64,000 nt of DNA, taken from the NCBI RefSeq assembly GCF_027923555.1, contig NZ_AP025523.1, forward strand, positions 1,802,484 through 1,866,483. The letters are read 5' to 3'. A model generated the notes under the pieces. That model searched no databases. It saw only the letters and a program-made list of their open reading frames with translations, and had not been told where the DNA came from. Below, one piece after another: positions 1-64,000 of the stretch. This stretch comes from Vulcanimicrobium alpinum (GTDB taxonomy: Bacteria; Vulcanimicrobiota; Vulcanimicrobiia; Vulcanimicrobiales; Vulcanimicrobiaceae). The position numbers and the translations under genes are program-made. Each line of letters opens with the position of its first letter. Positions within the stretch are counted from its first letter, which is position 1.

Positions 1-1
1 G

Positions 2-139
2 GTTCACAACCGCCCGGTCTACGGCTTACGCCTCGGCAAGTCCCTCGATTTGATCGCGCTCGCGCGCTACGCGAACCCCGAAGTGCTAGCTCAGCATCTC
101 GCCGAGCCAGCCCGACGCGCCGAGCAGCGCGAGGGCTAG
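2..139 (+). CDS. C-terminal fragment of unknown protein (5' end outside window)
   Basis: An open frame enters from the left edge and stops at TAG 137-139, giving 45 residues. Most codons end in G or C, as in real genes here. I do not recognise the family. The last 50 bases overlap the convergent end of the DUF2231 gene on the other strand, which is unusual. Either the frame is spurious near its end or the two genes share their 3' ends. Treat as tentative. Confidence 0.3.
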   Translation, partial: VHNRPVYGLRLGKSLDLIALARYANPEVLAQHLAEPARRAEQREG

Positions 140-560
140 GAGCGAGAGCGCGAGTTCGCCGGGTGCGACCGGCTCGTTGCGCGTCTCCTCCCGGCGCAGC
201 CGCCGCTCGCGCCCGCCGAGATGCGGTGAGAGCCCGAGCGTGGTCGCGTTGAGCGCGAGGTGCGCCGTCGCCGTGCCGTGTTGCCGGCCGGCGTGCCGGC
301 GGGGATCTTCGTGGAATCAAGGTAGCCGAAGAACGCGGCCGCCGCGCCGCCGACCAGTCCCGTCTTCGCCACCGCCGCCGAGCCGCGCGCAAAGACGCGC
401 GGTTTCTGGCTGCGGCGAGGCGAATCGAATAGCAGGTTCGCGACGAACGCGCCGATCGGCAGCTTCACCGCGATCGGATGCGTCGGATGGCCGTAGATCC
501 CGGCGAGCGGCGTGCTCGGCTCCTTGATCTCCCGCAACCTTGGTCGGTCTCGCCGTTCAT
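86..560 (-). pseudogene. DUF2231 membrane protein, frameshifted
   Basis: Reading from the right, one frame gives the family's opening (a YGHPTHPIAV-like stretch, then a hydrophobic segment). It continues to about position 265 with GYLDSTKIPAG. The rest of the family (an H-x-x-LN helix, then a hydrophobic C-terminus ending GEMLS) continues in another frame to TAG at 86-88. A second frame change is implied at the 5' end. The ATG at 558-560, which overlaps the previous gene's stop as ATGA, is not in frame with the conserved part, although an in-frame TTG at 535-537 could serve instead. DUF2231 proteins are four-helix membrane proteins of unknown function. This copy is broken or mis-assembled. 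Confidence 0.6.
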
Positions 561-775
561 TCTTCCGCGTTGTCGCCGACGCCGACGGACGCGCCGTAGG
601 ACGACGGGATCGCGCCGGATTTTGTGCGCGTGCTCGTTCCGTCGACCGTCTCGATCTGGTCCGTTTCGGGATCGGTCTGCGCGAGAACGTCATCGCCGCC
701 AACCGTGCGCGCGTTGGTTTGCGTGAGTTCCGGTTCGGGCTGCTCGTTGGCGGGGTTCGTGCTGCCGGTATCCAT
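557..775 (-). CDS. Small acidic hypothetical protein (72 aa)
   Basis: The ATG at 773-775 opens a 72-residue frame rich in Thr, Asp, Glu and Gln, with no membrane segment and no Cys. It lies 19 bases downstream of the haloacid dehalogenase-like gene, and its stop overlaps the ATG of the DUF2231 gene. The tight packing favours a real gene in a four-gene minus-strand operon. The composition suggests a soluble, probably disordered protein. I do not recognise it. Confidence 0.5.
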   Translation of the reverse strand: MDTGSTNPANEQPEPELTQTNARTVGGDDVLAQTDPETDQIETVDGTSTRTKSGAIPSSYGASVGVGDNAEE

Positions 776-794
776 GCCGGCGCCCGTACCCGCT

Positions 795-1469
795 TTACGG
801 CGCCGTGACGAACGCTTCCAAGTCGTGCAGCCCGGCGAGCGCGATCTCCGGCGCCGGCGTGAGCCGTTCCGGCGTAGCGCGGCTGCGGTTGCACCACGCG
901 ACGCGAAAGCCGAAGTGCGACGCGCCCCACGCGTCCCACGCGTTCGACGAGACGAAGACGATCTCACGCGGCGTGCAAGCGAAGCGCGCCGTCGCGAGCG
1001 CGTAGACACGCGGATCGGGCTTGTACGCGCGCACCGCGTCGACGCAGAGCACGTCGTCGAGCAGCGGGAGCAGCCCGGCGTGCCGCAGCGCGTCGCGGGC
1101 GCTGGCGGGGACGCCGTTCGTCAGTACCGCGAGCGGCATGGTCCGTCCGCGCAGGCGCGTCAGTGCGGGAACGGCGTCGGGATGCGGCGGCATCAAACGG
1201 ACCGTCTGCAGCAATGTCGCGCGTGTCGCAACGTCGAGCGCGACGCCGCGCTGCTCGGAGACGAACTCCAGCGCGAGCGCGCTGACGTCGTCGAAATCAC
1301 GGTACGCCTGCGCGAGCGAGGAGAGAAACGCATATTCCAACTGCTTGCGGCGCCAGTCGCCGACGAACGCCGGCGCATCGGGAACGCCGGCCGCCGCGAA
1401 CGACGAGGCCATCCCCCCGATGTCGAGCAGCGTACCGTACAGATCGAAGCAGACGGCGGCGATGTGCAA
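795..1469 (-). CDS. HAD-superfamily hydrolase, type II haloacid dehalogenase-like
   Basis: A 224-residue protein with all HAD motifs in order. The nucleophile loop is FDLYGTLLD (Asp9, with Tyr11 rather than a second Asp). Motif II is VLTNG, the conserved Lys is in AYKPDPR, and motif IV is VSSNAWDAWGA. The last pattern, with Ser-Ser-Asn-Ala-Trp-Asp, is typical of L-2-haloacid dehalogenases, which remove halide from 2-haloalkanoates through an Asp-ester. The length matches that family (about 220-230 residues). It starts 3 bases after the YqeG-like gene, so the two are probably co-transcribed. The substrate is not provable: many members are ordinary phosphatases. Confidence 0.8.
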   Translation of the reverse strand: MHIAAVCFDLYGTLLDIGGMASSFAAAGVPDAPAFVGDWRRKQLEYAFLSSLAQAYRDFDDVSALALEFVSEQRGVALDVATRATLLQTVRLMPPHPDAVPALTRLRGRTMPLAVLTNGVPASARDALRHAGLLPLLDDVLCVDAVRAYKPDPRVYALATARFACTPREIVFVSSNAWDAWGASHFGFRVAWCNRSRATPERLTPAPEIALAGLHDLEAFVTAP

Positions 1470-1472
1470 CGG

Positions 1473-1955
1473 TCAGGTTCTCCCGGCGATGGTGCGTTCG
1501 AGGAATCGCAGAACGCGCGTGAGCGGAAAGTCGCGCGCATCCAGCGGCTGCGTGAGCAGCGTGCGCAGTCCGACCAACTTCGCCCCGAGCACGTCGGTGA
1601 AGAGCTGGTCGCCGATCACGATCGTCGCGCCGCGCGGCGTGCCGAGCAGACGGAGCGCGCGCACGAACGCGAACGGCAGCGGTTTGAGCGCGTTCGGCAC
1701 CACCGGGATGCCGAGCTGCGCGCCGACCGACCCGACGCGTTCGGTGAAATTATTCGACACGAGAACGAGCGCGAAGCCGCGCTGCTGCGCCGTTCGCACC
1801 CAGTCCGCGACCCCGGGTGCAAGTTCCGGCCGGCGGTACTCGCAGACGGTGTTGTCGAGGTCGACGACGATGCCGCGGATCCCGAGCGCCGCGAGTTCGT
1901 CGAGGGAGACGTCGGGCAGCGTCTGGGCGTGATGGTCGGCGCGGAACCTCTCCAC
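1473..1955 (-). CDS. YqeG-family HAD-IIIA phosphatase
   Basis: About 160 residues from a GTG at 1953-1955. The frame stays open upstream, but only from this point does the sequence match the family. Motifs are VVDLDNTV (the catalytic Asp pair), LVSNN, a Lys in NALKPLPF and the acidic IGDQLFTD loop. YqeG proteins are small cytoplasmic HAD phosphatases, often linked to ribosome-associated GTPases or mitochondrial-type phosphatidylglycerophosphate phosphatase. The exact substrate here is unknown. It is the first gene of a minus-strand operon and is divergent from nrdJ, so the two may share the intergenic control region at 1956-2230. Confidence 0.8.
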   Translation of the reverse strand: MERFRADHHAQTLPDVSLDELAALGIRGIVVDLDNTVCEYRRPELAPGVADWVRTAQQRGFALVLVSNNFTERVGSVGAQLGIPVVPNALKPLPFAFVRALRLLGTPRGATIVIGDQLFTDVLGAKLVGLRTLLTQPLDARDFPLTRVLRFLERTIAGRT

Positions 1956-2077
1956 GCTATCCCCGGTTCCGTCCACAGCCCGCTCACCCCGCTCGCCGGG
2001 CCTCCACAGGCGAGCCCCGATCCATCCCCGGGAAAAAGAAGTTCTCCGCTCCCCCTCCACAAGGTCCTCGGACTGCG

Positions 2078-2123
2078 ATACAATATCTAGTACAGCCCGG
2101 CGGCGTAGACCACTAGATAGTGT
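2078..2123 (+). promoter_or_regulatory. Two NrdR boxes upstream of nrdJ
   Basis: Two 16-bp sites resembling the NrdR consensus (acaCwAtATaTwGtgt) lie at 2078-2093 (ATACAATATCTAGTAC) and 2108-2123 (GACCACTAGATAGTGT). Their starts are 30 bases apart, close to the three-helical-turn spacing known for NrdR box pairs. NrdR is the ATP/dATP-sensing repressor of bacterial ribonucleotide reductase genes. The site lies 30-75 bases upstream of the predicted -35 element. Its position next to a ribonucleotide reductase gene is strong support. Confidence 0.8.
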
Positions 2124-2152
2124 GCCGATACCGCCCGATGGCACGATTGGAC

Positions 2153-2182
2153 TTGACGAAGTACGAACGTATGTTCGATACT
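2153..2182 (+). promoter_or_regulatory. Predicted sigma-70-type promoter of nrdJ
   Basis: A TTGACG -35 element (2153-2158) and a GATACT -10 element (2177-2182) are separated by 18 bases. Both match housekeeping consensus well. They sit about 50 bases upstream of the nrdJ start, with an AAAGAGG ribosome site ending 8 bases before the ATG. The spacer holds the LexA box. Confidence 0.65.
2164..2177. promoter_or_regulatory. LexA (SOS) box inside the nrdJ promoter
   Basis: CGAACGTATGTTCG is a perfect 14-bp palindrome and fits the Gram-positive type LexA/DinR operator (CGAAC-N4-GTTCG). It fills the spacer between the -35 and -10 hexamers, where a bound repressor would block RNA polymerase. This predicts that the reductase is induced by DNA damage. 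LexA itself is not in the window. Confidence 0.75.
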
Positions 2183-2230
2183 CGTGAGCCCATCGTTTGA
2201 AGCGCTTTTCGCGACAAAGAGGCAGCCGGC

Positions 2231-5200
2231 ATGAAGTTCTCGCGCACCTACTCCGCTCCCGGCGATCCCTACGCCGGTCTGTCCTTCGATGCGCGCACCT
2301 CGCGCATCGCCAACCCCGACGGCAAAGTGGTCTTCGAGCTCAAGGACGCGCAAATCCCGAGCGGCTGGTCCCAGGTCGCGACCGACATCATCGCCCAGAA
2401 ATACTTCCGCAAGGCCGGCATCCCCGACACGCTCCTCAAGGTCCCCGAGGACGGCGTCCCCAAGTGGCTCTGGCGCTCGGAGCCCGCGCCCGGCGCGAAA
2501 TTCGGTCCCGAAACCGACGCTCGCCAGGTCTTCCACCGCCTCGCCGGCTGCTGGACGTACTGGGGCTTCAAGCACGGCTACTTCGACGACGAGTTCCAGG
2601 CCCGCACGTATTACGAGGAGATGTGCGCGATGCTGGCGCGCCAGATCGGCGCCCCCAACTCACCGCAGTGGTTCAACACCGGCCTGCACTGGGCGTACGG
2701 CATCGCCGGCCCCGCACAAGGGCACTGGTACGTCGATCCCAAGACCGGCGACCTCGCGCAGTCGACGTCCGCGTACGAGCATGCGTCCGCACACGCGTGC
2801 TTCATCCAATCGGTGCGGGACGATCTCGTCAACGAGGGCGGCATCATGGACTTGTGGGTCCGTGAGGCACGCATTTTCAAGCATGGCGCGGGCACCGGCT
2901 CCGACTTCTCCAACATCCGTGCGGAGGGCGAGCGCCTCTCCGGCGGCGGCACGAGTTCCGGCCTCATGTCGTTCTTGCGTGTCGGCGATCGCGCTGCGGG
3001 TGCGATCAAGAGCGGCGGAACGACGCGACGTGCTGCCAAGATGGTCGTGCTGAAACTCGACCACCCCGACATCGAAGATTTCATCACGTGGAAAGTGACG
3101 GAGGAGCAAAAGGTCTCCGATCTCGTCGCCGGCTCCATCACCTGTGAGAAGCATCTCAATGCGATCCTCCGAGCAGCGTATGACGAAACGATTCCGGAAT
3201 CGGCACGACTCGACCCCGCGCTGAACCCTGCGCTGCGTTCTGCGATCCGTGCATCGCTCTCCGCTGGTATTCCGCAAGGAAACGTCCAGTACGCGCTCGA
3301 TTTTGCTCGTCAGGGCTATCGGGAATTGGTAATCGAGACCTACGACACGAATTGGGATTCCAAGGCGTATGGGACGGTCTCCGGCCAAAATTCGAACAAC
3401 TCTATTCGAATTCCGAACGAGTTCTTCGCCCGACTCGATGCAGGTCAGACCTGGGATCTCACATCGCGCACGAACGGCACGGTGATGAAGTCCGTGCCTG
3501 CAGCAGACCTGTGGGAACGAATCGCCGTTGCAGCATGGCAATGCGCCGATCCTGGGGTGCAGTACGACACCACGATCAACGAATGGCATACCTGCGCAGT
3601 CGACGGACGCATCAACGCCAGCAATCCGTGCAGCGAATACCTTTTCCTCGATGATACCGGGTGCAACCTAGCAAGTCTGAACCTCGTCACGTTTCTCGCA
3701 GAAAATGGGCATTTCGACGCGAAGCGCTTTGCGGAAGCCTGCCGTATCTGGACGTTCACCCTCGAGATCACCGTGCTGATGGCGCAATATCCGTCACGCG
3801 AGATCGCCAAACGTTCGTTCGAGTACCGCACGCTCGGCCTCGGTTATGCGAATATGGGCACCTTGCTGATGCGCCTGGGGCTGCCGTATGATTCGAACGA
3901 AGGATTCGGCTGGTGCGCCGCCATCTCGTCGTTGATGACGGGTGCTGCGTACAAGACGTCCGCGGAGATCGCGCGCGAACTGGGCGCCTTTGCTGCGTAC
4001 GATCGCAATCAAGAATCGATGGGGCGCGTTCTCCGAAATCATCGTCGAGCAGCGTATGCGGCGCCGAACGAAGAGTACGAGGAGCTCACGGTAACGCCCA
4101 CGACGCATCAGCCGACGCTGTTCACTCAAGAGACGTGGGCCCTCGCACGTTCGACGTGGGACAACGCGCTGGCCATCGGCGAAGTCGCGGGTTACCGCAA
4201 CGCCCAAGTGACGGTCATCGCGCCGACGGGGTGCCTCGTTGGGGAAACGCTCGTCGCCACCGACCGCGGTTTTGTGCGCCTCGATCGGCTGGGCAATGTC
4301 GACGGCGATCAGTGGCAAGACGTCGACTTCCGCGTCCTTACCGACGATGGCGAACAGAAAGCGACGAAATTCTATATCAACGGCGTGGAACGCACGCGCA
4401 AGATCACGACGGCAAACGGCTATGTCATCCAGGGCACGCCGGCACATCGCGTCAAGGTCGTCGACCCGGCGAGCGGAGATCTCGTCTGGAAGCGTTTCGG
4501 TGATATCGGCTCCGACGATGTCGTCGCGCTTTCGATGGGAGCGCTCGTCGGAGCACCCCACAGCGTTGCACTCCCGCCGCTTGGCGAAGAATACTGGACG
4601 GCCGATTACACAACGCGCGTCCCGCGTACGGTCACCGCCGAACTCGCGGAAATCGTCGGCTACTTCATGGGCGACGGGTCGCTGCATTCGGAAGGTCTGC
4701 GGTTTTGCGTCGCCGCGGCCGACCACGACGTGCTCGAGCATCTCTCGGCGCGTATCCGGACGTTGTTCGCGATCGAACCGCTGGTAAGCGATAAGGGCGG
4801 GTACTTCGAGCTTGCTGCAAATTCCGTCGCCTTAACGATGTGGTGGGAAGCTTGCGGCTTTGCGAAGCTTCCTTCAACCGCCGATCATCGAGGGAAGGGC
4901 TATGTGCCCCGCATTCCCGATGCTATTCTGGCCACCAATGATCCAGTGATCTACGCTGCGTTTCTGCGCGGTCTCTACGAAGCCGCCGGAACAGTGACCA
5001 ACGGCGCGGCCTGCTGGTCGACGGTCAACCGCACGTTCTCGGAAGACGTGAAGGCGGTTCTGTTGGGTCTGGGTATTCCGACGAGCACGAAGATTGACAC
5101 GACGGGTTGGGGACAGAGCGATCGGTACGTTCTGCGCGTGCGCAACGCGGCATACGCTCAGACGTTTGCGGAGCGGATCGGCTTCTTGGGAAGCCGAAAA

Positions 5201-7081
5201 CAGCAAGCGACCGTCGTATCGACGGCAGTCCAAGGCACCCACGGAGACGCGGTTTCCCTTCCCGACGATCTCGTCCGCTCTCTCGTGCCGACCTCTAACG
5301 AACTGTATTCGCGCGTGCAGTTATACCGCCATCCGAACGATGGTGCGATCAGCCGCGCCTCGGCCACCGCGCTTCTCGAGCAAACGGAGCATCCCCAAGT
5401 CACCGCAGCGCTCAACTTCTTCTACGATCGCGTCGCATCGAACGAAGACGGCGGCGAGCGCCTGACGTACGATCTTTCCGTGCCTGCCAATGTCACGTAC
5501 GTCGCGAACGGGTTCATCTCGCACAACACGATCGGCCTTGTCATGGACTGTGATACGACCGGGATCGAGCCGGATTTCGCGCTAGTGAAATTCAAAAAGC
5601 TCGCGGGTGGCGGCTACTTCAAAATTGTCAATCAATCCGTCGAGCCTGCGTTGCGCCGGTTGGGGTACAACAACGACCAGATCGCAGCCATCGAGACCTT
5701 CGCCAAAGGCACGAACACTCTTGAAGGTGCACCGCACGTCAATCGAGCGACGCTCAAAGCGCGCGGATTTGACGACGATGCGCTAACGCGCGTCGAGGCG
5801 GGCCTTCCTGGAGCGTTTGATATCGGCTTCGTGTTCAATCAGCACGTGCTCGGCCTGGAGTTCTGCAAACAGAACCTCGGCATGACCGATCAGCAGCTCG
5901 CCGATTGGAATCACTCGATCCTGCGCGATACACTTGGTTTCACGAACGCGCAGATCGAGGAAGCATCCGACGTCATCTGTGGCCGGATGACCCTCGAGGG
6001 TGCGCCGTTCCTCAAGGACGAGCACTTGCCGGTTTTCGACTGCGCGACCCCGTGCGGCAAACACGGAGCGCGATTCATTCGCCCCCTCGCGCACGTCGAC
6101 ATGATGGCGGCGGCGCAGCCGTTCGTTTCCGGTGCGATCTCCAAAACCATCAACCTTCCCCAGTCGGCGACGATCGCCGACGTCAAGGAAGCCTACCGCT
6201 ATTCGTGGGAGCGGATGGTCAAGGCGGTCGCCCTTTACCGCGACGGCTCGAAGCTCTCGCAGCCGCTCGCCGCGAGCTATGACATCGGCGGCGGAGACGA
6301 CCTCGATCAGCCGCAGACCACCGGCTACGACGGCCCGGTCCGCGTCGCCGAGCGCGTCGTCTACCGGTACATCGCCAAGCGCCGGCGGATGCCGGATCGC
6401 CGCGGCGGCTACACGCAAAAGGCGGTCATCGGCGGCCACAAAGTCTATCTGCGTACCGGCGAGTACAACGATCAGTCGCTCGGCGAGATCTTCATCGACA
6501 TGCACAAGGAGGGCGCCGCCTTCCGCAGCCTGATGAACAATTTCGCGATCGCAGTGTCGCTCGGGCTGCAGCACGGCGTACCGCTCGAAGAATATGTGGA
6601 CGCGTTCACGTTCACACGCTTCGAGCCGAACGGCCCGGTCGTCGGCCACGAGAACATCAAGATGGCGACGTCCATCCTCGACTACATCTTCCGCGAACTC
6701 GCCGTGAGCTATCTCGGCCGCTACGATCTCGCACAGGTGCAGCCGTCGCAAGCCGTAGACGCGATGGGCCCGGAACCCGAGTACGTCGGCGAAGAGGAAA
6801 TGGAAGTCCGCACCTACACGCAACCGAAGGCGATCGCGCCGGCCGCAACGCCCCCCCCCGCGACGCCGGTCACGCGCACTCCTGAACCCGTCGGGGTCGT
6901 CTTGGTAACGCCCACCGTGTCCGGAACCGCGAAAGGTCAGATCGTCGCGGCGAAGGCACGCGAAGCGATTGCCAAAGGCTACAGCGGTGATGCCTGCACG
7001 CAGTGCGGTCAGTTCACGCTCGTACGGAACGGCACGTGCCTGAAGTGCGACAGTTGCGGAACGACCAGCGGTTGCTCGTAG
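2231..7081 (+). CDS. nrdJ: Adenosylcobalamin-dependent ribonucleotide reductase (class II) with intein
   Basis: The 1616-residue precursor loses a 432-residue intein to leave about 1184 residues, a normal length for bacterial NrdJ. The enzyme makes dNTP precursors from ribonucleotides using a B12-derived radical and no oxygen. Visible signatures are the [11 protein letters not shown] loop, NPCSEY (the radical-bearing Cys), GCNLASLNL, and a C-terminal Cys cluster (CTQCG...CLKCDSCG...GC) that carries reducing equivalents. An AAAGAGG site ends 8 bases before the ATG. NrdR boxes and a LexA box lie upstream and a perfect terminator downstream, so the gene is probably monocistronic. Codons ending in A or T are about 11% near the 5' end (hand count, 64 codons) but about 39% at 3182-3421 (80 codons). 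The middle of the gene therefore looks foreign. Confidence 0.97.
4232..5527 (+). other. Intein in NrdJ with LAGLIDADG endonuclease domain
   Basis: Residues 668-1099 of the precursor. It begins with Cys right after IAPTG, has splicing block B with GTPAHRV, and ends FISHN before Thr (TIGL), the expected nucleophiles for splicing. The insertion point is the nucleotide-binding/active-site APTG-TIG segment, a known intein site in ribonucleotide reductases. The first LAGLIDADG-type helix reads [10 protein letters not shown] with its catalytic Asp. The second reads [10 protein letters not shown], where the expected Asp is Ala. Splicing should work. Homing cleavage is probably weak or lost. Confidence 0.93.
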
Positions 7082-7113
7082 ACTCGTAAGCCGACCGACA
7101 CGCCAACCACGAG

Positions 7114-7140
7114 AACGGACCGATTCGTCGGTCCGTTTTT
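7114..7140 (+). terminator. Rho-independent terminator of nrdJ
   Basis: A perfect 10-bp stem (AACGGACCGA / TCGGTCCGTT) closes a TTCG tetraloop and runs into a T-rich tract. It lies 33 bases after the nrdJ stop. Confidence 0.92.
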
Positions 7141-7337
7141 CGTTTGCGGTCGCGTGACGGCGTTCTCACCGCGACCCGTTGCAGAGCCCACTGGCCCAGC
7201 GCTGCGAAGTAACCTGCGCGCAACCGCGCCGAACCGCCGCTTTCGTGCGAAACAGTTTTATCATTGGTTCGACTCGACGGAGATCCGCGGCGAGCCGCAC
7301 CGCGCGCACGATCGGCCGCAAACCAAACCGTCCGCAG

Positions 7338-8640
7338 TCACCCCGGGATGAACATCCGAATCGCAGCAAGGCCCATCACCGCCGTGGCGATCCAGCCCAG
7401 AACGATCGTCGGCCGGCCCACGGTGAACGCACCCATCGAGGACTTCTTCGACACCCAGACGATGATCACGACCATGAGCGGACGGCGACCACGCCGTCGA
7501 TCACGGCGCTCCAGAATAGCGCTTTCATCGGACTGATCGGCGAGTACTGAACCACCAAACCATAAAGCACGCTGACGGAGAGGACACCGTAAAACCCGCG
7601 CGCGCCCGTCGCTTTCCGCTCGAGAACTTCTTTCCAGCCGATCGCCTCCGAGAGCGCATAGGCAGCCGAACCTGCCAGCACCGGGACGCCGATCAGCCCG
7701 ACGCCGAGAATACCGCCGGCGAATAGCGTCGAGGCGAACCTGCCGCGCCAGCGGACGAAGCGCGCTCGCGGCCTGGGCGGGGGTGGTGATGTCGGAGATG
7801 CCGCCGACGTGCAACGTGACGGCGGTTGCGAGGATGATGAAATACGCGGAGATATCCGAGTAGAACATCCCGCTCCACGTATCCCCAGCGGATAGGCCGC
7901 AGTTCGGCCGGCGCGCACGCCGGTCGCGCACGAGCGGAGCTGCACTCCGGTCCGCCTGCATGTCCTCGACTTCCTCCGACGCTGTCAAAAACGAGATGCG
8001 GACTGATCGTCGTCCCGAACACGCCGAGATCACCGCCGCCGCGTTCGCGTCGACGTGCAGCTTCGGCCACACGGTTCGCAACGCCACCTCATGCCAAGGA
8101 ACGTGCACAGTGAAGGGCGCCGCCGCGTAGGCGATCAGCGAAAGGCTCAGCTACTGCTAGAAAAAGACGTATCGGTGATACGGCACGAACACTTGCAGCG
8201 CCAGCGTCGCGAGCACGAAGAACGCCGTCATGAGATGGCGGTCGATCCCGCTGACCAGCTGCGCCTCCTCGCCCATCGCCGCGACGTCGGCAGAGATGTT
8301 GAGCGTGTTCGCGATCAGGAGCAGCGGCACGACACACTGCAGCACGATCCGCGGAAACGCGCCCTTGATGTTGGCGGCGAGGCCCTTTCCCGTTACGCGA
8401 CCGATGCGCCCGCACATCGACTGGATTGCTGCCATCAGCGGAAACGGCAGCGGCATCGTCCGGAGCATGTTCCGCCCTAACTGCGGCGCGCGCACGACTG
8501 CGCACCGGCCTGAGAATATGTCGCGATCCCGCTCGGGTCGTCATCGGCAACGCCGGTGATGAGTTCGGGCCCGATTCGCCAACGGGTGCTCGCGCAGCCG
8601 CTCCCACGCAGTCTTGAGACTTGCCTGCCCCACCTTCATC
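7338..8640 (-). pseudogene. Nramp-family divalent metal transporter, decayed
   Basis: Family landmarks appear in the right order but in several frames. Near 8570-8520 is LITGVADDDPSGIATYSQ, the Nramp first-helix metal-binding motif (Asp-Pro-Ser/Asn-Gly). At 8495-8157 is an intact stretch with QSMCGRIGRVTGKGLA and VANT-like ANTLNISADVAAMG. Then a 7950-7470 stretch has SDISAYFIILATAVTLH and the later helices, and the C-terminus ends at 7338. At least four frame changes and an internal stop near 8157 separate them. Nramp proteins import Mn or Fe with protons. This copy cannot make a full protein. The 197 bases between it and the nrdJ terminator hold nothing I recognise. Confidence 0.8.
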
Positions 8641-8780
8641 GAACTCGCTGCACGCGAACGACGCCTCCCTCCAAGCCCTCGGTCGTTCAAGGCGCTTCTT
8701 CATCGGCTGCCAACGTCATCGGGGAACTTCACCGCCTGACCCTCGCTCTACGTACACACCATCCTTGAAAGGTTGAACCT

Positions 8781-8993
8781 GTGCGAAACACGGTTGACGG
8801 AAAACCCGAAACCACCACCTGGCCGGAACTCGCCGAAGGGCTATACGGATTTCTTACCGGCCGCGGCGCAAGCATCGAGTACCGCTTCGACGATATGCAG
8901 ATCGGTGTGCCGAGTGCCGCGCGTCCGGACGCGCCGCAGGCCGTCTGGCGTCTGAGCGGCGGACTGACGATCCGCACGACGGAACGGCCGTGA
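8781..8993 (+). CDS. Small hypothetical protein (70 aa)
   Basis: A GTG start at 8781, with AAAGG about 10 bases upstream, opens a 70-residue frame with GC-rich third positions. It has no signal peptide or membrane segment and is not recognised. Its stop overlaps the next gene's GTG. That gene in turn overlaps the oxidoreductase start, so three frames form one translationally coupled unit. An alternative TTG lies at 8772 in another frame. Confidence 0.45.
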   Translation: MRNTVDGKPETTTWPELAEGLYGFLTGRGASIEYRFDDMQIGVPSAARPDAPQAVWRLSGGLTIRTTERP

Positions 8994-9229
8994 TCGAAGC
9001 GAGCGCGATGCTCGCAGTGTCCGGTCCCGGCGTCTCGATCAACATCTACGGCACCGGCCGCATCCTCATTGCCGACGTGCGTGGGGATGCTTCCGCTCTC
9101 TTCGCCCTACTTCGCCATGCTGCGCCGCTCGTTCGCGGCTTGCGCAGCGCGTCGCGCCTCCTGCGCCGGGGGGGGCTGCGCGTGAACGTGCGCGTCGCGC
9201 GGGCGACGATCGCGCGCCTAGGCGCGTGA
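8990..9229 (+). CDS. Small hypothetical protein (79 aa)
   Basis: A GTG at 8990 overlaps the stop of the preceding small gene, and its own TGA overlaps the next gene's GTG (9226). The 79 residues have a hydrophobic first half (a GVSINIYGTGRILIADV stretch) and an Arg-rich C-terminal third. No family is recognised. The paired overlaps are the main evidence that it is translated. It may act with the 70-residue protein and the downstream oxidoreductase. Confidence 0.5.
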   Translation: MIEASAMLAVSGPGVSINIYGTGRILIADVRGDASALFALLRHAAPLVRGLRSASRLLRRGGLRVNVRVARATIARLGA

Positions 9230-10695
9230 AGATCCTCGTCACCGGGGCGACCGGCTACATCGGCGGCCGGCTCGTCCCGGAACTGCTCGCCGCCGGACAC
9301 GACGTCCGTTGCTTCGTCCGCGATCCGGCGCGTCTGCTCGATCGCTTTCCGGGCGTCGAAGTCGTCGGCGGCGATGTCTTCGACGACGATTCCGTACGTG
9401 CGGCGATGACGGGATGCGACACCGCGTACTATCTCGTCCACTCGATGTCCGATGATCGCCACGACTTCCGGCAGCGCGATCGCGACGCGGCGCGGCGGTT
9501 CGGCGCCCACGCGCGCGCCGCCGGTCTCGCGCGCATCATCTACCTGGGCGGGCTCGGCGAAGAGCGCCCGCGCCGCGCTCTCTCCAAGCACTTGCGCAGC
9601 CGTCACGAAGTCGGCGAAGAACTGCGCGCGGGCGGTGTTCCGGTCATCGAGTTCCGTGCGGCGATCATTGTCGGCTCCGGCAGCATCTCGTTCGAGATGC
9701 TGCGGTATCTCACCGAACGGCTTCCGGTCATGATCGCACCGAAATGGGTGCGCACGCGATGCCAGCCGATCGCCGTCCGGGACGTCATCACTTACCTCGT
9801 CGCGGCGCTCACCCTCCCGCCGGATCGCGGCCGCATCGTCGGGATCGGCGGCGCCGACGTCTTGCCGTACTGCGACATGATGCTCCGGTACGCGCGCTTG
9901 CGCGGCCTCGCGCGGCGCATCGTCGTCGTGCCGTTCTTCAGCCCGCGGCTCTCCTCGTACTGGATTCACTTCGTCACCCCGATCCCCTCGCCAATCGCGC
10001 GGCCGCTGGTCGAGGGTCTCTTCAACGAAGTCGTCGTACGCGAACCCTCAGCGCGCGAACTCTTCCCGGCGATCTGCCCTATCGGTTACGACGAAGCCGT
10101 CCGCCGCGCGCTCGATCGGTACGCCTCCACGGGCCCTGCCACGACCTGGTTCGACGCCTTCGACGTGCGGGCGCTGCCGGGCGAGTTCGCCGGCTCGGAG
10201 CAAGGGATGCTGATCGACCGCCGCGAGCGCGTCGCGCACGCGTCCGCGACGGCGCTCTTCCGCGTTTTCACCAGCCTCGGCGGCACGAAGGGATGGCTCT
10301 ACGCCGACTGGCTGTGGGAACTGCGCGGAGTCATGGACCGCATGGTCGGGGGAATCGGCACGCGCCGGGGGAGGCGTTCGGCAACGGAGCTGCGCGTCGG
10401 CGACGCCGTCGATTTCTGGCGCGTCGAAGCCTACCGGCCGCCGTCGCTGCTGCGGCTGCGGGCCGAGATGAAGCTCCCCGGCCACGCGTGGCTGCAATTC
10501 GAAGCGATCGCCAACGACGACGGCACGACATCGCTGCGGCAGACCGCATTCTTCGATCCGCGCGGGATCCTCGGCTTTCTGTATTGGTACAGCGTGATGC
10601 CGTTCCACGGCTTCATCTTCGCGAATCTCGCGACGCGGATCGTGCGCGAAGCGGAAGCGTCCATCGAACGCGGACGGATGGTCGTCGCCGGCTAA
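9226..10695 (+). CDS. NAD(P)-binding SDR-type oxidoreductase with DUF2867 domain
   Basis: A 489-residue protein. Residues 1-300 form an atypical short-chain dehydrogenase/epimerase fold opening with the dinucleotide loop VTGATGYIGG, as in YbjT/NmrA-like proteins. Residues 330-485 match the DUF2867 partner domain, with the closing FFDPRGILGFLYWY and FIFANLATRI pattern. Full-length proteins of this architecture are usually 480-500 residues, so it is complete. The GTG start overlaps the stop of the upstream small gene. The substrate is unknown. Relatives are described only as NAD(P)H-binding proteins. Likely cytoplasmic or peripheral, given the hydrophobic C-terminal end. Confidence 0.85.
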   Translation: MKILVTGATGYIGGRLVPELLAAGHDVRCFVRDPARLLDRFPGVEVVGGDVFDDDSVRAAMTGCDTAYYLVHSMSDDRHDFRQRDRDAARRFGAHARAAGLARIIYLGGLGEERPRRALSKHLRSRHEVGEELRAGGVPVIEFRAAIIVGSGSISFEMLRYLTERLPVMIAPKWVRTRCQPIAVRDVITYLVAALTLPPDRGRIVGIGGADVLPYCDMMLRYARLRGLARRIVVVPFFSPRLSSYWIHFVTPIPSPIARPLVEGLFNEVVVREPSARELFPAICPIGYDEAVRRALDRYASTGPATTWFDAFDVRALPGEFAGSEQGMLIDRRERVAHASATALFRVFTSLGGTKGWLYADWLWELRGVMDRMVGGIGTRRGRRSATELRVGDAVDFWRVEAYRPPSLLRLRAEMKLPGHAWLQFEAIANDDGTTSLRQTAFFDPRGILGFLYWYSVMPFHGFIFANLATRIVREAEASIERGRMVVAG

Positions 10696-11457
10696 CCCGC
10701 CGGCTCCCGCTCGGGAAGGCTGCCTGCACCGGAAGCGCAATGACTCCATCCACTCCTCGGAGGAGGGAATGCGGATGGTTCGTTCGTGAACGCCGGCTTC
10801 ATGCCGCACGGGCTGTGCTTCTTATGGCAGCCCGGCGTACTCACGCTGCACGTCGTCTCCGACGCGCTCGTCGCACTGGCGCCTTTTTCGATTCCGGCGT
10901 TACTCGTCTGGTTCGTTCGTCGCCGTCGCGACGTGCCGTTCTCACCGATCTTCTGGATGTTCTCGCTCTTCATCGTCTCGTGCGGGTGCACGCATCTGAT
11001 TTCGATCTGGGTGATCTGGCACCCCGCGTACTGGTTCGAGGGTGCGGCGAAAGCGACGACTGCACTTGCCTCGGTCGCGACGGCCGCGATGCTGGTCCCG
11101 CTTCTGCCGAGAGCGATCGCGCTGCGCTCCCCGGTCGAACTCGACCGGCTCAACGCGATCCTCCACGAAACGCTCGTCGAACGCGACTCCCGCTTCGCCG
11201 TTACGAGCGTCAGCCCACATCGCCCGCACGCTCCAGGACGCGTCGCTAGCGACGCTCCCGAAGCGCATCGGATGCTTCGGTCTCTCCGCGGTCTACCGGC
11301 CCGGCACCGGCGATCTCGAAATCGGCGGCGACTGGTACAACGCGTTTCGGATGAGCGACGGGCGCGTGGAGGTGTCGGTCTGCGATGTGACCGGAAAGGG
11401 TCTCGTCGCTTCCGTGATCATGTCGAAGGTCCGGCAGGCGCTGCGCGTCGCCGCGCA

Positions 11458-11466
11458 GCTCCAGAT
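11458..11466 (+). repeat. Left target-site duplication (9 bp) of the IS256-type insertion
   Basis: GCTCCAGAT immediately precedes the first base of the element (11467) and recurs at 13330-13338 just after it. Nine bases is within the 8-9 bp range of IS256-family elements. The repeat brackets both element copies together. Confidence 0.85.
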
Positions 11467-12832
11467 AGTCAAGTCCCAAATCTGCTGTAATTCCGGTTCG
11501 TCGATCGCGTTAGTTAGGCTGCTCGTCTGTCTCGTTTTACGGCGGCCGGCTTGGCCACCGTCGTTGCTTTCCATTCGAAGTATTCGGTCATGTCGAAGTA
11601 GGCTCGGCCTAACCATTCGTCGTTTTGCTCGGAGAGTAGCGCGCCGACCATGCGAATCGCCGCGGCGTCGTTTGGGAAGATGCGAATGACTTTCTCCCGG
11701 CGACGAATCTCTTCATTGAGCCGCTCTTGCATGTTGCTCGTGCGCAGTCGCCGGCGATATTTCTCCGGCAGCGGCAAGATCGCAAGCATGTCTTCGAACG
11801 CTCCTTCCAAGCACACGCACGACTTGGGCGCCGTTTCTACGAAGCGGGCCATGAATTCCGCATATCGACGCTCGGCCTCTTTGCGATCAGTTGCGAGGAA
11901 GATCAGCCGAGCTGCAGCGGTTACGTTTTCGCGTTCTTTCTTGGGCGCGTGATCGAGCAAGTTCTTCATCACGTGGAACTGGCAACGCTGCCATGTCGCG
12001 CCGACGAATTGCTTGGCGATCGCCTCGCGTAAGCCCGAGTGATTGTCGGAGACGGCAACGTCGACGCCGTGCAAGCCGCGTGCTTTGAGGCCGCAAAAGA
12101 ACTCGTTCCACGTCGCAAAGCTCTCCGAATCGCCGATCGAAAGACCAAGGATCTCGCGGTATCCGTCAGCACGAATGCCGCTCGCGATGAGCAGCGCTTT
12201 GCTGACGACGCTCTTGTCGGTGCGCACCTTCGTGAAGAGCGCGTCAACGATGATGAATGGGTACGCTGCGTCGAGCCGGCGATTCAAGAATCCCGCGACC
12301 GGTTCGTTGAGTGCCTTCGTAAGGCGACTTACCGTCGATTTCGAAAACGACGTCCCGCAGAGGCCTTCGGTTATCCGCGTGACCTTCCGCGTCGAGACGC
12401 CGTTGACGACCATCTCCATCAGGCCCACGACGAAGGCTTGTTCGCTGCGGCGATAACGCTCGAAGATGTCGGTTGAGAAGCTGCCGTCGCGCGTCTGCGG
12501 CACGCGCAGGACCAGCGAGCCGACGCGGGTCGAGAGCTGTCGATCGCGATACCCATTTCGATAGCCCTCCCGTTCTTCACAGCGCTCGTACCGCTCGGCG
12601 CCCAGATGATCGCGCATCTGTGCCTCGAGCACTTGGTTGAGAATCACTTCGACGAGTTTGCCGAGCGCCGCCGGCTGATCAAGCAAAGCTGGAATCGCGT
12701 CGCGGGATAGGGTAAGATCGTAATCGGCCACCGTTTCGGTCCTTTCGATTGAGGTGTTGAACAACGTCAATCTTCGAACCGGGGCGGTGGCTACCCGCCC
12801 GCTCAATTTACATCAATTATACGGACTCGGCC
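11467..12832 (-). mobile_element. IS256-family element, copy 1 (complete, 1366 bp)
   Basis: On the minus strand the element opens GGCCGAGTCCGTATAATTG and closes with the complement of AGTCAAGTCCCAAATCTG. These are imperfect terminal inverted repeats very like IS256 ends. It carries one intact transposase gene. Its length equals the third copy at 14641-16005 within one base. It abuts a partial copy in the same orientation. Confidence 0.9.
11514..12731 (-). CDS. IS256-family (mutator-type) transposase, copy 1
   Basis: The 405-residue DDE transposase has the family's N-terminal GYRNGYRDR and VPQTRDGSF motifs. The catalytic core includes the Asp in IIVDALFTKVR and the second Asp in VAVSDNHSGL, followed by the CQFHVMKN Cys/His helix typical of IS256. 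The Glu lies in the NEEIRRREKVIRIFPN region. The GTG start (12729-12731) has AAAGGA about 7 bases upstream. A frame extending to 12806 exists only through a TTG that is absent in the other full copy, so the shorter start is preferred. The protein is nearly identical to copy 3, suggesting recent activity. Confidence 0.93.
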   Translation of the reverse strand: MADYDLTLSRDAIPALLDQPAALGKLVEVILNQVLEAQMRDHLGAERYERCEEREGYRNGYRDRQLSTRVGSLVLRVPQTRDGSFSTDIFERYRRSEQAFVVGLMEMVVNGVSTRKVTRITEGLCGTSFSKSTVSRLTKALNEPVAGFLNRRLDAAYPFIIVDALFTKVRTDKSVVSKALLIASGIRADGYREILGLSIGDSESFATWNEFFCGLKARGLHGVDVAVSDNHSGLREAIAKQFVGATWQRCQFHVMKNLLDHAPKKERENVTAAARLIFLATDRKEAERRYAEFMARFVETAPKSCVCLEGAFEDMLAILPLPEKYRRRLRTSNMQERLNEEIRRREKVIRIFPNDAAAIRMVGALLSEQNDEWLGRAYFDMTEYFEWKATTVAKPAAVKRDRRAA

Positions 12833-13329
12833 GTCGATTTCGAAAACGACGTCCCGCAGAGGCCTTCGGTTATCCGCGTGACCTTCCGCGTCGAGACGCC
12901 GTTGACGACCATCTCCATCAGGCCCACGACGAAGGCTTGTTCGCTGCGGCGATAACGCTCGAAGATGTCGGTTGAGAAGCTGCCGTCGCGCGTCTGCGGC
13001 ACGCGCAGGACCAGCGAGCCGACGCGGGTCGAGAGCTGTCGATCGCGATACCCATTTCGATAGCCCTCCCGTTCTTCGCAGCGCTGGTAACGCTCGGCAC
13101 CCAGATGATCGCGCATGTGCCTCGAGCACTTGGTTGAGAATCACTTCGACGAGTTTGCCGAGCGCTGCCGGCTGATCGAGCAAAGCTGGAATCGCGTCGC
13201 GGGATAGGGTAAGATCGTAATCGGCCACCGTTCCGGTCCTTTCGATTGAGGTGTTGAACAACGTCAATCTTCGAACCGGAGCGGTGGCTACCCGCCCGCT
13301 CAATTTACATCAATTATAGGGACTCGGCC
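12833..13329 (-). mobile_element. IS256-family element, copy 2 (5' remnant, 497 bp)
   Basis: Holds the left end and the first about 130 codons of the same transposase, then stops abruptly at the left end of copy 1. Two bases are missing near 13115 compared with copy 1, so the frame is broken as well. The outer end, with the 9-bp duplication beyond it, is intact. The simplest history is that copy 1 inserted into copy 2. Recombination between their identical 3' parts then removed the rest of copy 2. Confidence 0.85.
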
Positions 13330-13338
13330 GCTCCAGAT
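13330..13338 (+). repeat. Right target-site duplication (9 bp)
   Basis: GCTCCAGAT, identical to 11458-11466. The phosphatase reading resumes directly after it. Confidence 0.85.
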
Positions 13339-14226
13339 CCCGCTGGGAGCAGTGCTCGATGCAGCGGATCGCGCGCTGCGCGAAGAGTACCCGCACTTCA
13401 TCGTTACGGCGTTCATGGCCATGATCGACGATGAAGGCGTGAAGACCTACGCCAATGCGGGACACCCCCGGCCGCTGATGCGCCTGCTCGACGGCAGCGT
13501 CCCCGAGCTCGCGGGCGGCGGGTTGCCGCTCGGGCTGCGTACGCGAGGAGACGAACAATACCCAACTGCCGAACTCATAGCAGGTTCGGTGCTCGTGTGC
13601 GTCACGGACGGCTTGATGGAGGCAGCCTGCGACTACGAACTCGGAGAAGCGCGACTCCGCGCAATCCTCGCCGATCGCACGTTCGACACGGCCGAAGACC
13701 CCGCCGCCCTGATCGCTGCTCCGTCCTCGACGGCGAGATACGTGACGACGTCGCAATCATGACCACTCGCGACGGCGCCGATCCCGAAGACGGCATCCGT
13801 CGCACGTTCGACCCCCGCGATCGCACGGCAGCCGACGCGACACGGACGGCGATCCGCGACGCGCTTTCCGCCGACGGCGTCACGAAGCAGGACGTCGCCA
13901 ACGTGGAGCTCGTGTTCAGCGAGCTGATCGGGAACGCGCTGCGCTACGCCGGAGCGGAAGTCGACGTCCGTTTCGCGTGGGAAAGGGTCCTGCACGTACG
14001 ACAGCGGACCGGGATTTCGGTACGTGCCGCATCTGCCGTCGGACATCATGTCCGAAAACGGTCGCGGCTTGTTTCTCGTCACGGCACTCGTCGAGGACTT
14101 CAGCGTCCTGCGCCGCCCCGGCGCGGAAGTCACGCACGCGCCGTGCTGCGCGCGTCACGACTCCCGGATCGCGCCCGGGCCGCACCCGCCCACGGCAGCA
14201 TCGACGGCGCCCGCCCGGAACAGGTC

Positions 14227-14640
14227 CTACGCCGGCATCGGTGCATCGAGGCGATAATCGGCCCCGATCTCGAGCGGCGCGTAGTTCCGTGAAACGACGT
14301 AATCCGGGCGCGGGTGCGGCGGGATCGGATCGGGTTGATTCGCGCTGGGGTTATAGGCGACGTAGACGTGCCAGCGGTCGTTGGCGGAGAGGTTGTGACC
14401 AGACCCGTGCACGATGTTGCAGTGAAAGAGCACCGCCGTTCCCGGTCCACCGGTGATTGCGACGGGCGCGGGGTTGGCGCGCAAGAACGCGCGCATCGGC
14501 TCCTTCTCCACCGCCCACTGCGGGTACGACGTCGTCGTCTGGTCCTTCGCCGCCGGCAGCACGCCGTGTTTGTGCGAGCCCGGGACGAAGCAGAGACAGC
14601 CGCCCATCTCCGTCGCTTCGTCAAGCATCACCAGGAACGT
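14227..14640 (-). pseudogene. Phytanoyl-CoA dioxygenase (PhyH)-family protein, 5' end removed by IS
   Basis: The last about 137 residues of a PhyH/ectoine-hydroxylase-type Fe(II)/2-oxoglutarate oxygenase. Visible are MLDEATEMGGCLCFVPGSH (the strand carrying the pre-His region), GTAVLFHCNIVHGSGHN with the distal Fe-binding His, and the Arg/Ser region NDRWHVYVAYNPS that binds 2-oxoglutarate. The N-terminal half, with the first His-x-Asp ligands, is missing because IS copy 3 begins at 14641. No useful start codon remains beyond a methionine at 14631. These enzymes hydroxylate small substrates. The substrate cannot be told. Confidence 0.8.
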
Positions 14641-16005
14641 GGCAGAGTCCCTATAATTGATGTAAATTCAGCGGGCGGGTAGCCACCGCTCCGGTTCGAA
14701 GATTGACGTTGACAACACTTCAATCGAAAGGACCGGAACGGTGGCCGATTACGATCTTACCCTATCCCGCGACGCGATTCCAGCGTTGCTCGATCAACCT
14801 GCGGCGCTCGGGAAGCTCGTCGAAACGATTTTGAACCAAGTGCTCGAGGCGCAGATGCGCGATCATCTGGGCGCCGAGCGGTACGAACGCTGTCAAGAAC
14901 GGGAGGGCTATCGGAATGGGTATCGCGATCGACAGCTCTCGACCCGCGTCGGCTCGCTGGTCCTGCGCGTGCCGCAGACGCGCGACGGCAGCTTCTCAAC
15001 CGACATCTTTGAGCGTTATCGCCGCAGCGAACAAGCCTTTGTCGTGGGCCTGATGGAGATGGTCGTCAACGGCGTCTCGACGCGGAAGGTCACGCGGATA
15101 ACCGAAGGTCTGTGTGGGACGTCGTTTTCGAAGTCGACGTTCAGTCGCCTCGCGAAGGCCCTTGACGAGCCGGTCGCGGGATTCTTGAATCGTCGGCTCG
15201 ACGCGGCGTACCCGTTCATCATCGTTGACGCGCTCTTCACGAAGGTGCGCACCGACAAGAGCGTCGTCAGCAAAGCGCTCCTCATCGCGAGCGGCATTCG
15301 TGCTGACGGATACCGAGAAATCCTTGGTCTTTCGATCGGCGATTCGGAGAGCTTTGCGACGTGGAACGAGTTCTTTTGCGGCCTCAAAGCACGCGGCTTG
15401 CACGGCGTCGACGTTGCCGTCTCCGACAATCACTCGGGCTTACGCGAGGCGATCGCCAAGCAATTCGTCGGCGCGACGTGGCAGCGTTGCCAGTTCCACG
15501 TGATGAAGAACTTGCTCGATCACGCGCCCAAGAAAGAACGGGAAAACGTAACCGCTGCAGCTCGGCTGATCTTCCTCGCAACTGATCGCAAAGAGGCCGA
15601 GCGTCGATATGCGGAATTCATGGCCCGCTTCGCAGAAACGGCGCCCAAGTCGTGCGTGTGCTTGGAAGGAGCGTTCGAAGACATGCTTGCGATCTTGCCG
15701 CTGCCGGAGAAATATCGTCGGCGACTGCGCACGAGCAACATGCAAGAGCGGCTCAATGAAGAGATTCGTCGCCGGGAGAAAGTCATTCGCATTTTCCCAA
15801 ACGACGCCGCGGCGATTCGCATGGTCGGCGCGTTACTCTCCGAGCAAAACGACGAATGGTTAGGCCGAGCCTACTTCGACATGACCGAATACTTCGAATG
15901 GAAAGCAACGACGGTGGCCAAGCCGGCCGCCGTAAAACGAGACAGACGAGCAGCCTAACTTACGCGATCGACGAACCGGAATTACAGCAGATTTGGGACT
16001 TGACT
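14641..16005 (+). mobile_element. IS256-family element, copy 3 (complete, 1365 bp)
   Basis: Plus-strand copy opening GGCAGAGTCCCTATAATTG and closing TTTGGGACTTGACT. It is intact, with one transposase gene, and inverted relative to copies 1 and 2. The nine bases on its left (CAGGAACGT) and right (AGACGATGA) do not match. There is therefore no target-site duplication, and the genes on the two sides are different truncated genes. This points to an adjacent deletion or IS-mediated rearrangement after insertion. Confidence 0.92.
14741..15958 (+). CDS. IS256-family transposase, copy 3
   Basis: 405 residues, differing from copy 1 at only a few positions (for example KLVETIL for KLVEVIL and KSTFSRLAKALDE for KSTVSRLTKALNE). 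The same DDE core and CQFHVMKN helix are present. GTG start at 14741 behind GAAAGGACC. Complete and probably active. It could mobilise or recombine with copy 1. Confidence 0.93.
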   Translation: MADYDLTLSRDAIPALLDQPAALGKLVETILNQVLEAQMRDHLGAERYERCQEREGYRNGYRDRQLSTRVGSLVLRVPQTRDGSFSTDIFERYRRSEQAFVVGLMEMVVNGVSTRKVTRITEGLCGTSFSKSTFSRLAKALDEPVAGFLNRRLDAAYPFIIVDALFTKVRTDKSVVSKALLIASGIRADGYREILGLSIGDSESFATWNEFFCGLKARGLHGVDVAVSDNHSGLREAIAKQFVGATWQRCQFHVMKNLLDHAPKKERENVTAAARLIFLATDRKEAERRYAEFMARFAETAPKSCVCLEGAFEDMLAILPLPEKYRRRLRTSNMQERLNEEIRRREKVIRIFPNDAAAIRMVGALLSEQNDEWLGRAYFDMTEYFEWKATTVAKPAAVKRDRRAA

Positions 16006-16327
16006 AGACGATGAGCTCGCGATGGACCATTTCGTCCGCGCCGTTGACGAATGCAACCTCGTCGCGATAGGCATCGTCTTCCAGTTTCGCTCCCAGCTCG
16101 AATTGAACGTAGTGACGCGCTTCGGTTTGCATGTCGCTATCGAGCTCTGCGAAGACCGCGAGCGCTCCTTCAAACTGCGTCGCCTTTTGCAGATGCTCGA
16201 GCTGATGTCTCGTCGCCCGCACCTGCGCGGCGCCGACGCGGACTTCACGCAGCGCGATGATCGCCGTAACGGCAATGACGGCGCCGATAAACGCTGTGGC
16301 GATTGCCGTTACGGCTTCCCAAGCCAT
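16004..16327 (-). pseudogene. Truncated small membrane protein (DUF4760-like), 3' end removed by IS
   Basis: From ATG 16325-16327 the protein has one N-terminal membrane helix (about residues 6-28), then a charged helix (VRATRHQLEHLQ) and a phosphorelay-free soluble part. This resembles DUF4760-type proteins of unknown role. The reading ends at a TAG made partly from the last bases of IS copy 3 (16004-16006), so the natural C-terminus is missing. GGAG lies about 11 bases upstream of the ATG. Family assignment is tentative. Confidence 0.55.
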
Positions 16328-16716
16328 CGCTCGAGATTCTCCGAGGAGCCTTGATGACCTCGACCGCTCCTGGAACTTCCGGTGCCGCAGGGTGAAGCCG
16401 TTCTTCACCGGTCAGGCATGAACGAACACGCGCCTCGCAGCCCCGGCGACGGGACCGAGCACCAGAACGCCGCGCGACAGCGACAAACGTGTCGATCGGA
16501 AACGTCGAACTCCCCGACGCTCGGGCCCGTGCGGCCGACGAGTTCGCCCCCCGCAGCCAAGCGAAACGGCCCCGATCGTCAGCCTCGTGACTGGGTGCTC
16601 GAAACCGGTTCTCCGGCACCGGCTTGACGCTAAGGCGTCCAGAAAGAGGAACAGCTCGCCTTCTTGCCGGCCGAGCGCCGCGCGGGAGACGCATCCCGGG
16701 CGGGTAAATTCCGAGG
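16328..16716. other. 389-bp stretch without a recognisable gene
   Basis: Frames here are short and Arg/Ser/Pro-rich, as shadow frames are in GC-rich DNA. A 69-codon frame at 16418-16627 has no recognisable product. It may be debris from the IS-linked rearrangement next door, plus the promoter of the EgtB-like gene. I see no terminator or RNA. Confidence 0.4.
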
Positions 16717-17988
16717 GTGGACATCCTCGCCCCCGCTTCCCTCGATCGTGCCGCGATGGCGGCGCGCTACCGTGCGAACCGTCTGCGCACCGCGCAGCTT
16801 TTCGCGATGATCGCGCCCGACGCGTACGAAGATGCGCCGATCCCGCTGCGCCATCCGTTCGTGTTCTACGACGGACACATCCCCACGTTCGCGTTCGTCA
16901 CCTTGGTGCGCGACGCGCTGGGACGTCCCTCGATCGACCCCGAATTCGAAAAGCTCTTCAACCGCGGAATCGATCCGCGCGACGCGGGCGCCGCCGCCGC
17001 GCACAAGCGCGCGGCGTGGCCGTCGCGCGAGACGGTGCACCGCTTCACCGACGCCTGCGATGCGGCGATCTTCGACGCCTATGCGCACGCGACGCTCGAC
17101 GATCCCTCGAACCCGCGGCTGCTCCATGCCGAAGCGGCGTGGAACGTGCTTGAGCACGAAGAGATGCATCACGAGACGCTCACGTACATCGTGCACCGGC
17201 TCGCGCGCGAAAAGCAGCGCGGGCCGCGCGGCGAGCACCGCGACGCGGCACCGCCGCCGCGCGCGCCGATCGCGATCCCGGCGGGCAGCGCGACGCTCGG
17301 CGCACGGCGCGGGGCGATCCCCTTCGGCTGGGACAACGAGTTCGACGAGCACGTCGTCGCGGTGAACGCGTTCGGCGTCGACGCGTACGACGTCACCAAC
17401 GGCGACTACCTGGCGTTCGTGCGCGACGGCGGCCCGGTTCCGATCAACTGGTTCGAGCGCGACGGCGCGTGGATGCTGCGCGGCGTCTTCGAAGATCTCC
17501 CGCTCCCGCTCTCGTGGCCGGTGTACGCGACCCAGGAACAAGCCGCCGCGTTCGCGCGCTGGAGCGGCGGCCGCCTGATGACGGAAGCGGAGTACCATCG
17601 CGCCGCCTACGGAACGCCCGGCGGCGAGGAGCGGCTTCAGCCATGGGGCGACGCGGCGCCGGATCCGGCGCAGCACGGGAACTTCGGCTGGCGCCGCTTC
17701 GATCCCGAACCCGCCGGCTCGTCGCCGCGCGGCGCGAGCGCGTTCGGCGTGCACGATCTCGTCGGCAACGGCTGGGAGTGGACCGCGACGCCGTTCGCGC
17801 CGTTCGACGGCTTTGCGCCGATGGCGTCGTACCCGCTGTACTCGAACGACTTCTTCGACGGGATGCACTACGTGATCAAGGGCGCCTCGCCGGTCACGGC
17901 GTCGACGCTGGTGCGGCGGTCGCTCCGCAACTGGTTCTACTACGACTATTCCTACGTGTACGCGACCTTCCGGCGCGCGTACGACTGA
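16717..17988 (+). CDS. EgtB-like nonheme-iron sulfoxide synthase (SUMF1/EgtB/PvdO family)
   Basis: The 423 residues hold a DinB-like helical domain (about 10-165) and a formylglycine-enzyme/C-type-lectin domain (about 180-423). His54, His147 and His151 (from HEEMHH) are placed as the three iron ligands of EgtB. The second domain has RLMTEAEYHRAAYG, GNGWEWTATPFAPF, the FFDGMHYVIKGAS strand and closing RRSLRNWF. EgtB joins a thiol donor to hercynine or histidine through a sulfoxide on the way to ergothioneine or ovothiol. No methyltransferase EgtD is adjacent, so the exact product is open. GTG start with CGAGG just upstream. Confidence 0.8.
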   Translation: MDILAPASLDRAAMAARYRANRLRTAQLFAMIAPDAYEDAPIPLRHPFVFYDGHIPTFAFVTLVRDALGRPSIDPEFEKLFNRGIDPRDAGAAAAHKRAAWPSRETVHRFTDACDAAIFDAYAHATLDDPSNPRLLHAEAAWNVLEHEEMHHETLTYIVHRLAREKQRGPRGEHRDAAPPPRAPIAIPAGSATLGARRGAIPFGWDNEFDEHVVAVNAFGVDAYDVTNGDYLAFVRDGGPVPINWFERDGAWMLRGVFEDLPLPLSWPVYATQEQAAAFARWSGGRLMTEAEYHRAAYGTPGGEERLQPWGDAAPDPAQHGNFGWRRFDPEPAGSSPRGASAFGVHDLVGNGWEWTATPFAPFDGFAPMASYPLYSNDFFDGMHYVIKGASPVTASTLVRRSLRNWFYYDYSYVYATFRRAYD

Positions 17989-17990
17989 CC

Positions 17991-19010
17991 TCAGGCGGGA
18001 CGCGCGGCCACGAGCGTCGCGTTGAGGAGGCTCGCGAGCGCGTAGACGTGCCGCGACGCCGGGACCGGGACACCCAGCACCGCGCCGAGCTCGACGATCG
18101 CTCCTAAGAGGACGTCGAGCTCGAGCGGGCGTCCGGCCTCGACGTCCTGCAGCATCGAAGTCTTGTGCTCGCCGACGCGGCGCGCGCCGTCCATCCGCTT
18201 CTCGATCGAGATCGGAAGCGTCACGCCGAGCGCGCCGGCGAGCGCCGCGCACTCCTCCATCATCTCGCGCACGAGGCCGGCGGCCTGCGCGTCGCGCATC
18301 ATCCCGGCGAGCGTCGCGCGCGTGAGCGCAGAGATCGGGTTTAGCGACGCGTTGCCGAGCAGTTTCACCCAGATCTCCGGACGGAGGTCGCGCTCGACGG
18401 GCGCCTTCAGTCCGCCGGCGACGAACGCGTCGGCGATCTGCTGCAGCGGTTCTTCCACCGTGCCGCCGGGCGTGCCCAGCGAGAACCGCGTCCCTTCGAC
18501 GTGCCGGATCACGCCGGGCGAAGCGATCTCCGTCGCGCAGTAGATCACGCAGCCGACGACCCGGTCCGGATCGAACGCCGCGGCCAGCGTCCCGCCGGGA
18601 TCGACGCTCTGCAGCACCAGGTCTTCGTACGGCCCCGCGAGCCGCTGGAAATACCACCACGGCAGACCGTTCTGCATCCCGACGACACGCGTGCGCGGAC
18701 CGATGAGGGTGCAGATCTGCGGCAGCAGCGGCGCGATCTGGTGCGCTTTGAGCGCGACGATCGCGCAATCGACGACGCCGACCGCGGCGATCTCGTCGGT
18801 CGCGGCGACGCGGGCATGAAAGTCTCCTCGCTCGGAACGCACCTCGACGCCGTGCTCCCGCATCGCCGCGAGGTGCGCCCCGCGCGCGATCAACGTGACG
18901 TCCGCACCCCCGCGAGCGAGCGCCGCGCCGACGTAGGCGCCGATCGCGCCGGCACCCACGACGCAAAACCGACCTCCTGCGCGCGAACCGTTGCCGCTCA
19001 GGGCTTCCAT
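17991..19010 (-). CDS. 2-dehydropantoate 2-reductase family protein (PanE/ApbA)
   Basis: 339 residues from ATG 19008-19010, with AGAGGA about 10 bases upstream. An earlier in-frame ATG at 19037 is possible but less well placed. The N-terminus has the NADP-binding loop CVVGAGAIGAYVGAAL. The catalytic Lys lies in KLLGNASLNPISALTRA, and the C-terminal helical domain has the family's Glu-containing DVEAGRPLELD. The reaction reduces ketopantoate with NADPH in pantothenate synthesis, although many PanE-like paralogues act on other 2-oxo acids. Ends 3 bases from the convergent EgtB-like gene. Confidence 0.88.
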   Translation of the reverse strand: MEALSGNGSRAGGRFCVVGAGAIGAYVGAALARGGADVTLIARGAHLAAMREHGVEVRSERGDFHARVAATDEIAAVGVVDCAIVALKAHQIAPLLPQICTLIGPRTRVVGMQNGLPWWYFQRLAGPYEDLVLQSVDPGGTLAAAFDPDRVVGCVIYCATEIASPGVIRHVEGTRFSLGTPGGTVEEPLQQIADAFVAGGLKAPVERDLRPEIWVKLLGNASLNPISALTRATLAGMMRDAQAAGLVREMMEECAALAGALGVTLPISIEKRMDGARRVGEHKTSMLQDVEAGRPLELDVLLGAIVELGAVLGVPVPASRHVYALASLLNATLVAARPA

Positions 19011-19081
19011 GTGTACGCTCGTCCTCTCGTCGGGCATGCTGCTCGACCCATTTTTTGCGCGTTCGTCCGGAGGCCTCGTCG

Positions 19082-20385
19082 TTGACCGCAACCGCTCCGC
19101 TCGAGAACCGGTGGGTGCAGCTCGCACTCGGATTCGTCGCGATGGTCATGATCGCGAACCTGCAGTACGGCTGGACGCTGTTCGTGGCGCCTCTCCAGGA
19201 TGCGCATCCGCACTGGAGCAAGGGCGCGATCCAGTACGCGTTCTTCCTCTTCGTCCTCTTCCAAGTCTGGCTGGTGTGCCGGTCAACGGCTGGCTCGTCG
19301 ACCGTTTCGGACCGACGCCGTTCGTCGCCGTCGCGGGCGTTCTGGTCGGCGCATCGTGGATGCTCAGCGCGCACGCGGCGACGCTCCCGATGCTCTACGC
19401 CGCCTCGATCCTAGGCGGGATCGGCGCCGGCTGCGTGTACGGCACGATGGTCGGTTCGGCGGTGAAGTGATTCCCCGACAAGCGCGGTCTCGCCGCCGGC
19501 ATCACCGCCGCCGGCTTCGGCGGGGGCGCGGCGCTGACGGTCCTGCCGATCTCGTCGACGATCGCGACGGCCGGTTACGCGTCGGCGTTTTGGACGTTCG
19601 GCATCGTGCAGGGTCTCGTCGTGCTCGCCGTCGCGTTTCTCGTCCGCTTCCCCGGCAACGACGACCGCGTACCCGCTCCGGTCGCGAGCCGGGTCGCGCA
19701 GAGCGCGTACGATTCGACGCCGCTCGAGATGCTGCGCTCGCCGCAATTCTATCTGCTCTACGTCATGTTCGTGATGATCGCGACCGGGCTGCTCTTCATG
19801 ACCGCGCAGGTCGCGCCGCTGTCGAAGGATTACGGGATTGCGAAGGCGCCGCTGCACGTGATCGGTTTCGTCGTCATGGCGCTGCCGTTCGCGCCGATCG
19901 TCGACAACGTGCTCAACGGCGGCAGCCGCGTGATCTTCGGCGGGCTCTCCGACCGGATCGGCCGTGAGGTCACGATGGCGCTGGCCTTCGCGCTCGAAGC
20001 GTTCGGCCTGATCGGCCTGCTCTTCGTCGCGCACAACCCGTGGGGCTTCGTCGTCTGCGCCGGCGCGACGTTCATCGCGTCGGGCGAAATCTGTAGTCTC
20101 TTCCCCGCGACGTGCACCGATCTCTACGGCCGCAAGTTCGCCACCGTCAACTGCGGGCTGCTCTACACGGCGAAAGGCACCGCCGCGCTGATCGTCCCCA
20201 TCGCCAGCCAAATTCGCGACACGACGGGCACCTGGTCCTCGGTGGTGACGGTGCTGGTCGCGTTCAACATCGTCACCGCGCTGCTTGCCGTGTTCGTGCT
20301 CAAGCCGATGCGCGAGCGTCGACTCGCAGCCGAAGGGCAGCGCCCCGCACCGGCGGGTGCGGCCGCTGCCGCCGCAGTACGCTAG
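19082..20385 (+). pseudogene. OFA-family MFS transporter (oxalate/formate antiporter type), frameshift plus nonsense codon
   Basis: TTG start at 19082 with GGAGG 8 bases upstream. The first two helices read in frame to VLFQVWLV (about 19275). An extra TG then shifts the frame, and the expected VPVNGWLVDRFGP continues in a different frame. At 19468 the family's conserved Trp in VKWFPDKRG is a TGA. The remaining ten helices (GLAAGITAAGFGGG, GGLSDRIGR) are clean to 20385. OFA proteins exchange oxalate/formate or carry pyruvate and lactate across the cytoplasmic membrane. The stop is 5 bases before an oxalyl-CoA synthetase-like gene, supporting an oxalate role for the ancestor. As read, it is non-functional. 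Confidence 0.85.
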
Positions 20386-20390
20386 GAGCG

Positions 20391-21902
20391 ATGCACCGCA
20401 CCGTCTCCGACACCGTCGCCGAACTGCTCGCCGGGGGCGATGCCTCCGCGCCCGCTCTCGCCGAGCCCGGCGGTCCGGGCTTGACCTACGGTGCGCTGCG
20501 CGCGACGATCGACGACTTCGCGCGCGAACTGCGCGGTCGCGGTATCGCGGCGGGCGACACAGTCGCGCTTGCCGTTCCGAACGGCCTCGGCATCGTCGCG
20601 GCGTTTCTGGGCATCACGCGCGCGCGTGCGATCGCCGCTCCGCTCAACCCGGCGTACACGCGCGACGAGTTCGCGTTCTATCTCGAAGACATCGGTCCGG
20701 CGCTGCTGCTGGTCCCGCCGGGCGCGGGCGCGGCCGCGCGCGAAGCCGCCGCGGCGCTCGGAATTCCCGTCGCCGACGTCACCATCGCCGCCGACGGCAG
20801 GGTGAGCACGGGCGCGACGCCGGACGGTGCGGAGCTCGAGCCGCCGTGCGCCGACGACGTCGCGCTGTTCCTGCACACCAGCGGAACGACGAGCCGGCCC
20901 AAGGGCGTCCCGCTGCGCCACGTCAACCTGTGCGCTTCCGCCGACAACATCGCACGCTGGTATCGGCTTACGCCGCAAGACGTCTCGCTGTGCGTGATGC
21001 CGCTCTTCCACATCCACGGCATCGTCTTCTCGACGCTTGCCTTCTTGGGTGTCGGCGCGTCGGTCGTCGTCCCGCCGAAGTTCTCTGCGAGCGCGTTCTG
21101 GCCGGCGGTGCGCGAGTACGGCGCCACCGTCGTCAGCGCCGTGCCGACGATCTATCGCACCCTGCTCCTGCGCGCCGACGACGACGGCGCGCCGCACGCG
21201 TGGGAGCACACCTTGCGGTTCCTGCGCTCGTCGAGCTCTGCGCTCCCGGCGGCCGAGTTTCACAAGCTCGAAGCGCGCTTCGGCGTCCCGGTGATCGAAG
21301 CGTACTCAATGACCGAAGCGGCGCACCAGATGTGCGCAAACCCGCTCGACGGCGAGCGGCGCGCCGGATCGGTCGGCGTCGGCGCGCACGTCGAGGTCGC
21401 GATCATGGATGATGCGGGGACGCTGCTCCCGCCGCACGGCGAGGGCGAGGTGGTCGTGCGCGGACGCAACGTGATGCGCGGGTATCACAACAATCCCGAA
21501 GCGAACGCAGCCGCGTTTACGCACGGCTGGTTCCGCACCGGCGACCGCGGTAAACTCGACGAGCGCGGTTACCTCACGCTGGTCGGACGCATCAAGGAAT
21601 TGATCAATCGCGGCGGCGAGAAGATCTCGCCGGTCGAGATCGACGAAGTGCTCGCCAAGCATCCGGGCGTCGTCGAAGCGGTGACCTTCGCGCTCCCCGA
21701 CGAGAAGTACGGCGAAGACGTCGCTGCCGCGGTCATCGTGTGCGACGGCGTCACCGAGGGCGAACTCGCCGACCACGTCCGCGCCCACCTCGCCCCCTTC
21801 AAGGTCCCCAAGCGCTTCTTCCTCACCGACGCGATCCCGAAGACCGCGACGGGCAAGGTGCAGCGCCGTCTCGTCGCCGCCGCGTTCGCGCCGCCCGGCT
21901 GA
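20391..21902 (+). CDS. AMP-forming acyl-CoA ligase, oxalyl-CoA synthetase-like
   Basis: 503 residues from ATG 20391, with TAGGAG just upstream. ANL-superfamily motifs are HTSGTTSRPKG (P-loop A3), EAYSMTEAAHQM (A5), GWFRTGDRG (A7), GRIKELINRGGEKISP (A8) and the catalytic Lys in PKTATGKVQRR (A10). The A5 to A10 sequence follows plant AAE3 and yeast Pcs60 (oxalyl-CoA synthetase) closely. I infer ATP-dependent formation of oxalyl-CoA. The neighbouring broken transporter is of the oxalate/formate family. An alternative is a 4-coumarate-type ligase, since a photoactive yellow protein gene follows by 59 bases. Cytoplasmic. Confidence 0.85.
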   Translation: MHRTVSDTVAELLAGGDASAPALAEPGGPGLTYGALRATIDDFARELRGRGIAAGDTVALAVPNGLGIVAAFLGITRARAIAAPLNPAYTRDEFAFYLEDIGPALLLVPPGAGAAAREAAAALGIPVADVTIAADGRVSTGATPDGAELEPPCADDVALFLHTSGTTSRPKGVPLRHVNLCASADNIARWYRLTPQDVSLCVMPLFHIHGIVFSTLAFLGVGASVVVPPKFSASAFWPAVREYGATVVSAVPTIYRTLLLRADDDGAPHAWEHTLRFLRSSSSALPAAEFHKLEARFGVPVIEAYSMTEAAHQMCANPLDGERRAGSVGVGAHVEVAIMDDAGTLLPPHGEGEVVVRGRNVMRGYHNNPEANAAAFTHGWFRTGDRGKLDERGYLTLVGRIKELINRGGEKISPVEIDEVLAKHPGVVEAVTFALPDEKYGEDVAAAVIVCDGVTEGELADHVRAHLAPFKVPKRFFLTDAIPKTATGKVQRRLVAAAFAPPG

Positions 21903-21961
21903 ACGCTGCCGTACGGTTTTCGGAACAAGGACGCCGCGGAGGACGTCTCTCGCTTCGAATC

Positions 21962-22339
21962 ATGAGCGAGGAAGTGGTCGACGAGCGGCTCTTCACCATG
22001 AACCGTGCCGAGCTCGACGCGTTTCCGGACGGCGTGATCACCTTGAACCGGGACGCGACGATCGTTCGATACAATCGCACCGAAGCGCTGCTCGCGCGGC
22101 GCAACCAAGATGAGACGATCGGCCTGAACTTCTTCCGCGACGTCGCCCCGTGCACCGCGGTCAAGGATTTTCAGGGCCGCTTCGAGGCCTTCACCCAGCA
22201 TCACGATTCGAAGGTCGAGCGGTTCGATTTCGTCTTTCGGTTCGCGTGGGGCACGCAGGACGTCGGGATCACGCTCATCCGCAAGGCCGGCTTCGACGAG
22301 ATCAACGTGCTCGTGAGCCGCCGCTCGAAGAACGACTAG
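21962..22339 (+). CDS. pyp: Photoactive yellow protein homologue (PAS photoreceptor)
   Basis: 125 residues, the same length as the Halorhodospira protein. Tyr37, Glu41, Arg47 and Cys64 align with its Tyr42, Glu46, Arg52 and Cys69. The chromophore region NFFRDVAPCT is nearly the same. Thr50 is Ala here. In the known proteins the Cys binds p-coumaric acid through a thioester and the Tyr/Glu pair tunes its charge, giving a blue-light sensor. No tyrosine ammonia-lyase is in the window. The acyl-CoA ligase just upstream could in principle activate the chromophore. The ribosome site is weak (GCGGAGG is about 18 bases away). No output domain is present, so a partner is expected elsewhere. Confidence 0.88.
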   Translation: MSEEVVDERLFTMNRAELDAFPDGVITLNRDATIVRYNRTEALLARRNQDETIGLNFFRDVAPCTAVKDFQGRFEAFTQHHDSKVERFDFVFRFAWGTQDVGITLIRKAGFDEINVLVSRRSKND

Positions 22340-22446
22340 CCGCGGCGCCGGCACGGCGCCCGCGCAGTGATCCGCTTCGCAGTTGATGCGCGGCGGGGCG
22401 GCGGGATCTATGGTCGAGCGCCGTTCCCGACGATACCGAGAGTACT

Positions 22447-23070
22447 ATGAGAACGGCGATCCGCATTGCGGGTGCCGCCATCGGACTCGGTGTGCTCGTG
22501 CTGGCGAACGCAGGATGCGCTCGCGACGTCCTTCCGACGTCACACGGGCTGCACGGCGCAGCACTCCGCTCGACCTCCTACCACCATCTCGCGTTCACCG
22601 AAGGCGTGACCGTCACGGGTTCGGGCGCGAAGACGCTCAGCGCGTTCGCGATCGCGCCCTTGGCGGGATCCGACGTGCCGGCCGCAGCGGCACCGGTGCC
22701 CGCCGCTCCCGCGCTCGAAGCCGTCGACATTCCCGGGGCCGTGCGCGACGTCGAACGCATCCCGGCGGAGTTGGGCCAACTCCGCCGGCTGCTGATGTAC
22801 GGCGCGCTCGGGGTCCTGGTGTGCGGCGGTCTGAACGCCGTGCTGCTGACGGCGATCCTGGTCGCGCTGCTCCGCCGCCCGACACCGATCCCGGTCCGGC
22901 GGACCCCCGAAACCGACTCGTCGGCATCGGCGCCGATCGTGCGTTGCGGCTGCGGCACCCCGATCTCGGCCCGTTCGCGGACGGGACGATGCCGGCGCTG
23001 CGCCCTCGAGCACAACCGCCGTCTCGCCGTCGGCGGCGACGGCCTGCGGTCGCTCGAACCCGCCTCGTAG
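22447..23070 (+). CDS. Lipoprotein-like membrane protein with C-terminal Cys cluster
   Basis: 207 residues. A lipobox-like signal (VLVLANAGC) is followed by an Ala/Pro-rich exported segment, a helical stretch (about 95-110), a strong membrane helix (about 115-140) and a C-terminal tail with CGCG...CRRC spacing, which may bind zinc. If the helix spans the membrane, the Cys cluster would be cytoplasmic. No family is recognised. It faces the convergent phosphofructokinase gene 12 bases away. Confidence 0.6.
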   Translation: MRTAIRIAGAAIGLGVLVLANAGCARDVLPTSHGLHGAALRSTSYHHLAFTEGVTVTGSGAKTLSAFAIAPLAGSDVPAAAAPVPAAPALEAVDIPGAVRDVERIPAELGQLRRLLMYGALGVLVCGGLNAVLLTAILVALLRRPTPIPVRRTPETDSSASAPIVRCGCGTPISARSRTGRCRRCALEHNRRLAVGGDGLRSLEPAS

Positions 23071-23082
23071 CAGGGAGGCCGC

Positions 23083-24327
23083 TCACCGGCCGAGGTGAGC
23101 GAACTGCGCCGCGAAGGCCTCGGGATCGAGCGTCGTTTGGGCTGCGAGCCGCGAGAGCCGCGGTTCGGTGAAGTCGTGCGGCTCGAGCCGGATCATGTAC
23201 TTCCGCGCGACCTCGTACGATTCGGTCGTCACGTCGACCATCCGTACGCGAATCCGCCCGGTGGCGGGATCGAGCATCTCGTTCAGCGTGACGGGATGGA
23301 TCCGTCCGCCGGCGAGCGCGATGAGCGACCCGCTGCCGCCGCCGAGCAGGTAGCGGACTGCGCCGTACCCGAGCGTGCGCGTGTACTCGGCGTCGAACGG
23401 AATCGGCTTCGCGCTGCGCAGTTCGTAGCCGATGTCCTTCGGGACGACCGTCGTGTCGAGCCCGAGCTCGGTGAGGCGGCTGCGGACGGCATCGCGCAGC
23501 ACGCTGCCCAGCGGCACGTCCGCCAGGCGCACGTGCCCGTACGCGTCGCGCGCCGCCGTCGTGACCGCCGCGAGCTCGTCGGGCGCGATGCGCTCCGCGA
23601 TCCCTTCGGCGACGACGGCGACGCCGTGGTCCTGGCCTGACGCGAGCCGCTTCACGATCGCGCCGACGAGCGTATCGACGACCGCGGCGAGGCGGATCGT
23701 GCCGTCGGGAAATTCCTCGGGGATCACCGCGATCGTCGCGCCGGCGGCCTTGCAGATTCCCAGCGCGAGCGCGCCCGACTTGCGCCCCATCGTGACCGCG
23801 AGATACCAGCGCGACGCGGTGCGCGCGTCTTCCATGAGATTCTCGACGATCGCCGAGCCGACGGCGCGCGCCGTTTCGAACCCGAAGGTCGGCGCGTTGT
23901 CTGGGAGCGGAAGATCGTTGTCGATGGTCTTCGGGACCGTCGCGACGCCGATGCGGCCCTTGGTCTCGGCGGCGATGCGGGTCGCGCCGAACGTCGTGTC
24001 GTCGCCGCCGATCGTGATGAGGTACCGCACGCCGAGCATCGTGAGCGAACGAACGCAGCGACGCAGCGACTCCGGGTCTTTGGCAGGGTTCGTGCGCGAG
24101 GTGCGCAGCATCGATCCGCCGGTGAAGTGCAGGCGCGACACGTCGTCGATCTCGAGCTCCTGCACGTGCGAGGTGTCGCCGCGCACGAGGTGGCGATAGC
24201 CCTCGTAGATGCCCAGCACGCGCAGCCCGCTGTTGCGCGCCTCGATCGTCGCCGACGCGATCACGCCGTTGATGCCGGGAGCCGGGCCGCCCCCGACCAG
24301 GATCGCCAGGGTCTCGTCGCCGTTCAT
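23083..24327 (-). CDS. 6-phosphofructokinase, probably pyrophosphate-dependent
   Basis: 414 residues from ATG 24325-24327. The catalytic region is PKTIDNDL (132-139), and the phosphoryl-donor loop is GGDDT (107-111). Asp in place of the ATP-enzyme Gly at the fourth position, with Lys in PKT instead of PGT, is the known signature of PPi-using enzymes. The reaction is fructose 6-phosphate + PPi to fructose 1,6-bisphosphate, reversible, in the cytoplasm. The gene follows icd by 28 bases on the same strand. A soluble pyrophosphatase is 4 kb away. Fructose-bisphosphate aldolase is not in the window. Confidence 0.88.
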   Translation of the reverse strand: MNGDETLAILVGGGPAPGINGVIASATIEARNSGLRVLGIYEGYRHLVRGDTSHVQELEIDDVSRLHFTGGSMLRTSRTNPAKDPESLRRCVRSLTMLGVRYLITIGGDDTTFGATRIAAETKGRIGVATVPKTIDNDLPLPDNAPTFGFETARAVGSAIVENLMEDARTASRWYLAVTMGRKSGALALGICKAAGATIAVIPEEFPDGTIRLAAVVDTLVGAIVKRLASGQDHGVAVVAEGIAERIAPDELAAVTTAARDAYGHVRLADVPLGSVLRDAVRSRLTELGLDTTVVPKDIGYELRSAKPIPFDAEYTRTLGYGAVRYLLGGGSGSLIALAGGRIHPVTLNEMLDPATGRIRVRMVDVTTESYEVARKYMIRLEPHDFTEPRLSRLAAQTTLDPEAFAAQFAHLGR

Positions 24328-24355
24328 CGGATCCTCGCGGAGCGGCAGCAGAACG

Positions 24356-25591
24356 TCAGACGGCCGCGGGGGTCGCCGCATCCATGCGCGTGCGCAGTTC
24401 GGCGTCGAGCGCGTCGAGGAACTGGGTCGTCGTCAGCCAGGGCTGATCGGGTCCGATCAGCACCGCGAGATCCTTGGTCATCTTGCCGGACTCGACCGTG
24501 TCGATGCAGACCTGTTCGAGCGTCTCGGCGAACCGCGTGACCTCGGGCGTGCCGTCGACCTTGCCGCGATGCGCGAGCCCGCGGGTCCACGCGAAGATCG
24601 ACGCGATCGGATTCGTCGACGTCTCGCGCCCCTTCTGGTGCTCGCGGAAGTGGCGCGTCACCGTCCCGTGCGCCGCTTCGGCTTCGATCGTCTTGCCGTC
24701 CGGCGTCATCAGCACCGACGTCATCAGGCCGAGCGATCCGAAGCCCTGCGCAACCGTGTCCGACTGCACGTCGCCGTCGTAGTTCTTGCATGCCCACACG
24801 AACGCGCCCGGCCACTTCAGCGCCGACGCCACCATGTCGTCGATCAGCCGGTGCTCGTAGATCAGACCGCGGCGATCATACTCGGCCTTGAATTCTTCCT
24901 CGAACACCTGCTGGAAGAGGTCCTTGAAGCGCCCGTCGTACGCTTTGAGAATGGTGTTCTTCGTCGAGAGATAGACCGGCCAGTTGCGCAGCAGTCCGTA
25001 GTTGAACGACGCGCGGGCGAAGCCGCGGATCGACTCGTCGAGGTTGTACATCGCGAGCGCCACGCCGCCGCCGGGGAACTCGAAGACCGTCCGTTCGATC
25101 GGCGCGCCGCCGTCCTTCGGCTGAAATTTCAGCGTGAGCGTGCCGGCGCTGGGGACGACGAAATCGGTCGCGCGATACTGGTCGCCGAACGCGTGGCGGC
25201 CGATGACGATCGGCTGCGTCCAGCCCGGGACGAGGCGCGGCACGTTGCGGCAGATGATCGGCTCGCGAAAGACGGTTCCGTCGAGCTCGTTGCGGATCGT
25301 CCCGTTCGGCGACTTCCACATCTGCTTGAGATGGAACTCTTCGACGCGGGCTTCGTCGGGCGTGATCGTCGCGCACTTCACGCCGACGCCGTACTGTTTG
25401 ATCGCGCGCGCCGCGTCGAGGGTCACTTGGTCGTTCGTCTGGTCACGGTACTCGATTCCCAGGTCGTAATACTTGAGGTCGAGGTCGAGATAGGGCAGGA
25501 TCAGCTTGTCTTTGATGAACCGCCAGATGATGCGCGTCATCTCGTCGCCGTCGAGTTCGACGATCGGGTTACGGACGGTGATCTTGTTCAG
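24356..25591 (-). CDS. icd: NADP-dependent isocitrate dehydrogenase (dimeric, eukaryotic-like type)
   Basis: About 411 residues: [20 protein letters not shown] at the N-terminus, the substrate Ser/Arg region KSPNGTIRN, the metal Asp in [10 protein letters not shown] and [10 protein letters not shown] near the NADP site. It oxidises isocitrate to 2-oxoglutarate with NADPH. The homologous N-terminus begins exactly at a CTG (25589-25591). I find no ATG, GTG or TTG close upstream in frame, so a CTG start is proposed with caution. The frame continues upstream only as shadow of the convergent BtuF-like gene region. It is followed by the PPi-phosphofructokinase gene. Confidence 0.92.
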
Positions 25592-25669
25592 GGTACCGGT
25601 CTCCAGGTCGAGGCGTGACCGGCAGGGCTTGGCGAGGCGCGCGGGACCGGCCTTCCGAACCGGCGCTTG

Positions 25670-26581
25670 ATGCGCGTCGTCAGCCTCCTCCCCAGCGCCA
25701 CGGAGATTCTTTTCGCAATCGGTGCCGGCGATGCGGTCGTGGGCGTCACGCACGAGTGCGACTTCCCTGCCGAGGCGCGCACGCGCCCGCACCTCACCTC
25801 CTCGCTCCTCCCCGCCGAACTCAACGCCGCCGGGATCGACCGCCACGTGCGCGCGAGCGTGCACGCCGGCTCGTCGCTGTACGGGCTCGACGACGCGGCG
25901 CTGGCCGCGCTCGAACCCGATCTGATCGTCACGCAGGAGCTGTGCGCGGTGTGCGCGGTGTCCTACGAGATCGTCGATCGCGCCGCGAAGCGGCTGCGCG
26001 GCGATCCGCGGGTCGTCTCGCTCGAGCCGTCGTCGCTCGACGACGTCTTCGCGACGATCGCGTTCGTCGGCGATCTGGTCGCGCGGCGCGCCGAGGCCGA
26101 CGCGTTCGTCGCCGGACTGCGCGCGCGCGTCGCGGCACTCCGCGAGCGCGTTTCCCGGCGCGATCGTCCGCGCACGCTCGTGCTGGAATGGACCGATTCG
26201 CCGATGAGCGCCGGCCATTGGACGCCCGGGCTCGTCGAGCTCGCCGGCGGGATCCCGGTGCTGGGCAATCCCGGCGCGAACAGCCGCGTCCTCGATTGGG
26301 GAGCGATCGCAGCCGCGGACCCCGACGTCGTCCTGATCGCGCCGTGCGGCTACGACCTGGCGAAGGCGCGGGACGCGGTCGCGGCCCTGCCCGAGCCCGG
26401 CGCGCACGCGCTGCGCGGGCTGCGAGCGACGCAGGAGGGCCGCGTCTTCGCCGTCGACGGCAACGCGTTCGTCAACCGCCCGGGACCGCGGCTGGTCGAG
26501 ACGGCGGAACTGTTCGCCGCCGCGATGCACGGATTCGCGCCGCCCGTGACGGGCGTCATGGAGCGCATCACCGGAGAGTAG
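25670..26581 (+). CDS. BtuF-like cobalamin/corrinoid-binding protein
   Basis: 303 residues from ATG 25670. The family opening [18 protein letters not shown] and the tandem [15 protein letters not shown] region match the BtuF/TroA-type clamshell. [12 protein letters not shown] is typical of cobalamin-binding members. No signal peptide is evident, as in a subgroup annotated as cytoplasmic cobalamin-binding proteins, so it may not be an ABC import partner. Cobalamin assembly genes lie 3 kb away and a B12-dependent reductase is in the window. The role is inferred from family. Confidence 0.75.
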
Positions 26582-26607
26582 CTCGCTTGCGTCGTAGTGC
26601 GGCGCGT

Positions 26608-27093
26608 ATGAGTTTCAACGCGGCAACGTTCCCCGCGGCCAACGCGCCGTTCGACGTCTCCGATCATCCGCTGATCCACGACGTCAACCAGGAACACGCC
26701 GATCGTCTCACCCGGTCGGGCGCGCGTCCAGGACGATCGCCGACTGGACCGGCGCGCCGATCGCCCTCGGCCTCGCGGTCCTAGTGCAGGCGATCTGGAT
26801 CCCGGTCGGGATCGTCACCAAATTGGATCCGTTTCCGTTCGCGTTTCTGCTGACGTGCTCGAACGTGCTGCAGCTGATCGATCCTGATCTTCGTCCTTGC
26901 GGTCGGCCAGCGCCAGTCGTCGGCGCACGCCGAACTGCGTGCCGAACACGATCACAGCGCGATCTCGCGGCTACTCTACCGTCAAGAAGTGCAAGAAGAC
27001 ATCCTGATCTCGATCGCCGGCAAGATCGAGTGCGACGTCGCCGATCTCAAGCAGATCTTCGCGCGTCTCGCCGCCGCGGACAGCGGACCGTGA
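26608..27093 (+). pseudogene. DUF1003 membrane protein, two frameshifts
   Basis: From ATG 26608 the start is readable (HPLIHDVNQEHADR). It then moves to a second frame (TIADWTGAPIALG...VTKLDPFPFAFLL), where the DUF1003 two-helix hairpin and DPFPF signature are clear. It moves to a third frame near 26885 (LIFVLAVGQRQSSAHAELRAEHD), ending at TGA 27091-27093. DUF1003 proteins are small inner-membrane proteins of unknown function. All parts are present in order, so the damage is two small indels rather than a rearrangement. Confidence 0.75.
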
Positions 27094-27118
27094 CGCGCCT
27101 CGCCGGGCGCGCCGCGCC

Positions 27119-28183
27119 GTGAACGTCCCGGGGAGCTTCGACGCGCTGATCGCGATCGTTGCGATCTACCTCGGGCTGGCGGTGTTCTGTTCGCACGTCA
27201 ACGAGCAGATCGCGGCGTTCTGCAAATGGCGGGGCGAGCAGTTGTACCTCGGCGTGCTCAACCTGCTGGTCGGCGAACGCGGGATCACGGACGCCATCTT
27301 CACGCACCCGCTCGTCACCGCGTCGCGCAACGATCCCGGCGGCAGGCCGGTGACGAATCCCGGCGCCACGGCGGCATCCCCGTATCGGCCGTCGTTTCTC
27401 GACGCGCGCAACTTCTCGCTGGCGATGTGGGATACGATCGGCCGTGCGACCGTCGACGCGCGCACGAACGCGATTGCGGTCGACGCCGAAGCGGCGAGCG
27501 CGATCGCGGCGCCCGACGTGCTGTTCGCCGATCTCAAGGCGCGCGTGACGGCACTCCCCGCCGGCGACCTGCAGCGCCAGCTCGCGGTCCTCGTCAACGA
27601 CGCGCAAGGAAGCTACGACCGCCTGCTGCGCTCCACCGACGCCTGGTTCGATCGCCAGATGGATCGCGTCTCCGGCTGGTACAAACGCAAGACGCAGTGG
27701 GTGATCATTGCGATCGCGTTCGTCACCGTCTTCCTGCTCGGGATCGACTCGATCCGCATCGCCTCGCGGCTGTACGCCGATCCGACCACCCGTGCGGCGC
27801 TGGTCGGCGCCGCGGCGAACGCGGTCGCGCCGCAAGTCGCAAAGCACGTGCAGACCGGCGTGCTCGCGACGCCGAACGCCGCGACGCCCGCGGGTCCGAC
27901 GCCGCAATCGGTCGCGGACGCGGTCGACGACATCTTTGCGACGATCCCCCTCGACACGTTCCTGACCGGACTCACGGGCGGATGGACGGCTCCGGTGACG
28001 CGGGCAGCGCTCTGGTCGGACGTCCTGCACGTGACGGGACTGCTCGTCACCGTCACGGCGGCTGCGCTGGGCGCGCCGTTCTGGTTCGACGCGCTTTCGT
28101 CGCTCGTCAACGTGCGTCTGGCAGGCCCGAAACCGGCGTCGCGCGCCAATCCGGCGGGCAACGCGCCCGCGCCGGCGCCGTAA
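27119..28183 (+). CDS. Hypothetical multi-pass membrane protein (354 aa)
   Basis: GTG start at 27119. Membrane segments are seen near residues 8-28, 198-220 and 300-325. Between the first two lies a soluble region with the conserved-looking DRQMDRVSGWYKRKTQ just before the second helix. The end reads GAPFWFDALSSLVNVR and an Ala/Pro-rich tail. I have seen similar open-ended proteins annotated only as hypothetical, and no function can be given. Pairs with the broken DUF1003 gene 25 bases upstream. Confidence 0.7.
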   Translation: MNVPGSFDALIAIVAIYLGLAVFCSHVNEQIAAFCKWRGEQLYLGVLNLLVGERGITDAIFTHPLVTASRNDPGGRPVTNPGATAASPYRPSFLDARNFSLAMWDTIGRATVDARTNAIAVDAEAASAIAAPDVLFADLKARVTALPAGDLQRQLAVLVNDAQGSYDRLLRSTDAWFDRQMDRVSGWYKRKTQWVIIAIAFVTVFLLGIDSIRIASRLYADPTTRAALVGAAANAVAPQVAKHVQTGVLATPNAATPAGPTPQSVADAVDDIFATIPLDTFLTGLTGGWTAPVTRAALWSDVLHVTGLLVTVTAAALGAPFWFDALSSLVNVRLAGPKPASRANPAGNAPAPAP

Positions 28184-28186
28184 CCG

Positions 28187-28729
28187 CTATTCGGGCTTGT
28201 CGGTAAAGCGCTGCGCCGATTCGACGATCACGCGGCGCGCAGCGGCGGCGTCGTCCCAGCCTTCGGTGCTGGTGTGCTTCCCTTCGAGCAGTTTGTACGT
28301 CTCGAAGAAGTGCTGGATCTTCCGCAGCTGGTGCGTGAAGATCTGGGTGAAGTTGTGCACGTCGGCATAGTCGGGTTCGCCGACCGGGACCGCGAGCACC
28401 TTGTCGTCGGGCTTCCCGTTGTCGATCATCTTGAGCAGGCCGATCGGCCGCGCAACGACCAGACAGCCGCTGAAGGTCGGCTCGGAGACGAGGATCAGCA
28501 CGTCGAGCGGATCGTCGTCGAGCGCGAGCGTGCGCGGAACGAATCCGTAGTCGCCGGGATAAAAGATCGGCGAGTGCAGCGCGCGGTCGAGCCGGAAGAT
28601 GTCGAGCGATTTATCGTACTCGTATTTGTTGCGCGACCCGCTGGGGATCTCGACGATGACGTTGATCTCGTCCGGCGCCTTCTCGCCCAGCGGAAGATTC
28701 AACCGGTTCTGACGGGTTGCAAGACTCAT
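28187..28729 (-). CDS. ppa: Inorganic pyrophosphatase (family I)
   Basis: 180 residues from ATG 28727-28729. Family I motifs are EIPSGSRNKYEYD (active-site Lys, Glu and Tyr), YPGDYGFVPRTL and the metal-binding DDDPLDVLIL, with a final KPDDKVLAVP segment. It hydrolyses pyrophosphate in the cytoplasm and uses Mg. It is last in a same-strand run after cobS (46-base gap). Co-existence with a PPi-type phosphofructokinase means the two compete for PPi. Confidence 0.95.
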   Translation of the reverse strand: MSLATRQNRLNLPLGEKAPDEINVIVEIPSGSRNKYEYDKSLDIFRLDRALHSPIFYPGDYGFVPRTLALDDDPLDVLILVSEPTFSGCLVVARPIGLLKMIDNGKPDDKVLAVPVGEPDYADVHNFTQIFTHQLRKIQHFFETYKLLEGKHTSTEGWDDAAAARRVIVESAQRFTDKPE

Positions 28730-28775
28730 CGCACCGAGCGTTCGCACCCCGCACGCTCCGCGCCTTGACGCCCGC

Positions 28776-29480
28776 TCAGGCTCCGAAGGCCGCGAGCATC
28801 GCGACTTCGGCGACGACGATCGTGAAGCCGTAGGCGTCGCCGGTGAGGCGGCCGCCGAGGCGCGGGCGTATCCACGTCATGCACGCGACGGCGGCCGCGA
28901 CGCCGCAGGCCAGCGCCGCCGCGCCGCGCACAAGCCCGGCGAGCGTTGCACAGGCGCCGACGAGCGCCGCCGAGAGCACCAGCATCGGAACCGACGGACC
29001 CTCACCATCGCCGTACGGGACGACGCGCGCGTACGCCACCGCGGCGAGCCGCGCCGCCGCAGCGGCGGTCGCGAGCGTCAGCACGTAGCGCTGCGGCGGG
29101 ATCGACCACAGCGCGGAGATCCAGACGGCACCTGCCACCGCGAATCCCGCCAGCGCGAACGTGCCGTGGCCGGGATCGTCGAGGATCTCGCGCCGTCGCT
29201 CGGGCGTCGCGCTCGCGAAAAACGCGTCGCAGCCGTCGAGAAATCCGTCGAGGTGGATGGCGCCGGTGAGCACGATCGACGCGCCGAACGCGGTCGCGAC
29301 CGCGAGCGCGTGCGGCGCCGCGAGCGAGACCAGGTACGCAGCGCCGCCGGAGAGCGCCCCGACGACCGCACCGACCAGCGGCAGCCATGCCATCATCGCC
29401 CCGTCGGGCGGGCCGGCGACGCCGACCGGCAGGATCGAAAAATAGGAAAACGCCGCGCGCACGGAGCGCAGGGCGCTCAC
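28776..29480 (-). CDS. cobS: Adenosylcobinamide-GDP ribazoletransferase (cobalamin synthase)
   Basis: 234 residues, almost entirely membrane helices. Family motifs are FSYFSILPVG at the N-terminus, AIHLDGFLDGCDAFF (acidic catalytic loop) and DDPGHGTFA. It joins adenosylcobinamide-GDP to alpha-ribazole in the last steps of cobalamin assembly at the inner membrane. The GTG start overlaps the cobT stop as GTGA. The order cobC-cobT-cobS is a compact operon. Confidence 0.93.
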   Translation of the reverse strand: MSALRSVRAAFSYFSILPVGVAGPPDGAMMAWLPLVGAVVGALSGGAAYLVSLAAPHALAVATAFGASIVLTGAIHLDGFLDGCDAFFASATPERRREILDDPGHGTFALAGFAVAGAVWISALWSIPPQRYVLTLATAAAAARLAAVAYARVVPYGDGEGPSVPMLVLSAALVGACATLAGLVRGAAALACGVAAAVACMTWIRPRLGGRLTGDAYGFTIVVAEVAMLAAFGA

Positions 29481-30537
29481 GTCGGGTCCGGCTCCTTCGT
29501 CGCGACGCCGGCTTCGGCGAAGGTGTGCATCTCGCGCACCATCCGCGCCGCGGCCTCGACGAGCGGGAGCGCGAGGGCCGCGCCGCTGGCCTCTCCCAGG
29601 CGCAAATCTAAATCGAACAGCGGCTCGAGTCCGAGCGCCTCGAGCGCGAGCGCGTGGCCCGGCTCCTGCGAGCGGTGCGCCGCGACGCAGTAGTCGAGCG
29701 CCTGCGGTGCGATCGCGCCGGCGATCAGCGCGGCCGCCGCGACGATGTAGCCGTCGAGGACGACCGGGATGCGCGCGCGTGCCGCGCTGAGGATGGCGCC
29801 GGCCAATCCGACGATCTCGTAGCCGCCGGCTTCGCTTGCGATCTGCTCCCAGGTGAAATCTTCGATGCGCGCGAGTGCCTTTTCGACGGCCGCGATTTTC
29901 ACCGCGAGACGCGCGTCGTCGATCCCCGTGCCGCGCCCGACAACCGCGCGCACGGGTTTGCCGGTGAACGCCGCGACGATCGCGGCCGCGGCGGTCGTGT
30001 TCGCGATCCCCATCTCGCCGAGCGCCAGCACGTCGAACGGCGCACGCTCCGCGGCTTCATCGTACGCGGCGATCCCTGCCGCGAGCACGTAGCCCAGATC
30101 GTGCCGCGGGATCGCCGCACGCCGGGCCAAGTTGGCGGTACCGTATCCGCAGTGCACGTCGATGAGCCGCGGATGCGCCGCGAGTTTCGCGCGCACGCCG
30201 AAGTCGGCGACGTACACCTCGGCGCGCACCGCGCGCGCGAACGCGTTGATCGCGGCGAATTCGCCGAGAAATCCGCCGACCATCTGCGCGGTCACTTCCG
30301 GCGGGTACGCGCTCACGCCGTCTTCGGCGACGCCGTGGTCGGCCGCGCCGATCAGAATCGTCCGCCGCTCGTACGCGTGCGCCGGAATCCCGCCGGCGAT
30401 CGCGCACAAGCGCACAGCGAGCGTCTCGATCTTTCCGAGGCTTCCCTGCGGTTTGGTAAGGTTATCGATGCGCTCGCGTCCCGCCGCCGCGACAGCAGCG
30501 TCGATCGGTGCGATCTCCGCGCGCCAGTCGCGCGTGA

Positions 30538-30541
<4 letters not shown>
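29477..30541 (-). CDS. cobT: Nicotinate-nucleotide-dimethylbenzimidazole phosphoribosyltransferase
   Basis: 354 residues. Motifs are LTKPQGSLGKIE (phosphate binding), GAADHGVAEDGVSAYP, GEMGIANTTAAAAI and the catalytic Glu region near the C-terminus. It makes alpha-ribazole phosphate from DMB and nicotinate mononucleotide for the lower ligand of cobalamin. The GTG start overlaps the cobC stop. Typical CobT length. Confidence 0.95.
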
Positions 30542-31146
<605 letters not shown>

Positions 31147-31152
31147 ACCGGA

Positions 31153-31731
31153 CTATGAGCGCGGCAGCATCGGCCTTCCTTCGTGCGCCACGAGCAGATC
31201 GTGCATGTCGTTCGCGTGCTCTTCTTCGGTCGCGAGGATCTTCTCGAGCATCGTGCGCGTGGTGGAGTCCTTGTCGCCGAAGAAGCCGATCAGTTCGCGA
31301 TAATGTTCGATCGCGATCCGCTCGGCGATCAGATTCTCCTTGATCATCCCGACCAGATTGAGATCGCTCGCGCCGTACTGCGACGCGGAACGCATCGCCA
31401 GACCGTCGGGATCGAAGTTCGGCGTTCCGCCCAACTGGTTGATCCGATCGGCGATCATCTCCATGTGCTCGCGCTCTTCGCTCGCATGCTGCGCGAACTC
31501 GTCCTTCGGACCTTCGCTCGCGATCCCGGTCGCGGCGATGCTGTGCATCGTGTAGCGGAGCACGCACACGATCTCGGTCGCCAGCGCACCCTGCAGCAGG
31601 TCGATGGACACTTTCGGGTCGAGCCCGTAGTCCTGCGTGACCGCGCCCTTCTCGATCTGCTCGCGCGCCCGCTGCCGGAGCGTGGTGATGTCGCTGAGGA
31701 AGGGCTGGTGGTTCTTGGTGGTGGTGGACAC
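31153..31731 (-). CDS. Ferritin-like / bacterioferritin-type protein
   Basis: 192 residues (GTG start) forming a four-helix bundle. The di-iron ligands are visible as Glu in LATEIVCVLRYT, E-x-x-H in ASEEREHMEMI, Glu in LIAERIAIEHYREL and E-x-x-H in ATEEEHANDMHD. Such proteins store or detoxify iron. It is intermediate between bacterioferritin and Dps-like families. No heme Met is obvious. It is in the same strand run as DUF429 (30-base gap) and cobC (6-base gap). Confidence 0.85.
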   Translation of the reverse strand: MSTTTKNHQPFLSDITTLRQRAREQIEKGAVTQDYGLDPKVSIDLLQGALATEIVCVLRYTMHSIAATGIASEGPKDEFAQHASEEREHMEMIADRINQLGGTPNFDPDGLAMRSASQYGASDLNLVGMIKENLIAERIAIEHYRELIGFFGDKDSTTRTMLEKILATEEEHANDMHDLLVAHEGRPMLPRS

Positions 31732-31761
31732 GACGGAAATCTCCCCGCTCGGATGAATGGT

Positions 31762-32547
31762 CTACGGGACCAGGTGTACCCGCGAAGCGGCTGCTTCACG
31801 CGCGACCGCCGCGCAGGCCGGGACGACGATGTGACCGCCGTCCATGTCACCGTAGACCACGACGCGGCCCGAAGCGGTTCCGTGGCGCCACACAAACGAC
31901 GCGACGTACGCGCACATCACGGCGTCGATCTTGTCGTCCCAGGCTTTGTACTTCGAGGAATCGGGCAGGCGCGCGGGCAGCAGCTCCGCGGGGATGCACA
32001 GCGGCGGATCGGCGTCGCGCAGGGTCCCCAGGAGCGAACGGTAACGCGCCCAAGCGTCGAGCACGGCGGGCCACGCCCGCCGCTTCTTCTTGTACGGGAT
32101 GACGCGCTCGAGCCCGAACAGCCGGACGGCCGCCGGATGCGGAAACGCTTCGAACGCAACGGTGCGGCGATCGTGCGGAGCGATCTCGAGCGTCTCGACG
32201 ACGCCGTCGGCGCGCAGGCGGTCGAGCAGCGCGCGGGCGCGGCCGCCGTCCGGGAACCGCGCGAGGTTAGCCGGGTACGGGCCGGCATGGTGCCGCGCGA
32301 AATCGCGCGCAAGTTCTGCTTCGCAGCAGCGCCTGCCCGAGCGGTTGGTCACGATCGTCGGCATGTCGATCGCGATCGCGCCGCCGCCGGTCCCCAGATG
32401 CGCGCGCACCCAGTCGAGGATCTGGTCGTCGCCGCGCAGATCGGCGCGCAGGGCGAAGAGCGTCCCCTCGCCGTCGAGCGCGGCGAGCCCCGAAGGGTTC
32501 GCCGCCGACCACGCCAGGTCGAGTCCGAGGAATCGCGGAGCGTTCAT
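31762..32547 (-). CDS. DUF429-domain protein
   Basis: 261 residues from ATG 32545-32547. It opens FLGLDLAWSAANPSGLA, an RNase-H-like fold strand with Asp, and has VAFEAFPHPA and KYKAWDDKIDAVMCAYVA, the conserved acidic C-terminal motif of DUF429. The family has predicted nuclease-like folds but no firm function. First gene of the DUF429-ferritin-cobC-cobT-cobS-ppa run. The longer open frame to 33546 is shadow. Confidence 0.8.
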   Translation of the reverse strand: MNAPRFLGLDLAWSAANPSGLAALDGEGTLFALRADLRGDDQILDWVRAHLGTGGGAIAIDMPTIVTNRSGRRCCEAELARDFARHHAGPYPANLARFPDGGRARALLDRLRADGVVETLEIAPHDRRTVAFEAFPHPAAVRLFGLERVIPYKKKRRAWPAVLDAWARYRSLLGTLRDADPPLCIPAELLPARLPDSSKYKAWDDKIDAVMCAYVASFVWRHGTASGRVVVYGDMDGGHIVVPACAAVAREAAASRVHLVP

Positions 32548-32604
32548 CGCGCCGCGGCGCCGCCGCAGAGGCTCCGTCCGCGGCGGCTGGAAACGTCGGA
32601 ACGC

Positions 32605-33468
32605 ATGGAGACCCCGGATCGCGTCGGCATTCGTAAGATGTACAAACTCTACGTGAACGGCGCGTTCACCCGCAGCGAGTCGGCGCGCAGCGACCAGATC
32701 GGCGGCGAGAACGTCGCACGCGCATCGCGCAAGGACGTCCGCGACGCGGTCGTCGCCGCGCGGGCCGGACACGAGAAGTGGGCGGCGAGCGCTCCCGCCA
32801 ATCGCGGGCTGGTGCTCTACCGGCTGGCGGAGATGATGGAAGCGCGCGCCGCCGAGCTCGCCGCGCAGCTGGTGACCGGCGGGACCGCCGATGCCGCGGG
32901 CGCGCGGCGCGAAGTCGCGGCCGCGATCGACCGCGTCGTCTGGTACGCGGGCTGGTGCGACAAGTACCTCGCCCTGGCGTCGACGCGCAATCCGGTCGCC
33001 GGGCCGCACTTCAACTTCTCCACCCCGGAACCGACCGGGATCGTCGCCGTCGTCGCCCCGGATGCGCCGGCGTTGCTGGGCCTCGCCACGGCGGTCGTGC
33101 CGGCGCTGGTGAGCGGGAACGCCGTCGTCGCCGTCGCCTCGGAGACCGACCCGCGCACCGCGGTCGTCTTCGCCGAGTGCGTTGCGACCAGCGACCTCCC
33201 CGCCGGCGTCTGCAACCTGCTCACCGGCCGTCGCGAGGAACTCGCGCCGGTCCTCGCCGGACACATGGACGTCAACGCGCTCGTCGCCTTCGGACTCGAC
33301 GACGCCGCAGCAAAGCGCCTCGGCGAGCTCGGGGCGGAGAACGTCAAGCGGACGCGTTGCGAACCGGCCGCCGAGCCGGCCGCGTGGTTCGACGCGCAAT
33401 ACGACGACCTCGAGCGCGTCCTCGCGTTCACCGAACTCAAGACGATCTGGCATCCGGCGCGCATCTGA
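32605..33468 (+). CDS. Aldehyde dehydrogenase-family half protein (no catalytic domain)
   Basis: 287 residues from ATG 32605. YKLYVNGAFTRSESAR and NVARASRKDVRDAV match the N-terminal, cofactor-binding part of aldehyde dehydrogenases. VPALVSGNAVVAVASE and the closing ELKTIWHP follow. The catalytic Cys and general-base Glu regions are absent, as in a known actinobacterial subfamily where this short protein accompanies a full-length partner. No partner is adjacent here. It is probably a genuine short family member rather than a truncation, because the end is the normal C-terminus of that group. Confidence 0.8.
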   Translation: METPDRVGIRKMYKLYVNGAFTRSESARSDQIGGENVARASRKDVRDAVVAARAGHEKWAASAPANRGLVLYRLAEMMEARAAELAAQLVTGGTADAAGARREVAAAIDRVVWYAGWCDKYLALASTRNPVAGPHFNFSTPEPTGIVAVVAPDAPALLGLATAVVPALVSGNAVVAVASETDPRTAVVFAECVATSDLPAGVCNLLTGRREELAPVLAGHMDVNALVAFGLDDAAAKRLGELGAENVKRTRCEPAAEPAAWFDAQYDDLERVLAFTELKTIWHPARI

Positions 33469-33518
33469 ACCCTGCGAGGCCTTCCGCCGCCGCGGCGTGA
33501 AAAGGGGGCGGCGGCCGC

Positions 33519-33605
33519 GGAGAGGTGGCAGAGCGGTTGAATGCACTCGCTTGGAAAGCGAGCATACGGTAAAACGTATCGGGAGTTCGAATCTCCCCCT
33601 CTCCG
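33519..33605 (+). tRNA. tRNA-Ser (GGA)
   Basis: The acceptor pair GGAGAGG (33519-33525) / CCTCTCC (33598-33604) is perfect. Anticodon GGA lies at 33553-33555 in a CTCGC/GCGAG stem. The long variable arm typical of serine tRNA (TACG-loop-CGTA) follows, then a T arm GGGAG-TTCGAAT-CTCCC. CCA is not encoded. Confidence 0.97.
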
Positions 33606-33624
33606 AATGCGCCCGCCAGGCTCC

Positions 33625-34761
33625 CTACCTGCGGAGCAGCGGGCGAACGCGTTCGTACGGGAGGCTGAACGCCGTCGTGCCGTTGCGCCCGACGACGGTG
33701 TGCGCGCTGAACAGCGCGTCGTCGAGGGCTTCTTCGACGACGTCGGCGGTCGCTTCGTATAGGGCGTCGATCCGGTCCTCGTCGGTCTCGACCTGCGGGC
33801 CGGCGATCCCGCCGTCGCGCGGGTAGCGATGCGTCGTCGAGAACGCGAGGAACAGGTCGCCGCTCGAGACGCGTGAGGTCGCGCCGGTGCGCGCGAGTCC
33901 GATCGTCGCGCGTTTCGCGATATCGCGCAGGCGCGCGTGATCGAGCGGCGCGTCGGTTGCGACGACGATGATGATGCTGCCGTCGGCCGCGCGGCCGCGC
34001 AGCGGCATCGCCGCCGCCGCCGCGCGCCGCCGGATCGGAAGCAGCTCGTGCGTCAGCGAGCGGCCGACCGGGACGCCGTCGATCCGCAGATCGGCGCGCG
34101 GCTGCGAACCGATGTTCGCGTTGAGCAGCACGCCGACGGTGTAACCGCCGAGGGTCTTCGGCAGGACGCGCGACGCCGATCCGATCCCCCCGGCGAACGC
34201 GAACGCCAGCATCCCCGTTCCTGCGCCGACGTTGCCGCGCGCGAAGTCGCCGCTCTTCGCAGCCTCGAGCACCGCGACGACGTCTTCGGCATGCACGTAC
34301 CGGCCTTGAATGTCGTTGAGTCCTTGATCGTCGCACTCGGCGACGAGCGGGAGCGGGACGTCGTCGCTGCGCCCGATCTGCGGATGGTGGGCGATCATCC
34401 ACGAGACGACGCCGTCGTCGGCGCGGCCGACGTCGAGCGTGTCGGTCAGCACGATCGGCACCTCGAGAAACCCCGCCTGGTCGACCCAGTGCGCGCCGGT
34501 CATCTCGCCGTTGCCGTTCAGGTCGAACGTCGCTGCGGCGACGCGCTGGTTCCAGATGTCCTCGTTCGGGACGATCGCGGTCGCGCCGGTCCGCACGTCG
34601 GTGCCTTCGACCTTGGTGACGTGCGCGACGCGCACGCCGGGGACATCGGTGATCGCGTCGACGGGTCCGGGCGTCAGCGTCCCGATCGCGACGGGCGAAC
34701 GCGCGCCCGCGGGCGCGGCGAGCAGGACGAGAGCGAACGAGAACGCGAGCGTACGACGCAT
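33625..34761 (-). CDS. P1-family peptidase / DmpA-type aminopeptidase (S58)
   Basis: 378 residues from ATG 34759-34761. A signal peptide (residues 1-20, cut near AGA) predicts export. The body has ITDVPGVRVAHVT, RGNVGAGTG and the self-cleavage/nucleophile strand with Ser262 in DGSIIIVVATDAPL. Family members are self-processing N-terminal-nucleophile hydrolases that release D- or beta-amino acids. It lies 11 bases after the aldehyde oxidoreductase gene, so it ends that operon, but a functional link is not evident. Confidence 0.9.
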   Translation of the reverse strand: MRRTLAFSFALVLLAAPAGARSPVAIGTLTPGPVDAITDVPGVRVAHVTKVEGTDVRTGATAIVPNEDIWNQRVAAATFDLNGNGEMTGAHWVDQAGFLEVPIVLTDTLDVGRADDGVVSWMIAHHPQIGRSDDVPLPLVAECDDQGLNDIQGRYVHAEDVVAVLEAAKSGDFARGNVGAGTGMLAFAFAGGIGSASRVLPKTLGGYTVGVLLNANIGSQPRADLRIDGVPVGRSLTHELLPIRRRAAAAAMPLRGRAADGSIIIVVATDAPLDHARLRDIAKRATIGLARTGATSRVSSGDLFLAFSTTHRYPRDGGIAGPQVETDEDRIDALYEATADVVEEALDDALFSAHTVVGRNGTTAFSLPYERVRPLLRR

Positions 34762-34772
34762 CTGCCGCCGAT

Positions 34773-36572
34773 TCACGCCGTCGCGGCGATGTGCCTGTGC
34801 GACGCGGCCTCGACCCGCAGACGTTCGTAAGCGTCGCGCAGCGCCGCAAGCCGTTGCGGGTCGACGCGGCACCCCGCGTTGGGACCGCTTGCGACCGGCT
34901 CGTCGAACATGCGCGGCGGCAGGGTGTCCTCGGCGGACGTCCAGCCGAGCCGCGCGTTGATTGCGCGCTTGCGCTCCCACGTGCGCTGTGCGGCGGCGCT
35001 CAGCCCGTCGGCATCGAGCGCGAGCCCCGCGACCGCGCTCCACAGCGCCGCCGCTTCGCGCTCGAAATCGTCGAAGCAGTCGCGCACGAACTTGCACAGC
35101 ACCAGGCTGTCCCACGCCATTGCGCGGTTCTCCGCTTCGATCGCGTCGGCGGCGCGGGTCTCGTCGTCACGTTCGGCGGACGGGTCGCGCAGGTCGCGAT
35201 CGTAGGTCGCCGCGCGGTTGTGACACGCACCGCGCGTGCACGTCGCGAGGCCGAGCGCGTACGTCGGAAGCGTCCGCGGTTCGTAGCCCGGCAGTTCGAG
35301 CCCCTTGCAATGCATCGCAAATCGTTCCGCGCCCTTGCCGATACGCTGCGCTGCCGCGCGCACGCCGTCGGCGAGCAGGTCGCCCAGACCGCGCCGCTCC
35401 GCGACCGCGTCGATCGCGGGCAGCAGGACCGCGGCGTTCCCGAAACGCAGCGGCGGGCCGAACGCATCGGCCGCGACCAGGCCGTGCTGCGCGCACTCCA
35501 TCGCGAACGCGATCGCCGATCCGGCGGAGATCGTATCGATCCCGACGGCGTCGCAGCGCGCGATCGCGTCGAGCACCGCGTCGAGATCGTCGACGCCGCA
35601 GTTCGGACCGAACGCCCACACCGACTCGTACTCGCTCGCGGCGGCGGCGCGGCGGTCGCGATCTTTGCGCACGTAAAGGTGCTCGCACTGCACCGGACAG
35701 CCCGCGCAGCCCGCGCGCAGTTCGAGGTACGTCCCGCGCGCCTCGCGCGCGCGCTCGGGCGTCACGTTCTCCGCCCCCTCGAACGTCGCGGCGGTGAAGT
35801 TGCGCGTCGGGAGCTGACCCATCCGCTGCAGGACGCGCAGGTTCGCGCTCGTGCCGAGGACGCGGTACTTCGCCGTCGTCGGACCGAGCGCGCGCTCGCG
35901 CAGCACGTTCGACAACGCCGCCGTCGCCGCCGGATCCGCAATCCGGACCTCGCCGCGGCCGCGCAGCGCGATCGCCTTGAGCCGCTTCGCGCCGAACACC
36001 GCACCGGTGCCGCCGCGCCCGGCTTGACGCCCGTCGTTCTCGACGGCCGCATAGCGCACGCCGCGTTCGCCGGCGGGACCGATCGCGCAGACGCGCAAGG
36101 AACGGTCCCCGTACCGTTCGCGCAGCGCTTTCGTCGTCTCGCGCGCCGACCGTCCTGCAAGGCCGGATGCATCTTCGAAACGGACGTCGTCGCCGTCGAT
36201 CGCGAGCACCGTCCACGCGTCGCTCGCCCCCGTCACCACGATCGCGGCCAGCCCGCAGCGGCGCAGCACCGCCGAGAAATGGCTCGACGAGAGCCCCTCG
36301 TTCAGCAGCCCGGTGAGCGGCGAGATCGTCGCCAGCGCGTGCTTGTTGGCCGCCGGCACCGGCGTCGACGCGAACGGGCCGGCGGCGATCACGATCGGAT
36401 TCTCCGGTCCGAGCGGATCGAGCCGTCCGCGCACGCGCTCGTCGGTCAGCCGCACGGCGAGCCCGACGCCGCCGAGCGCGTCAGCGAAGACCTCGTCGCC
36501 GAGCGCGGTGCGGCGAACGCTGCGCGCGCTCAGATCGACTTCGAGCAGATCGCGCGGGCCAGCGTACGTCAT
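34773..36572 (-). CDS. Aldehyde:ferredoxin oxidoreductase (tungsten/molybdenum pterin enzyme)
   Basis: 599 residues from ATG 36570-36572, the usual AOR length. The [4Fe-4S] ligands Cys289, Cys292 and Cys296 (CAGCPVQC) and a fourth Cys near residue 500 (LVLCKFV) are present. The pterin-binding N-terminal domain reads AAGPFAST and GGTGAVFGAKRLKAI. AOR oxidises aldehydes to acids and passes electrons to ferredoxin. The metal is usually tungsten. Two moeA genes and a moaD directly precede it with overlapping ends, so the cofactor machinery is co-expressed. The start overlaps the moaD stop. Confidence 0.92.
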   Translation of the reverse strand: MTYAGPRDLLEVDLSARSVRRTALGDEVFADALGGVGLAVRLTDERVRGRLDPLGPENPIVIAAGPFASTPVPAANKHALATISPLTGLLNEGLSSSHFSAVLRRCGLAAIVVTGASDAWTVLAIDGDDVRFEDASGLAGRSARETTKALRERYGDRSLRVCAIGPAGERGVRYAAVENDGRQAGRGGTGAVFGAKRLKAIALRGRGEVRIADPAATAALSNVLRERALGPTTAKYRVLGTSANLRVLQRMGQLPTRNFTAATFEGAENVTPERAREARGTYLELRAGCAGCPVQCEHLYVRKDRDRRAAAASEYESVWAFGPNCGVDDLDAVLDAIARCDAVGIDTISAGSAIAFAMECAQHGLVAADAFGPPLRFGNAAVLLPAIDAVAERRGLGDLLADGVRAAAQRIGKGAERFAMHCKGLELPGYEPRTLPTYALGLATCTRGACHNRAATYDRDLRDPSAERDDETRAADAIEAENRAMAWDSLVLCKFVRDCFDDFEREAAALWSAVAGLALDADGLSAAAQRTWERKRAINARLGWTSAEDTLPPRMFDEPVASGPNAGCRVDPQRLAALRDAYERLRVEAASHRHIAATA

Positions 36573-36838
36573 CCGCCGCTCGCGAGGAACAGCACGCACG
36601 GACGATCGCCGTCGCCGAATCGTTCGCCTTCGCGCGGCGCACGTCGCCCGTCGAGCAGGACGAGATTCGGTTCGACCAGCGCGTCGCGCGAGGGCGCGAT
36701 GACCCCGGGGACCATCGACGGGATCGCGTCGGCGAGTGCGCGCACGAACTCGGCGTAGGTGAGCGCGCCGTCCGCCCGGATCTCGACCGTCGCCGTCCCC
36801 GCGAGCGCGCGCGCCATCCCGAACAATTCGACCCTCAC
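36569..36838 (-). CDS. moaD: MoaD/ThiS-family sulfur carrier
   Basis: 89 residues from GTG 36836-36838. It opens VRVELFGMARALAG, has the DALVEPNLVLLDGR strand and ends exactly ASGG, the diglycine that is activated and thiocarboxylated. In molybdopterin synthesis MoaD donates sulfur to the precursor. Overlaps both neighbours (GTGA with the MoeA fusion, 4 bases with AOR). AOR operons often carry a dedicated MoaD-like protein, so it may serve this enzyme only. Confidence 0.85.
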   Translation of the reverse strand: MRVELFGMARALAGTATVEIRADGALTYAEFVRALADAIPSMVPGVIAPSRDALVEPNLVLLDGRRAPREGERFGDGDRPCVLFLASGG

Positions 36839-38781
36839 GCCGGCACCTGCGGCGCGACGATGCGCACGTCGCCGGCGTGCGCGCAGTCGTAGCCCCCGAG
36901 CGATTCGACCTCGCGGCGGAACGCGTCGTCGTGCAGCGTTGCGATCAGCGCTGCGATGCGCGGTTCTTCGAGCGTCCGTGCCGGGAGCGCGAGTTCGTAC
37001 GGCTCCCACGCGACCGAGACGAACGGCAGATCGAAGGCGCGCGCGGCCGCGCGGATCGCCAGGCCGGCATCGGCGCTGCCGTTCGCGATCAATTGCGCGA
37101 CGGCGAGGTGCGAGAACTCGATGCGATCGTACCCCGCGATCGCCTCCGGCGCGATCCCGGCGCGCGCGAGCAGCACGTCGAAGAGTATGCGCGTGCCGGC
37201 GTCCGGCTGCCGGTTCACGAAGCGCGCGCCCGTCGCCGCGATCCCGGCGATCGCATCGATCGCGAGCGGGTTGCCGCGCGCGAGAACGAGGCCCTGCTCC
37301 CGGCGTGCGAGCAGGACGAGGGCGACGGGTTCGGGCGGCCCGTACCGCCGCACCGCGGCGTCGTTGTAGGTCTGCGTCGGCGGATCGAGCACGTGCGTCC
37401 CGGCGAGATGCGCGGCGCGCTGCCGCAGCGCGGAGAGGCCAGCGATGCTGCCGACGTGCGCCGAGACGAGTTCGATCTGCGCGCTCGCGAGGCGCCCCGC
37501 GAGCACGTCGAGCGCGACGTCGTGGCTGCCGACGGCGAGCAGGGTGCGTTCGATCGCCGAGAGCGGCCGCAGGGCGCGCGCCGGGAGCCGCGCGCCTGCG
37601 CGCGCGCCTTCGCTCAGCCGCGGGATCGCCAGCAGGACGTTCGCCCGCGAGAGCGAGGTGATCACGCCCGCTCCGCGCCGCAGCGGCGTCGCGACGATTC
37701 GCCCGTCGACTCGTGCCGCGACCGCCCGGACATATTCGTCCTCGCCGAGCGGCGAGTAGAGCTTGCGCGTCACTTCGACGTCGATCGTCTGCTCGTCGGG
37801 CGGATCGCGGCGGCCGAGCCGCTCGAGCAGCGGGCGCAGAAACAGGTCGGCGCAGATCGCCGCGCTCACCGGATAACCGGGGATGCCGAGCAACGGAACG
37901 CGCGCCTCGCGCGCGACCGCGAGCACGAGCGGATGGCCGGGCCGGATCGCGACGCCGTGCACGACGACGTCGCCGAACCGCGCGAACACGCGCGCGGTGT
38001 AATCGTCGCGTCCCGCCGACGACCCGGCGTTGACGAGCACGACGTCCGCGCTCGCGGATGCGCGCGCCACCGCCGCGACCAGCAGCTCTTCGACGTCCGG
38101 GAGGCGGATCGCGAGCGCGACGGTGCCGCCGTAGCGCTTCACGCACGCACTCAGCAAGACGGCGTTGGAATCGAGGATCGCGCCGGGCGGCGGATCGTCG
38201 GCGGTGACGTCGACGAGTTCGTCGCCCGTGGTGATCAGCGCGACGCGCGGCCGCCTCACCACGTCGACGCGCGCGACGCCGGCCGCCGCGCACAACGCAA
38301 GATCCGCGGGGCCGAGCAGACGGCGCGCGGGGACGACGACGTCGCTCGCGACGACGTCTTCGCCGATCGCGCGCACGTGTTCGAACGGTGCGACGGCGGC
38401 GCGGATCGCGACGCGCCCTCCCTCGCGCGGCTCGACGCGCTCGATCGGCACCACCGCGTCGAACCCCGGGGGGAGCGGATCGCCGGTGTCGACGACGAGC
38501 GCGTCGCGCGCTTCGAGGACGACTGGCGCGGTCTCGCGGGCGCCCGCCGTGCGCGCCGCGCGGACCGCGATCCCGTCCATCGCGCACGCGTGATAGTGCG
38601 GCGACGAGAGCCGCGCGATCACGGCGCGTGCGGTCACGCGGTCGAGCGCGTCGTCCAGCGCGACCGTCTCGACCGCGTCGCCGCGCGCGTCGACGCCGTG
38701 CGCCCGCAGCGCCGCGTCGAATCGTTCGCGCGCCGTCTCGAGCGGGATGTCGTGCAGAAACACGGTGCGCGTTGCGGTCAC
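36835..38781 (-). CDS. MoeA fused to a PBP-like (LysR-type) substrate-binding domain
   Basis: 648 residues from GTG 38779-38781. Residues 1-400 are MoeA, with YHACAMDGIAV, VVDTGDPLPPGFD, LITTGDELVD and VNAGSSAGRDDYT (the MPT-binding loop). Residues 420-648 are a periplasmic-binding-like domain (VLARGNPLAI, NRQPDAGTR, ADAGLAIRAAAR, LPFVSVAWEPYEL). This fusion is known, notably in archaea, beside tungsten enzymes, and may select or sense the metal. Here it overlaps a stand-alone moeA upstream and moaD downstream. Confidence 0.9.
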   Translation of the reverse strand: MTATRTVFLHDIPLETARERFDAALRAHGVDARGDAVETVALDDALDRVTARAVIARLSSPHYHACAMDGIAVRAARTAGARETAPVVLEARDALVVDTGDPLPPGFDAVVPIERVEPREGGRVAIRAAVAPFEHVRAIGEDVVASDVVVPARRLLGPADLALCAAAGVARVDVVRRPRVALITTGDELVDVTADDPPPGAILDSNAVLLSACVKRYGGTVALAIRLPDVEELLVAAVARASASADVVLVNAGSSAGRDDYTARVFARFGDVVVHGVAIRPGHPLVLAVAREARVPLLGIPGYPVSAAICADLFLRPLLERLGRRDPPDEQTIDVEVTRKLYSPLGEDEYVRAVAARVDGRIVATPLRRGAGVITSLSRANVLLAIPRLSEGARAGARLPARALRPLSAIERTLLAVGSHDVALDVLAGRLASAQIELVSAHVGSIAGLSALRQRAAHLAGTHVLDPPTQTYNDAAVRRYGPPEPVALVLLARREQGLVLARGNPLAIDAIAGIAATGARFVNRQPDAGTRILFDVLLARAGIAPEAIAGYDRIEFSHLAVAQLIANGSADAGLAIRAAARAFDLPFVSVAWEPYELALPARTLEEPRIAALIATLHDDAFRREVESLGGYDCAHAGDVRIVAPQVPA

Positions 38782-40037
38782 GGAACGATCACCCGCACCG
38801 TCTCGCCGGCCGCGACGCCGCTGCGGTCGAACGGGATCGCGATCAGCGCGTCGGCGCGCACGAGCGTGAAGATGAGGTTGGAGGCGCCGAACACCGGCGT
38901 CGCGCGGAGATGCCCCGCGCCGTCGCGCGCGAGCGTGCACGGCACGTAGTCTTCGCGTCCCGGTCGCGACGGGACGGCAACGTCGAGGACGGCGGCGAGT
39001 TCGCGTTCGTCGCCGAGACCGTCGTCGTCGATCCGCTCGCCCGCGAGGACGCGCACCAGCGGCCGGACGATGCGCCAGGCGACAACGAGCGCGCTGGCGG
39101 GATTTCCCGGCAGGCCGACGACCGGCTTTCCGCCGCAGCGTGCGAGCACCGTGGGTTTTCCCGGCTTGATCGCGATCCCGTGCACGAGCACGCCCGGCGC
39201 CCCGAGCGCACCGATCGCTTCGGCGGTGAGATCGCGCACCGAGACCGACGAACCCGCGGAGATCACGAGCGCATCGGCATCGTCGAGCGCCGCGCGCGCG
39301 GTGCGCTCGAGCATGAGCGTGCTGTCGGCGGCGATTCCGTGCGCGACCGCGACGCCGCCGGCGCGCTCGACGATCGCGGCGATCGTCGTCGCGTTGACGT
39401 CCCGCACTTGCGCCGGTCCCGGCGCCGCGGAGGCCGGGACGACCTCGTCGCCGGTCGAGAGGATCGCGACGCGCGGCTGCGCGGCGACCTGCACCCGAGT
39501 GATCCCGAGCGCGGCGAAGCCGCCGAGGTCGGCCGCCCGAAGACGCCGGCCCGCCGGTACGGCACAGGCCCCCGCCCGAATGTCTTCGCCCACCGTCAGG
39601 ACGTTCTCGCCGGGCGCGGCGGCGGCGAGGATCTCGACTTCGGCATCGCCGACGGGGACCGGATGCAGGTTGGTGTCCTCGACCATCACCACCGCGTCGG
39701 CGCCCGGCGGGATCATCGCGCCCGTGTGAATGCGAGCGGCTTCGCGGGGGCCGATCGGCCGCCGCGGCACTACAGCGGTCGGAACGTCGTCGACGAGGCG
39801 CAGGTACGCCGGCGACTGCTCCGAGGCGCCGTGCGTGTCGGCGGCTCGTACCGCATAGCCGTCCATCGTCGAGCGCGCGAACGCCGGAAGCGTCTCCGAA
39901 GCGGCGACGTCCGACGCAAGGACGCGCCCGAGCGCGGTGCGCAAGGGCACGATTTCCGTGCGCGCGATCGGGGAACAACCGCGCGCAACCGCGGCGAATG
40001 CTTCGCCGGGCGGCATCACGGTAAAAAGTTCAGCCAA
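38778..40037 (-). CDS. moeA: Molybdopterin molybdenumtransferase MoeA (stand-alone)
   Basis: 419 residues from TTG 40035-40037, chosen because GGAGGTG ends 6 bases upstream. The frame runs on to 40091. Motifs are STMDGYAVRA, IHTGAMIPPGADAVV, ILSTGDEVV, ISAGSSVSVRD and VVGLPGNPAS. It inserts molybdate (or tungstate) into adenylated molybdopterin in the cytoplasm. First gene of the AOR operon and divergent from pckA. Confidence 0.93.
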   Translation of the reverse strand: MAELFTVMPPGEAFAAVARGCSPIARTEIVPLRTALGRVLASDVAASETLPAFARSTMDGYAVRAADTHGASEQSPAYLRLVDDVPTAVVPRRPIGPREAARIHTGAMIPPGADAVVMVEDTNLHPVPVGDAEVEILAAAAPGENVLTVGEDIRAGACAVPAGRRLRAADLGGFAALGITRVQVAAQPRVAILSTGDEVVPASAAPGPAQVRDVNATTIAAIVERAGGVAVAHGIAADSTLMLERTARAALDDADALVISAGSSVSVRDLTAEAIGALGAPGVLVHGIAIKPGKPTVLARCGGKPVVGLPGNPASALVVAWRIVRPLVRVLAGERIDDDGLGDERELAAVLDVAVPSRPGREDYVPCTLARDGAGHLRATPVFGASNLIFTLVRADALIAIPFDRSGVAAGETVRVIVP

Positions 40038-40105
40038 CGAGGCACCTCCTGCGTGCCGCGCGAATCCGGATCCCTTCCCCCGGTCCGTCACCGAGGAGTA
40101 CGCCC

Positions 40106-41713
<1,608 letters not shown>

Positions 41714-41837
41714 CGGCCGGCAGCAGCAGCCGTAACCGCGCTCATCTCCACGCTTTGCGCGGGCGCCGCCCCCGCTTCGCTCTTCGAAGCACCAGTCGGC
41801 GGCCGCGCTCACCAAAGAAGACGCGGCGCCGGCCGTT

Positions 41838-42308
41838 TTATCGTCCTGCCTGCTCGGCGGTCTCCTTGGATTGCCCGCCGTTCGCCGCTTGCGCGCCCAG
41901 CGTCTCTCCGGTGACGCTGGGGACCGTTCCGGTACGCAGCTGGCCGCTGCCGACGCGCACGTCGATGCGCCGCGGCTGCATCTTCGGATGGAGCGGGAGC
42001 ATGAGCGTGAGCAGTCCGTTATCGACGTGCGCGTCGATGCGTTCCGCGTCGATCTCGTCGGGGAGCGTGATCGCGCGCGTGAAGCGCCGTCGTTCGCTGC
42101 GGCCTTCGACGCGCAACTGCCGGTCTTCGATCGTGACGCTGATCTCGTCGGGTTTGAACCCCGCAACGGGTAGCTCGATTCGGTACCCCTGGTCGGTTCG
42201 CTCGATGTCGAACCCGTACGCTTCAGGATTGCGCATCAGGTTCATCGGGTCGAAGCCGAAGAGGTCACCGAGCAATGACCGCGAGGCGGGCCGTTGTGAA
42301 CCGTACAT
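41838..42308 (-). CDS. Hsp20 / alpha-crystallin small heat-shock protein
   Basis: 156 residues from ATG 42306-42308, with GGAGG 6 bases upstream. The alpha-crystallin domain (about 30-125) has IELPVAGFKPDEISVTIED and closes ARIDAHVDNGLLTLMLPLH, the A-x-x-x-NGxL signature. The C-terminal tail is Gln/Gly-rich and lacks a clear I-x-I. ATP-independent holdase chaperone. Last of a minus-strand run after yjbQ (48-base gap). Confidence 0.93.
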   Translation of the reverse strand: MYGSQRPASRSLLGDLFGFDPMNLMRNPEAYGFDIERTDQGYRIELPVAGFKPDEISVTIEDRQLRVEGRSERRRFTRAITLPDEIDAERIDAHVDNGLLTLMLPLHPKMQPRRIDVRVGSGQLRTGTVPSVTGETLGAQAANGGQSKETAEQAGR

Positions 42309-42356
42309 CGTTTCCTCCACTTCGGAGCGGCTTCGCGCGAAGTGCTCCGTCGGAGA

Positions 42357-42782
42357 TTATTCCCGGATGCCGAGCGCTTTTAGCAGGACGCGCTTGGGAC
42401 GCATACCGTCGAATTCGCCATAGTGTACGCGCTCCCACGGTCCCAGGTCGAGCGCGCCCTTCGTCACCGGCACGATCACTTGGTGTCCGAGCAACATCCG
42501 CTTGAGGTGCGCGTCGCCGTTGTCTTCGCCGGTCTGATGGTGCGCGTAGTCCTCGCCGTACGGCGCGAGCTTTTCCGCCCAGGCCAGGATGTCGCGCCAC
42601 AGCCCAGGCTCGTGATCGTTGACGAAGATGCTCGAGGTGATGTGCATCGTGCTGACGAGGATCGTCCCGTCCCACAGCCCGGCGGCGGCGCGCACCCGTT
42701 CGATGTCGGGTGTGATGTCGCGGATCTCGTACCGCGACGGCGTTCGGATCGTCAGGTACTCGGTGTGCGCAACAACGGTCAT
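42357..42782 (-). CDS. YjbQ family (UPF0047) protein
   Basis: 141 residues. Signature elements are STMHITSSIFVNDHEPGLW, GEDNGDAHLKRMLLGHQVIVPVT (conserved His residues in a metal-like site) and GPWERVHYGEFDG. A secondary thiamine-phosphate synthase activity has been described in this family. The physiological role is uncertain. Its ATG overlaps the stop of the glycosyltransferase gene. Confidence 0.9.
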   Translation of the reverse strand: MTVVAHTEYLTIRTPSRYEIRDITPDIERVRAAAGLWDGTILVSTMHITSSIFVNDHEPGLWRDILAWAEKLAPYGEDYAHHQTGEDNGDAHLKRMLLGHQVIVPVTKGALDLGPWERVHYGEFDGMRPKRVLLKALGIRE

Positions 42783-43747
42783 CGGCCCGCGGGTTTGACT
42801 CCGTTCGTCCTCGGTTCAGCCGCTCGGGGGTCGACGGGTTTGCGCCCCGCATCGTCGTGCTCCGCGCCTTCGCGTGCCTCTTCCGCGAGGCCCACGAGAT
42901 GCTCGCTCTGATCGATCAGCGTTCCGAGGTGCGAGCGCAAGTTCGCGTACGCGCCGACGCCGAACCTGCCGGCAGCGAGGTCGCGCCGAAGCCACTCGTT
43001 GAGGAGCATCTGGCGGTAGAAGCGATGCCGGTCAAGCTCTCCGATGATGCTGTTCCCCATCGCACCCGTTTCGGCTCCGGTGCGCCAGTGATAAAACGCC
43101 AGCAGCTGCGGGACCATCACGATTTCATACTTCGACAAAAAGCGCACCAGAAAATCCCAGTCGCCGAGATACGGGATCGGTTCGTACACGCCGCCGACGC
43201 CTTCGTACGCCGCGCGCGTGAACAGAAACGAAATCGGCGGGATGAAGTTGGCCATGAGCATGCGGTCGAGGCTCAGGAAGCCCGGCGGAACCCAGTCGTT
43301 GAACGGGGCGATCGACTCGATCTCGACGAGGTTGCCCTGAATCCGTTCCAGCACGCGATGCGCATACGTCGTCACGCCGTGCACCGTCGGATACACAGCG
43401 TGCATCCTGCGGAGCTCCGCGACCGTGACGACGAGAAATTCCGGCGCCCAACTGTCGTCGTCGTCGTGAACGACGAGCAGCTCGCTATCCAGCGCGGCGA
43501 GGCCGACTTTGCTCGCGCCTTCCATCCCAAGCGATGCGGGGTTGTGGATGATGCGGATCCGTCCGCGTGCGTCGTCCGCGTAGCGCGCGACGAGGGTCTC
43601 AACGGGAGCCGGGTCGCCGCCATCGTTGACGATGACCATCTCCCAGTTCCGGTACGTTTGAAACAGCACGCTCTCGACGGCGCGCTTGAGCAGCACCGGC
43701 CGGTTTTTCGTACGGGTGACGATCCCGACCACGGGCGACTCAGTCAT
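42779..43747 (-). CDS. Glycosyltransferase family 2
   Basis: 322 residues. The GT-A start VGIVTRTKNRPVLLKRAVES and the metal/sugar-nucleotide motif VVHDDDDSW (DxD) are clear, and GDWDFLVRFL supplies the acceptor-side acidic residues. Inverting transfer of a sugar to a surface polymer or lipid is the family role. The start overlaps the HAD-glycan gene by 8 bases and the two are probably one surface-glycan unit. No membrane helix. Confidence 0.88.
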   Translation of the reverse strand: MTESPVVGIVTRTKNRPVLLKRAVESVLFQTYRNWEMVIVNDGGDPAPVETLVARYADDARGRIRIIHNPASLGMEGASKVGLAALDSELLVVHDDDDSWAPEFLVVTVAELRRMHAVYPTVHGVTTYAHRVLERIQGNLVEIESIAPFNDWVPPGFLSLDRMLMANFIPPISFLFTRAAYEGVGGVYEPIPYLGDWDFLVRFLSKYEIVMVPQLLAFYHWRTGAETGAMGNSIIGELDRHRFYRQMLLNEWLRRDLAAGRFGVGAYANLRSHLGTLIDQSEHLVGLAEEAREGAEHDDAGRKPVDPRAAEPRTNGVKPAGR

Positions 43748-45866
43748 GCGCGGGGACCACGCTGCCGTTGCGGCGCATCCAGTCGGCCCACGAACCGATC
43801 CGTCCCTCGTCTTTTCCGGCGACCGTCCAATGGAAAAGCCCCGAAGGCAATTGTCCCGCCTCGAACGCTCGGCGGATATCCGGATACAGCGCCAAATAGA
43901 GGTCTTCGTCGAAGCCGTCGCTGTTCTGAAGACCGTTGCGCACGACGAAACCCGTCTTCCAGAATGCCGTCCGGATCGCTTTGAACGCTTCGGTGAGTTT
44001 CTCCACCTTCGGTGCGAGCGGCAAGCGCAGCGACGTCTCGCCGACCGAATCGCTGTGGGTGATGTCGCCGAGCAGTTCCGCCTCCTGCGGCGACGGATCG
44101 GTCGCCAAACGGTAAAACTCGGCCGCCCAAGCGCGGCTGGTGAGCCCCTGCGCGGGCAGATCGCCGAACAACGCACGGAACGTGTGCACGAACTCCGCCG
44201 CGCCCGCCTGCAGCCGCATCGCGCACGCGTGAACCTCGCGTTCGACCGTCGTCTCCTCGAGGATCGGATCGATGGCGCCGGCGGCGTTGCGCGCGTATCC
44301 CAGCGCCGTTCCGTGCGGCGCGGTCATCGCAAACTCGAGGATCTCGACGCCGCCGGCCCACCACATCTGCTCCTCGATCTGCAGCGGATCGCCCGGACGC
44401 ATCAGCCATGCCTGCATCGAATGGCCCGGCCATGCGTTCTTGCTCGCCGATGCGAACAGGCCGGCGTAATAGCCTCGCACGCGCACGTTCGGGTGCGTCG
44501 ACTGCAGCAGACGCAGAAACGACGCCTGCATGTTGCCGACCCAGCCCACGTCGACTACCATGACGTCGCGCGCATCACCGACGAACCGTTCGAGATACGC
44601 CTGCACGATCGGCCGGCGCTGCGCCGCTTCGCGCAGGACGAGGTGCTGCACGCGCCCGAGCAGATCGCGCATGCGGTCGTCGCCGTTGCGGACTCGCTCG
44701 TCGAGCGACGCAAATCCGGCCGACGCGGCGGCCGCGGCGAGCACGCTCGGCTCGAGTCCCAGTTTGCGCAGGTGCTGCGCGACCGTCCGCTGCGAGCGCC
44801 CGGAACAGAGATGGTCGAGGCGATGCAGCGGAAAGTCGGTGAAGCTCGGCAGCAGCGTCGAGGCACGCGAGACGTGCAGGTAGTGCACCGGTGGAGCGCG
44901 GTCGAGTCCCGCCAGGAAACTCGGCAGGTGCGTCGCGACGACGTGCGTGTCGCGGGCAAACAGGAGCACCCGATCCGGCGGCTGCTGTTCGATCGCCGCC
45001 CGCAGCCACAAGAGAAAGCCCGTGAAGAGCGGCCCGAAAACGTCGAAGCCGAGCTGCTCCCATGGATCCGCTGATGCCGTGTCCCGCTCCAGCGATCGTT
45101 TACGGCGAATACCGTCGACGATCGCTGCGACCGTCTCGGGGTAGAACGGGCGCTCACCTCTCCACGGCGTCCGCGCTTTGCGCACGCCGTTCGCGTGCGG
45201 CAGGTGGATCGCCGTCCAGCCGGCGCTGCGCGCCATCACCGAGTCGCTGTGTTCGTTGTCGCCGATGTGCAGGACGCGTTCCGGCGCGACGTTGCTGTTC
45301 GCGCAGACGTACGCGAACATCGTTCCGAGATGCTTGTTGCGGGCGTGCTCGCACGAGACGTACAGCGCGTCGTAGCCGTCGTAGCCGCAGCGTCGCAGGA
45401 GGCTGCGCACGACGTCGGCGGGGAGATACATGTCGGAGCACAGGACGATCCGCTTGCCGCACTCGCGCGCGAAGTCGAACATCGCGCCGGCCTCGGGATT
45501 GCGGTAGACGAGACGGTGCTCGAACTCCAACTCGGTCTGCTTCAGCAGCCGGACCAGAGCGGCGTCGGCCCCCGCGAGCTGCGCGAGCTTGTCGTAGATC
45601 TCGTCGAAGGTGACCTCGCCGTGCTCGTCGTCGCCGCGCTTGTCGCGCCGCGCTTCAACTTCGGCCTGGACGCGCAGTTCCGGAAACGCATCGATGACGT
45701 GCGGATGATAGAGCGCCGCGTCGCCGGTCAGCAGTCGGAGTTTGACCAGCGCGAAGACGCTCGCCGGCTTCGCGACCGCGCGGAAAATCAGCGTATCGAA
45801 AACGTCGAACGAGATGACATCGTGGCTCTCGATGTGCTCGCGAACAGTCTCGATGGAATTTCTCAA
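43740..45866 (-). CDS. Large HAD-domain protein of surface-glycan type (708 aa)
   Basis: TTG start at 45864-45866. Residues 15-240 form a HAD phosphatase (VISFDVFDTLIFR with Asp21/Asp24, VLCSDMYLP, LHIGDNEHSD). Residues 270-600 are a second, unnamed domain common in O-antigen and capsule clusters (LLFARDTHVV, MVVDVGWVGNMQASF). Near the C-terminus lies one copy of a short motif seen repeated in many glycosyltransferases (FDEDLYLALYPDIRRA then GKDEGR). I infer a role in polysaccharide assembly. The reaction is unknown. Upstream of and overlapping a GT2 gene. Confidence 0.75.
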   Translation of the reverse strand: MRNSIETVREHIESHDVISFDVFDTLIFRAVAKPASVFALVKLRLLTGDAALYHPHVIDAFPELRVQAEVEARRDKRGDDEHGEVTFDEIYDKLAQLAGADAALVRLLKQTELEFEHRLVYRNPEAGAMFDFARECGKRIVLCSDMYLPADVVRSLLRRCGYDGYDALYVSCEHARNKHLGTMFAYVCANSNVAPERVLHIGDNEHSDSVMARSAGWTAIHLPHANGVRKARTPWRGERPFYPETVAAIVDGIRRKRSLERDTASADPWEQLGFDVFGPLFTGFLLWLRAAIEQQPPDRVLLFARDTHVVATHLPSFLAGLDRAPPVHYLHVSRASTLLPSFTDFPLHRLDHLCSGRSQRTVAQHLRKLGLEPSVLAAAAASAGFASLDERVRNGDDRMRDLLGRVQHLVLREAAQRRPIVQAYLERFVGDARDVMVVDVGWVGNMQASFLRLLQSTHPNVRVRGYYAGLFASASKNAWPGHSMQAWLMRPGDPLQIEEQMWWAGGVEILEFAMTAPHGTALGYARNAAGAIDPILEETTVEREVHACAMRLQAGAAEFVHTFRALFGDLPAQGLTSRAWAAEFYRLATDPSPQEAELLGDITHSDSVGETSLRLPLAPKVEKLTEAFKAIRTAFWKTGFVVRNGLQNSDGFDEDLYLALYPDIRRAFEAGQLPSGLFHWTVAGKDEGRIGSWADWMRRNGSVVPAHD

Positions 45867-45974
45867 TGTAGCGTTCGTTTTCCGCGCCCGGGCGGCATGC
45901 GCCTACGTCACCGCGACGCGACCGCGGCATAGGCGTGCTTGGATGAGCCGCACACCATCCAACCGCCGGGAGAT

Positions 45975-46176
45975 CGCCGAAGGTCCCTCGAGTCCGTCGC
46001 CCTTAGGACTACCGGTGGCACGAGCCGGCCTGCGCGCTCATGACCGGCCATTTTCCAAACGGTATGCTTCTCGTTAACCGGAGGACCAGCCGCCTTCACG
46101 GGTCTGCTTCCCCTCACGCTGCGCGCGATGGGGCTTCCTTCGGTCTGCAATAGGAACGCCGCCAAAGGAAGATGCC
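45975..46176 (+). promoter_or_regulatory. Leader A: conserved 202-nt 5' region of lipoprotein gene A
   Basis: This block is repeated upstream of the second lipoprotein gene with the same length (202 and 203 nt) and scattered changes. Two hairpins can be drawn: AGTCC (45991-45995) with GGACT (46006-46010), and CACGAGC (46019-46025) with GCTCATG (46036-46042). A GGTCC near 45982 could also pair with GGACC at 46083. The last 90 nt, including AAAGGAAG before the TTG, are almost unchanged between copies. It may be a structured regulatory RNA. It does not match any riboswitch class I can recall. Confidence 0.4.
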
Positions 46177-47475
46177 TTGACTCGAAAACTTCGCTCGTTG
46201 TTCGCGTTCCGTCTGCCTCTGACGGCTTCGGCGTTTGTCATCGCCGTCTTGGCCGCCGGTTGCGGCGGAAGCGGCGTCAGCCACCAGACTTCCCCCGTTC
46301 CCCCGACCGGATCGACCGTATCGAGCACGGCGAAGTTTCCGATCCCGCAAAGCAAAGCGTTCGCCGTTCCTCGCGCGCCCAGCTTCGCCGTCCCCGCCGC
46401 ACCGCCGCCGCGCGACGCTGCGGGCTCGACCCGTTCGACGCAAAGCACGCCGTCGACCAACCCGTTCTTCAACGGCGAGCAGCCGCTCAGCAACGGCGTC
46501 TACTATCTGCAGTTCGCGAACAGCAACATCTTCGGCTACTACGCGTTCCTGAGCGATCCGCATTACATCTATCACTTCGACGCCGGATACGAGTACGTGT
46601 TCGACTCCACCGATCCGAACGCGGTCTACCTGTACGACTTCGCAAGCGGTCACTTCTGGTACACCGGCGCGAACCAGTGGCCGTACGTGTACGATTTCAC
46701 GCTGAAGGCGGAACTGTACTACTATCCCGACACGAACAACGCCGGCCACTACACGACCAACCCGCGCTACTTCTACAACTTCGGCACCAGCCAGGTCATC
46801 ACGATGCCGGCGTCCTCACCGAGCCCCAGCCCAACGCCGTCGCCGACACCGATCCCGATCGCCGCGACGACCACGACGCTCTCACGCGCATACCCCAACG
46901 CCGGAACGCCCAATGTGCTGCCGACCTTCAAGCCGCAGCTCGACCAATACGGCTACGGCATCACCATCGACGGCTACACGCCGGCGCCGAACATCTCGTA
47001 CGGATTCCATCGCAACGTCGTCGTCGCGATCATCAAAGACGGCACGCTCCTGCAGAATCCGGTCGGCGTCGGCCTTGTCAATCCGACGGTTACCCCTTGC
47101 GCTGCCGGTCCTGGAATGAACAATCCGTACGTGACGAACGACGACGAAGCCTATCAGATCCACGAGCACGATTACAGCGGCATCTGGATGCTTGAGCCGC
47201 ACAGTACGACGGAGACGTTCAAGCTCGGATCGCTCTTCGACATCTGGGGCAATCAGCCGATCGACCGGACCCATGTGGCGAACCAGACCGGCAACGTGCG
47301 CATCTTCTCATACGATTCGAACGCCGCAAACCCGGTCGCGACCGAGTACATGGGGAATCCCTACGACTTCGTGTTCGGATCGTTCAACGGAGACGTGACC
47401 ATCATCGAGATCGGGACCTTCGCACCGCTGCCGCACTTCGTGATCGACCCGAACTACGAAACCTTCTCCTGCTGA
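46177..47475 (+). CDS. Tyrosine-rich lipoprotein, copy A (432 aa)
   Basis: TTG start with AAAGGAAG 7 bases upstream. A signal peptide ends at a lipobox (VLAAGC, Cys near residue 29), predicting a lipid-anchored exported protein. Residues 90-205 are extraordinarily rich in Tyr and Phe and look like repeated beta-hairpins (YHFDAGYEYVFDST, YLYDFASGHFWYTG, YVYDFTLKAELYYY, YFYNFGTSQ). A Ser/Pro/Thr linker (SPSPTPSPTP) leads to a C-terminal domain (235-432) with HEHD at 329-332. No family is recognised. A terminator follows. Copy B downstream differs only at seven residues between 294 and 338. Confidence 0.8.
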   Translation: MTRKLRSLFAFRLPLTASAFVIAVLAAGCGGSGVSHQTSPVPPTGSTVSSTAKFPIPQSKAFAVPRAPSFAVPAAPPPRDAAGSTRSTQSTPSTNPFFNGEQPLSNGVYYLQFANSNIFGYYAFLSDPHYIYHFDAGYEYVFDSTDPNAVYLYDFASGHFWYTGANQWPYVYDFTLKAELYYYPDTNNAGHYTTNPRYFYNFGTSQVITMPASSPSPSPTPSPTPIPIAATTTTLSRAYPNAGTPNVLPTFKPQLDQYGYGITIDGYTPAPNISYGFHRNVVVAIIKDGTLLQNPVGVGLVNPTVTPCAAGPGMNNPYVTNDDEAYQIHEHDYSGIWMLEPHSTTETFKLGSLFDIWGNQPIDRTHVANQTGNVRIFSYDSNAANPVATEYMGNPYDFVFGSFNGDVTIIEIGTFAPLPHFVIDPNYETFSC

Positions 47476-47503
47476 CCCGACGAACGAACGTCGCAACACC
47501 ATG

Positions 47504-47540
47504 CTCCCCGCACGTCTCGGCGTGCAGGGAGTGTTTGTTT
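47504..47540 (+). terminator. Terminator after lipoprotein A
   Basis: Stem CTCCCCGCACG / CGTGCAGGGAG with one C-A mismatch and a short loop, followed by TGTTTGTTT. Weaker than its duplicate at 49157. Confidence 0.75.
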
Positions 47541-47627
47541 GGCCGCACGCGCAAATCCGTACCCGATCATTGAGCTTCTCCACCGGAGAACGGCGCGATC
47601 ACCGAGCCGACCGCGCGGCTCGCACGC

Positions 47628-47830
47628 CGCCGAAGGTCCCTCGGGTCCGTCGTCCTTAGGACTAGTGGCGGCATGAGCCGGTCCGCGCGCTCATGACTGG
47701 CCTGGTGTCGAGACGCTACGCTTCTCGGCAACCGGAGGACCAGGCGCTTTCACGGGTCTGCTTCCCCTCACGCTGCGCGCGATGGGGCTTCCTTCGGTCT
47801 GCAATAGGAACGCCGCCAAAGGAAGATGCC
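47628..47830 (+). promoter_or_regulatory. Leader B: conserved 203-nt 5' region of lipoprotein gene B
   Basis: Counterpart of the block at 45975-46176. Hairpin 1 is GGTCC (47644-47648) with GGACT (47659-47663), where an A-U pair of copy A becomes G-U. Hairpin 2 is CATGAGC (47672-47678) with GCTCATG (47689-47695), perfect here. Most differences from copy A lie in the first 110 nt. Confidence 0.4.
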
Positions 47831-49129
47831 TTGACTCGAAAACTTCGCTCGTTGTTCGCGTTCCGTCTGCCTCTGACGGCTTCGGCGTTTGTCATCGCCG
47901 TCTTGGCCGCCGGTTGCGGCGGAAGCGGCGTCAGCCACCAGACTTCCCCCGTTCCCCCGACCGGATCGACCGTATCGAGCACGGCGAAGTTTCCGATCCC
48001 GCAAAGCAAAGCGTTCGCCGTTCCTCGCGCGCCCAGCTTCGCCGTCCCCGCCGCACCGCCGCCGCGCGACGCTGCGGGCTCGACCCGTTCGACGCAAAGC
48101 ACGCCGTCGACCAACCCGTTCTTCAACGGCGAGCAGCCGCTCAGCAACGGCGTCTACTATCTGCAGTTCGCGAACAGCAACATCTTCGGCTACTACGCGT
48201 TCCTGAGCGATCCGCATTACATCTATCACTTCGACGCCGGATACGAGTACGTGTTCGACTCCACCGATCCGAACGCGGTCTACCTGTACGACTTCGCAAG
48301 CGGTCACTTCTGGTACACCGGCGCGAACCAGTGGCCGTACGTGTACGATTTCACGCTGAAGGCGGAACTGTACTACTATCCCGACACGAACAACGCCGGC
48401 CACTACACGACCAACCCGCGCTACTTCTACAACTTCGGCACCAGCCAGGTCATCACGATGCCGGCGTCCTCACCGAGCCCCAGCCCAACGCCGTCGCCGA
48501 CACCGATCCCGATCGCCGCGACGACCACGACGCTCTCACGCGCATACCCCAACGCCGGAACGCCCAATGTGCTGCCGACCTTCAAGCCGCAGCTCGACCA
48601 ATACGGCTACGGCATCACCATCGACGGCTACACGCCGGCGCCGAACATCTCGTACGGATTCCATCGCAACGTCGTCGTCGCGATCATCAAAGACGGCACG
48701 CTCCTGCAACTGCCGGTCGGCGTCGGCCTTGTCAATCCGACGGTTACCCCTTGCGCTGCAGGTCCCGGAATGAACAATCCGTACGTGACGGCCAACGACG
48801 AGGCGTACCAGATTCACGAGCACGACTGGGGCGGCGTCTGGCACCTCGAGCCGCACAGCACGACGGAGACGTTCAAGCTCGGATCGCTCTTCGACATCTG
48901 GGGCAATCAGCCGATCGACCGGACCCATGTGGCGAACCAGACCGGCAACGTGCGCATCTTCTCATACGATTCGAACGCCGCAAACCCGGTCGCGACCGAG
49001 TACATGGGGAATCCCTACGACTTCGTGTTCGGATCGTTCAACGGAGACGTGACCATCATCGAGATCGGGACCTTCGCACCGCTGCCGCACTTCGTGATCG
49101 ACCCGAACTACGAAACCTTCTCCTGCTGA
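47831..49129 (+). CDS. Tyrosine-rich lipoprotein, copy B (432 aa)
   Basis: Tandem duplicate of the gene at 46177-47475 with the same TTG start, lipobox, Tyr-rich repeats and linker. By eye the two genes are identical except in a patch of about 150 bases around the HEHD motif, where seven residues change (N294L, two near 322, then Tyr333Trp, Ser334Gly, Ile336Val and Met338His) along with many silent changes. An open frame upstream to 47693 is not needed. Likely also surface- or envelope-located. Confidence 0.8.
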   Translation: MTRKLRSLFAFRLPLTASAFVIAVLAAGCGGSGVSHQTSPVPPTGSTVSSTAKFPIPQSKAFAVPRAPSFAVPAAPPPRDAAGSTRSTQSTPSTNPFFNGEQPLSNGVYYLQFANSNIFGYYAFLSDPHYIYHFDAGYEYVFDSTDPNAVYLYDFASGHFWYTGANQWPYVYDFTLKAELYYYPDTNNAGHYTTNPRYFYNFGTSQVITMPASSPSPSPTPSPTPIPIAATTTTLSRAYPNAGTPNVLPTFKPQLDQYGYGITIDGYTPAPNISYGFHRNVVVAIIKDGTLLQLPVGVGLVNPTVTPCAAGPGMNNPYVTANDEAYQIHEHDWGGVWHLEPHSTTETFKLGSLFDIWGNQPIDRTHVANQTGNVRIFSYDSNAANPVATEYMGNPYDFVFGSFNGDVTIIEIGTFAPLPHFVIDPNYETFSC

Positions 49130-49156
49130 CCCGACGAACGAATTCGCAACGCAACG

Positions 49157-49189
49157 CTCCCCGTACGCCTCGGCGTGCGGGGAGTTTTT
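49157..49189 (+). terminator. Terminator after lipoprotein B
   Basis: A 12-bp stem (CTCCCCGTACGC / GCGTGCGGGGAG) with a CTCG loop, followed by TTTTT. Confidence 0.92.
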
Positions 49190-49348
49190 CTGCTCGGCCG
49201 TACGAGGTTAAGAATCTTTAATTTGAGCCGCGGAATGTTGCCTCTTCTTTCGCGATTTGTTTCCGATGTGTGACTTTGCCGGCGCGTGACGGGTGTGAGC
49301 GTCAAGTGATCCGGGCCCCGATCGCGCTCCGAGGTCACCACGCAGCAG

Positions 49349-50815
49349 TTGGCTCCCGTCACGTCCGCCGGACCGTCGCGTCCGGCACCGTCCTTCGCGC
49401 CGTCGCCGCATGCGGTGGCGCGCGTATCGCGAACGATCGCCTTCCGCCACGACGTCCTTCCCCTCAACGTCGTCGACGGCGTCCTCGTCGTCGCAGTCCC
49501 CAATCCGGCCGACGAGCTCGTGCTGGACGCTTTGCGCGCGGCGACGCGTTTGCGGGTGCGGCCCTTGCCGCTCGCCCGCGACCTGATTCGCGAACAGCTG
49601 CGAATCGCGTACGGCGAGGCACCCGATGCGAGCGCGGAGAGCGCGCGGTCCGCCGACGCGCCCGCGGTGCGCGCGGTCGATCTCCTTCTCGCGCGCGCCG
49701 TCGCGGGGCATGCCAGCGACGTGCACATCGAACCGCAAGCGGGCGGCGGCGGACGCGTCCGCCTCCGCATCGACGGGATCCTGCGCGAGATCGAACCGGT
49801 GCCCGCCGACGTGTTCGCGGCGTTCACGTCGCGGTTGAAGCTGCTTGCGGGGATGGACATCGCCGATCGGCGGCAGCCGCAGGACGGACGCTGCGGCATC
49901 CCGTTCGAAGGACGTGAGATCGACGCGCGTGTCGCGTCGCTGCCGAGTGCCGACGGCGAGAAGATCGTGGTCCGCCTCCTCGACCGCTATGCGTCGGCCC
50001 CGGATCCGCGCGAACTCGGGATGCGCGGCGCGCTGCTCGAACGGTACGCCGCCGCGGTGCGCGCGCCGTGGGGATTCGTCGTCGTCGCCGGGCCGACCGG
50101 CAGCGGGAAGACGACGACGCTCTACGCCTCGCTCGCGCAGCTCGACGCGACGTCGCGCAACATCTGTTCGGTGGAAGATCCGATCGAGATGCGGCTCCCC
50201 GACGTGACCCAAGTGCAGGTCAACGTGCGCGCCGGGATGACGTTCCCGATCGTTGCGCGCGCGTTCATGCGCCAGGACCCGAACGTGGTCATGATCGGCG
50301 AGATGCGCGACGCGGAGACGGCGGCGGTCGCCGTCTCAGCATCGCTCGCCGGCCAGATCGTCTTCACCACCCTGCACGCCAACGACGCGCCGCGCGCGAT
50401 CGATCGCCTCGTCGAGCTCGGCGTCTCGCGGCACTCGCTCGCAGCGGCGCTGACGGCCGTGGCGGCGCAGCGGCTGGTGCGCAGGCTCTGCGAGCAGTGC
50501 CGCGCGCCGGAGCCGATTCCGCCGGCCGTGCGCTCCGCGGTCGGCGGCGCACCGGAGAGATGGTACGTTGCGGGCGGCTGCCGGACGTGTGCCGGAACCG
50601 GCTACATCGGGCGCATCGGCGTGTACGAACTGATGCACGTCGACGACGGCGTCCGCGACGCGATCGCCACCGGCGCGTCGAGCGTTCAGGTCGCGCAGCG
50701 TTCCGCGCTTGCCGGCTATCGCGCAATGGTTGAGGACGCGCTCGCCAAGGTCTTCGCCGGGACGACGACGTTCGAGGAAGTGCAGCGGGTCGTCGGGTGG
50801 GACGGGCCGCGATGA
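49349..50815 (+). CDS. pilB: Type IV pilus / type II secretion assembly ATPase (PilB/GspE)
   Basis: 488 residues from TTG 49349. A short N-terminal region precedes the ATPase core: Walker A GPTGSGKTTTLY, Asp box VEDPIE, Walker B VMIGEMRDAETA, the His box TLHANDAPRAIDRL and a tetra-Cys zinc motif (CEQC...CRTC). It powers pilin polymerisation at the inner membrane. Shorter than typical PilB because the MshEN domain is reduced. Its stop overlaps the pilT ATG. A 219-base AT-richer region upstream probably holds the promoter. Confidence 0.92.
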   Translation: MAPVTSAGPSRPAPSFAPSPHAVARVSRTIAFRHDVLPLNVVDGVLVVAVPNPADELVLDALRAATRLRVRPLPLARDLIREQLRIAYGEAPDASAESARSADAPAVRAVDLLLARAVAGHASDVHIEPQAGGGGRVRLRIDGILREIEPVPADVFAAFTSRLKLLAGMDIADRRQPQDGRCGIPFEGREIDARVASLPSADGEKIVVRLLDRYASAPDPRELGMRGALLERYAAAVRAPWGFVVVAGPTGSGKTTTLYASLAQLDATSRNICSVEDPIEMRLPDVTQVQVNVRAGMTFPIVARAFMRQDPNVVMIGEMRDAETAAVAVSASLAGQIVFTTLHANDAPRAIDRLVELGVSRHSLAAALTAVAAQRLVRRLCEQCRAPEPIPPAVRSAVGGAPERWYVAGGCRTCAGTGYIGRIGVYELMHVDDGVRDAIATGASSVQVAQRSALAGYRAMVEDALAKVFAGTTTFEEVQRVVGWDGPR

Positions 50816-51891
50816 GCCTGGGATCGATTCGCGTCCACGACCTCCTGCGCGCGGCGCGCGCCCGCCGCGCGAGCGACGTCCACTTCGGCGGTCTCGAACG
50901 CCCGGCGCTGCGCGTCGACGGACGGCTCGTCGGCGGCGACGCAGCGCCGATCGACGACGCGGCGGCGCGCGACTTTCTCACCGAGACCCTCGTACCGGAA
51001 CAGCTTGCGCGGCTCGACGCGCGCGGCACCGCCGACGGCGGAGCCGCGCCGGGTGCCGCGGGATCCCCGTATCGAGTGCACGCGTACCGGCACGCCGGCG
51101 GCGTGCGCGTCGCGGTCCGGCTCCTGGCCGAACGCATCCCGAGCCTCGATCAGCTCGGCCTCCCCGCGGCCGTCGCATCGCTCGCCGCGCGCGGCGCGGG
51201 GCTCGTGCTCTTTACCGGCCCGACCGGCAGCGGGAAGACGACTGCGCTCGCGGCGCTGATCGACCGCATCAACCGCACCGCCGAACGCACGATCTGCACG
51301 ATCGAAGATCCGGTGGAGTACGTCCACGTCCCGGCGCGCTCCCTGATCACGCAGTGCGAGATCGGCCGCGACGTCGCCGATTTCGACGAGGCGCTGCGCG
51401 GCTTCTTGCGCGCCGATCCGGACGTCATCCTCGTCGGAGAGATGCGCGATCGCGCGACGATGGAGGCTGCGCTCACCGCGGCCGAGACCGGACACCTGGT
51501 CTTCGCGACCCTCCACACCAACGATGCCGCGCAGACCGTCGATCGCATCATCGACGCCTTTCCGCCCGAAGCGCACGCGCAAGTCCGCAGCCAACTCGCC
51601 GCCGTGCTGGCCGCGATCGTCGCGCTGCGCCTCGTGCCGCGGCGCGACGGAGCGGGCCGGCGCGCCGCCGCCGAGATCCTCATCGGAACCGATGCCGTTC
51701 GCGCGCTGATCCGTGAGGGCAAGACGCACATGCTGCGCAACACGATCGTGACCGGGCGCGCGAGCGGGATGCAGACCCTGGAGACGCATCTCTGCGAACT
51801 GGTCGTGCGCGGCGAAGTGACGCTCGCGGACGCACAGGCCGTGTCGTCGCGGCCCGCGGAGGTGCGCGCTTTCGAGCGGAGCGCATCGTGA
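50812..51891 (+). CDS. pilT: Twitching-motility retraction ATPase (PilT)
   Basis: 359 residues. The N-terminal PAS-like PilT domain has RRASDVHFGGLERPALRVDG. The ATPase core has GPTGSGKTTALAAL, CTIEDPVEYVH, VILVGEMRDRATMEAAL, TLHTNDAAQTVDRIIDAFP and the C-terminal helix REGKTHMLRNTI. It depolymerises the pilus. Overlaps both neighbours (ATGA with pilB, GTGA with pilC), indicating coupled translation. Confidence 0.93.
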   Translation: MSLGSIRVHDLLRAARARRASDVHFGGLERPALRVDGRLVGGDAAPIDDAAARDFLTETLVPEQLARLDARGTADGGAAPGAAGSPYRVHAYRHAGGVRVAVRLLAERIPSLDQLGLPAAVASLAARGAGLVLFTGPTGSGKTTALAALIDRINRTAERTICTIEDPVEYVHVPARSLITQCEIGRDVADFDEALRGFLRADPDVILVGEMRDRATMEAALTAAETGHLVFATLHTNDAAQTVDRIIDAFPPEAHAQVRSQLAAVLAAIVALRLVPRRDGAGRRAAAEILIGTDAVRALIREGKTHMLRNTIVTGRASGMQTLETHLCELVVRGEVTLADAQAVSSRPAEVRAFERSAS

Positions 51892-53114
51892 GCGTGCCGG
51901 TCTTCCGTTACGCCGCGCGCACCATCGAGGGCGAGCTGGTTCGCGGTACGACCGAGGCGGAGTCCGTCGACGCCGTCCTTGCGGGCTTGCGCACGCGCGC
52001 GCTGTTCGTCACGGCCGTCGACCGCGAGACCGCGATCGCGCGCGGCGTCGGACGTTCGCTGCGGGCCGGAAGCCCGCGCCGGCGCGCGCTACTAGCGTTC
52101 TTTCGCTCGTTCTCGACGCTCGTCCGCGCCGGAATTCCGCTGCGCGGGGCGCTCAAGGTCGCGATCGAGCGGACGTCCGATGCGGCCCTGCGCGAAGCGT
52201 TGCGGTCCGTTCTCTCCGACGTCGAGCACGGCGCCTCGCTGAGCGACGCAATGGGCAAGCGCAGCCGTGCGTTTCCGAAGCTCTACGTGGCGATGATCCG
52301 CGCGGGCGAAGCGGGCGGCATCCTCGACGACGTGCTCGAGCGACTCGCGACGCTGCTCGAACGCGACGCGGAACTGCGCAAGAAGGTCCGCGCGGCGCTC
52401 GCGTATCCGGTCGTCGTCCTTCTCGCGGCATCAGGTCTGGTGCTGTTTCTGATCGCGCGCATCGTCCCCGCCTTCGCGCAGATGTTCGATTCGTTTCACG
52501 TCGAGCTTCCCGCGTCGACTCGCCTGCTGATCGCCGCCGGCGAGTTCTTGCAGCAGCCGGCCGCGTGGGCCGGAACGCTCGGCGGCGCCGCCGCACTCGC
52601 CCTCGCAACGCTGGCCCCCGCGCGCACCGAACGCGGGGCAGCCCTGCTCGATCGCGTGCGTCTGCACATCCCGGTCGCCGGTCCGCTGCTGCACAAAGCG
52701 ATCACCGCGCGGATCGCGCGGATGTTGGCGACGCTGCTGCGTTCGGGGATCGAGCTCGTCGGTGCGATCGCGGTCGTCGTTCCCGTCGCGGGGAGTCCGA
52801 CGTATGCCGCGGCCCTCCGACGCGTCGACGTCGCGCTGCGCGAAGGCGACCCGCTGACGGTGCCGCTCGAAGCGTCGCGACTCTTCGATCCGCTCGCCGT
52901 CGCGCTGATCCGCGTCGGCGAAGAGACCGGTCAGCTCGACGAGATGCTGCTCAAGATCGCTTCGTATTTCGAAACCGACGTCGAGGCGGCGATCGCGACG
53001 CTCGGCGCCGTGATGGAACCGGCGCTCATCTGCGCGCTCGGCGTCGTCGTCGGATTCATCGTGTTCTCCGTGTTTTTGCCGCTGTACGCTTTGATCGGAA
53101 ACGTCTCCAAATGA
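51888..53114 (+). CDS. pilC: Type IV pilus inner-membrane platform protein (PilC/GspF)
   Basis: 408 residues from GTG 51888. Two GspF repeats (about 65-190 and 270-390) each begin FFRSFSTLVRAGIPL-like or ARMLATLLRSGIEL. Three membrane helices are visible (about 175-198, 220-240 and 380-403). It couples the ATPases to the pilus base. The stop overlaps the start of the sigma-factor gene by four bases. Pilins and PilMNOQ are not in the window. Confidence 0.92.
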   Translation: MSVPVFRYAARTIEGELVRGTTEAESVDAVLAGLRTRALFVTAVDRETAIARGVGRSLRAGSPRRRALLAFFRSFSTLVRAGIPLRGALKVAIERTSDAALREALRSVLSDVEHGASLSDAMGKRSRAFPKLYVAMIRAGEAGGILDDVLERLATLLERDAELRKKVRAALAYPVVVLLAASGLVLFLIARIVPAFAQMFDSFHVELPASTRLLIAAGEFLQQPAAWAGTLGGAAALALATLAPARTERGAALLDRVRLHIPVAGPLLHKAITARIARMLATLLRSGIELVGAIAVVVPVAGSPTYAAALRRVDVALREGDPLTVPLEASRLFDPLAVALIRVGEETGQLDEMLLKIASYFETDVEAAIATLGAVMEPALICALGVVVGFIVFSVFLPLYALIGNVSK

Positions 53115-53821
53115 TCTGCCGCCACGAGGCGCTCACGCGCTATTGCTCCGACCGCAGCGTCGACCATCGCAACGCCGTGATCGACGCCTATCGCTATCTG
53201 TGCCGGCGCGGCGCGAAGAAATTTCTACGCGCCGGCAGCGACCGCGCCGACCTCGAACAGGTCGCCGCGGTCGGACTCATCAAGGCGGCCGAGTACTATC
53301 GCGCCGAGATGCGCACCCCGTTCGATGCCTACGCCTGGATCATGATCGTCGGCGAACTGATGCACTACGTCCGCGATCACGAGCGGCTCGTGAGGATCCC
53401 CCGCCCCCTGCGGGCGCTCGAGAAGCGGTTCCTCGACGCGTGGGACGCGTTGTGCGCAGCCCGCCATCGCGAACCGACCTCGGCCGAGATCGCCGCGGTC
53501 CTCGGGGTCTCGATCGAAACGGTGACGGAGCTGCGCGCGCTGCGGCGCACCGAACACGTCGGCCTCCCGGAGCCGTCGTCGACCGACGGCCCCGAACGCG
53601 TCGACCTGCTTGCCGACACGAGCGCGATCCCGCTCGAAGACCGCGTCGCGCTCACCTTGGCGCTGGCCGAACTCGGCGAGCGCGAACGCACGATCGTCCT
53701 GGGCACCTACGGCGCCGGGCTCACCCAGGCCGAACTCGGGAAACGCCTGGGTCTCTCGCAAAGCCACGTCTCGAAACTGCTCGCACGCGCGCTCGGGAAG
53801 CTGGGCCGCCGCGTCGCCTGA
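53111..53821 (+). CDS. Sigma-70 family RNA polymerase sigma factor (SigB/SigF-like)
   Basis: 236 residues. Region 2 reads [18 protein letters not shown] and [22 protein letters not shown], region 3 [12 protein letters not shown], and region 4 ends [26 protein letters not shown] (helix-turn-helix). Proteins of this layout are the alternative sigma factors of the SigB/SigF/FliA kind. The ATG overlaps the pilC stop (ATGA), so it is made with the pilus machinery. That suggests a role in pilin or surface gene expression, possibly with an anti-sigma partner elsewhere. Confidence 0.88.
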
Positions 53822-53900
53822 GGGCACCACGGGACGGCCGCGGCGCGTGGCGAACGGCTCCTGGTCGCCGCGCCGCGCGCATTCGTCCCGGAGGATCTCG

Positions 53901-55205
53901 TTGCTCACCCAAACCGACCGCTACCAACTCGTCAACGCCGACGGCAAAGCCGTCGTCGATCTGCCGATCGAACACGGCACGATCGGCAGCGACGCCGTCG
54001 ACGTCCGTCATCTCCTGGCGGATACGGGTCTGGTGGCGTTCGATCCGAGCTTCGGGTCGACGGCAAGCTGCCGCTCGTCGATCACCTACATCGACGGCGA
54101 CGCGGGCGTCCTGCTCTATCGCGGCTATCCGATCGAGGCGCTCGCCGAGCGTTCGACGTATCTCGAAGTCGCGTACCTGCTCCTCTTCGGCGAACTCCCC
54201 AGCGCGGCACAGCTCAGGACGTTCGTGCACGACATCACGTATCACACGATGGTGCACGAGCAGATCTCGCGCTTTTACGGCGCGTTTCCGAAGGACTCGC
54301 ATCCGATGGCGGTCCTGCTCGGCGTCGTCGGCGCCCTCTCCGCGTTCTATCCCGACAGCACCGACGTCTTCGATGAAGACCAGCGCCTGATCTCGGTGTA
54401 CCGGCTGCTGGCCAAGATGCCGACGATCGCGGCGATGGCGCACAAGAACTCGATCGGCCAGCCGTTCGTCTATCCGCTCAACCGGCTCGAGTATTCCGAG
54501 AACTTCCTGCACATGATGTTCTCGGTGCCGGCCGAGCCGTACGAGATGAACCCGGTCTTCGCCAAAGCCCTCAACGCGCTGCTGATCATTCAGGCCGACC
54601 ACGAGCAGAACGCGTCGACCTCGACGGTGCGCACCGTCGGCTCGAGCCGCGCCAACCCGTTCGCCTGCATCGCTGCCGGGATCGCGTCGCTGTGGGGTCC
54701 GCTGCACGGCGGCGCCAACGAAGCGGTGCTCACGATGCTTCAAGAGATCGGGACGCGCGAACGCATCCCCGAGTTCATCGCAAAGGCGAAAGACCGCAAC
54801 GATCCGTTCCGTCTGATGGGCTTCGGCCACCGCGTGTACCGCAGCTACGATCCGCGCGCGAAGGTCATGCAGAAGATTTGCGACGAGCTGCTCTCCGAAC
54901 TCGGCGACGGCGACGATCCGCTCCTCGCGCTCGCGCGCGATCTCGAGAAATCGGTCCTCGCGGACGACTACTTCGCCGAGCGCAAGCTCTACCCGAACGT
55001 CGACTATTATTCGGGGATCGTGATGCGCGCGCTCAACATCCCGACCGCCATGTTCACGCCGATCTTCGCCGTCGCGCGCACGGCCGGATGGCTCGCGCAG
55101 TGGACGGAGATGATCCAGGATCCCGAGCAGCGCATCTCGCGCCCGCGTCAGCTCTACACCGGACCGCTGCGCCGCGACTACGTCCCGCTCGACCAGCGCC
55201 CGTAA
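53901..55205 (+). CDS. gltA: Citrate synthase (type I)
   Basis: 434 residues from TTG 53901, with GGAGG 7 bases upstream. Active-site elements are [23 protein letters not shown] (His), [14 protein letters not shown] (His and Arg) and the Asp in [11 protein letters not shown]. It condenses oxaloacetate and acetyl-CoA, the entry to the citric acid cycle. Length and sequence match the hexameric, NADH-sensitive bacterial class, although allosteric behaviour cannot be read. Followed by a ThDP enzyme after 13 bases. Confidence 0.95.
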
Positions 55206-55218
55206 CGCCGAGACGCGG

Positions 55219-56904
55219 ATGGCGCTGCGCTCGGGCGGCCGCGTGCTCGTCGACGTGCTTCGCGCCAACGGTGTCGAGCGCGTCTTCTGCGTTCCGGGCG
55301 AGAGCTACGTCGCCGTCCTCGATGCGCTCTACGATGTCCCGCAGATTCAGGTCGTCGCGTGCCGCCACGAGGCGGCGGCCGCGAACATGGCGGAGGCCTA
55401 CGGCAAACTCACGGGGCGGCCCGGGATCTGCTTCGTCACCCGCGCGCCGGGCGCGACGCACGCGAGCATCGGCGTGCACACCGCGCGCCAGGATTCGACG
55501 CCGATGCTGCTCTTCGTCGGGCAAGTCGGGCGCGTGATGCGCGACCGCGAGGCGTTTCAGGAGATCGACTACCGGCAGGTCTTCGGCGGCCTGGCGAAGT
55601 GCGCGACCGAGATCGACGACGCGCGGCGTATCCCCGAACTCGTGACGCGCGCCTTTGCGACCGCCCTAGCCGGACGCCAAGGCCCGGTCGTCATCGCGCT
55701 TCCCGAAGACATGCTTCGCGACGAGGTCGACGTCGCGGACCTCCCCGCAGCGACGCGCAGCGTCGCCCACGCCGCGTCCGCCGACGTCGCCGAAGCGCAC
55801 GACATGCTCTCGCGCGCGCAGCGTCCGCTGGTCATTCTCGGCGGTTCCGGTTGGGACGACGACGCGCGCGCGGCGATGCAGGCGATTGCGCGGCGCGACG
55901 CGTTGCCGGTCGCGTGTTCGTTCCGGCGCCAGCATCTCTTCGACAACCGCGACCCGCACTACGCCGGCGACCTCGGACTCGGGCCGAACCCGGCGCTCGC
56001 GGCGCGGGTGCGCGACGCCGACGTGATCCTCGCGATCGGGGGGCGGCTCAGCGAGATCCCGACCTCCGGCTACACGCTGATCGAGGCGCCGCGCCCGAAG
56101 CAGCAGCTGATCCACGTCCATGCCGATGCAAACGAACTCGGGCGCGTCCTTCAGCCGGCGCTCGCGATCAATGCGGGAGCGGCGGAATTCGTCCGCGCGT
56201 TCGCCGCCCTCCCCGCGCTCGATGCCGCGGCGTGGCGCGACCAGACGCGAGCCGTGCGCGCCGCATACGAAGCAAACCTGATCCCCGGTCCGTCGACGGC
56301 CGCACTGGATATGGCGGACGTGGTGCGATTCCTCGACGCACGCCTCCCGGATGACGCTATCCTTTGCAACGGCGCGGGGAACTACACGACCTGGCTGCAC
56401 CGCTTCTACCGCTACCGGAACTTCCGCACGCAGATCGGTCCTACGAGCGGCGCGATGGGCTACGGCGTTCCTGCGGCGATCGCCGCGAAACTGCAGCATC
56501 CCGAGCGCATCGTCGTCGCGTTCGCGGGCGACGGTTGTTTTCTGATGAGCGGGCACGAACTCGCGACTGCGCGGCAGTACGGCGCGAACATCATCGTCAT
56601 CGTGGTGAACAACGGGATGTACGGCACGATCCGGATGCATCAGGAACGCGCGTACCCGGGACGGGTCATCGCGACCGACCTGCACAACCCGGACTTCGCC
56701 GCCTACGCGCGCTCGTTCGGGGCGTACGGAGCCGTCGTCGAACGCACCGCCGAATTCGCTCCGGCTTTCGAGACCGCGCTCGCCGCAGGCGTCCCGGCGC
56801 TGCTCGAACTGCGCACCGACCCGGAATCCATCACGCCCCGCACCACGCTCACCGAAATCCGCGACGCTGCCTCATCCGGCTTGCGCGGCGGCAGCCGCGC
56901 GTAG
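55219..56904 (+). CDS. ThDP-dependent acetolactate synthase-like enzyme
   Basis: 561 residues in three domains: PYR (1-170) with the activating Glu in CRHEAAAANMAEAYG, a central domain (195-330), and PP (360-540) with the Mg/ThDP motif GDGCFLMSGHELATA...VVNNGMYGTIR. The family includes acetolactate synthase, glyoxylate carboligase and sulfoacetaldehyde acetyltransferase, and the substrate is not decided by these motifs. I see no small regulatory subunit nearby. An oxalyl-CoA decarboxylase is not favoured (see rejected items). Likely co-transcribed with gltA. Confidence 0.8.
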   Translation: MALRSGGRVLVDVLRANGVERVFCVPGESYVAVLDALYDVPQIQVVACRHEAAAANMAEAYGKLTGRPGICFVTRAPGATHASIGVHTARQDSTPMLLFVGQVGRVMRDREAFQEIDYRQVFGGLAKCATEIDDARRIPELVTRAFATALAGRQGPVVIALPEDMLRDEVDVADLPAATRSVAHAASADVAEAHDMLSRAQRPLVILGGSGWDDDARAAMQAIARRDALPVACSFRRQHLFDNRDPHYAGDLGLGPNPALAARVRDADVILAIGGRLSEIPTSGYTLIEAPRPKQQLIHVHADANELGRVLQPALAINAGAAEFVRAFAALPALDAAAWRDQTRAVRAAYEANLIPGPSTAALDMADVVRFLDARLPDDAILCNGAGNYTTWLHRFYRYRNFRTQIGPTSGAMGYGVPAAIAAKLQHPERIVVAFAGDGCFLMSGHELATARQYGANIIVIVVNNGMYGTIRMHQERAYPGRVIATDLHNPDFAAYARSFGAYGAVVERTAEFAPAFETALAAGVPALLELRTDPESITPRTTLTEIRDAASSGLRGGSRA

Positions 56905-56906
56905 CG

Positions 56907-58144
56907 TCACGACGCGGCCGTCTGCGCAATATGCTGCGCGAGATATGCGGCGTCGTCGCCGACGCCGAAGAGCGTCCCGGACTTGAACGTGTGCATCCAG
57001 TGCAGCCCGAGAAAGTAGAGCCCGGGAGCGGAGGTGACACCGCGCTGCTGCACGGGAGTTCCGCGGTCGTCGAAGATCGGGAGGCGAACCCAATCCAGAT
57101 CGAAAGCGTATCCCGTGCACCAAATCACGGACGCGACGCCGGCGTCCTTGAGGTCTAGTGACGACGGGGTTCGGAAGTCACGCAAGCGCATGGGGACGGA
57201 CGGTTCGAGATCCGCTTCTTCGAACTCATCGTCGCGCGCATCGCGCACGTACGCCTCGACCGCCGCGTCGAAGTCGGCCGCACTGCGATCGGCGAGCGCC
57301 AGTACCTCGTTCACGTCGTCACGAAAGGCCAGCGTCGAGCCGGCACCCTCGGTGACTCGTCCCAAGAGGACCATGCCGTCGCCGGCAAACCGGCGCAGGT
57401 CGATATCGTGCCCGCCGTCGACTCCGGTGATCACCACCGGCGGCGGCATCACCCGCCCCGGAAAACTGTCGAGCGTCCGATCGAAGCGGCCGGTGGCGAC
57501 CAGCCAGAACATGATGTCGCGCCCGCGATAGCGGCGCCGCACCCGCTGGTGACGCCCGACGGAAAGGTAGACGCGGCGATTGCTGCGGTGCAGCTCCTCG
57601 GCAATCTGGCAACCGGAACTGCCGGTTCCAACGACCAGCACCGCACCAGGGGGAAGCTGGGCCGGATCACGATACGCGCTCGCGTGAAGCTGCGTGATCT
57701 CGGGGGAAAGCGTCATGCTCACGTCCGGGAGCCGGGGCCGCTGAAACGGACCGGTCGCGAGAACGACGCGCTCAGCTTCGATCGCTCCGTCCCGGTTGCG
57801 ATGCGGTAACGTCCGGATCTCTGGTTGCGTTCGACCGCACGAACCGTGACGCCGCACCGGACCGGCGCCTCGATCAGCGCAGCATAATCGTCGACGAAGC
57901 GCGCGATCTCGGTGTGATGCGCGAACGCATCCGGTGCACTCCCCCGGTAGGCAACACCGGGCAGGGAAAGCGACGAATTCGGAAACTGGAAGCACAACGA
58001 CGCCCAACGCTCCGAGCGCCAGCGTTCGCCGACCCGGCTGCGCTCCAAAATGACGTGTTCGCGTCCGCTCTCGCGCAAATAATAGCTCATCGCAAGTCCG
58101 GCTTGTCCGCCGCCGACGATCACCGTGTCGTGTCGATCCGTCAT
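56907..58144 (-). pseudogene. Flavin-containing monooxygenase, single frameshift
   Basis: From ATG 58142-58144 the FAD loop VIVGGGQAGLAMSYYL and LERSRVGERWRSERW read cleanly to about 57805. The rest (RVVLATGPFQRP, the NADPH loop VVGTGSSGCQIAEEL and the C-terminal ATG-like CTGYAFDL) is in another frame to 56907. Restoring one G in a GGGAC run near 57800 would rejoin the two halves (TGDGAIEAERVV). It resembles YUC/CzcO-like class B monooxygenases. It is 35 bases after ettA. The lesion is a homopolymer change, so an assembly or sequencing error is plausible. Confidence 0.85.
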
Positions 58145-58179
58145 GGTCGACTGCACCGCATGTCCACGGCAACGGCGTT

Positions 58180-59850
58180 CTACGGCAGCGAGAGCGGGCG
58201 ATAGCGGAGGCGGTGGGGGCGGGCGGCTTCTTCGCCGAGACGCTTCACCTTGTCAGTTTCGTACTCGTGGTAGTTCCCTTCGAAGAACTGCACGCGCGAG
58301 TCGCCTTCGAACGCGATGATGTGGGTCGCGATGCGGTCGAGGAACCAGCGGTCGTGGCTGATGACGAGCACGGTTCCCGCAAACTCGCCCAGCGCGTCTT
58401 CGAGCGCGCGCAGCGTCTCGACGTCGAGGTCGTTCGACGGCTCGTCGAGGAGCAGCACGTTCCCGCCTTCGAGCAGCGTCCTCGCGAGGTGCAGGCGTCC
58501 GCGTTCGCCGCCCGAGAGCGTGCCGACGGCCTTCTGCTGATCGCCGCCCTTGAAATTGAAGCGTCCCAGATACGCGCGCGACGGCATCTCGAACTTGCCG
58601 ATGGTCAGGATATCGCGCCCGCCCGTTACATCGTCGAAGACGGTTTTCGTGTCGGCGAGCGACTCGCGGCTCTGGTCGACGACGGCGAGCTTCACCGTCG
58701 GACCGATCGCGATCGTCCCCGCGTCGGGCTGCTCTTTGCCGGCGATCATTCGGAACAGCGTGGATTTCCCCGCACCGTTGGGTCCGATGATCCCGACGAT
58801 CGCGCCCGCCGGAATGCGGAAGTTCACGTCATCCATGAGCAGCCGGTCGCCGTACGCTTTGCGCACACCGGTGAACTCGATGACCTGATCGCCCAAACGC
58901 TCCGCGACCGGGATGAAGATCTCTCGTGTCTCGTTGCGCTTCTGATACTCGTAACTGGAAAGTTCCTCGAAACGCGCAAGTCGGCTCTTGTTCTTCGATT
59001 GACGGCCCTTCGTCCCCGAACGAACCCACTCGAGTTCGCGTTTGAGCGCCTTCTGACGCGCCGACTCCTGCGCTTCTTCCTGTGCCAGGCGCTCCTGTTT
59101 CTGATCGAGCCAGGAACTGTAGTTGCCCTTCCACGGGATCCCGCGGCCACGATCGAGCTCCAGGATCCACTCGGCGGCGTTGTCGAGGAAGTAGCGGTCG
59201 TGCGTCACCGCGACGACGGTCCCGGGGAAACGCTGCAAAAATTGTTCGAGCCACTCGACGCTCTCCGCGTCGAGATGGTTCGTCGGTTCGTCGAGGAGCA
59301 GCATGTCGGGCTTCGAGAGCAGCAGGCGGCACAGTGCGACGCGCCGCTTCTCGCCGCCCGAGAGGGGGCCGATCGCCGCATCCCACGGCGGGAGCCGCAA
59401 GGCGTCGGCCGCGATCTCGAGCTGCTGCTCGAGGTCGTCGGCGCCTTGCGCGAAGAGCTGTGCTTCGAGCGCTGCCTGTTCGTTGGCGAGCTTTTCGAAA
59501 TCGGCATCGGGCTCGCCGTAGGCGGCGTAGACTTCGTCGAGCCGTTTGCGCGCCGCGAAGAGCGGCGCGAGCCCTTCTTCGACCGTCTCGCGCACCGTCT
59601 TGGCCGGATCGAGCTTCGGCTCTTGTTCGAGATAGCCGATGGTGATGTTCGGCATCGGGATCGCGTCGCCGTCGATGTCATGGTCGACGCCCGCCATGAT
59701 GCGCAGCACGGTCGATTTCCCCGCGCCGTTGAGCCCGAGAATCCCGATCTTCGCGCCGGGAAGAAAACTCAGCGAGATGTCTTTGAGGATCTGACGCTTC
59801 GGCGGCACCATCTTGCCGACCCGATGCATCGTGTACACGTACTGCGTCAC
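58180..59850 (-). CDS. ettA: Energy-dependent translational throttle protein (ABC-F)
   Basis: 556 residues with two ABC modules: GLNGAGKST / LSGGEKRRVAL / LLLDEPTNHLD, and GPNGAGKST / LSGGERGRLHLAR / LLLDEPSNDLD. The linker carries the EttA-type arm, and KSKLARFEEL-like KSRLARFEELSSYEYQKRN follows. ABC-F proteins act on the ribosome. EttA tunes early elongation to the ATP/ADP ratio. Ends within 36 bases of the flavin monooxygenase gene. Confidence 0.95.
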   Translation of the reverse strand: MTQYVYTMHRVGKMVPPKRQILKDISLSFLPGAKIGILGLNGAGKSTVLRIMAGVDHDIDGDAIPMPNITIGYLEQEPKLDPAKTVRETVEEGLAPLFAARKRLDEVYAAYGEPDADFEKLANEQAALEAQLFAQGADDLEQQLEIAADALRLPPWDAAIGPLSGGEKRRVALCRLLLSKPDMLLLDEPTNHLDAESVEWLEQFLQRFPGTVVAVTHDRYFLDNAAEWILELDRGRGIPWKGNYSSWLDQKQERLAQEEAQESARQKALKRELEWVRSGTKGRQSKNKSRLARFEELSSYEYQKRNETREIFIPVAERLGDQVIEFTGVRKAYGDRLLMDDVNFRIPAGAIVGIIGPNGAGKSTLFRMIAGKEQPDAGTIAIGPTVKLAVVDQSRESLADTKTVFDDVTGGRDILTIGKFEMPSRAYLGRFNFKGGDQQKAVGTLSGGERGRLHLARTLLEGGNVLLLDEPSNDLDVETLRALEDALGEFAGTVLVISHDRWFLDRIATHIIAFEGDSRVQFFEGNYHEYETDKVKRLGEEAARPHRLRYRPLSLP

Positions 59851-59915
59851 GGCCGCCCTGTCTTGGGCGCGCGGCTGCGAAGGTCCCGGTGGGCGGCGAG
59901 GCGGAGGAACGCATC

Positions 59916-60746
59916 ATGCAGCAGCACACGGTTGTGGGCGGCGGCGGCCTCGTGTTGCGCGCGCTCGAAAGCGGCGATCCGCAAGGTGTGCCGGTCCTGT
60001 TCCTGCACGGCTGGTCGCAGCGCGCGGCGTCGTGGGAACGCCAGCTTGCATCGCCTGCGCTCGCGCATCTGCGCCTGGTCGCTCTCGATCTGCGGGGACA
60101 CGGCGAATCGGAGAAGCCGGCCTCGGGCTACGACGACGGCGCGCTGTGGGCCGCCGACGTCGCGGCGACGCTCGACGCGCTCGACCTGCACGGAGCGATG
60201 CTCACCGGCTGGTCGTACGGCGGGTACGTCATCGCGGACTATCTGCGCCATCGCGGCCAGGACGCCGTCGGCGCGATCCACTTCGTCTCGGCCGGCACCG
60301 GGATCGGCATCGAGACGCCGTACCGCTTTCGCGGCAACGCCTGGAACGGCGTCCTCCCGGCTGCGTTCAGCGACGACGCCGGGGAAGCGGCTGCGGCGAT
60401 GCGCACGTTCGAGCGCAACTGCTTCGCCGCGCGACGCGACGCCGACGAACGAGCGATGCACGCGAACGGCGCCGCGACGCCGGGCGCCGTCCGCAAAGCG
60501 CTCTTCCGCCGCCGCATCGACAACGACGACGTGATGGCGTCGATCCGCCTTCCCACGCTGGTGACGCACGGCGACGCCGACCGCGTGATCGACATCGAGA
60601 CCGGGCGTCACATCGCGGCGATCGTGCCGGGCGCGCGGCTCTCGGTGTACGCCGGAATCGGTCACGTCCCGTTCTGGGAAGATCAGCCGCGTTTCGACGC
60701 GGAGTTGGCGGCGTTCGCGGCCGGCCTCGCGGGACGCAGTGCGTGA
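59916..60746 (+). CDS. Alpha/beta hydrolase
   Basis: 276 residues from ATG 59916 with GGAGG 8 bases upstream. Features are HGWSQRAASWE (oxyanion hole), the nucleophile elbow GWSYGG, the acid in THGDADRVID and the catalytic His in GIGHVPFWED. This fits the haloperoxidase/esterase-like group, and the substrate is unknown. The stop overlaps the cyclase GTG (GTGA). Confidence 0.88.
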   Translation: MQQHTVVGGGGLVLRALESGDPQGVPVLFLHGWSQRAASWERQLASPALAHLRLVALDLRGHGESEKPASGYDDGALWAADVAATLDALDLHGAMLTGWSYGGYVIADYLRHRGQDAVGAIHFVSAGTGIGIETPYRFRGNAWNGVLPAAFSDDAGEAAAAMRTFERNCFAARRDADERAMHANGAATPGAVRKALFRRRIDNDDVMASIRLPTLVTHGDADRVIDIETGRHIAAIVPGARLSVYAGIGHVPFWEDQPRFDAELAAFAAGLAGRSA

Positions 60747-62323
60747 GCGTCCCCGTCGACCCCGTGCGGCGGCCGCGCGCTCGGCCCCGGAACCGCTTCG
60801 TCATCGCGATCGTCGTCGCGCTGCTCGCGGGCCTCCCGCTCTCCGTCTGGCTCGATCTGTGCTCGATCTCCGAATCGGCGCTGCGCACGCAGGCGAACGA
60901 TCTCAACGTCGCGGTCACCGGGATCCGCAGCTTTTACGCCAGCGACGTCGTCGGCCGCGTCCTCGCATCGCACGGGAAGACGGTGGTGACCGATCGCTAC
61001 GCGACGATCCCGGGGGCGATCCCGATCCCGGCGACGTTCTCGCTCCAGCTCGGTGCGGTGATCGGCGAGCACCAGCGCAACTTCGCGTACAAGTTCACCT
61101 CCGACTATCCGTTCCGCCGGCGGATGCACCCCCCGCTCGACGCGTTCGAACGCGACGCACTGCACGCACTGCGCGCCGATCCGACGCACGAGATCAGCAG
61201 CGCGACGCAGACCGGATTCACCGAGCAGGTGCGCGTCATCGCGCCGATCCGGATGGGCGCGACCTGCGTCGCGTGCCACAACACGCACCCCGACAGCCCC
61301 AAACGCGACTGGAAGGTCGGCGACGTGCGCGGGATCCAGGAACTGACCGTCACCCAGCCGATCGTCACCAGCCTCTTCTCGTTCCGCTATCTGCTGGTCT
61401 ACTTCGCGATCGCCGCCGCGACCGGCATCGCCTTCATCCTTCTGCTGCGCCGGCAGACCGAGGAACTCACGGCGAGCTACGTCTTTCTCTCGTCGATCTC
61501 GAAGAAGATCTCGCGCTACCTCGCACCGCAGATCTACGACGCGATCTTCGCCGGCCGCGCCGACGTCACGCTCTCGACGCGCCGCAAGAAGCTGACGATC
61601 TTCTTCTCGGACATCAAGGACTTCACGTCGACCACCGAGCGCCTGCAGCCCGAAGAGCTGACGGCGCTGCTCAACGAGTATCTCACCGAGATGTCGACGA
61701 TCGCGCTCGCCCACGGCGGCACCATCGACAAGTTCGTCGGCGACGCCATCCTCGTGTTCTTCGGCGACCCGGAGAGCCGCGGCATCGCCGAGGACGCCGC
61801 GGCCGCCGTGAAGATGGCGATCGCCATGCAGGCCCGCATCGCGGAGCTGAACGCCGAGTGGCGCCATCGCGGGATCGAATCGCCGTTCCGCGTGCGGATG
61901 GGGCTCAACACCGGATACTGCAACGTCGGCAACTTCGGCAGCGCCGACCGCTTCGACTATACGATCATCGGGGCGGAAGCGAACCTCGCGGCGCGTCTGC
62001 AGTCGATCGCGAACGCCGGCGAGATCGTGCTCAGCTACGAGTCCTACGCGCTCGTGCGCGAACTCGTCATCGCGCACGCATTGGCGCCGATCACCGTCAA
62101 AGGGATCAGCCGCGAGATCGTTCCCTACGCGATCGACGGTCTCGCCGGCAGCGCCGGCGCGCGCGGCGGCATCTACAGCGCACATGCAACCGGAGTAGAC
62201 TTGTACCTCGACGTCACCGCCCTCGATCCCGCCACCGCGGAACGGACCCGCACCCTCCTCGCGGACGCGCTCGCCGCGCTCGAACGCCGTAACGGCGCGC
62301 CGGGCAAGGAGGGCGGCCGTTGA
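60743..62323 (+). CDS. Class III adenylate/guanylate cyclase with DUF3365 heme-c sensor domain
   Basis: 526 residues from GTG 60743. A membrane helix (about 20-42) precedes an extracytoplasmic DUF3365 domain containing CVACH (c-type heme site). A second helix (about 212-232) leads to a catalytic domain with FFSDIKDFTSTTERL (metal Asp), GGTIDKFVGDAILVFFGDP (base-selecting Lys and second metal Asp) and DRFDYTIIGAEANLAARLQ (transition-state Asn and Arg). This layout suggests cAMP production controlled by redox or gas at a periplasmic heme. It overlaps both neighbours. Confidence 0.87.
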   Translation: MSVPVDPVRRPRARPRNRFVIAIVVALLAGLPLSVWLDLCSISESALRTQANDLNVAVTGIRSFYASDVVGRVLASHGKTVVTDRYATIPGAIPIPATFSLQLGAVIGEHQRNFAYKFTSDYPFRRRMHPPLDAFERDALHALRADPTHEISSATQTGFTEQVRVIAPIRMGATCVACHNTHPDSPKRDWKVGDVRGIQELTVTQPIVTSLFSFRYLLVYFAIAAATGIAFILLLRRQTEELTASYVFLSSISKKISRYLAPQIYDAIFAGRADVTLSTRRKKLTIFFSDIKDFTSTTERLQPEELTALLNEYLTEMSTIALAHGGTIDKFVGDAILVFFGDPESRGIAEDAAAAVKMAIAMQARIAELNAEWRHRGIESPFRVRMGLNTGYCNVGNFGSADRFDYTIIGAEANLAARLQSIANAGEIVLSYESYALVRELVIAHALAPITVKGISREIVPYAIDGLAGSAGARGGIYSAHATGVDLYLDVTALDPATAERTRTLLADALAALERRNGAPGKEGGR

Positions 62324-63090
62324 GCGCGCCCGCCGGGGTCATCGACCTCCACGGCCGCGTCGCGTTCGTCACCGGCGGCAATCGCGGGATCGGCGCGGCC
62401 GTGGTGCGCGCGCTCCACCGCGCGGGCGCGGAGGTCTTCTTCACCTATCGCAGCCGCGCCGAGGAGGCGCGCGCATTGTGCGAGCAGCTCGGCGGCCGCG
62501 TCGCGACGCACCGGCTCGACGTCGCCGATCCCGCCGCGCTCGCACCGGCGATCGACGCCTGCGTCGCGCACTTCGGCCGGCTCGACGCCCTCGTCAACAA
62601 CGCCGCGATCTTCGAGGAGAACCGGTTCGACCGCGACGACTTCGACGCGTGGCGCGCCGGCTGGCGGCGTACCTTCGACGTCAACCTGTTCGCCGCAGCC
62701 GACCTGGCGTTTCTCGCGATGCGGGCGATGCGTTCCGCCGGCGAAGGGACGATCGTCAATATCGCATCGCGCGCCGGCCATCGCGGCGAACTCACCTTTG
62801 CCGACTACGGCGCGTCGAAAGCGGCGATGATCAACCTCACCAAGTCGATCGCGCGCTCGTGCGCGCGCGACGGGATCGTCGCGTTCTCCGTCGCGCCGGG
62901 CTTCGTCGCCACCGAGATGGCCGCCGCCGATTTAGCACGAAACGGCGACGCGATCGTTGCGGAGATTCCGCTGGGCCGCGTCGCCGATCCCGACGAGGTG
63001 GCGCACGCCGTCGCGTTCGTCTGCACGCCGCTGGCCCGTCACTTGAACGGTGCGACGCTCGACGTCAACGGCGGCTCGTACGTTCGCTAG
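62320..63090 (+). CDS. Short-chain dehydrogenase/reductase (FabG-like)
   Basis: 256 residues from TTG 62320, overlapping the cyclase stop (TTGA). The classical SDR pattern is complete: TGGNRGIGAA (cofactor), NNAA, the catalytic Ser in VNIASRAGH, YGASK and the PGFVATEM loop. Arg in NRGIG and in TYRSR suggests NADP. The substrate is unknown. Third member of a hydrolase-cyclase-SDR operon. Confidence 0.9.
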   Translation: MSAPAGVIDLHGRVAFVTGGNRGIGAAVVRALHRAGAEVFFTYRSRAEEARALCEQLGGRVATHRLDVADPAALAPAIDACVAHFGRLDALVNNAAIFEENRFDRDDFDAWRAGWRRTFDVNLFAAADLAFLAMRAMRSAGEGTIVNIASRAGHRGELTFADYGASKAAMINLTKSIARSCARDGIVAFSVAPGFVATEMAAADLARNGDAIVAEIPLGRVADPDEVAHAVAFVCTPLARHLNGATLDVNGGSYVR

Positions 63091-63093
63091 CGG

Positions 63094-64000
63094 TCAATCG
63101 TCGAACGCGCAGACCAGCTGGCTCGTCGCCGACGCCCCATCGATCGCATAGACCATCAGCACGTTGCTGACCAGCGTCGCCGACGTCGCGCCGCTCGCGG
63201 TATACGAGTACGGGAAAAAGCTCGCCGTATCGGGGTTCGTCGACGGAATCGTCGCGCCGCCCGAAACGCACGCCGAGACGGGGATCGAGGCATAGACGCC
63301 GGCGGCACCGGCGGCCGGCGGGTTCGACGCGGTCGACGCGACGTACACGCCGATTCCCGGCGCCGTCTGCGAGCCGTTGAGCAGCACGTTGGTCGGCGTC
63401 CCGGTTCCGACGCCCTGCGTTGCGGCGACGAACGACGACTGTCCGCCGAAGAGCTGCCAGTTCGTCGTCCCGGCCGGATACGTTCCGAACGCGACCGCCG
63501 AGGGCGGCGGCGACGCGGTCGACCCGGCGGTGACGACGGCGTTGAGCGCCGGCGACGCATGGTGGAACGCAAGCTGGAATTGCGTGGCGGGGATCGAGTA
63601 GTAGGTCTCCGGGAATACCAGGCACTGCAGACCCAGCGACGACGTCCCCTGGGCCGCCTTCCCGGCGATCACGACCGTGTAGCGCGTCGATGCCGCGAGG
63701 TTGTTGAGCGGGCAGGTCAGCCTCGTCGTCGCCGGCGTCCCGTTCGGCGTCACCGTCACCGTGTACGACTGCGTGTTCACGTTCGTGATCGCGGAGAGTG
63801 ACGGGTACCCGAGCTTGGTGACGAATGCCGCGCTCGACGTGCCGTTGATGTACACGTCGACCGGGCCGAGATCCGGAGAGCCGTTGAGGAAGCGCAGCGC
63901 GCTCTGACTGGTCGTCGTGCCGAGGACGGTGCCCTGACCGTTGTTGCCGCAGCCGGCGAGCACGGCGGCGCCGAACGCGAGAACGAGTGCGAGACGTCGA
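63094..64000 (-). CDS. DUF4397 lipoprotein (N-terminus outside window)
   Basis: More than 300 residues entering from the right edge. The last visible part of a signal peptide (LALVLAFGAAVLAGC) with a lipobox is seen, so only a few residues are missing. DUF4397 strands follow (ALRFLNGSPDLGPVDVYING and a repeat-like HHASPALNAVV). The C-terminus is Ser/Ala/Thr-rich. Envelope-anchored, function unknown. Convergent with the SDR gene, 3 bases apart. Confidence 0.85.
   Translation of the reverse strand, partial: RRLALVLAFGAAVLAGCGNNGQGTVLGTTTSQSALRFLNGSPDLGPVDVYINGTSSAAFVTKLGYPSLSAITNVNTQSYTVTVTPNGTPATTRLTCPLNNLAASTRYTVVIAGKAAQGTSSLGLQCLVFPETYYSIPATQFQLAFHHASPALNAVVTAGSTASPPPSAVAFGTYPAGTTNWQLFGGQSSFVAATQGVGTGTPTNVLLNGSQTAPGIGVYVASTASNPPAAGAAGVYASIPVSACVSGGATIPSTNPDTASFFPYSYTASGATSATLVSNVLMVYAIDGASATSQLVCAFDD

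Follow-up and report, generated by a model that had tools for sequence, protein, structure and literature searches.

A LexA box conserved upstream of nrdJ points to joint LexA and NrdR control of a class II ribonucleotide reductase gene in the Eremiobacteriia

Is the ribonucleotide reductase gene nrdJ of Vulcanimicrobium alpinum a direct target of the SOS repressor LexA as well as of NrdR, and is such a link a peculiarity of this locus or a property of its lineage? The question is raised by the sequence upstream of the gene, in which two NrdR-like boxes are followed by a palindrome of the Gram-positive LexA type. The host group consists of soil bacteria that have been little studied. The genome is a single contig of 3,508,363 bases, and the stretch of DNA that was analyzed, called the window in the following, comprises 64,000 nucleotides (genome positions 1,802,484 to 1,866,483) and has a GC content of 67.5%. 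Vulcanimicrobium alpinus WC8-2 is listed with a genome of 3.50 Mbp, a GC content of 68.4%, and as an aerobe (PMC9758169). The coordinates of all features are compiled in Table 1.

Table 1. Features of the nrdJ locus (window positions) and LexA boxes at other genes (genome positions)
Feature	Position	Strand	Basis or remark
YqeG family HAD IIIA-type phosphatase, divergent neighbour, outside the proposed circuit	1473..1952	-	TIGR01668 over cut-off
Promoter-like site P1, TCCACA (2056-2061)-17-TACAAT (2079-2084)	2056..2084	+	Consensus scan; -10 within NrdR box 1
NrdR-like box 1, ATACAATATCTAGTAC	2078..2093	+	NrdR consensus comparison, relatives
NrdR-like box 2, CCACTAGATAGTGTGC	2110..2125	+	32 bp after box 1, start to start
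Promoter-like site P2, TTGACG (2153-2158)-18-GATACT (2177-2182)	2153..2182	+	Sigma-70-like consensus scan; layout as in imuA-like/imuB-like promoters; proposed LexA-repressed SOS promoter
LexA box, CGAACGTATGTTCG, in P2 spacer	2164..2177		Perfect palindrome, 5+5 arms
nrdJ, B12-dependent class II ribonucleotide reductase, 1616 aa including intein	2231..7081	+	NF005736 and TIGR02504 over cut-off
Intein inside nrdJ, approximate limits, LAGLIDADG_3 domain	4232..5530	+	TIGR01445 residues 668-741, TIGR01443 residues 1079-1100
LexA boxes upstream of lexA	2841088 (one mismatch), 2841146		TIGR00498
LexA box upstream of recA	1302719		TIGR02012
LexA box upstream of dnaE2-like gene	89711		DnaE2 is best match below curated NCBIfam cut-off; gene cut by locus end
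LexA box upstream of imuA-like gene	110597		ImuA is best match below curated NCBIfam cut-off
LexA box, one mismatch, 19 bp before imuB-like ATG	106435		IMS family (family search, Pfam)
LexA box upstream of alkB-like gene	2078011		AlkB is best match below curated NCBIfam cut-off

The NrdJ protein matched four class II family models, i.e. PF08471, PF02867, NF005736, and TIGR02504, all over their cut-offs, and the named records nearest to it include Candidatus Eremiobacterota. The spliced, intein-free product is predicted to be an adenosylcobalamin-dependent class II reductase. Across the class, the nrdJ open frames range from about 1,100 to 2,800 aa, and the match is interrupted close to query residues 191 and 221, an indication that inteins have inserted at several points. 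Elsewhere in the window, a long open frame (11514-12806, minus strand) is near-identical to frames at two other loci of the genome (L030:5405-6622 and L031:4270-5487, both on the minus strand), and these frames presumably represent a multi-copy transposase.

The search for NrdJ yielded one locus in the present genome. A class III enzyme was not found in this genome, and a class I small subunit was not found in 79 of the 81 genomes of the class, the present one included. Because NrdJ is the only reductase found, a link to LexA would concern the whole de novo dNTP supply. The earlier note had put the emphasis on an oxygen-independent dNTP supply. This emphasis was not borne out, as no other reductase was found and the host is probably an aerobe. 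Class II reductases need no oxygen and tolerate it, and oxygen independence is therefore not where the interest of the locus lies.

The scans were based on the known consensus sequences of LexA and NrdR boxes. A perfect Gram-positive-type LexA palindrome between the -35 and -10 hexamers of nrdJ had been described before, and exactly this arrangement was found. The box is situated in the spacer of the promoter-like site P2; base 2177 is common to the box and the -10 hexamer, and otherwise the box lies between the two hexamers. Dinucleotide shuffles of the 250-bp region that precedes nrdJ produced an exact box in 4 of 5000 cases. In the window, two exact CGAACN4GTTCG sites were present, compared with 0.39 expected from shuffles. 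The stricter pattern CGAACRNRYGTTYG yielded three matches, compared with 0.24 expected, and at least three matches were reached in 0 of 100 shuffles; these matches represent the site upstream of nrdJ, counted on both strands, and one site within the nrdJ coding region.

LexA is encoded in the genome and contains both a DNA-binding domain and an S24 peptidase domain (TIGR00498 over cut-off). The motif found at nrdJ is shared by the upstream regions of lexA, recA, and the imuA-like, imuB-like, dnaE2-like, and alkB-like genes of the same genome. The earlier note had proposed a genome scan for such a site at recA, lexA, and imuB-like genes, and had named a LexA regulon with a different motif as the result that would speak against its reading. 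The scan bore out the proposal, as the SOS genes share the motif and the nrdJ box is conserved in the class (see below). In the promoters of the imuA-like gene (TTGACA-17-TACACT) and the imuB-like gene (TTGACA-17-TACTCT), the LexA box is located between the hexamers, and the order and spacing of TTGACA, LexA box, and -10-like hexamer are as at nrdJ.

Some further sites were observed in the genome. At 3033188 (L028:3769-3999, minus strand), a perfect palindrome adjoins an open frame of 76 aa whose N-terminus is hydrophobic and which is followed by uvrA. The frame had no family match and is a candidate for a small SOS protein. A perfect CGAACRTAYGTTCG palindrome at 3171586 (L030) is located 70 bp upstream of an mraZ frame in a division and cell wall cluster, and might possibly provide an SOS input into cell division; filaments of up to 92 um are mentioned in PMC9758169 for a cultivated relative. 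At 3182112 (L031), an open frame of 126 aa, which overlaps with a gene of the sigma-70 family, has the fully symmetric CGAACATATGTTCG in its upstream sequence. A one-mismatch LexA box at 2305510 (L039:1041-1478, minus strand) is situated in a TTGACT-17-TAGGAT spacer, upstream of a 145-aa open frame that had no match in Pfam or NCBIfam.

Each of the two NrdR-like boxes upstream of nrdJ is degenerate when viewed alone, with four mismatches to ACACWATATATWGTGT. As a pair, they agree with the consensus at 24 of 32 positions, and this score was reached in 0 of 2000 shuffles. The pair that had been reported in the earlier note is thus real, while its distance had to be corrected from 30 bp to 32 bp. 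The mean pair score over the 75 loci of the class set described below was also highest at 32 bp when spacings of 20 to 44 were compared. NrdR is encoded in the genome (TIGR00244, over cut-off), and the boxes (2078-2125) are putative NrdR binding sites, in agreement with the proposed tie of nrdJ to NrdR. A consensus promoter scan upstream of nrdJ revealed two sites, P1 and P2, compared with 0.1 expected in shuffles. Relatives from the same genus mostly have TTCACA-17-TACAAT at P1. In most nrdJ loci of the family (f1), NrdR box 1 is preceded by a short CACAAGG-like element, which in the own genus overlaps the -35 hexamer of P1. The locus had been pictured as one promoter with two inputs. However, the NrdR boxes overlap the separate upstream site P1, and thus two promoters, one for each regulator, appear to be the better picture.

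Taken together, it is quite probable that nrdJ is a direct member of both the LexA (SOS) regulon and the NrdR regulon, and two tandem promoters would be the best fit in the genus. P1, which is overlapped by the NrdR boxes, would provide the basal supply of NrdJ and would be closed by NrdR when dNTPs are plentiful. P2, with the LexA box between its hexamers, would stay off as long as LexA is intact and become active once damage causes LexA to cleave itself. The opening of P2 would then deliver more dNTPs for repair and translesion synthesis, regardless of the NrdR feedback. In this way, DNA damage would probably act directly on the supply of DNA precursors and increase it. A comparable logic is found in yeast, in which reductase genes are damage-inducible. 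LexA binding, repression, and induction at nrdJ, as well as the division of labour between the promoters and the basal role of P1, are what we infer from the sequence.

Searches with the N-terminal part of NrdJ matched 79 of the 81 genomes of the class, with no match in G028 and G029, and at least 129 of the 149 genomes of the phylum. The class set contained 75 upstream regions of 250 bp from 74 genomes, and a further 24 loci, 22 of them in the class, were taken among the phylum matches listed. Five genomes with only weak, partial matches (G001, G019, G050, G059, and G069) and the weak second matches of G034 were left out of the class set. Weak or partial matches were likewise left out of the phylum set, including that of the own-genus genome G127, for which the N-terminus was not covered by the available sequence, and those of families f4-f12 and f14-f16.

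In the class set, 56 of the 75 regions contained an exact box and 10 a box with one mismatch, compared with 0.035 and 0.63, respectively, expected for a shuffled set of 75 loci. Among the further 24 loci, 19 had an exact box and one had a box with one mismatch. For the class, this amounts to 86 of 97 nrdJ loci, with 75 exact and 11 one-mismatch boxes. The box was absent in 11 loci, namely all eight of g17 and one each of g9, g13, and g14. The idea that box-less loci belong to genomes that lack LexA was rejected, because g17, g9, g13, and g14 have LexA; at the g17 lexA loci examined, the LexA boxes were kept in four of four cases. For 33 representatives, the median pairwise identity of the upstream regions was 0.43, yet 28 of them had exact boxes and two had boxes with one mismatch. 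When the 72 loci with a box at -95 to -20 were aligned at the box, the arms contained 1.69-2.0 bits per position versus mostly less than 0.25 in the flanks, and the central 4 bp occurred in 19 different forms. At the lexA loci, a box with at most one mismatch was present upstream in all 31 cases examined (28 in one scan, plus three clipped loci that were scored apart), which indicates that the motif is that of LexA itself in this class.

Outside the class, the box was present in neither of two nrdJ loci from another class of the phylum. It was also absent, at up to one mismatch, from 78 of 80 named nrdJ loci of many phyla, a few of which had short upstream sequences of 79-196 bp, and the two carriers were Eremiobacterota. 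Thus, nrdJ appears to have joined the SOS regulon in this lineage specifically. The alphaproteobacterial GTTC-N7-GTTC repeat was found upstream of nrdJ in three of the 80 named loci, and GAAC-N4-GTTC in one more; in lineages with other LexA motifs, SOS control of nrdJ could operate through those motifs.

The position of the box relative to the NrdR boxes differed between families. In the own genus, it follows NrdR box 1 at a distance of about 86 bp and occupies a spacer between TTGACR-like and GATAMT-like hexamers. A clear P2, defined by at least 5/6 and at least 4/6 matches in the hexamers and a box in the spacer, was present at 13 of the 72 loci, including eight of the ten own-genus loci and both loci of g46. 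Elsewhere in family f1, the box follows NrdR box 1 by about 73-78 bp in most genera, and clear hexamers are frequently lacking there. The box precedes NrdR box 1 by 17-18 bp in family f2 and mostly by 40 bp in family f3; in the latter, a second and weaker site frequently follows after another 88 or 103 bp. At the f3 loci L090, L094, L100-L103, L119-L121, L123, and L124, the NrdR boxes lie between two LexA-like sites whose spacing is about 88 or 103 bp, which is perhaps a looping arrangement. The reversed-pattern control was often as frequent as the motif in the genomes of f3, and thus the claim for this family rests on position and not on genome-wide enrichment.

The association of the box with nrdJ has outlasted the rearrangement of the upstream region, which, as a reading of the layouts, suggests that the link itself has been under selection. 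On balance, we lean towards the view that in the Eremiobacteriia the only reductase is a direct LexA target, and that the SOS response lifts the whole de novo dNTP supply, bypassing NrdR via a second promoter. The link would have been kept through most of the history of the class, despite the movement of the LexA site relative to the NrdR sites.

Could the palindrome have arisen by chance in a GC-rich genome in which CGAAC is common? The genome contains 33 exact CGAACN4GTTCG sites, about two thirds of which fall within predicted genes, so that a motif match alone is weak evidence; furthermore, some exact site is present in each of the 81 class genomes. Nevertheless, a chance origin of the nrdJ palindrome is hardly credible and was rejected, based on the shuffle controls, the reversed control pattern, which occurs once in the genome, and the conservation of the box at the nrdJ loci of relatives. 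In addition, CGAACRTAYGTTCG makes up only six of the 33 exact sites in 3.5 Mb, the nrdJ site included, and the other five are all outside predicted genes. It is also very improbable that another repressor with a similar recognition binds the palindrome and that LexA has no part at nrdJ. Other helix-turn-helix repressors can use CGAAC-type palindromes, but the motif occurs at every lexA locus examined and, in the present genome, also at recA and the dnaE2-like, imuA-like, and imuB-like genes, and the LexA DNA-binding family has a single match in this genome.

The main alternative that was considered is a different role of LexA itself. LexA might mainly modulate the NrdR-controlled promoter or serve as a roadblock to it, and P2 would then be a chance resemblance or a feature of the genus only. 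This would suit most other genera of the family, in which the box lies between the promoter and the start codon and lacks good hexamers. We regard it as unlikely, because strong hexamers flank the box in the own genus and in g46, in the layout of the imuA-like and imuB-like promoters. The tandem arrangement of an NrdR-controlled P1 and a LexA-controlled P2 is thus the reading that we prefer for the genus.

The level of dNTPs influences both the capacity for repair and the frequency of errors in translesion synthesis. With a sole reductase under LexA, alongside the imuA-like, imuB-like, and dnaE2-like genes, one could test directly if SOS mutagenesis draws on dNTPs supplied by the SOS response. 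The group includes a cultivated species for such tests, and the genera without the site offer natural controls.

In comparison with known systems, the genome resembles the Gram-positive-type LexA/SOS regulon (CGAAC-N4-GTTCG) in the box, in the domains of LexA, and in the boxes at lexA, recA, and translesion polymerase genes, but differs in that a ribonucleotide reductase would be a member. As in the NrdR regulon, NrdR is encoded and nrdJ is preceded by two boxes with a separation of about three helical turns; the LexA box in the same upstream region is a difference. Term searches of the main texts on the LexA regulons of Streptomyces venezuelae (PMC9380542), Vibrio (PMC3323433), Cyanobacteria (PMC3091678), and gut metagenomes (PMC3998124) yielded no mention of nrd or ribonucleotide; nrd genes were also not found in the main text of a further study on LexA or the damage response (PMC12288472), and the one ribonucleotide passage of PMC8565304 concerns misincorporation. 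A description of LexA control of nrdJ was not found among the open-access papers searched.

In some other organisms, damage raises the expression of reductase genes. The nrdAB genes of V. cholerae were induced by mitomycin C, but LexA did not bind the nrdA promoter (PMC5963079). For nrdAB of E. coli, independence from LexA is stated in PMC2556686. These damage-induced genes are LexA-independent, whereas nrdJ has a LexA box here, and direct LexA control of a reductase thus looks unusual. The class II reductase gene nrdJ of Halobacterium sp. NRC-1 is UV-induced (PMC2556686); this organism is an archaeon, and the respective passages do not describe LexA-based control. In Streptomyces, lexA (SCO5803), nrdR (SCO5804), and nrdJ (SCO5805) have consecutive locus tags in PMC9739823, which suggests that the genes are neighbours, and a passage of PMC12161575 reports a prediction that NrdR regulates lexA. 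The prediction for Streptomyces thus has NrdR acting on lexA, whereas in the present genome LexA boxes are found at nrdJ, and lexA is located about 1 Mb away.

Follow-up and report, generated by a model that had tools for sequence, protein, structure and literature searches.

Two adjacent genes for predicted tyrosine-rich lipoproteins, found in a window of 64,000 nucleotides from Vulcanimicrobium alpinum (contig NZ_AP025523.1), are probably old tandem duplicates whose coding region was recently homogenized by gene conversion. A single internal patch appears to be the unconverted remnant of their earlier divergence, and the encoded proteins are probably lipoproteins presenting a derived domain of the HTHD family.

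The head-to-tail duplication described in an earlier note on this DNA is real: two complete genes of 432 codons each lie in the same orientation, and a repeat search combined with alignment gives a repeat spacing of 1653-1654 bp. The duplicated unit, proposed in that note as about 1.6 kb, extends from ∼45975 to 47536, and a leader and a terminator-like hairpin are present separately in each copy; the outer leader and terminator, diverged by ∼16%, had not been used as evidence (Table 1). In both copies, the TTG start is preceded by the Shine-Dalgarno-like AAAGGAAG. The second ORF formally begins with the ATG at 47693, and the TTG at 47831 is the start homologous to that of copy 1. The hairpin of copy 2 alone passes the terminator consensus scan, from which the hairpin of copy 1 is absent, and alignment between the copies ends in the spacers past the hairpins. 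A riboswitch or structured leader was considered and rejected, there being no Rfam match and the leader folding no better than shuffled sequences. No leader was found in common with the genes carrying the same N-terminal module in G006, a genome of the same genus. Directly downstream of the lipoprotein genes (49349-53114), three successive PilB-, PilT-, and PilC-like genes suggest a type IV pilus or type II secretion system. Elsewhere in the window, opposite ORFs at 11517-12806 (-) and 14741-15955 (+) have a near-identical stretch in common (VADYDLTLSRDAIPALLDQPAALGKLVE...) and resemble IS256-type transposases; they probably represent the same insertion element, present twice.

Table 1. Coordinates of the tandem lipoprotein genes and their segments, numbered from the first base of the window
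Feature	Position	Strand	Description
Copy 1 5' leader	45975..46094	+	Diverged from its counterpart in copy 2, 47628-47748
Homogenized tract 1	46095..47054	+	960 bp; 0 differences from 47749-48708
Copy 1 gene	46177..47475	+	TTG start, 432 aa
Copy 1 protein, domain order			Signal peptide with lipobox LAAGC (Cys29), Pro/Ala linker, Tyr-rich N-terminal domain, Pro linker, C-terminal HEHD domain
N-terminal Tyr/Phe-rich domain, copy 1	46465..46815	+	Residues ∼97-213
C-terminal HxH...HxHD..G..(H)xE domain, copy 1	46879..47472	+	Residues ∼235-432
Patch, copy 1	47055..47205	+	Read as unconverted remnant; counterpart 48709-48859
Codon 338	47188..47190 (copy 1)	+	ATG (Met) in copy 1, CAC (His) in copy 2
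Homogenized tract 2	47206..47488	+	283 bp; 0 differences from 48860-49142
GC-rich terminator-like hairpin after copy 1	47491..47536	+	Diverged from 49144-49189
Copy 2 5' leader	47628..47748	+	Aligned to copy 1 leader
Copy 2 gene	47831..49129	+	TTG start, 432 aa; architecture as copy 1; His338 kept
Patch, copy 2	48709..48859	+	Counterpart of 47055-47205
Copy 2 terminator hairpin	49144..49189	+	13-pair stem, T tail; fits terminator pattern

Divergence between the copies is stepped along the unit. The leaders are mismatched at 19 of 119 aligned bases (16.0%) and the terminator hairpins at 7 of 46 (15.2%), whereas not one of the 1,243 bases in the two intervening tracts differs, apart from a single internal patch, in which 23 of 151 bases do (15.2%). 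The earlier note had seen this patch, with its seven residue changes, and gave its length as about 150 bases; it measures 151 bp and begins at codon 293. Seven codons are altered (N294L, N321A, D322N, Y333W, S334G, I336V, and M338H, from copy 1 to copy 2), and ten more differ silently. That divergence is uneven across the gene, as had been claimed, holds firmly: the contrast between patch and tracts (Fisher p ∼1e-23) is not due to chance, and at the rate of the flanks the probability of zero differences in 960 bp is 3e-72. Conversely, the patch is no more diverged than the surviving flanks, leader and terminator pooled (26/165, 15.8%; Fisher p = 1.0), although the agreement could be partly fortuitous because these flanks may be constrained. 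Identical tracts lie beside stretches that keep an older divergence, the pattern by which a gene-converted pair is recognized.

The uniformity of the tracts might instead reflect assembly, a hybrid assembler having collapsed scattered single differences while retaining a dense cluster. Strain WC8-2 of V. alpinum has a gap-free genome of 3.50 Mbp assembled by Unicycler from PacBio RSII and NovaSeq reads (PMC9758169). If the present genome is that of WC8-2, it is a Unicycler 0.4.8 hybrid of Illumina and PacBio RSII data (PMC9758169), and in such assemblies single differences that set nearly identical repeats apart may be lost. Sequence diverged by 15%, as in the flanks, would not collapse, however, so the true divergence of the tracts would still be far below that of the patch; PacBio reads are, moreover, normally longer than the 3.2-kb pair. 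An assembly effect is therefore very improbable.

The patch had been ascribed in the earlier note to conversion from a third relative. Gene conversion is retained here; the third donor is not. No third copy of the patch, and thus none of the further copies with the alternative patch that had been anticipated, was found in the single-contig genome of 3,508,363 bp, and this absence, together with the equal divergence of patch and flanks, makes the patch best read as a leftover of homogenization. Import would require that the unit was duplicated or homogenized and that one patch was then overwritten with sequence from a third relative, now absent or foreign, through conversion or transfer. The silent divergence of the patch (∼10/34) is somewhat above that of the flanks (26/165; Fisher p = 0.08), which leaves some room for a more distant donor, and GC3 in the patch of copy 1 is 0.70, compared with 0.80 in copy 2 and 0.83 in the gene. 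Against this, the 149 genomes of the phylum hold no close relative of the domain, the nearest being ∼30% identical. Furthermore, if the copies had been identical before a patch was imported, the equally diverged leader and terminator would need a separate cause, whereas old copies with recent conversion of the tracts provide one history for all five segments. Import is thereby weakened, and we regard it as quite unlikely. No genome other than this one was found to contain both copies.

Selection for variety in the patch, also raised in the earlier note, is not borne out. With a dS of 0.40 and a dN of 0.11, the patch has a dN/dS of 0.28, an ordinary purifying value over the time since duplication. 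Given this ratio and the missing third copy, the data call for neither import nor diversifying selection. A narrower form of selection is conceivable but doubtful: conversion may have spanned the gene, and recombinants with a homogenized patch may have been lost because the copies require different sites (Met338 in copy 1 versus His338 in copy 2). This scenario is compatible with partial homogenization and supplies a cause for the position of the remnant. In its favor, the island holds a His that is invariant in 52 of 52 relatives, as well as the core HxHD..G..H motif, and codons 329-338 are covered by only 11% of random placements of a 151-bp island within the gene. Yet neither this figure nor the 14% of placements that touch HEHD is unusual, so the location of the patch by itself is no proof of selection. 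Any unconverted 151 bp from a pair diverged by 15% would contain about as many changes, and the dN/dS of 0.28 indicates no excess of amino acid replacements. Among the seven changes, however, the one at residue 338 stands out: the His that is invariant in the relatives is Met in copy 1.

Partial homogenization of an old tandem pair, with the patch as its remnant, is thus preferred. Under this reading, the whole 1.65-kb transcription unit, consisting of leader, lipoprotein gene, and terminator, would have undergone an ancient tandem duplication, after which the two copies would have diverged by ∼15%. Later RecA-type recombination between the neighbors, amounting to gene conversion in at least two tracts or in one patchy tract, would have made tracts 1 and 2 identical and spared the island with the old divergence. 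The products would be secreted lipoproteins in which a lipid-anchored, Tyr-rich beta domain serves as a stalk or presentation module for a derived, His-rich, probably metal-binding HTHD domain; because Met338 and His338 persist, the binding sites of the two copies probably differ.

The lipoprotein character is suggested by the translated N-terminus, a signal peptide with a lipobox ending in Cys (LTRKLRSLFAF...VIAVLAAGC). Alignment of the N-terminus with relatives yields a mean column identity of 57%, the lipobox Cys29 included. The following domain is rich in aromatic residues, with 19 Tyr and 12 Phe in the 120 residues from 96 to 215 (∼26% Tyr/Phe). The earlier note found that the protein fits no family, and indeed neither domain is represented in Pfam or NCBIfam, a Pfam hit to Crass_capsid (E 0.12) falling below the cutoff and being attributable to chance; however, the C-terminal family is present in most genomes of the phylum, and the N-terminal module is recurrent in one sister genome. 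Within the phylum, the N-terminal domain was recovered in only 2 of 149 genomes, genome contigs having been scanned separately by exact peptide words: twice here and in 13 genes of G006, loci that are also found in JAQBPK01, a “Candidatus Eremiobacterota” metagenome-assembled genome. No significant PDB sequence match was found for this domain, and no relatives of the proteins were found in phages or viral contigs.

In all 13 G006 genes, the Tyr-rich domain is N-terminal and the C-termini differ. One C-terminus matches Peptidase_S8 (subtilase; E 4e-46), and those of two neighboring genes match Vgb_lyase (E 2e-118 and 1e-95). Weaker matches are to Peptidase_M30 (subthreshold) and Peptidase_A4 (just above the cutoff), and others are to Big_2 (Ig-like) and NHL-like repeats. 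A predicted lipid-anchored head common to all these genes, followed by tails of different kinds, points to a modular presentation domain. The neighboring Vgb-lyase-like pair (L043 1354-5114, G006:C53, and L033), both members of which combine the Tyr-rich domain with a Vgb-lyase-like propeller, is ∼71% identical over 1.7 kb and so is not homogenized. Structure prediction had been proposed in the earlier note. The AF2 model of the N-terminal domain is all-beta with eleven strands and is compatible with beta-hairpin repeats, at a confidence too low to be reliable (pLDDT 57), and a Foldseek search with it returned no match; the model of the C-terminal domain (pLDDT 29) offers no usable structure for the putative metal site.

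The aligned pattern HxHxH ... C-x-YW-x-HTHD-x-x-G-x-x-HxE ... WG characterizes the family to which the C-terminal domain belongs, and the profile of this family matches 107 of the 149 phylum genomes. The profile, built with both window copies included, covers the whole domain at E 5e-55 and 1.7e-54 (the latter for copy 1), and the plain sequence matches relatives at E 1e-10. None of the family members scanned scored above the cutoffs of Pfam or NCBIfam, and the domain has no significant sequence match in the PDB. Among 52 aligned relatives, two Cys and four to five His are invariant or nearly so, a His pattern from which metal binding is probable. The Cys pair, present in 52/52 relatives, is replaced by Pro and Glu in both window copies, which also lack one His found in 51/52; within the conserved His set (HxH, HxHD, and HxE), copy 2 keeps four of five and copy 1 three. 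Both copies lie on a very long branch (1.38), and the domain is perhaps a re-purposed form of the family. The HTHD gene neighborhood provided no functional lead, a paralogue in the same genome being located near genes that resemble BlaI and branched-chain amino acid transporters (judged from ORF starts). Weak HTHD matches also occur in Burkholderiales plasmids. On a Paraburkholderia sprentiae plasmid (L065 5176-6417), one protein carries two HTHD domains, the first short of several His (TYAH, HTVD, and HMD) and the second canonical, so that canonical and degenerate forms once more stand side by side. More tandem pairs of HTHD lipoproteins were observed in other genera (L005, G047:C35, and L022, G015:C3), that of L005 without a homogenized tract.

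This mosaic clearly records a natural case of incomplete gene conversion between neighboring genes. Its host is probably the first bacterium to be cultured from a little-studied phylum, and the case illustrates that what looks like a “variable patch” may be a remnant rather than a hot spot. Of greater interest than the patch is the protein, in which two uncatalogued domain families are combined: one occurs in the majority of the phylum's genomes, and the other is a modular lipoprotein head that may organize cell surface enzymes in these bacteria. A bolder proposal, which we consider unlikely as a whole, is that the two copies keep different HTHD sites by selection (His versus Met at one ligand position) while the rest is homogenized and that, in addition, the Tyr-rich domain serves Eremiobacterota as a hitherto undescribed, lipid-anchored module for the display of many effectors, including subtilase, Vgb-like lyase, Ig-like, and HTHD domains and those with weak M30-like and A4 peptidase matches.

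Known systems offer several parallels. In interlocus gene conversion of tandem paralogues, as reviewed for concerted evolution (PMC3924818), same-orientation neighbors have sharp-ended identical tracts between diverged stretches, as is the case here. The duplicated PE_PGRS pair of tubercle bacilli is a bacterial case (PMC1762029). Unlike such systems, the present pair is seen in one genome with one internal remnant, and the direction and timing of the tracts are not traceable. With the uncatalogued HTHD family of Eremiobacterota, the window copies have in common the framework of G, P, G, Y, HxHD, G, xE, and WG; they depart from it by the loss of two Cys and one His, in copy 1 also of His338, and by fusion to the Tyr-rich N-terminal domain. 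Finally, the Tyr-rich domain, in contrast to the modular surface lipoproteins of other bacteria, is uncatalogued and confined so far to two species among the 149 phylum genomes, but it resembles them in design: a common N-terminus is combined with varied C-terminal modules, just as in G006 one lipoprotein head is joined to several enzyme or binding modules.
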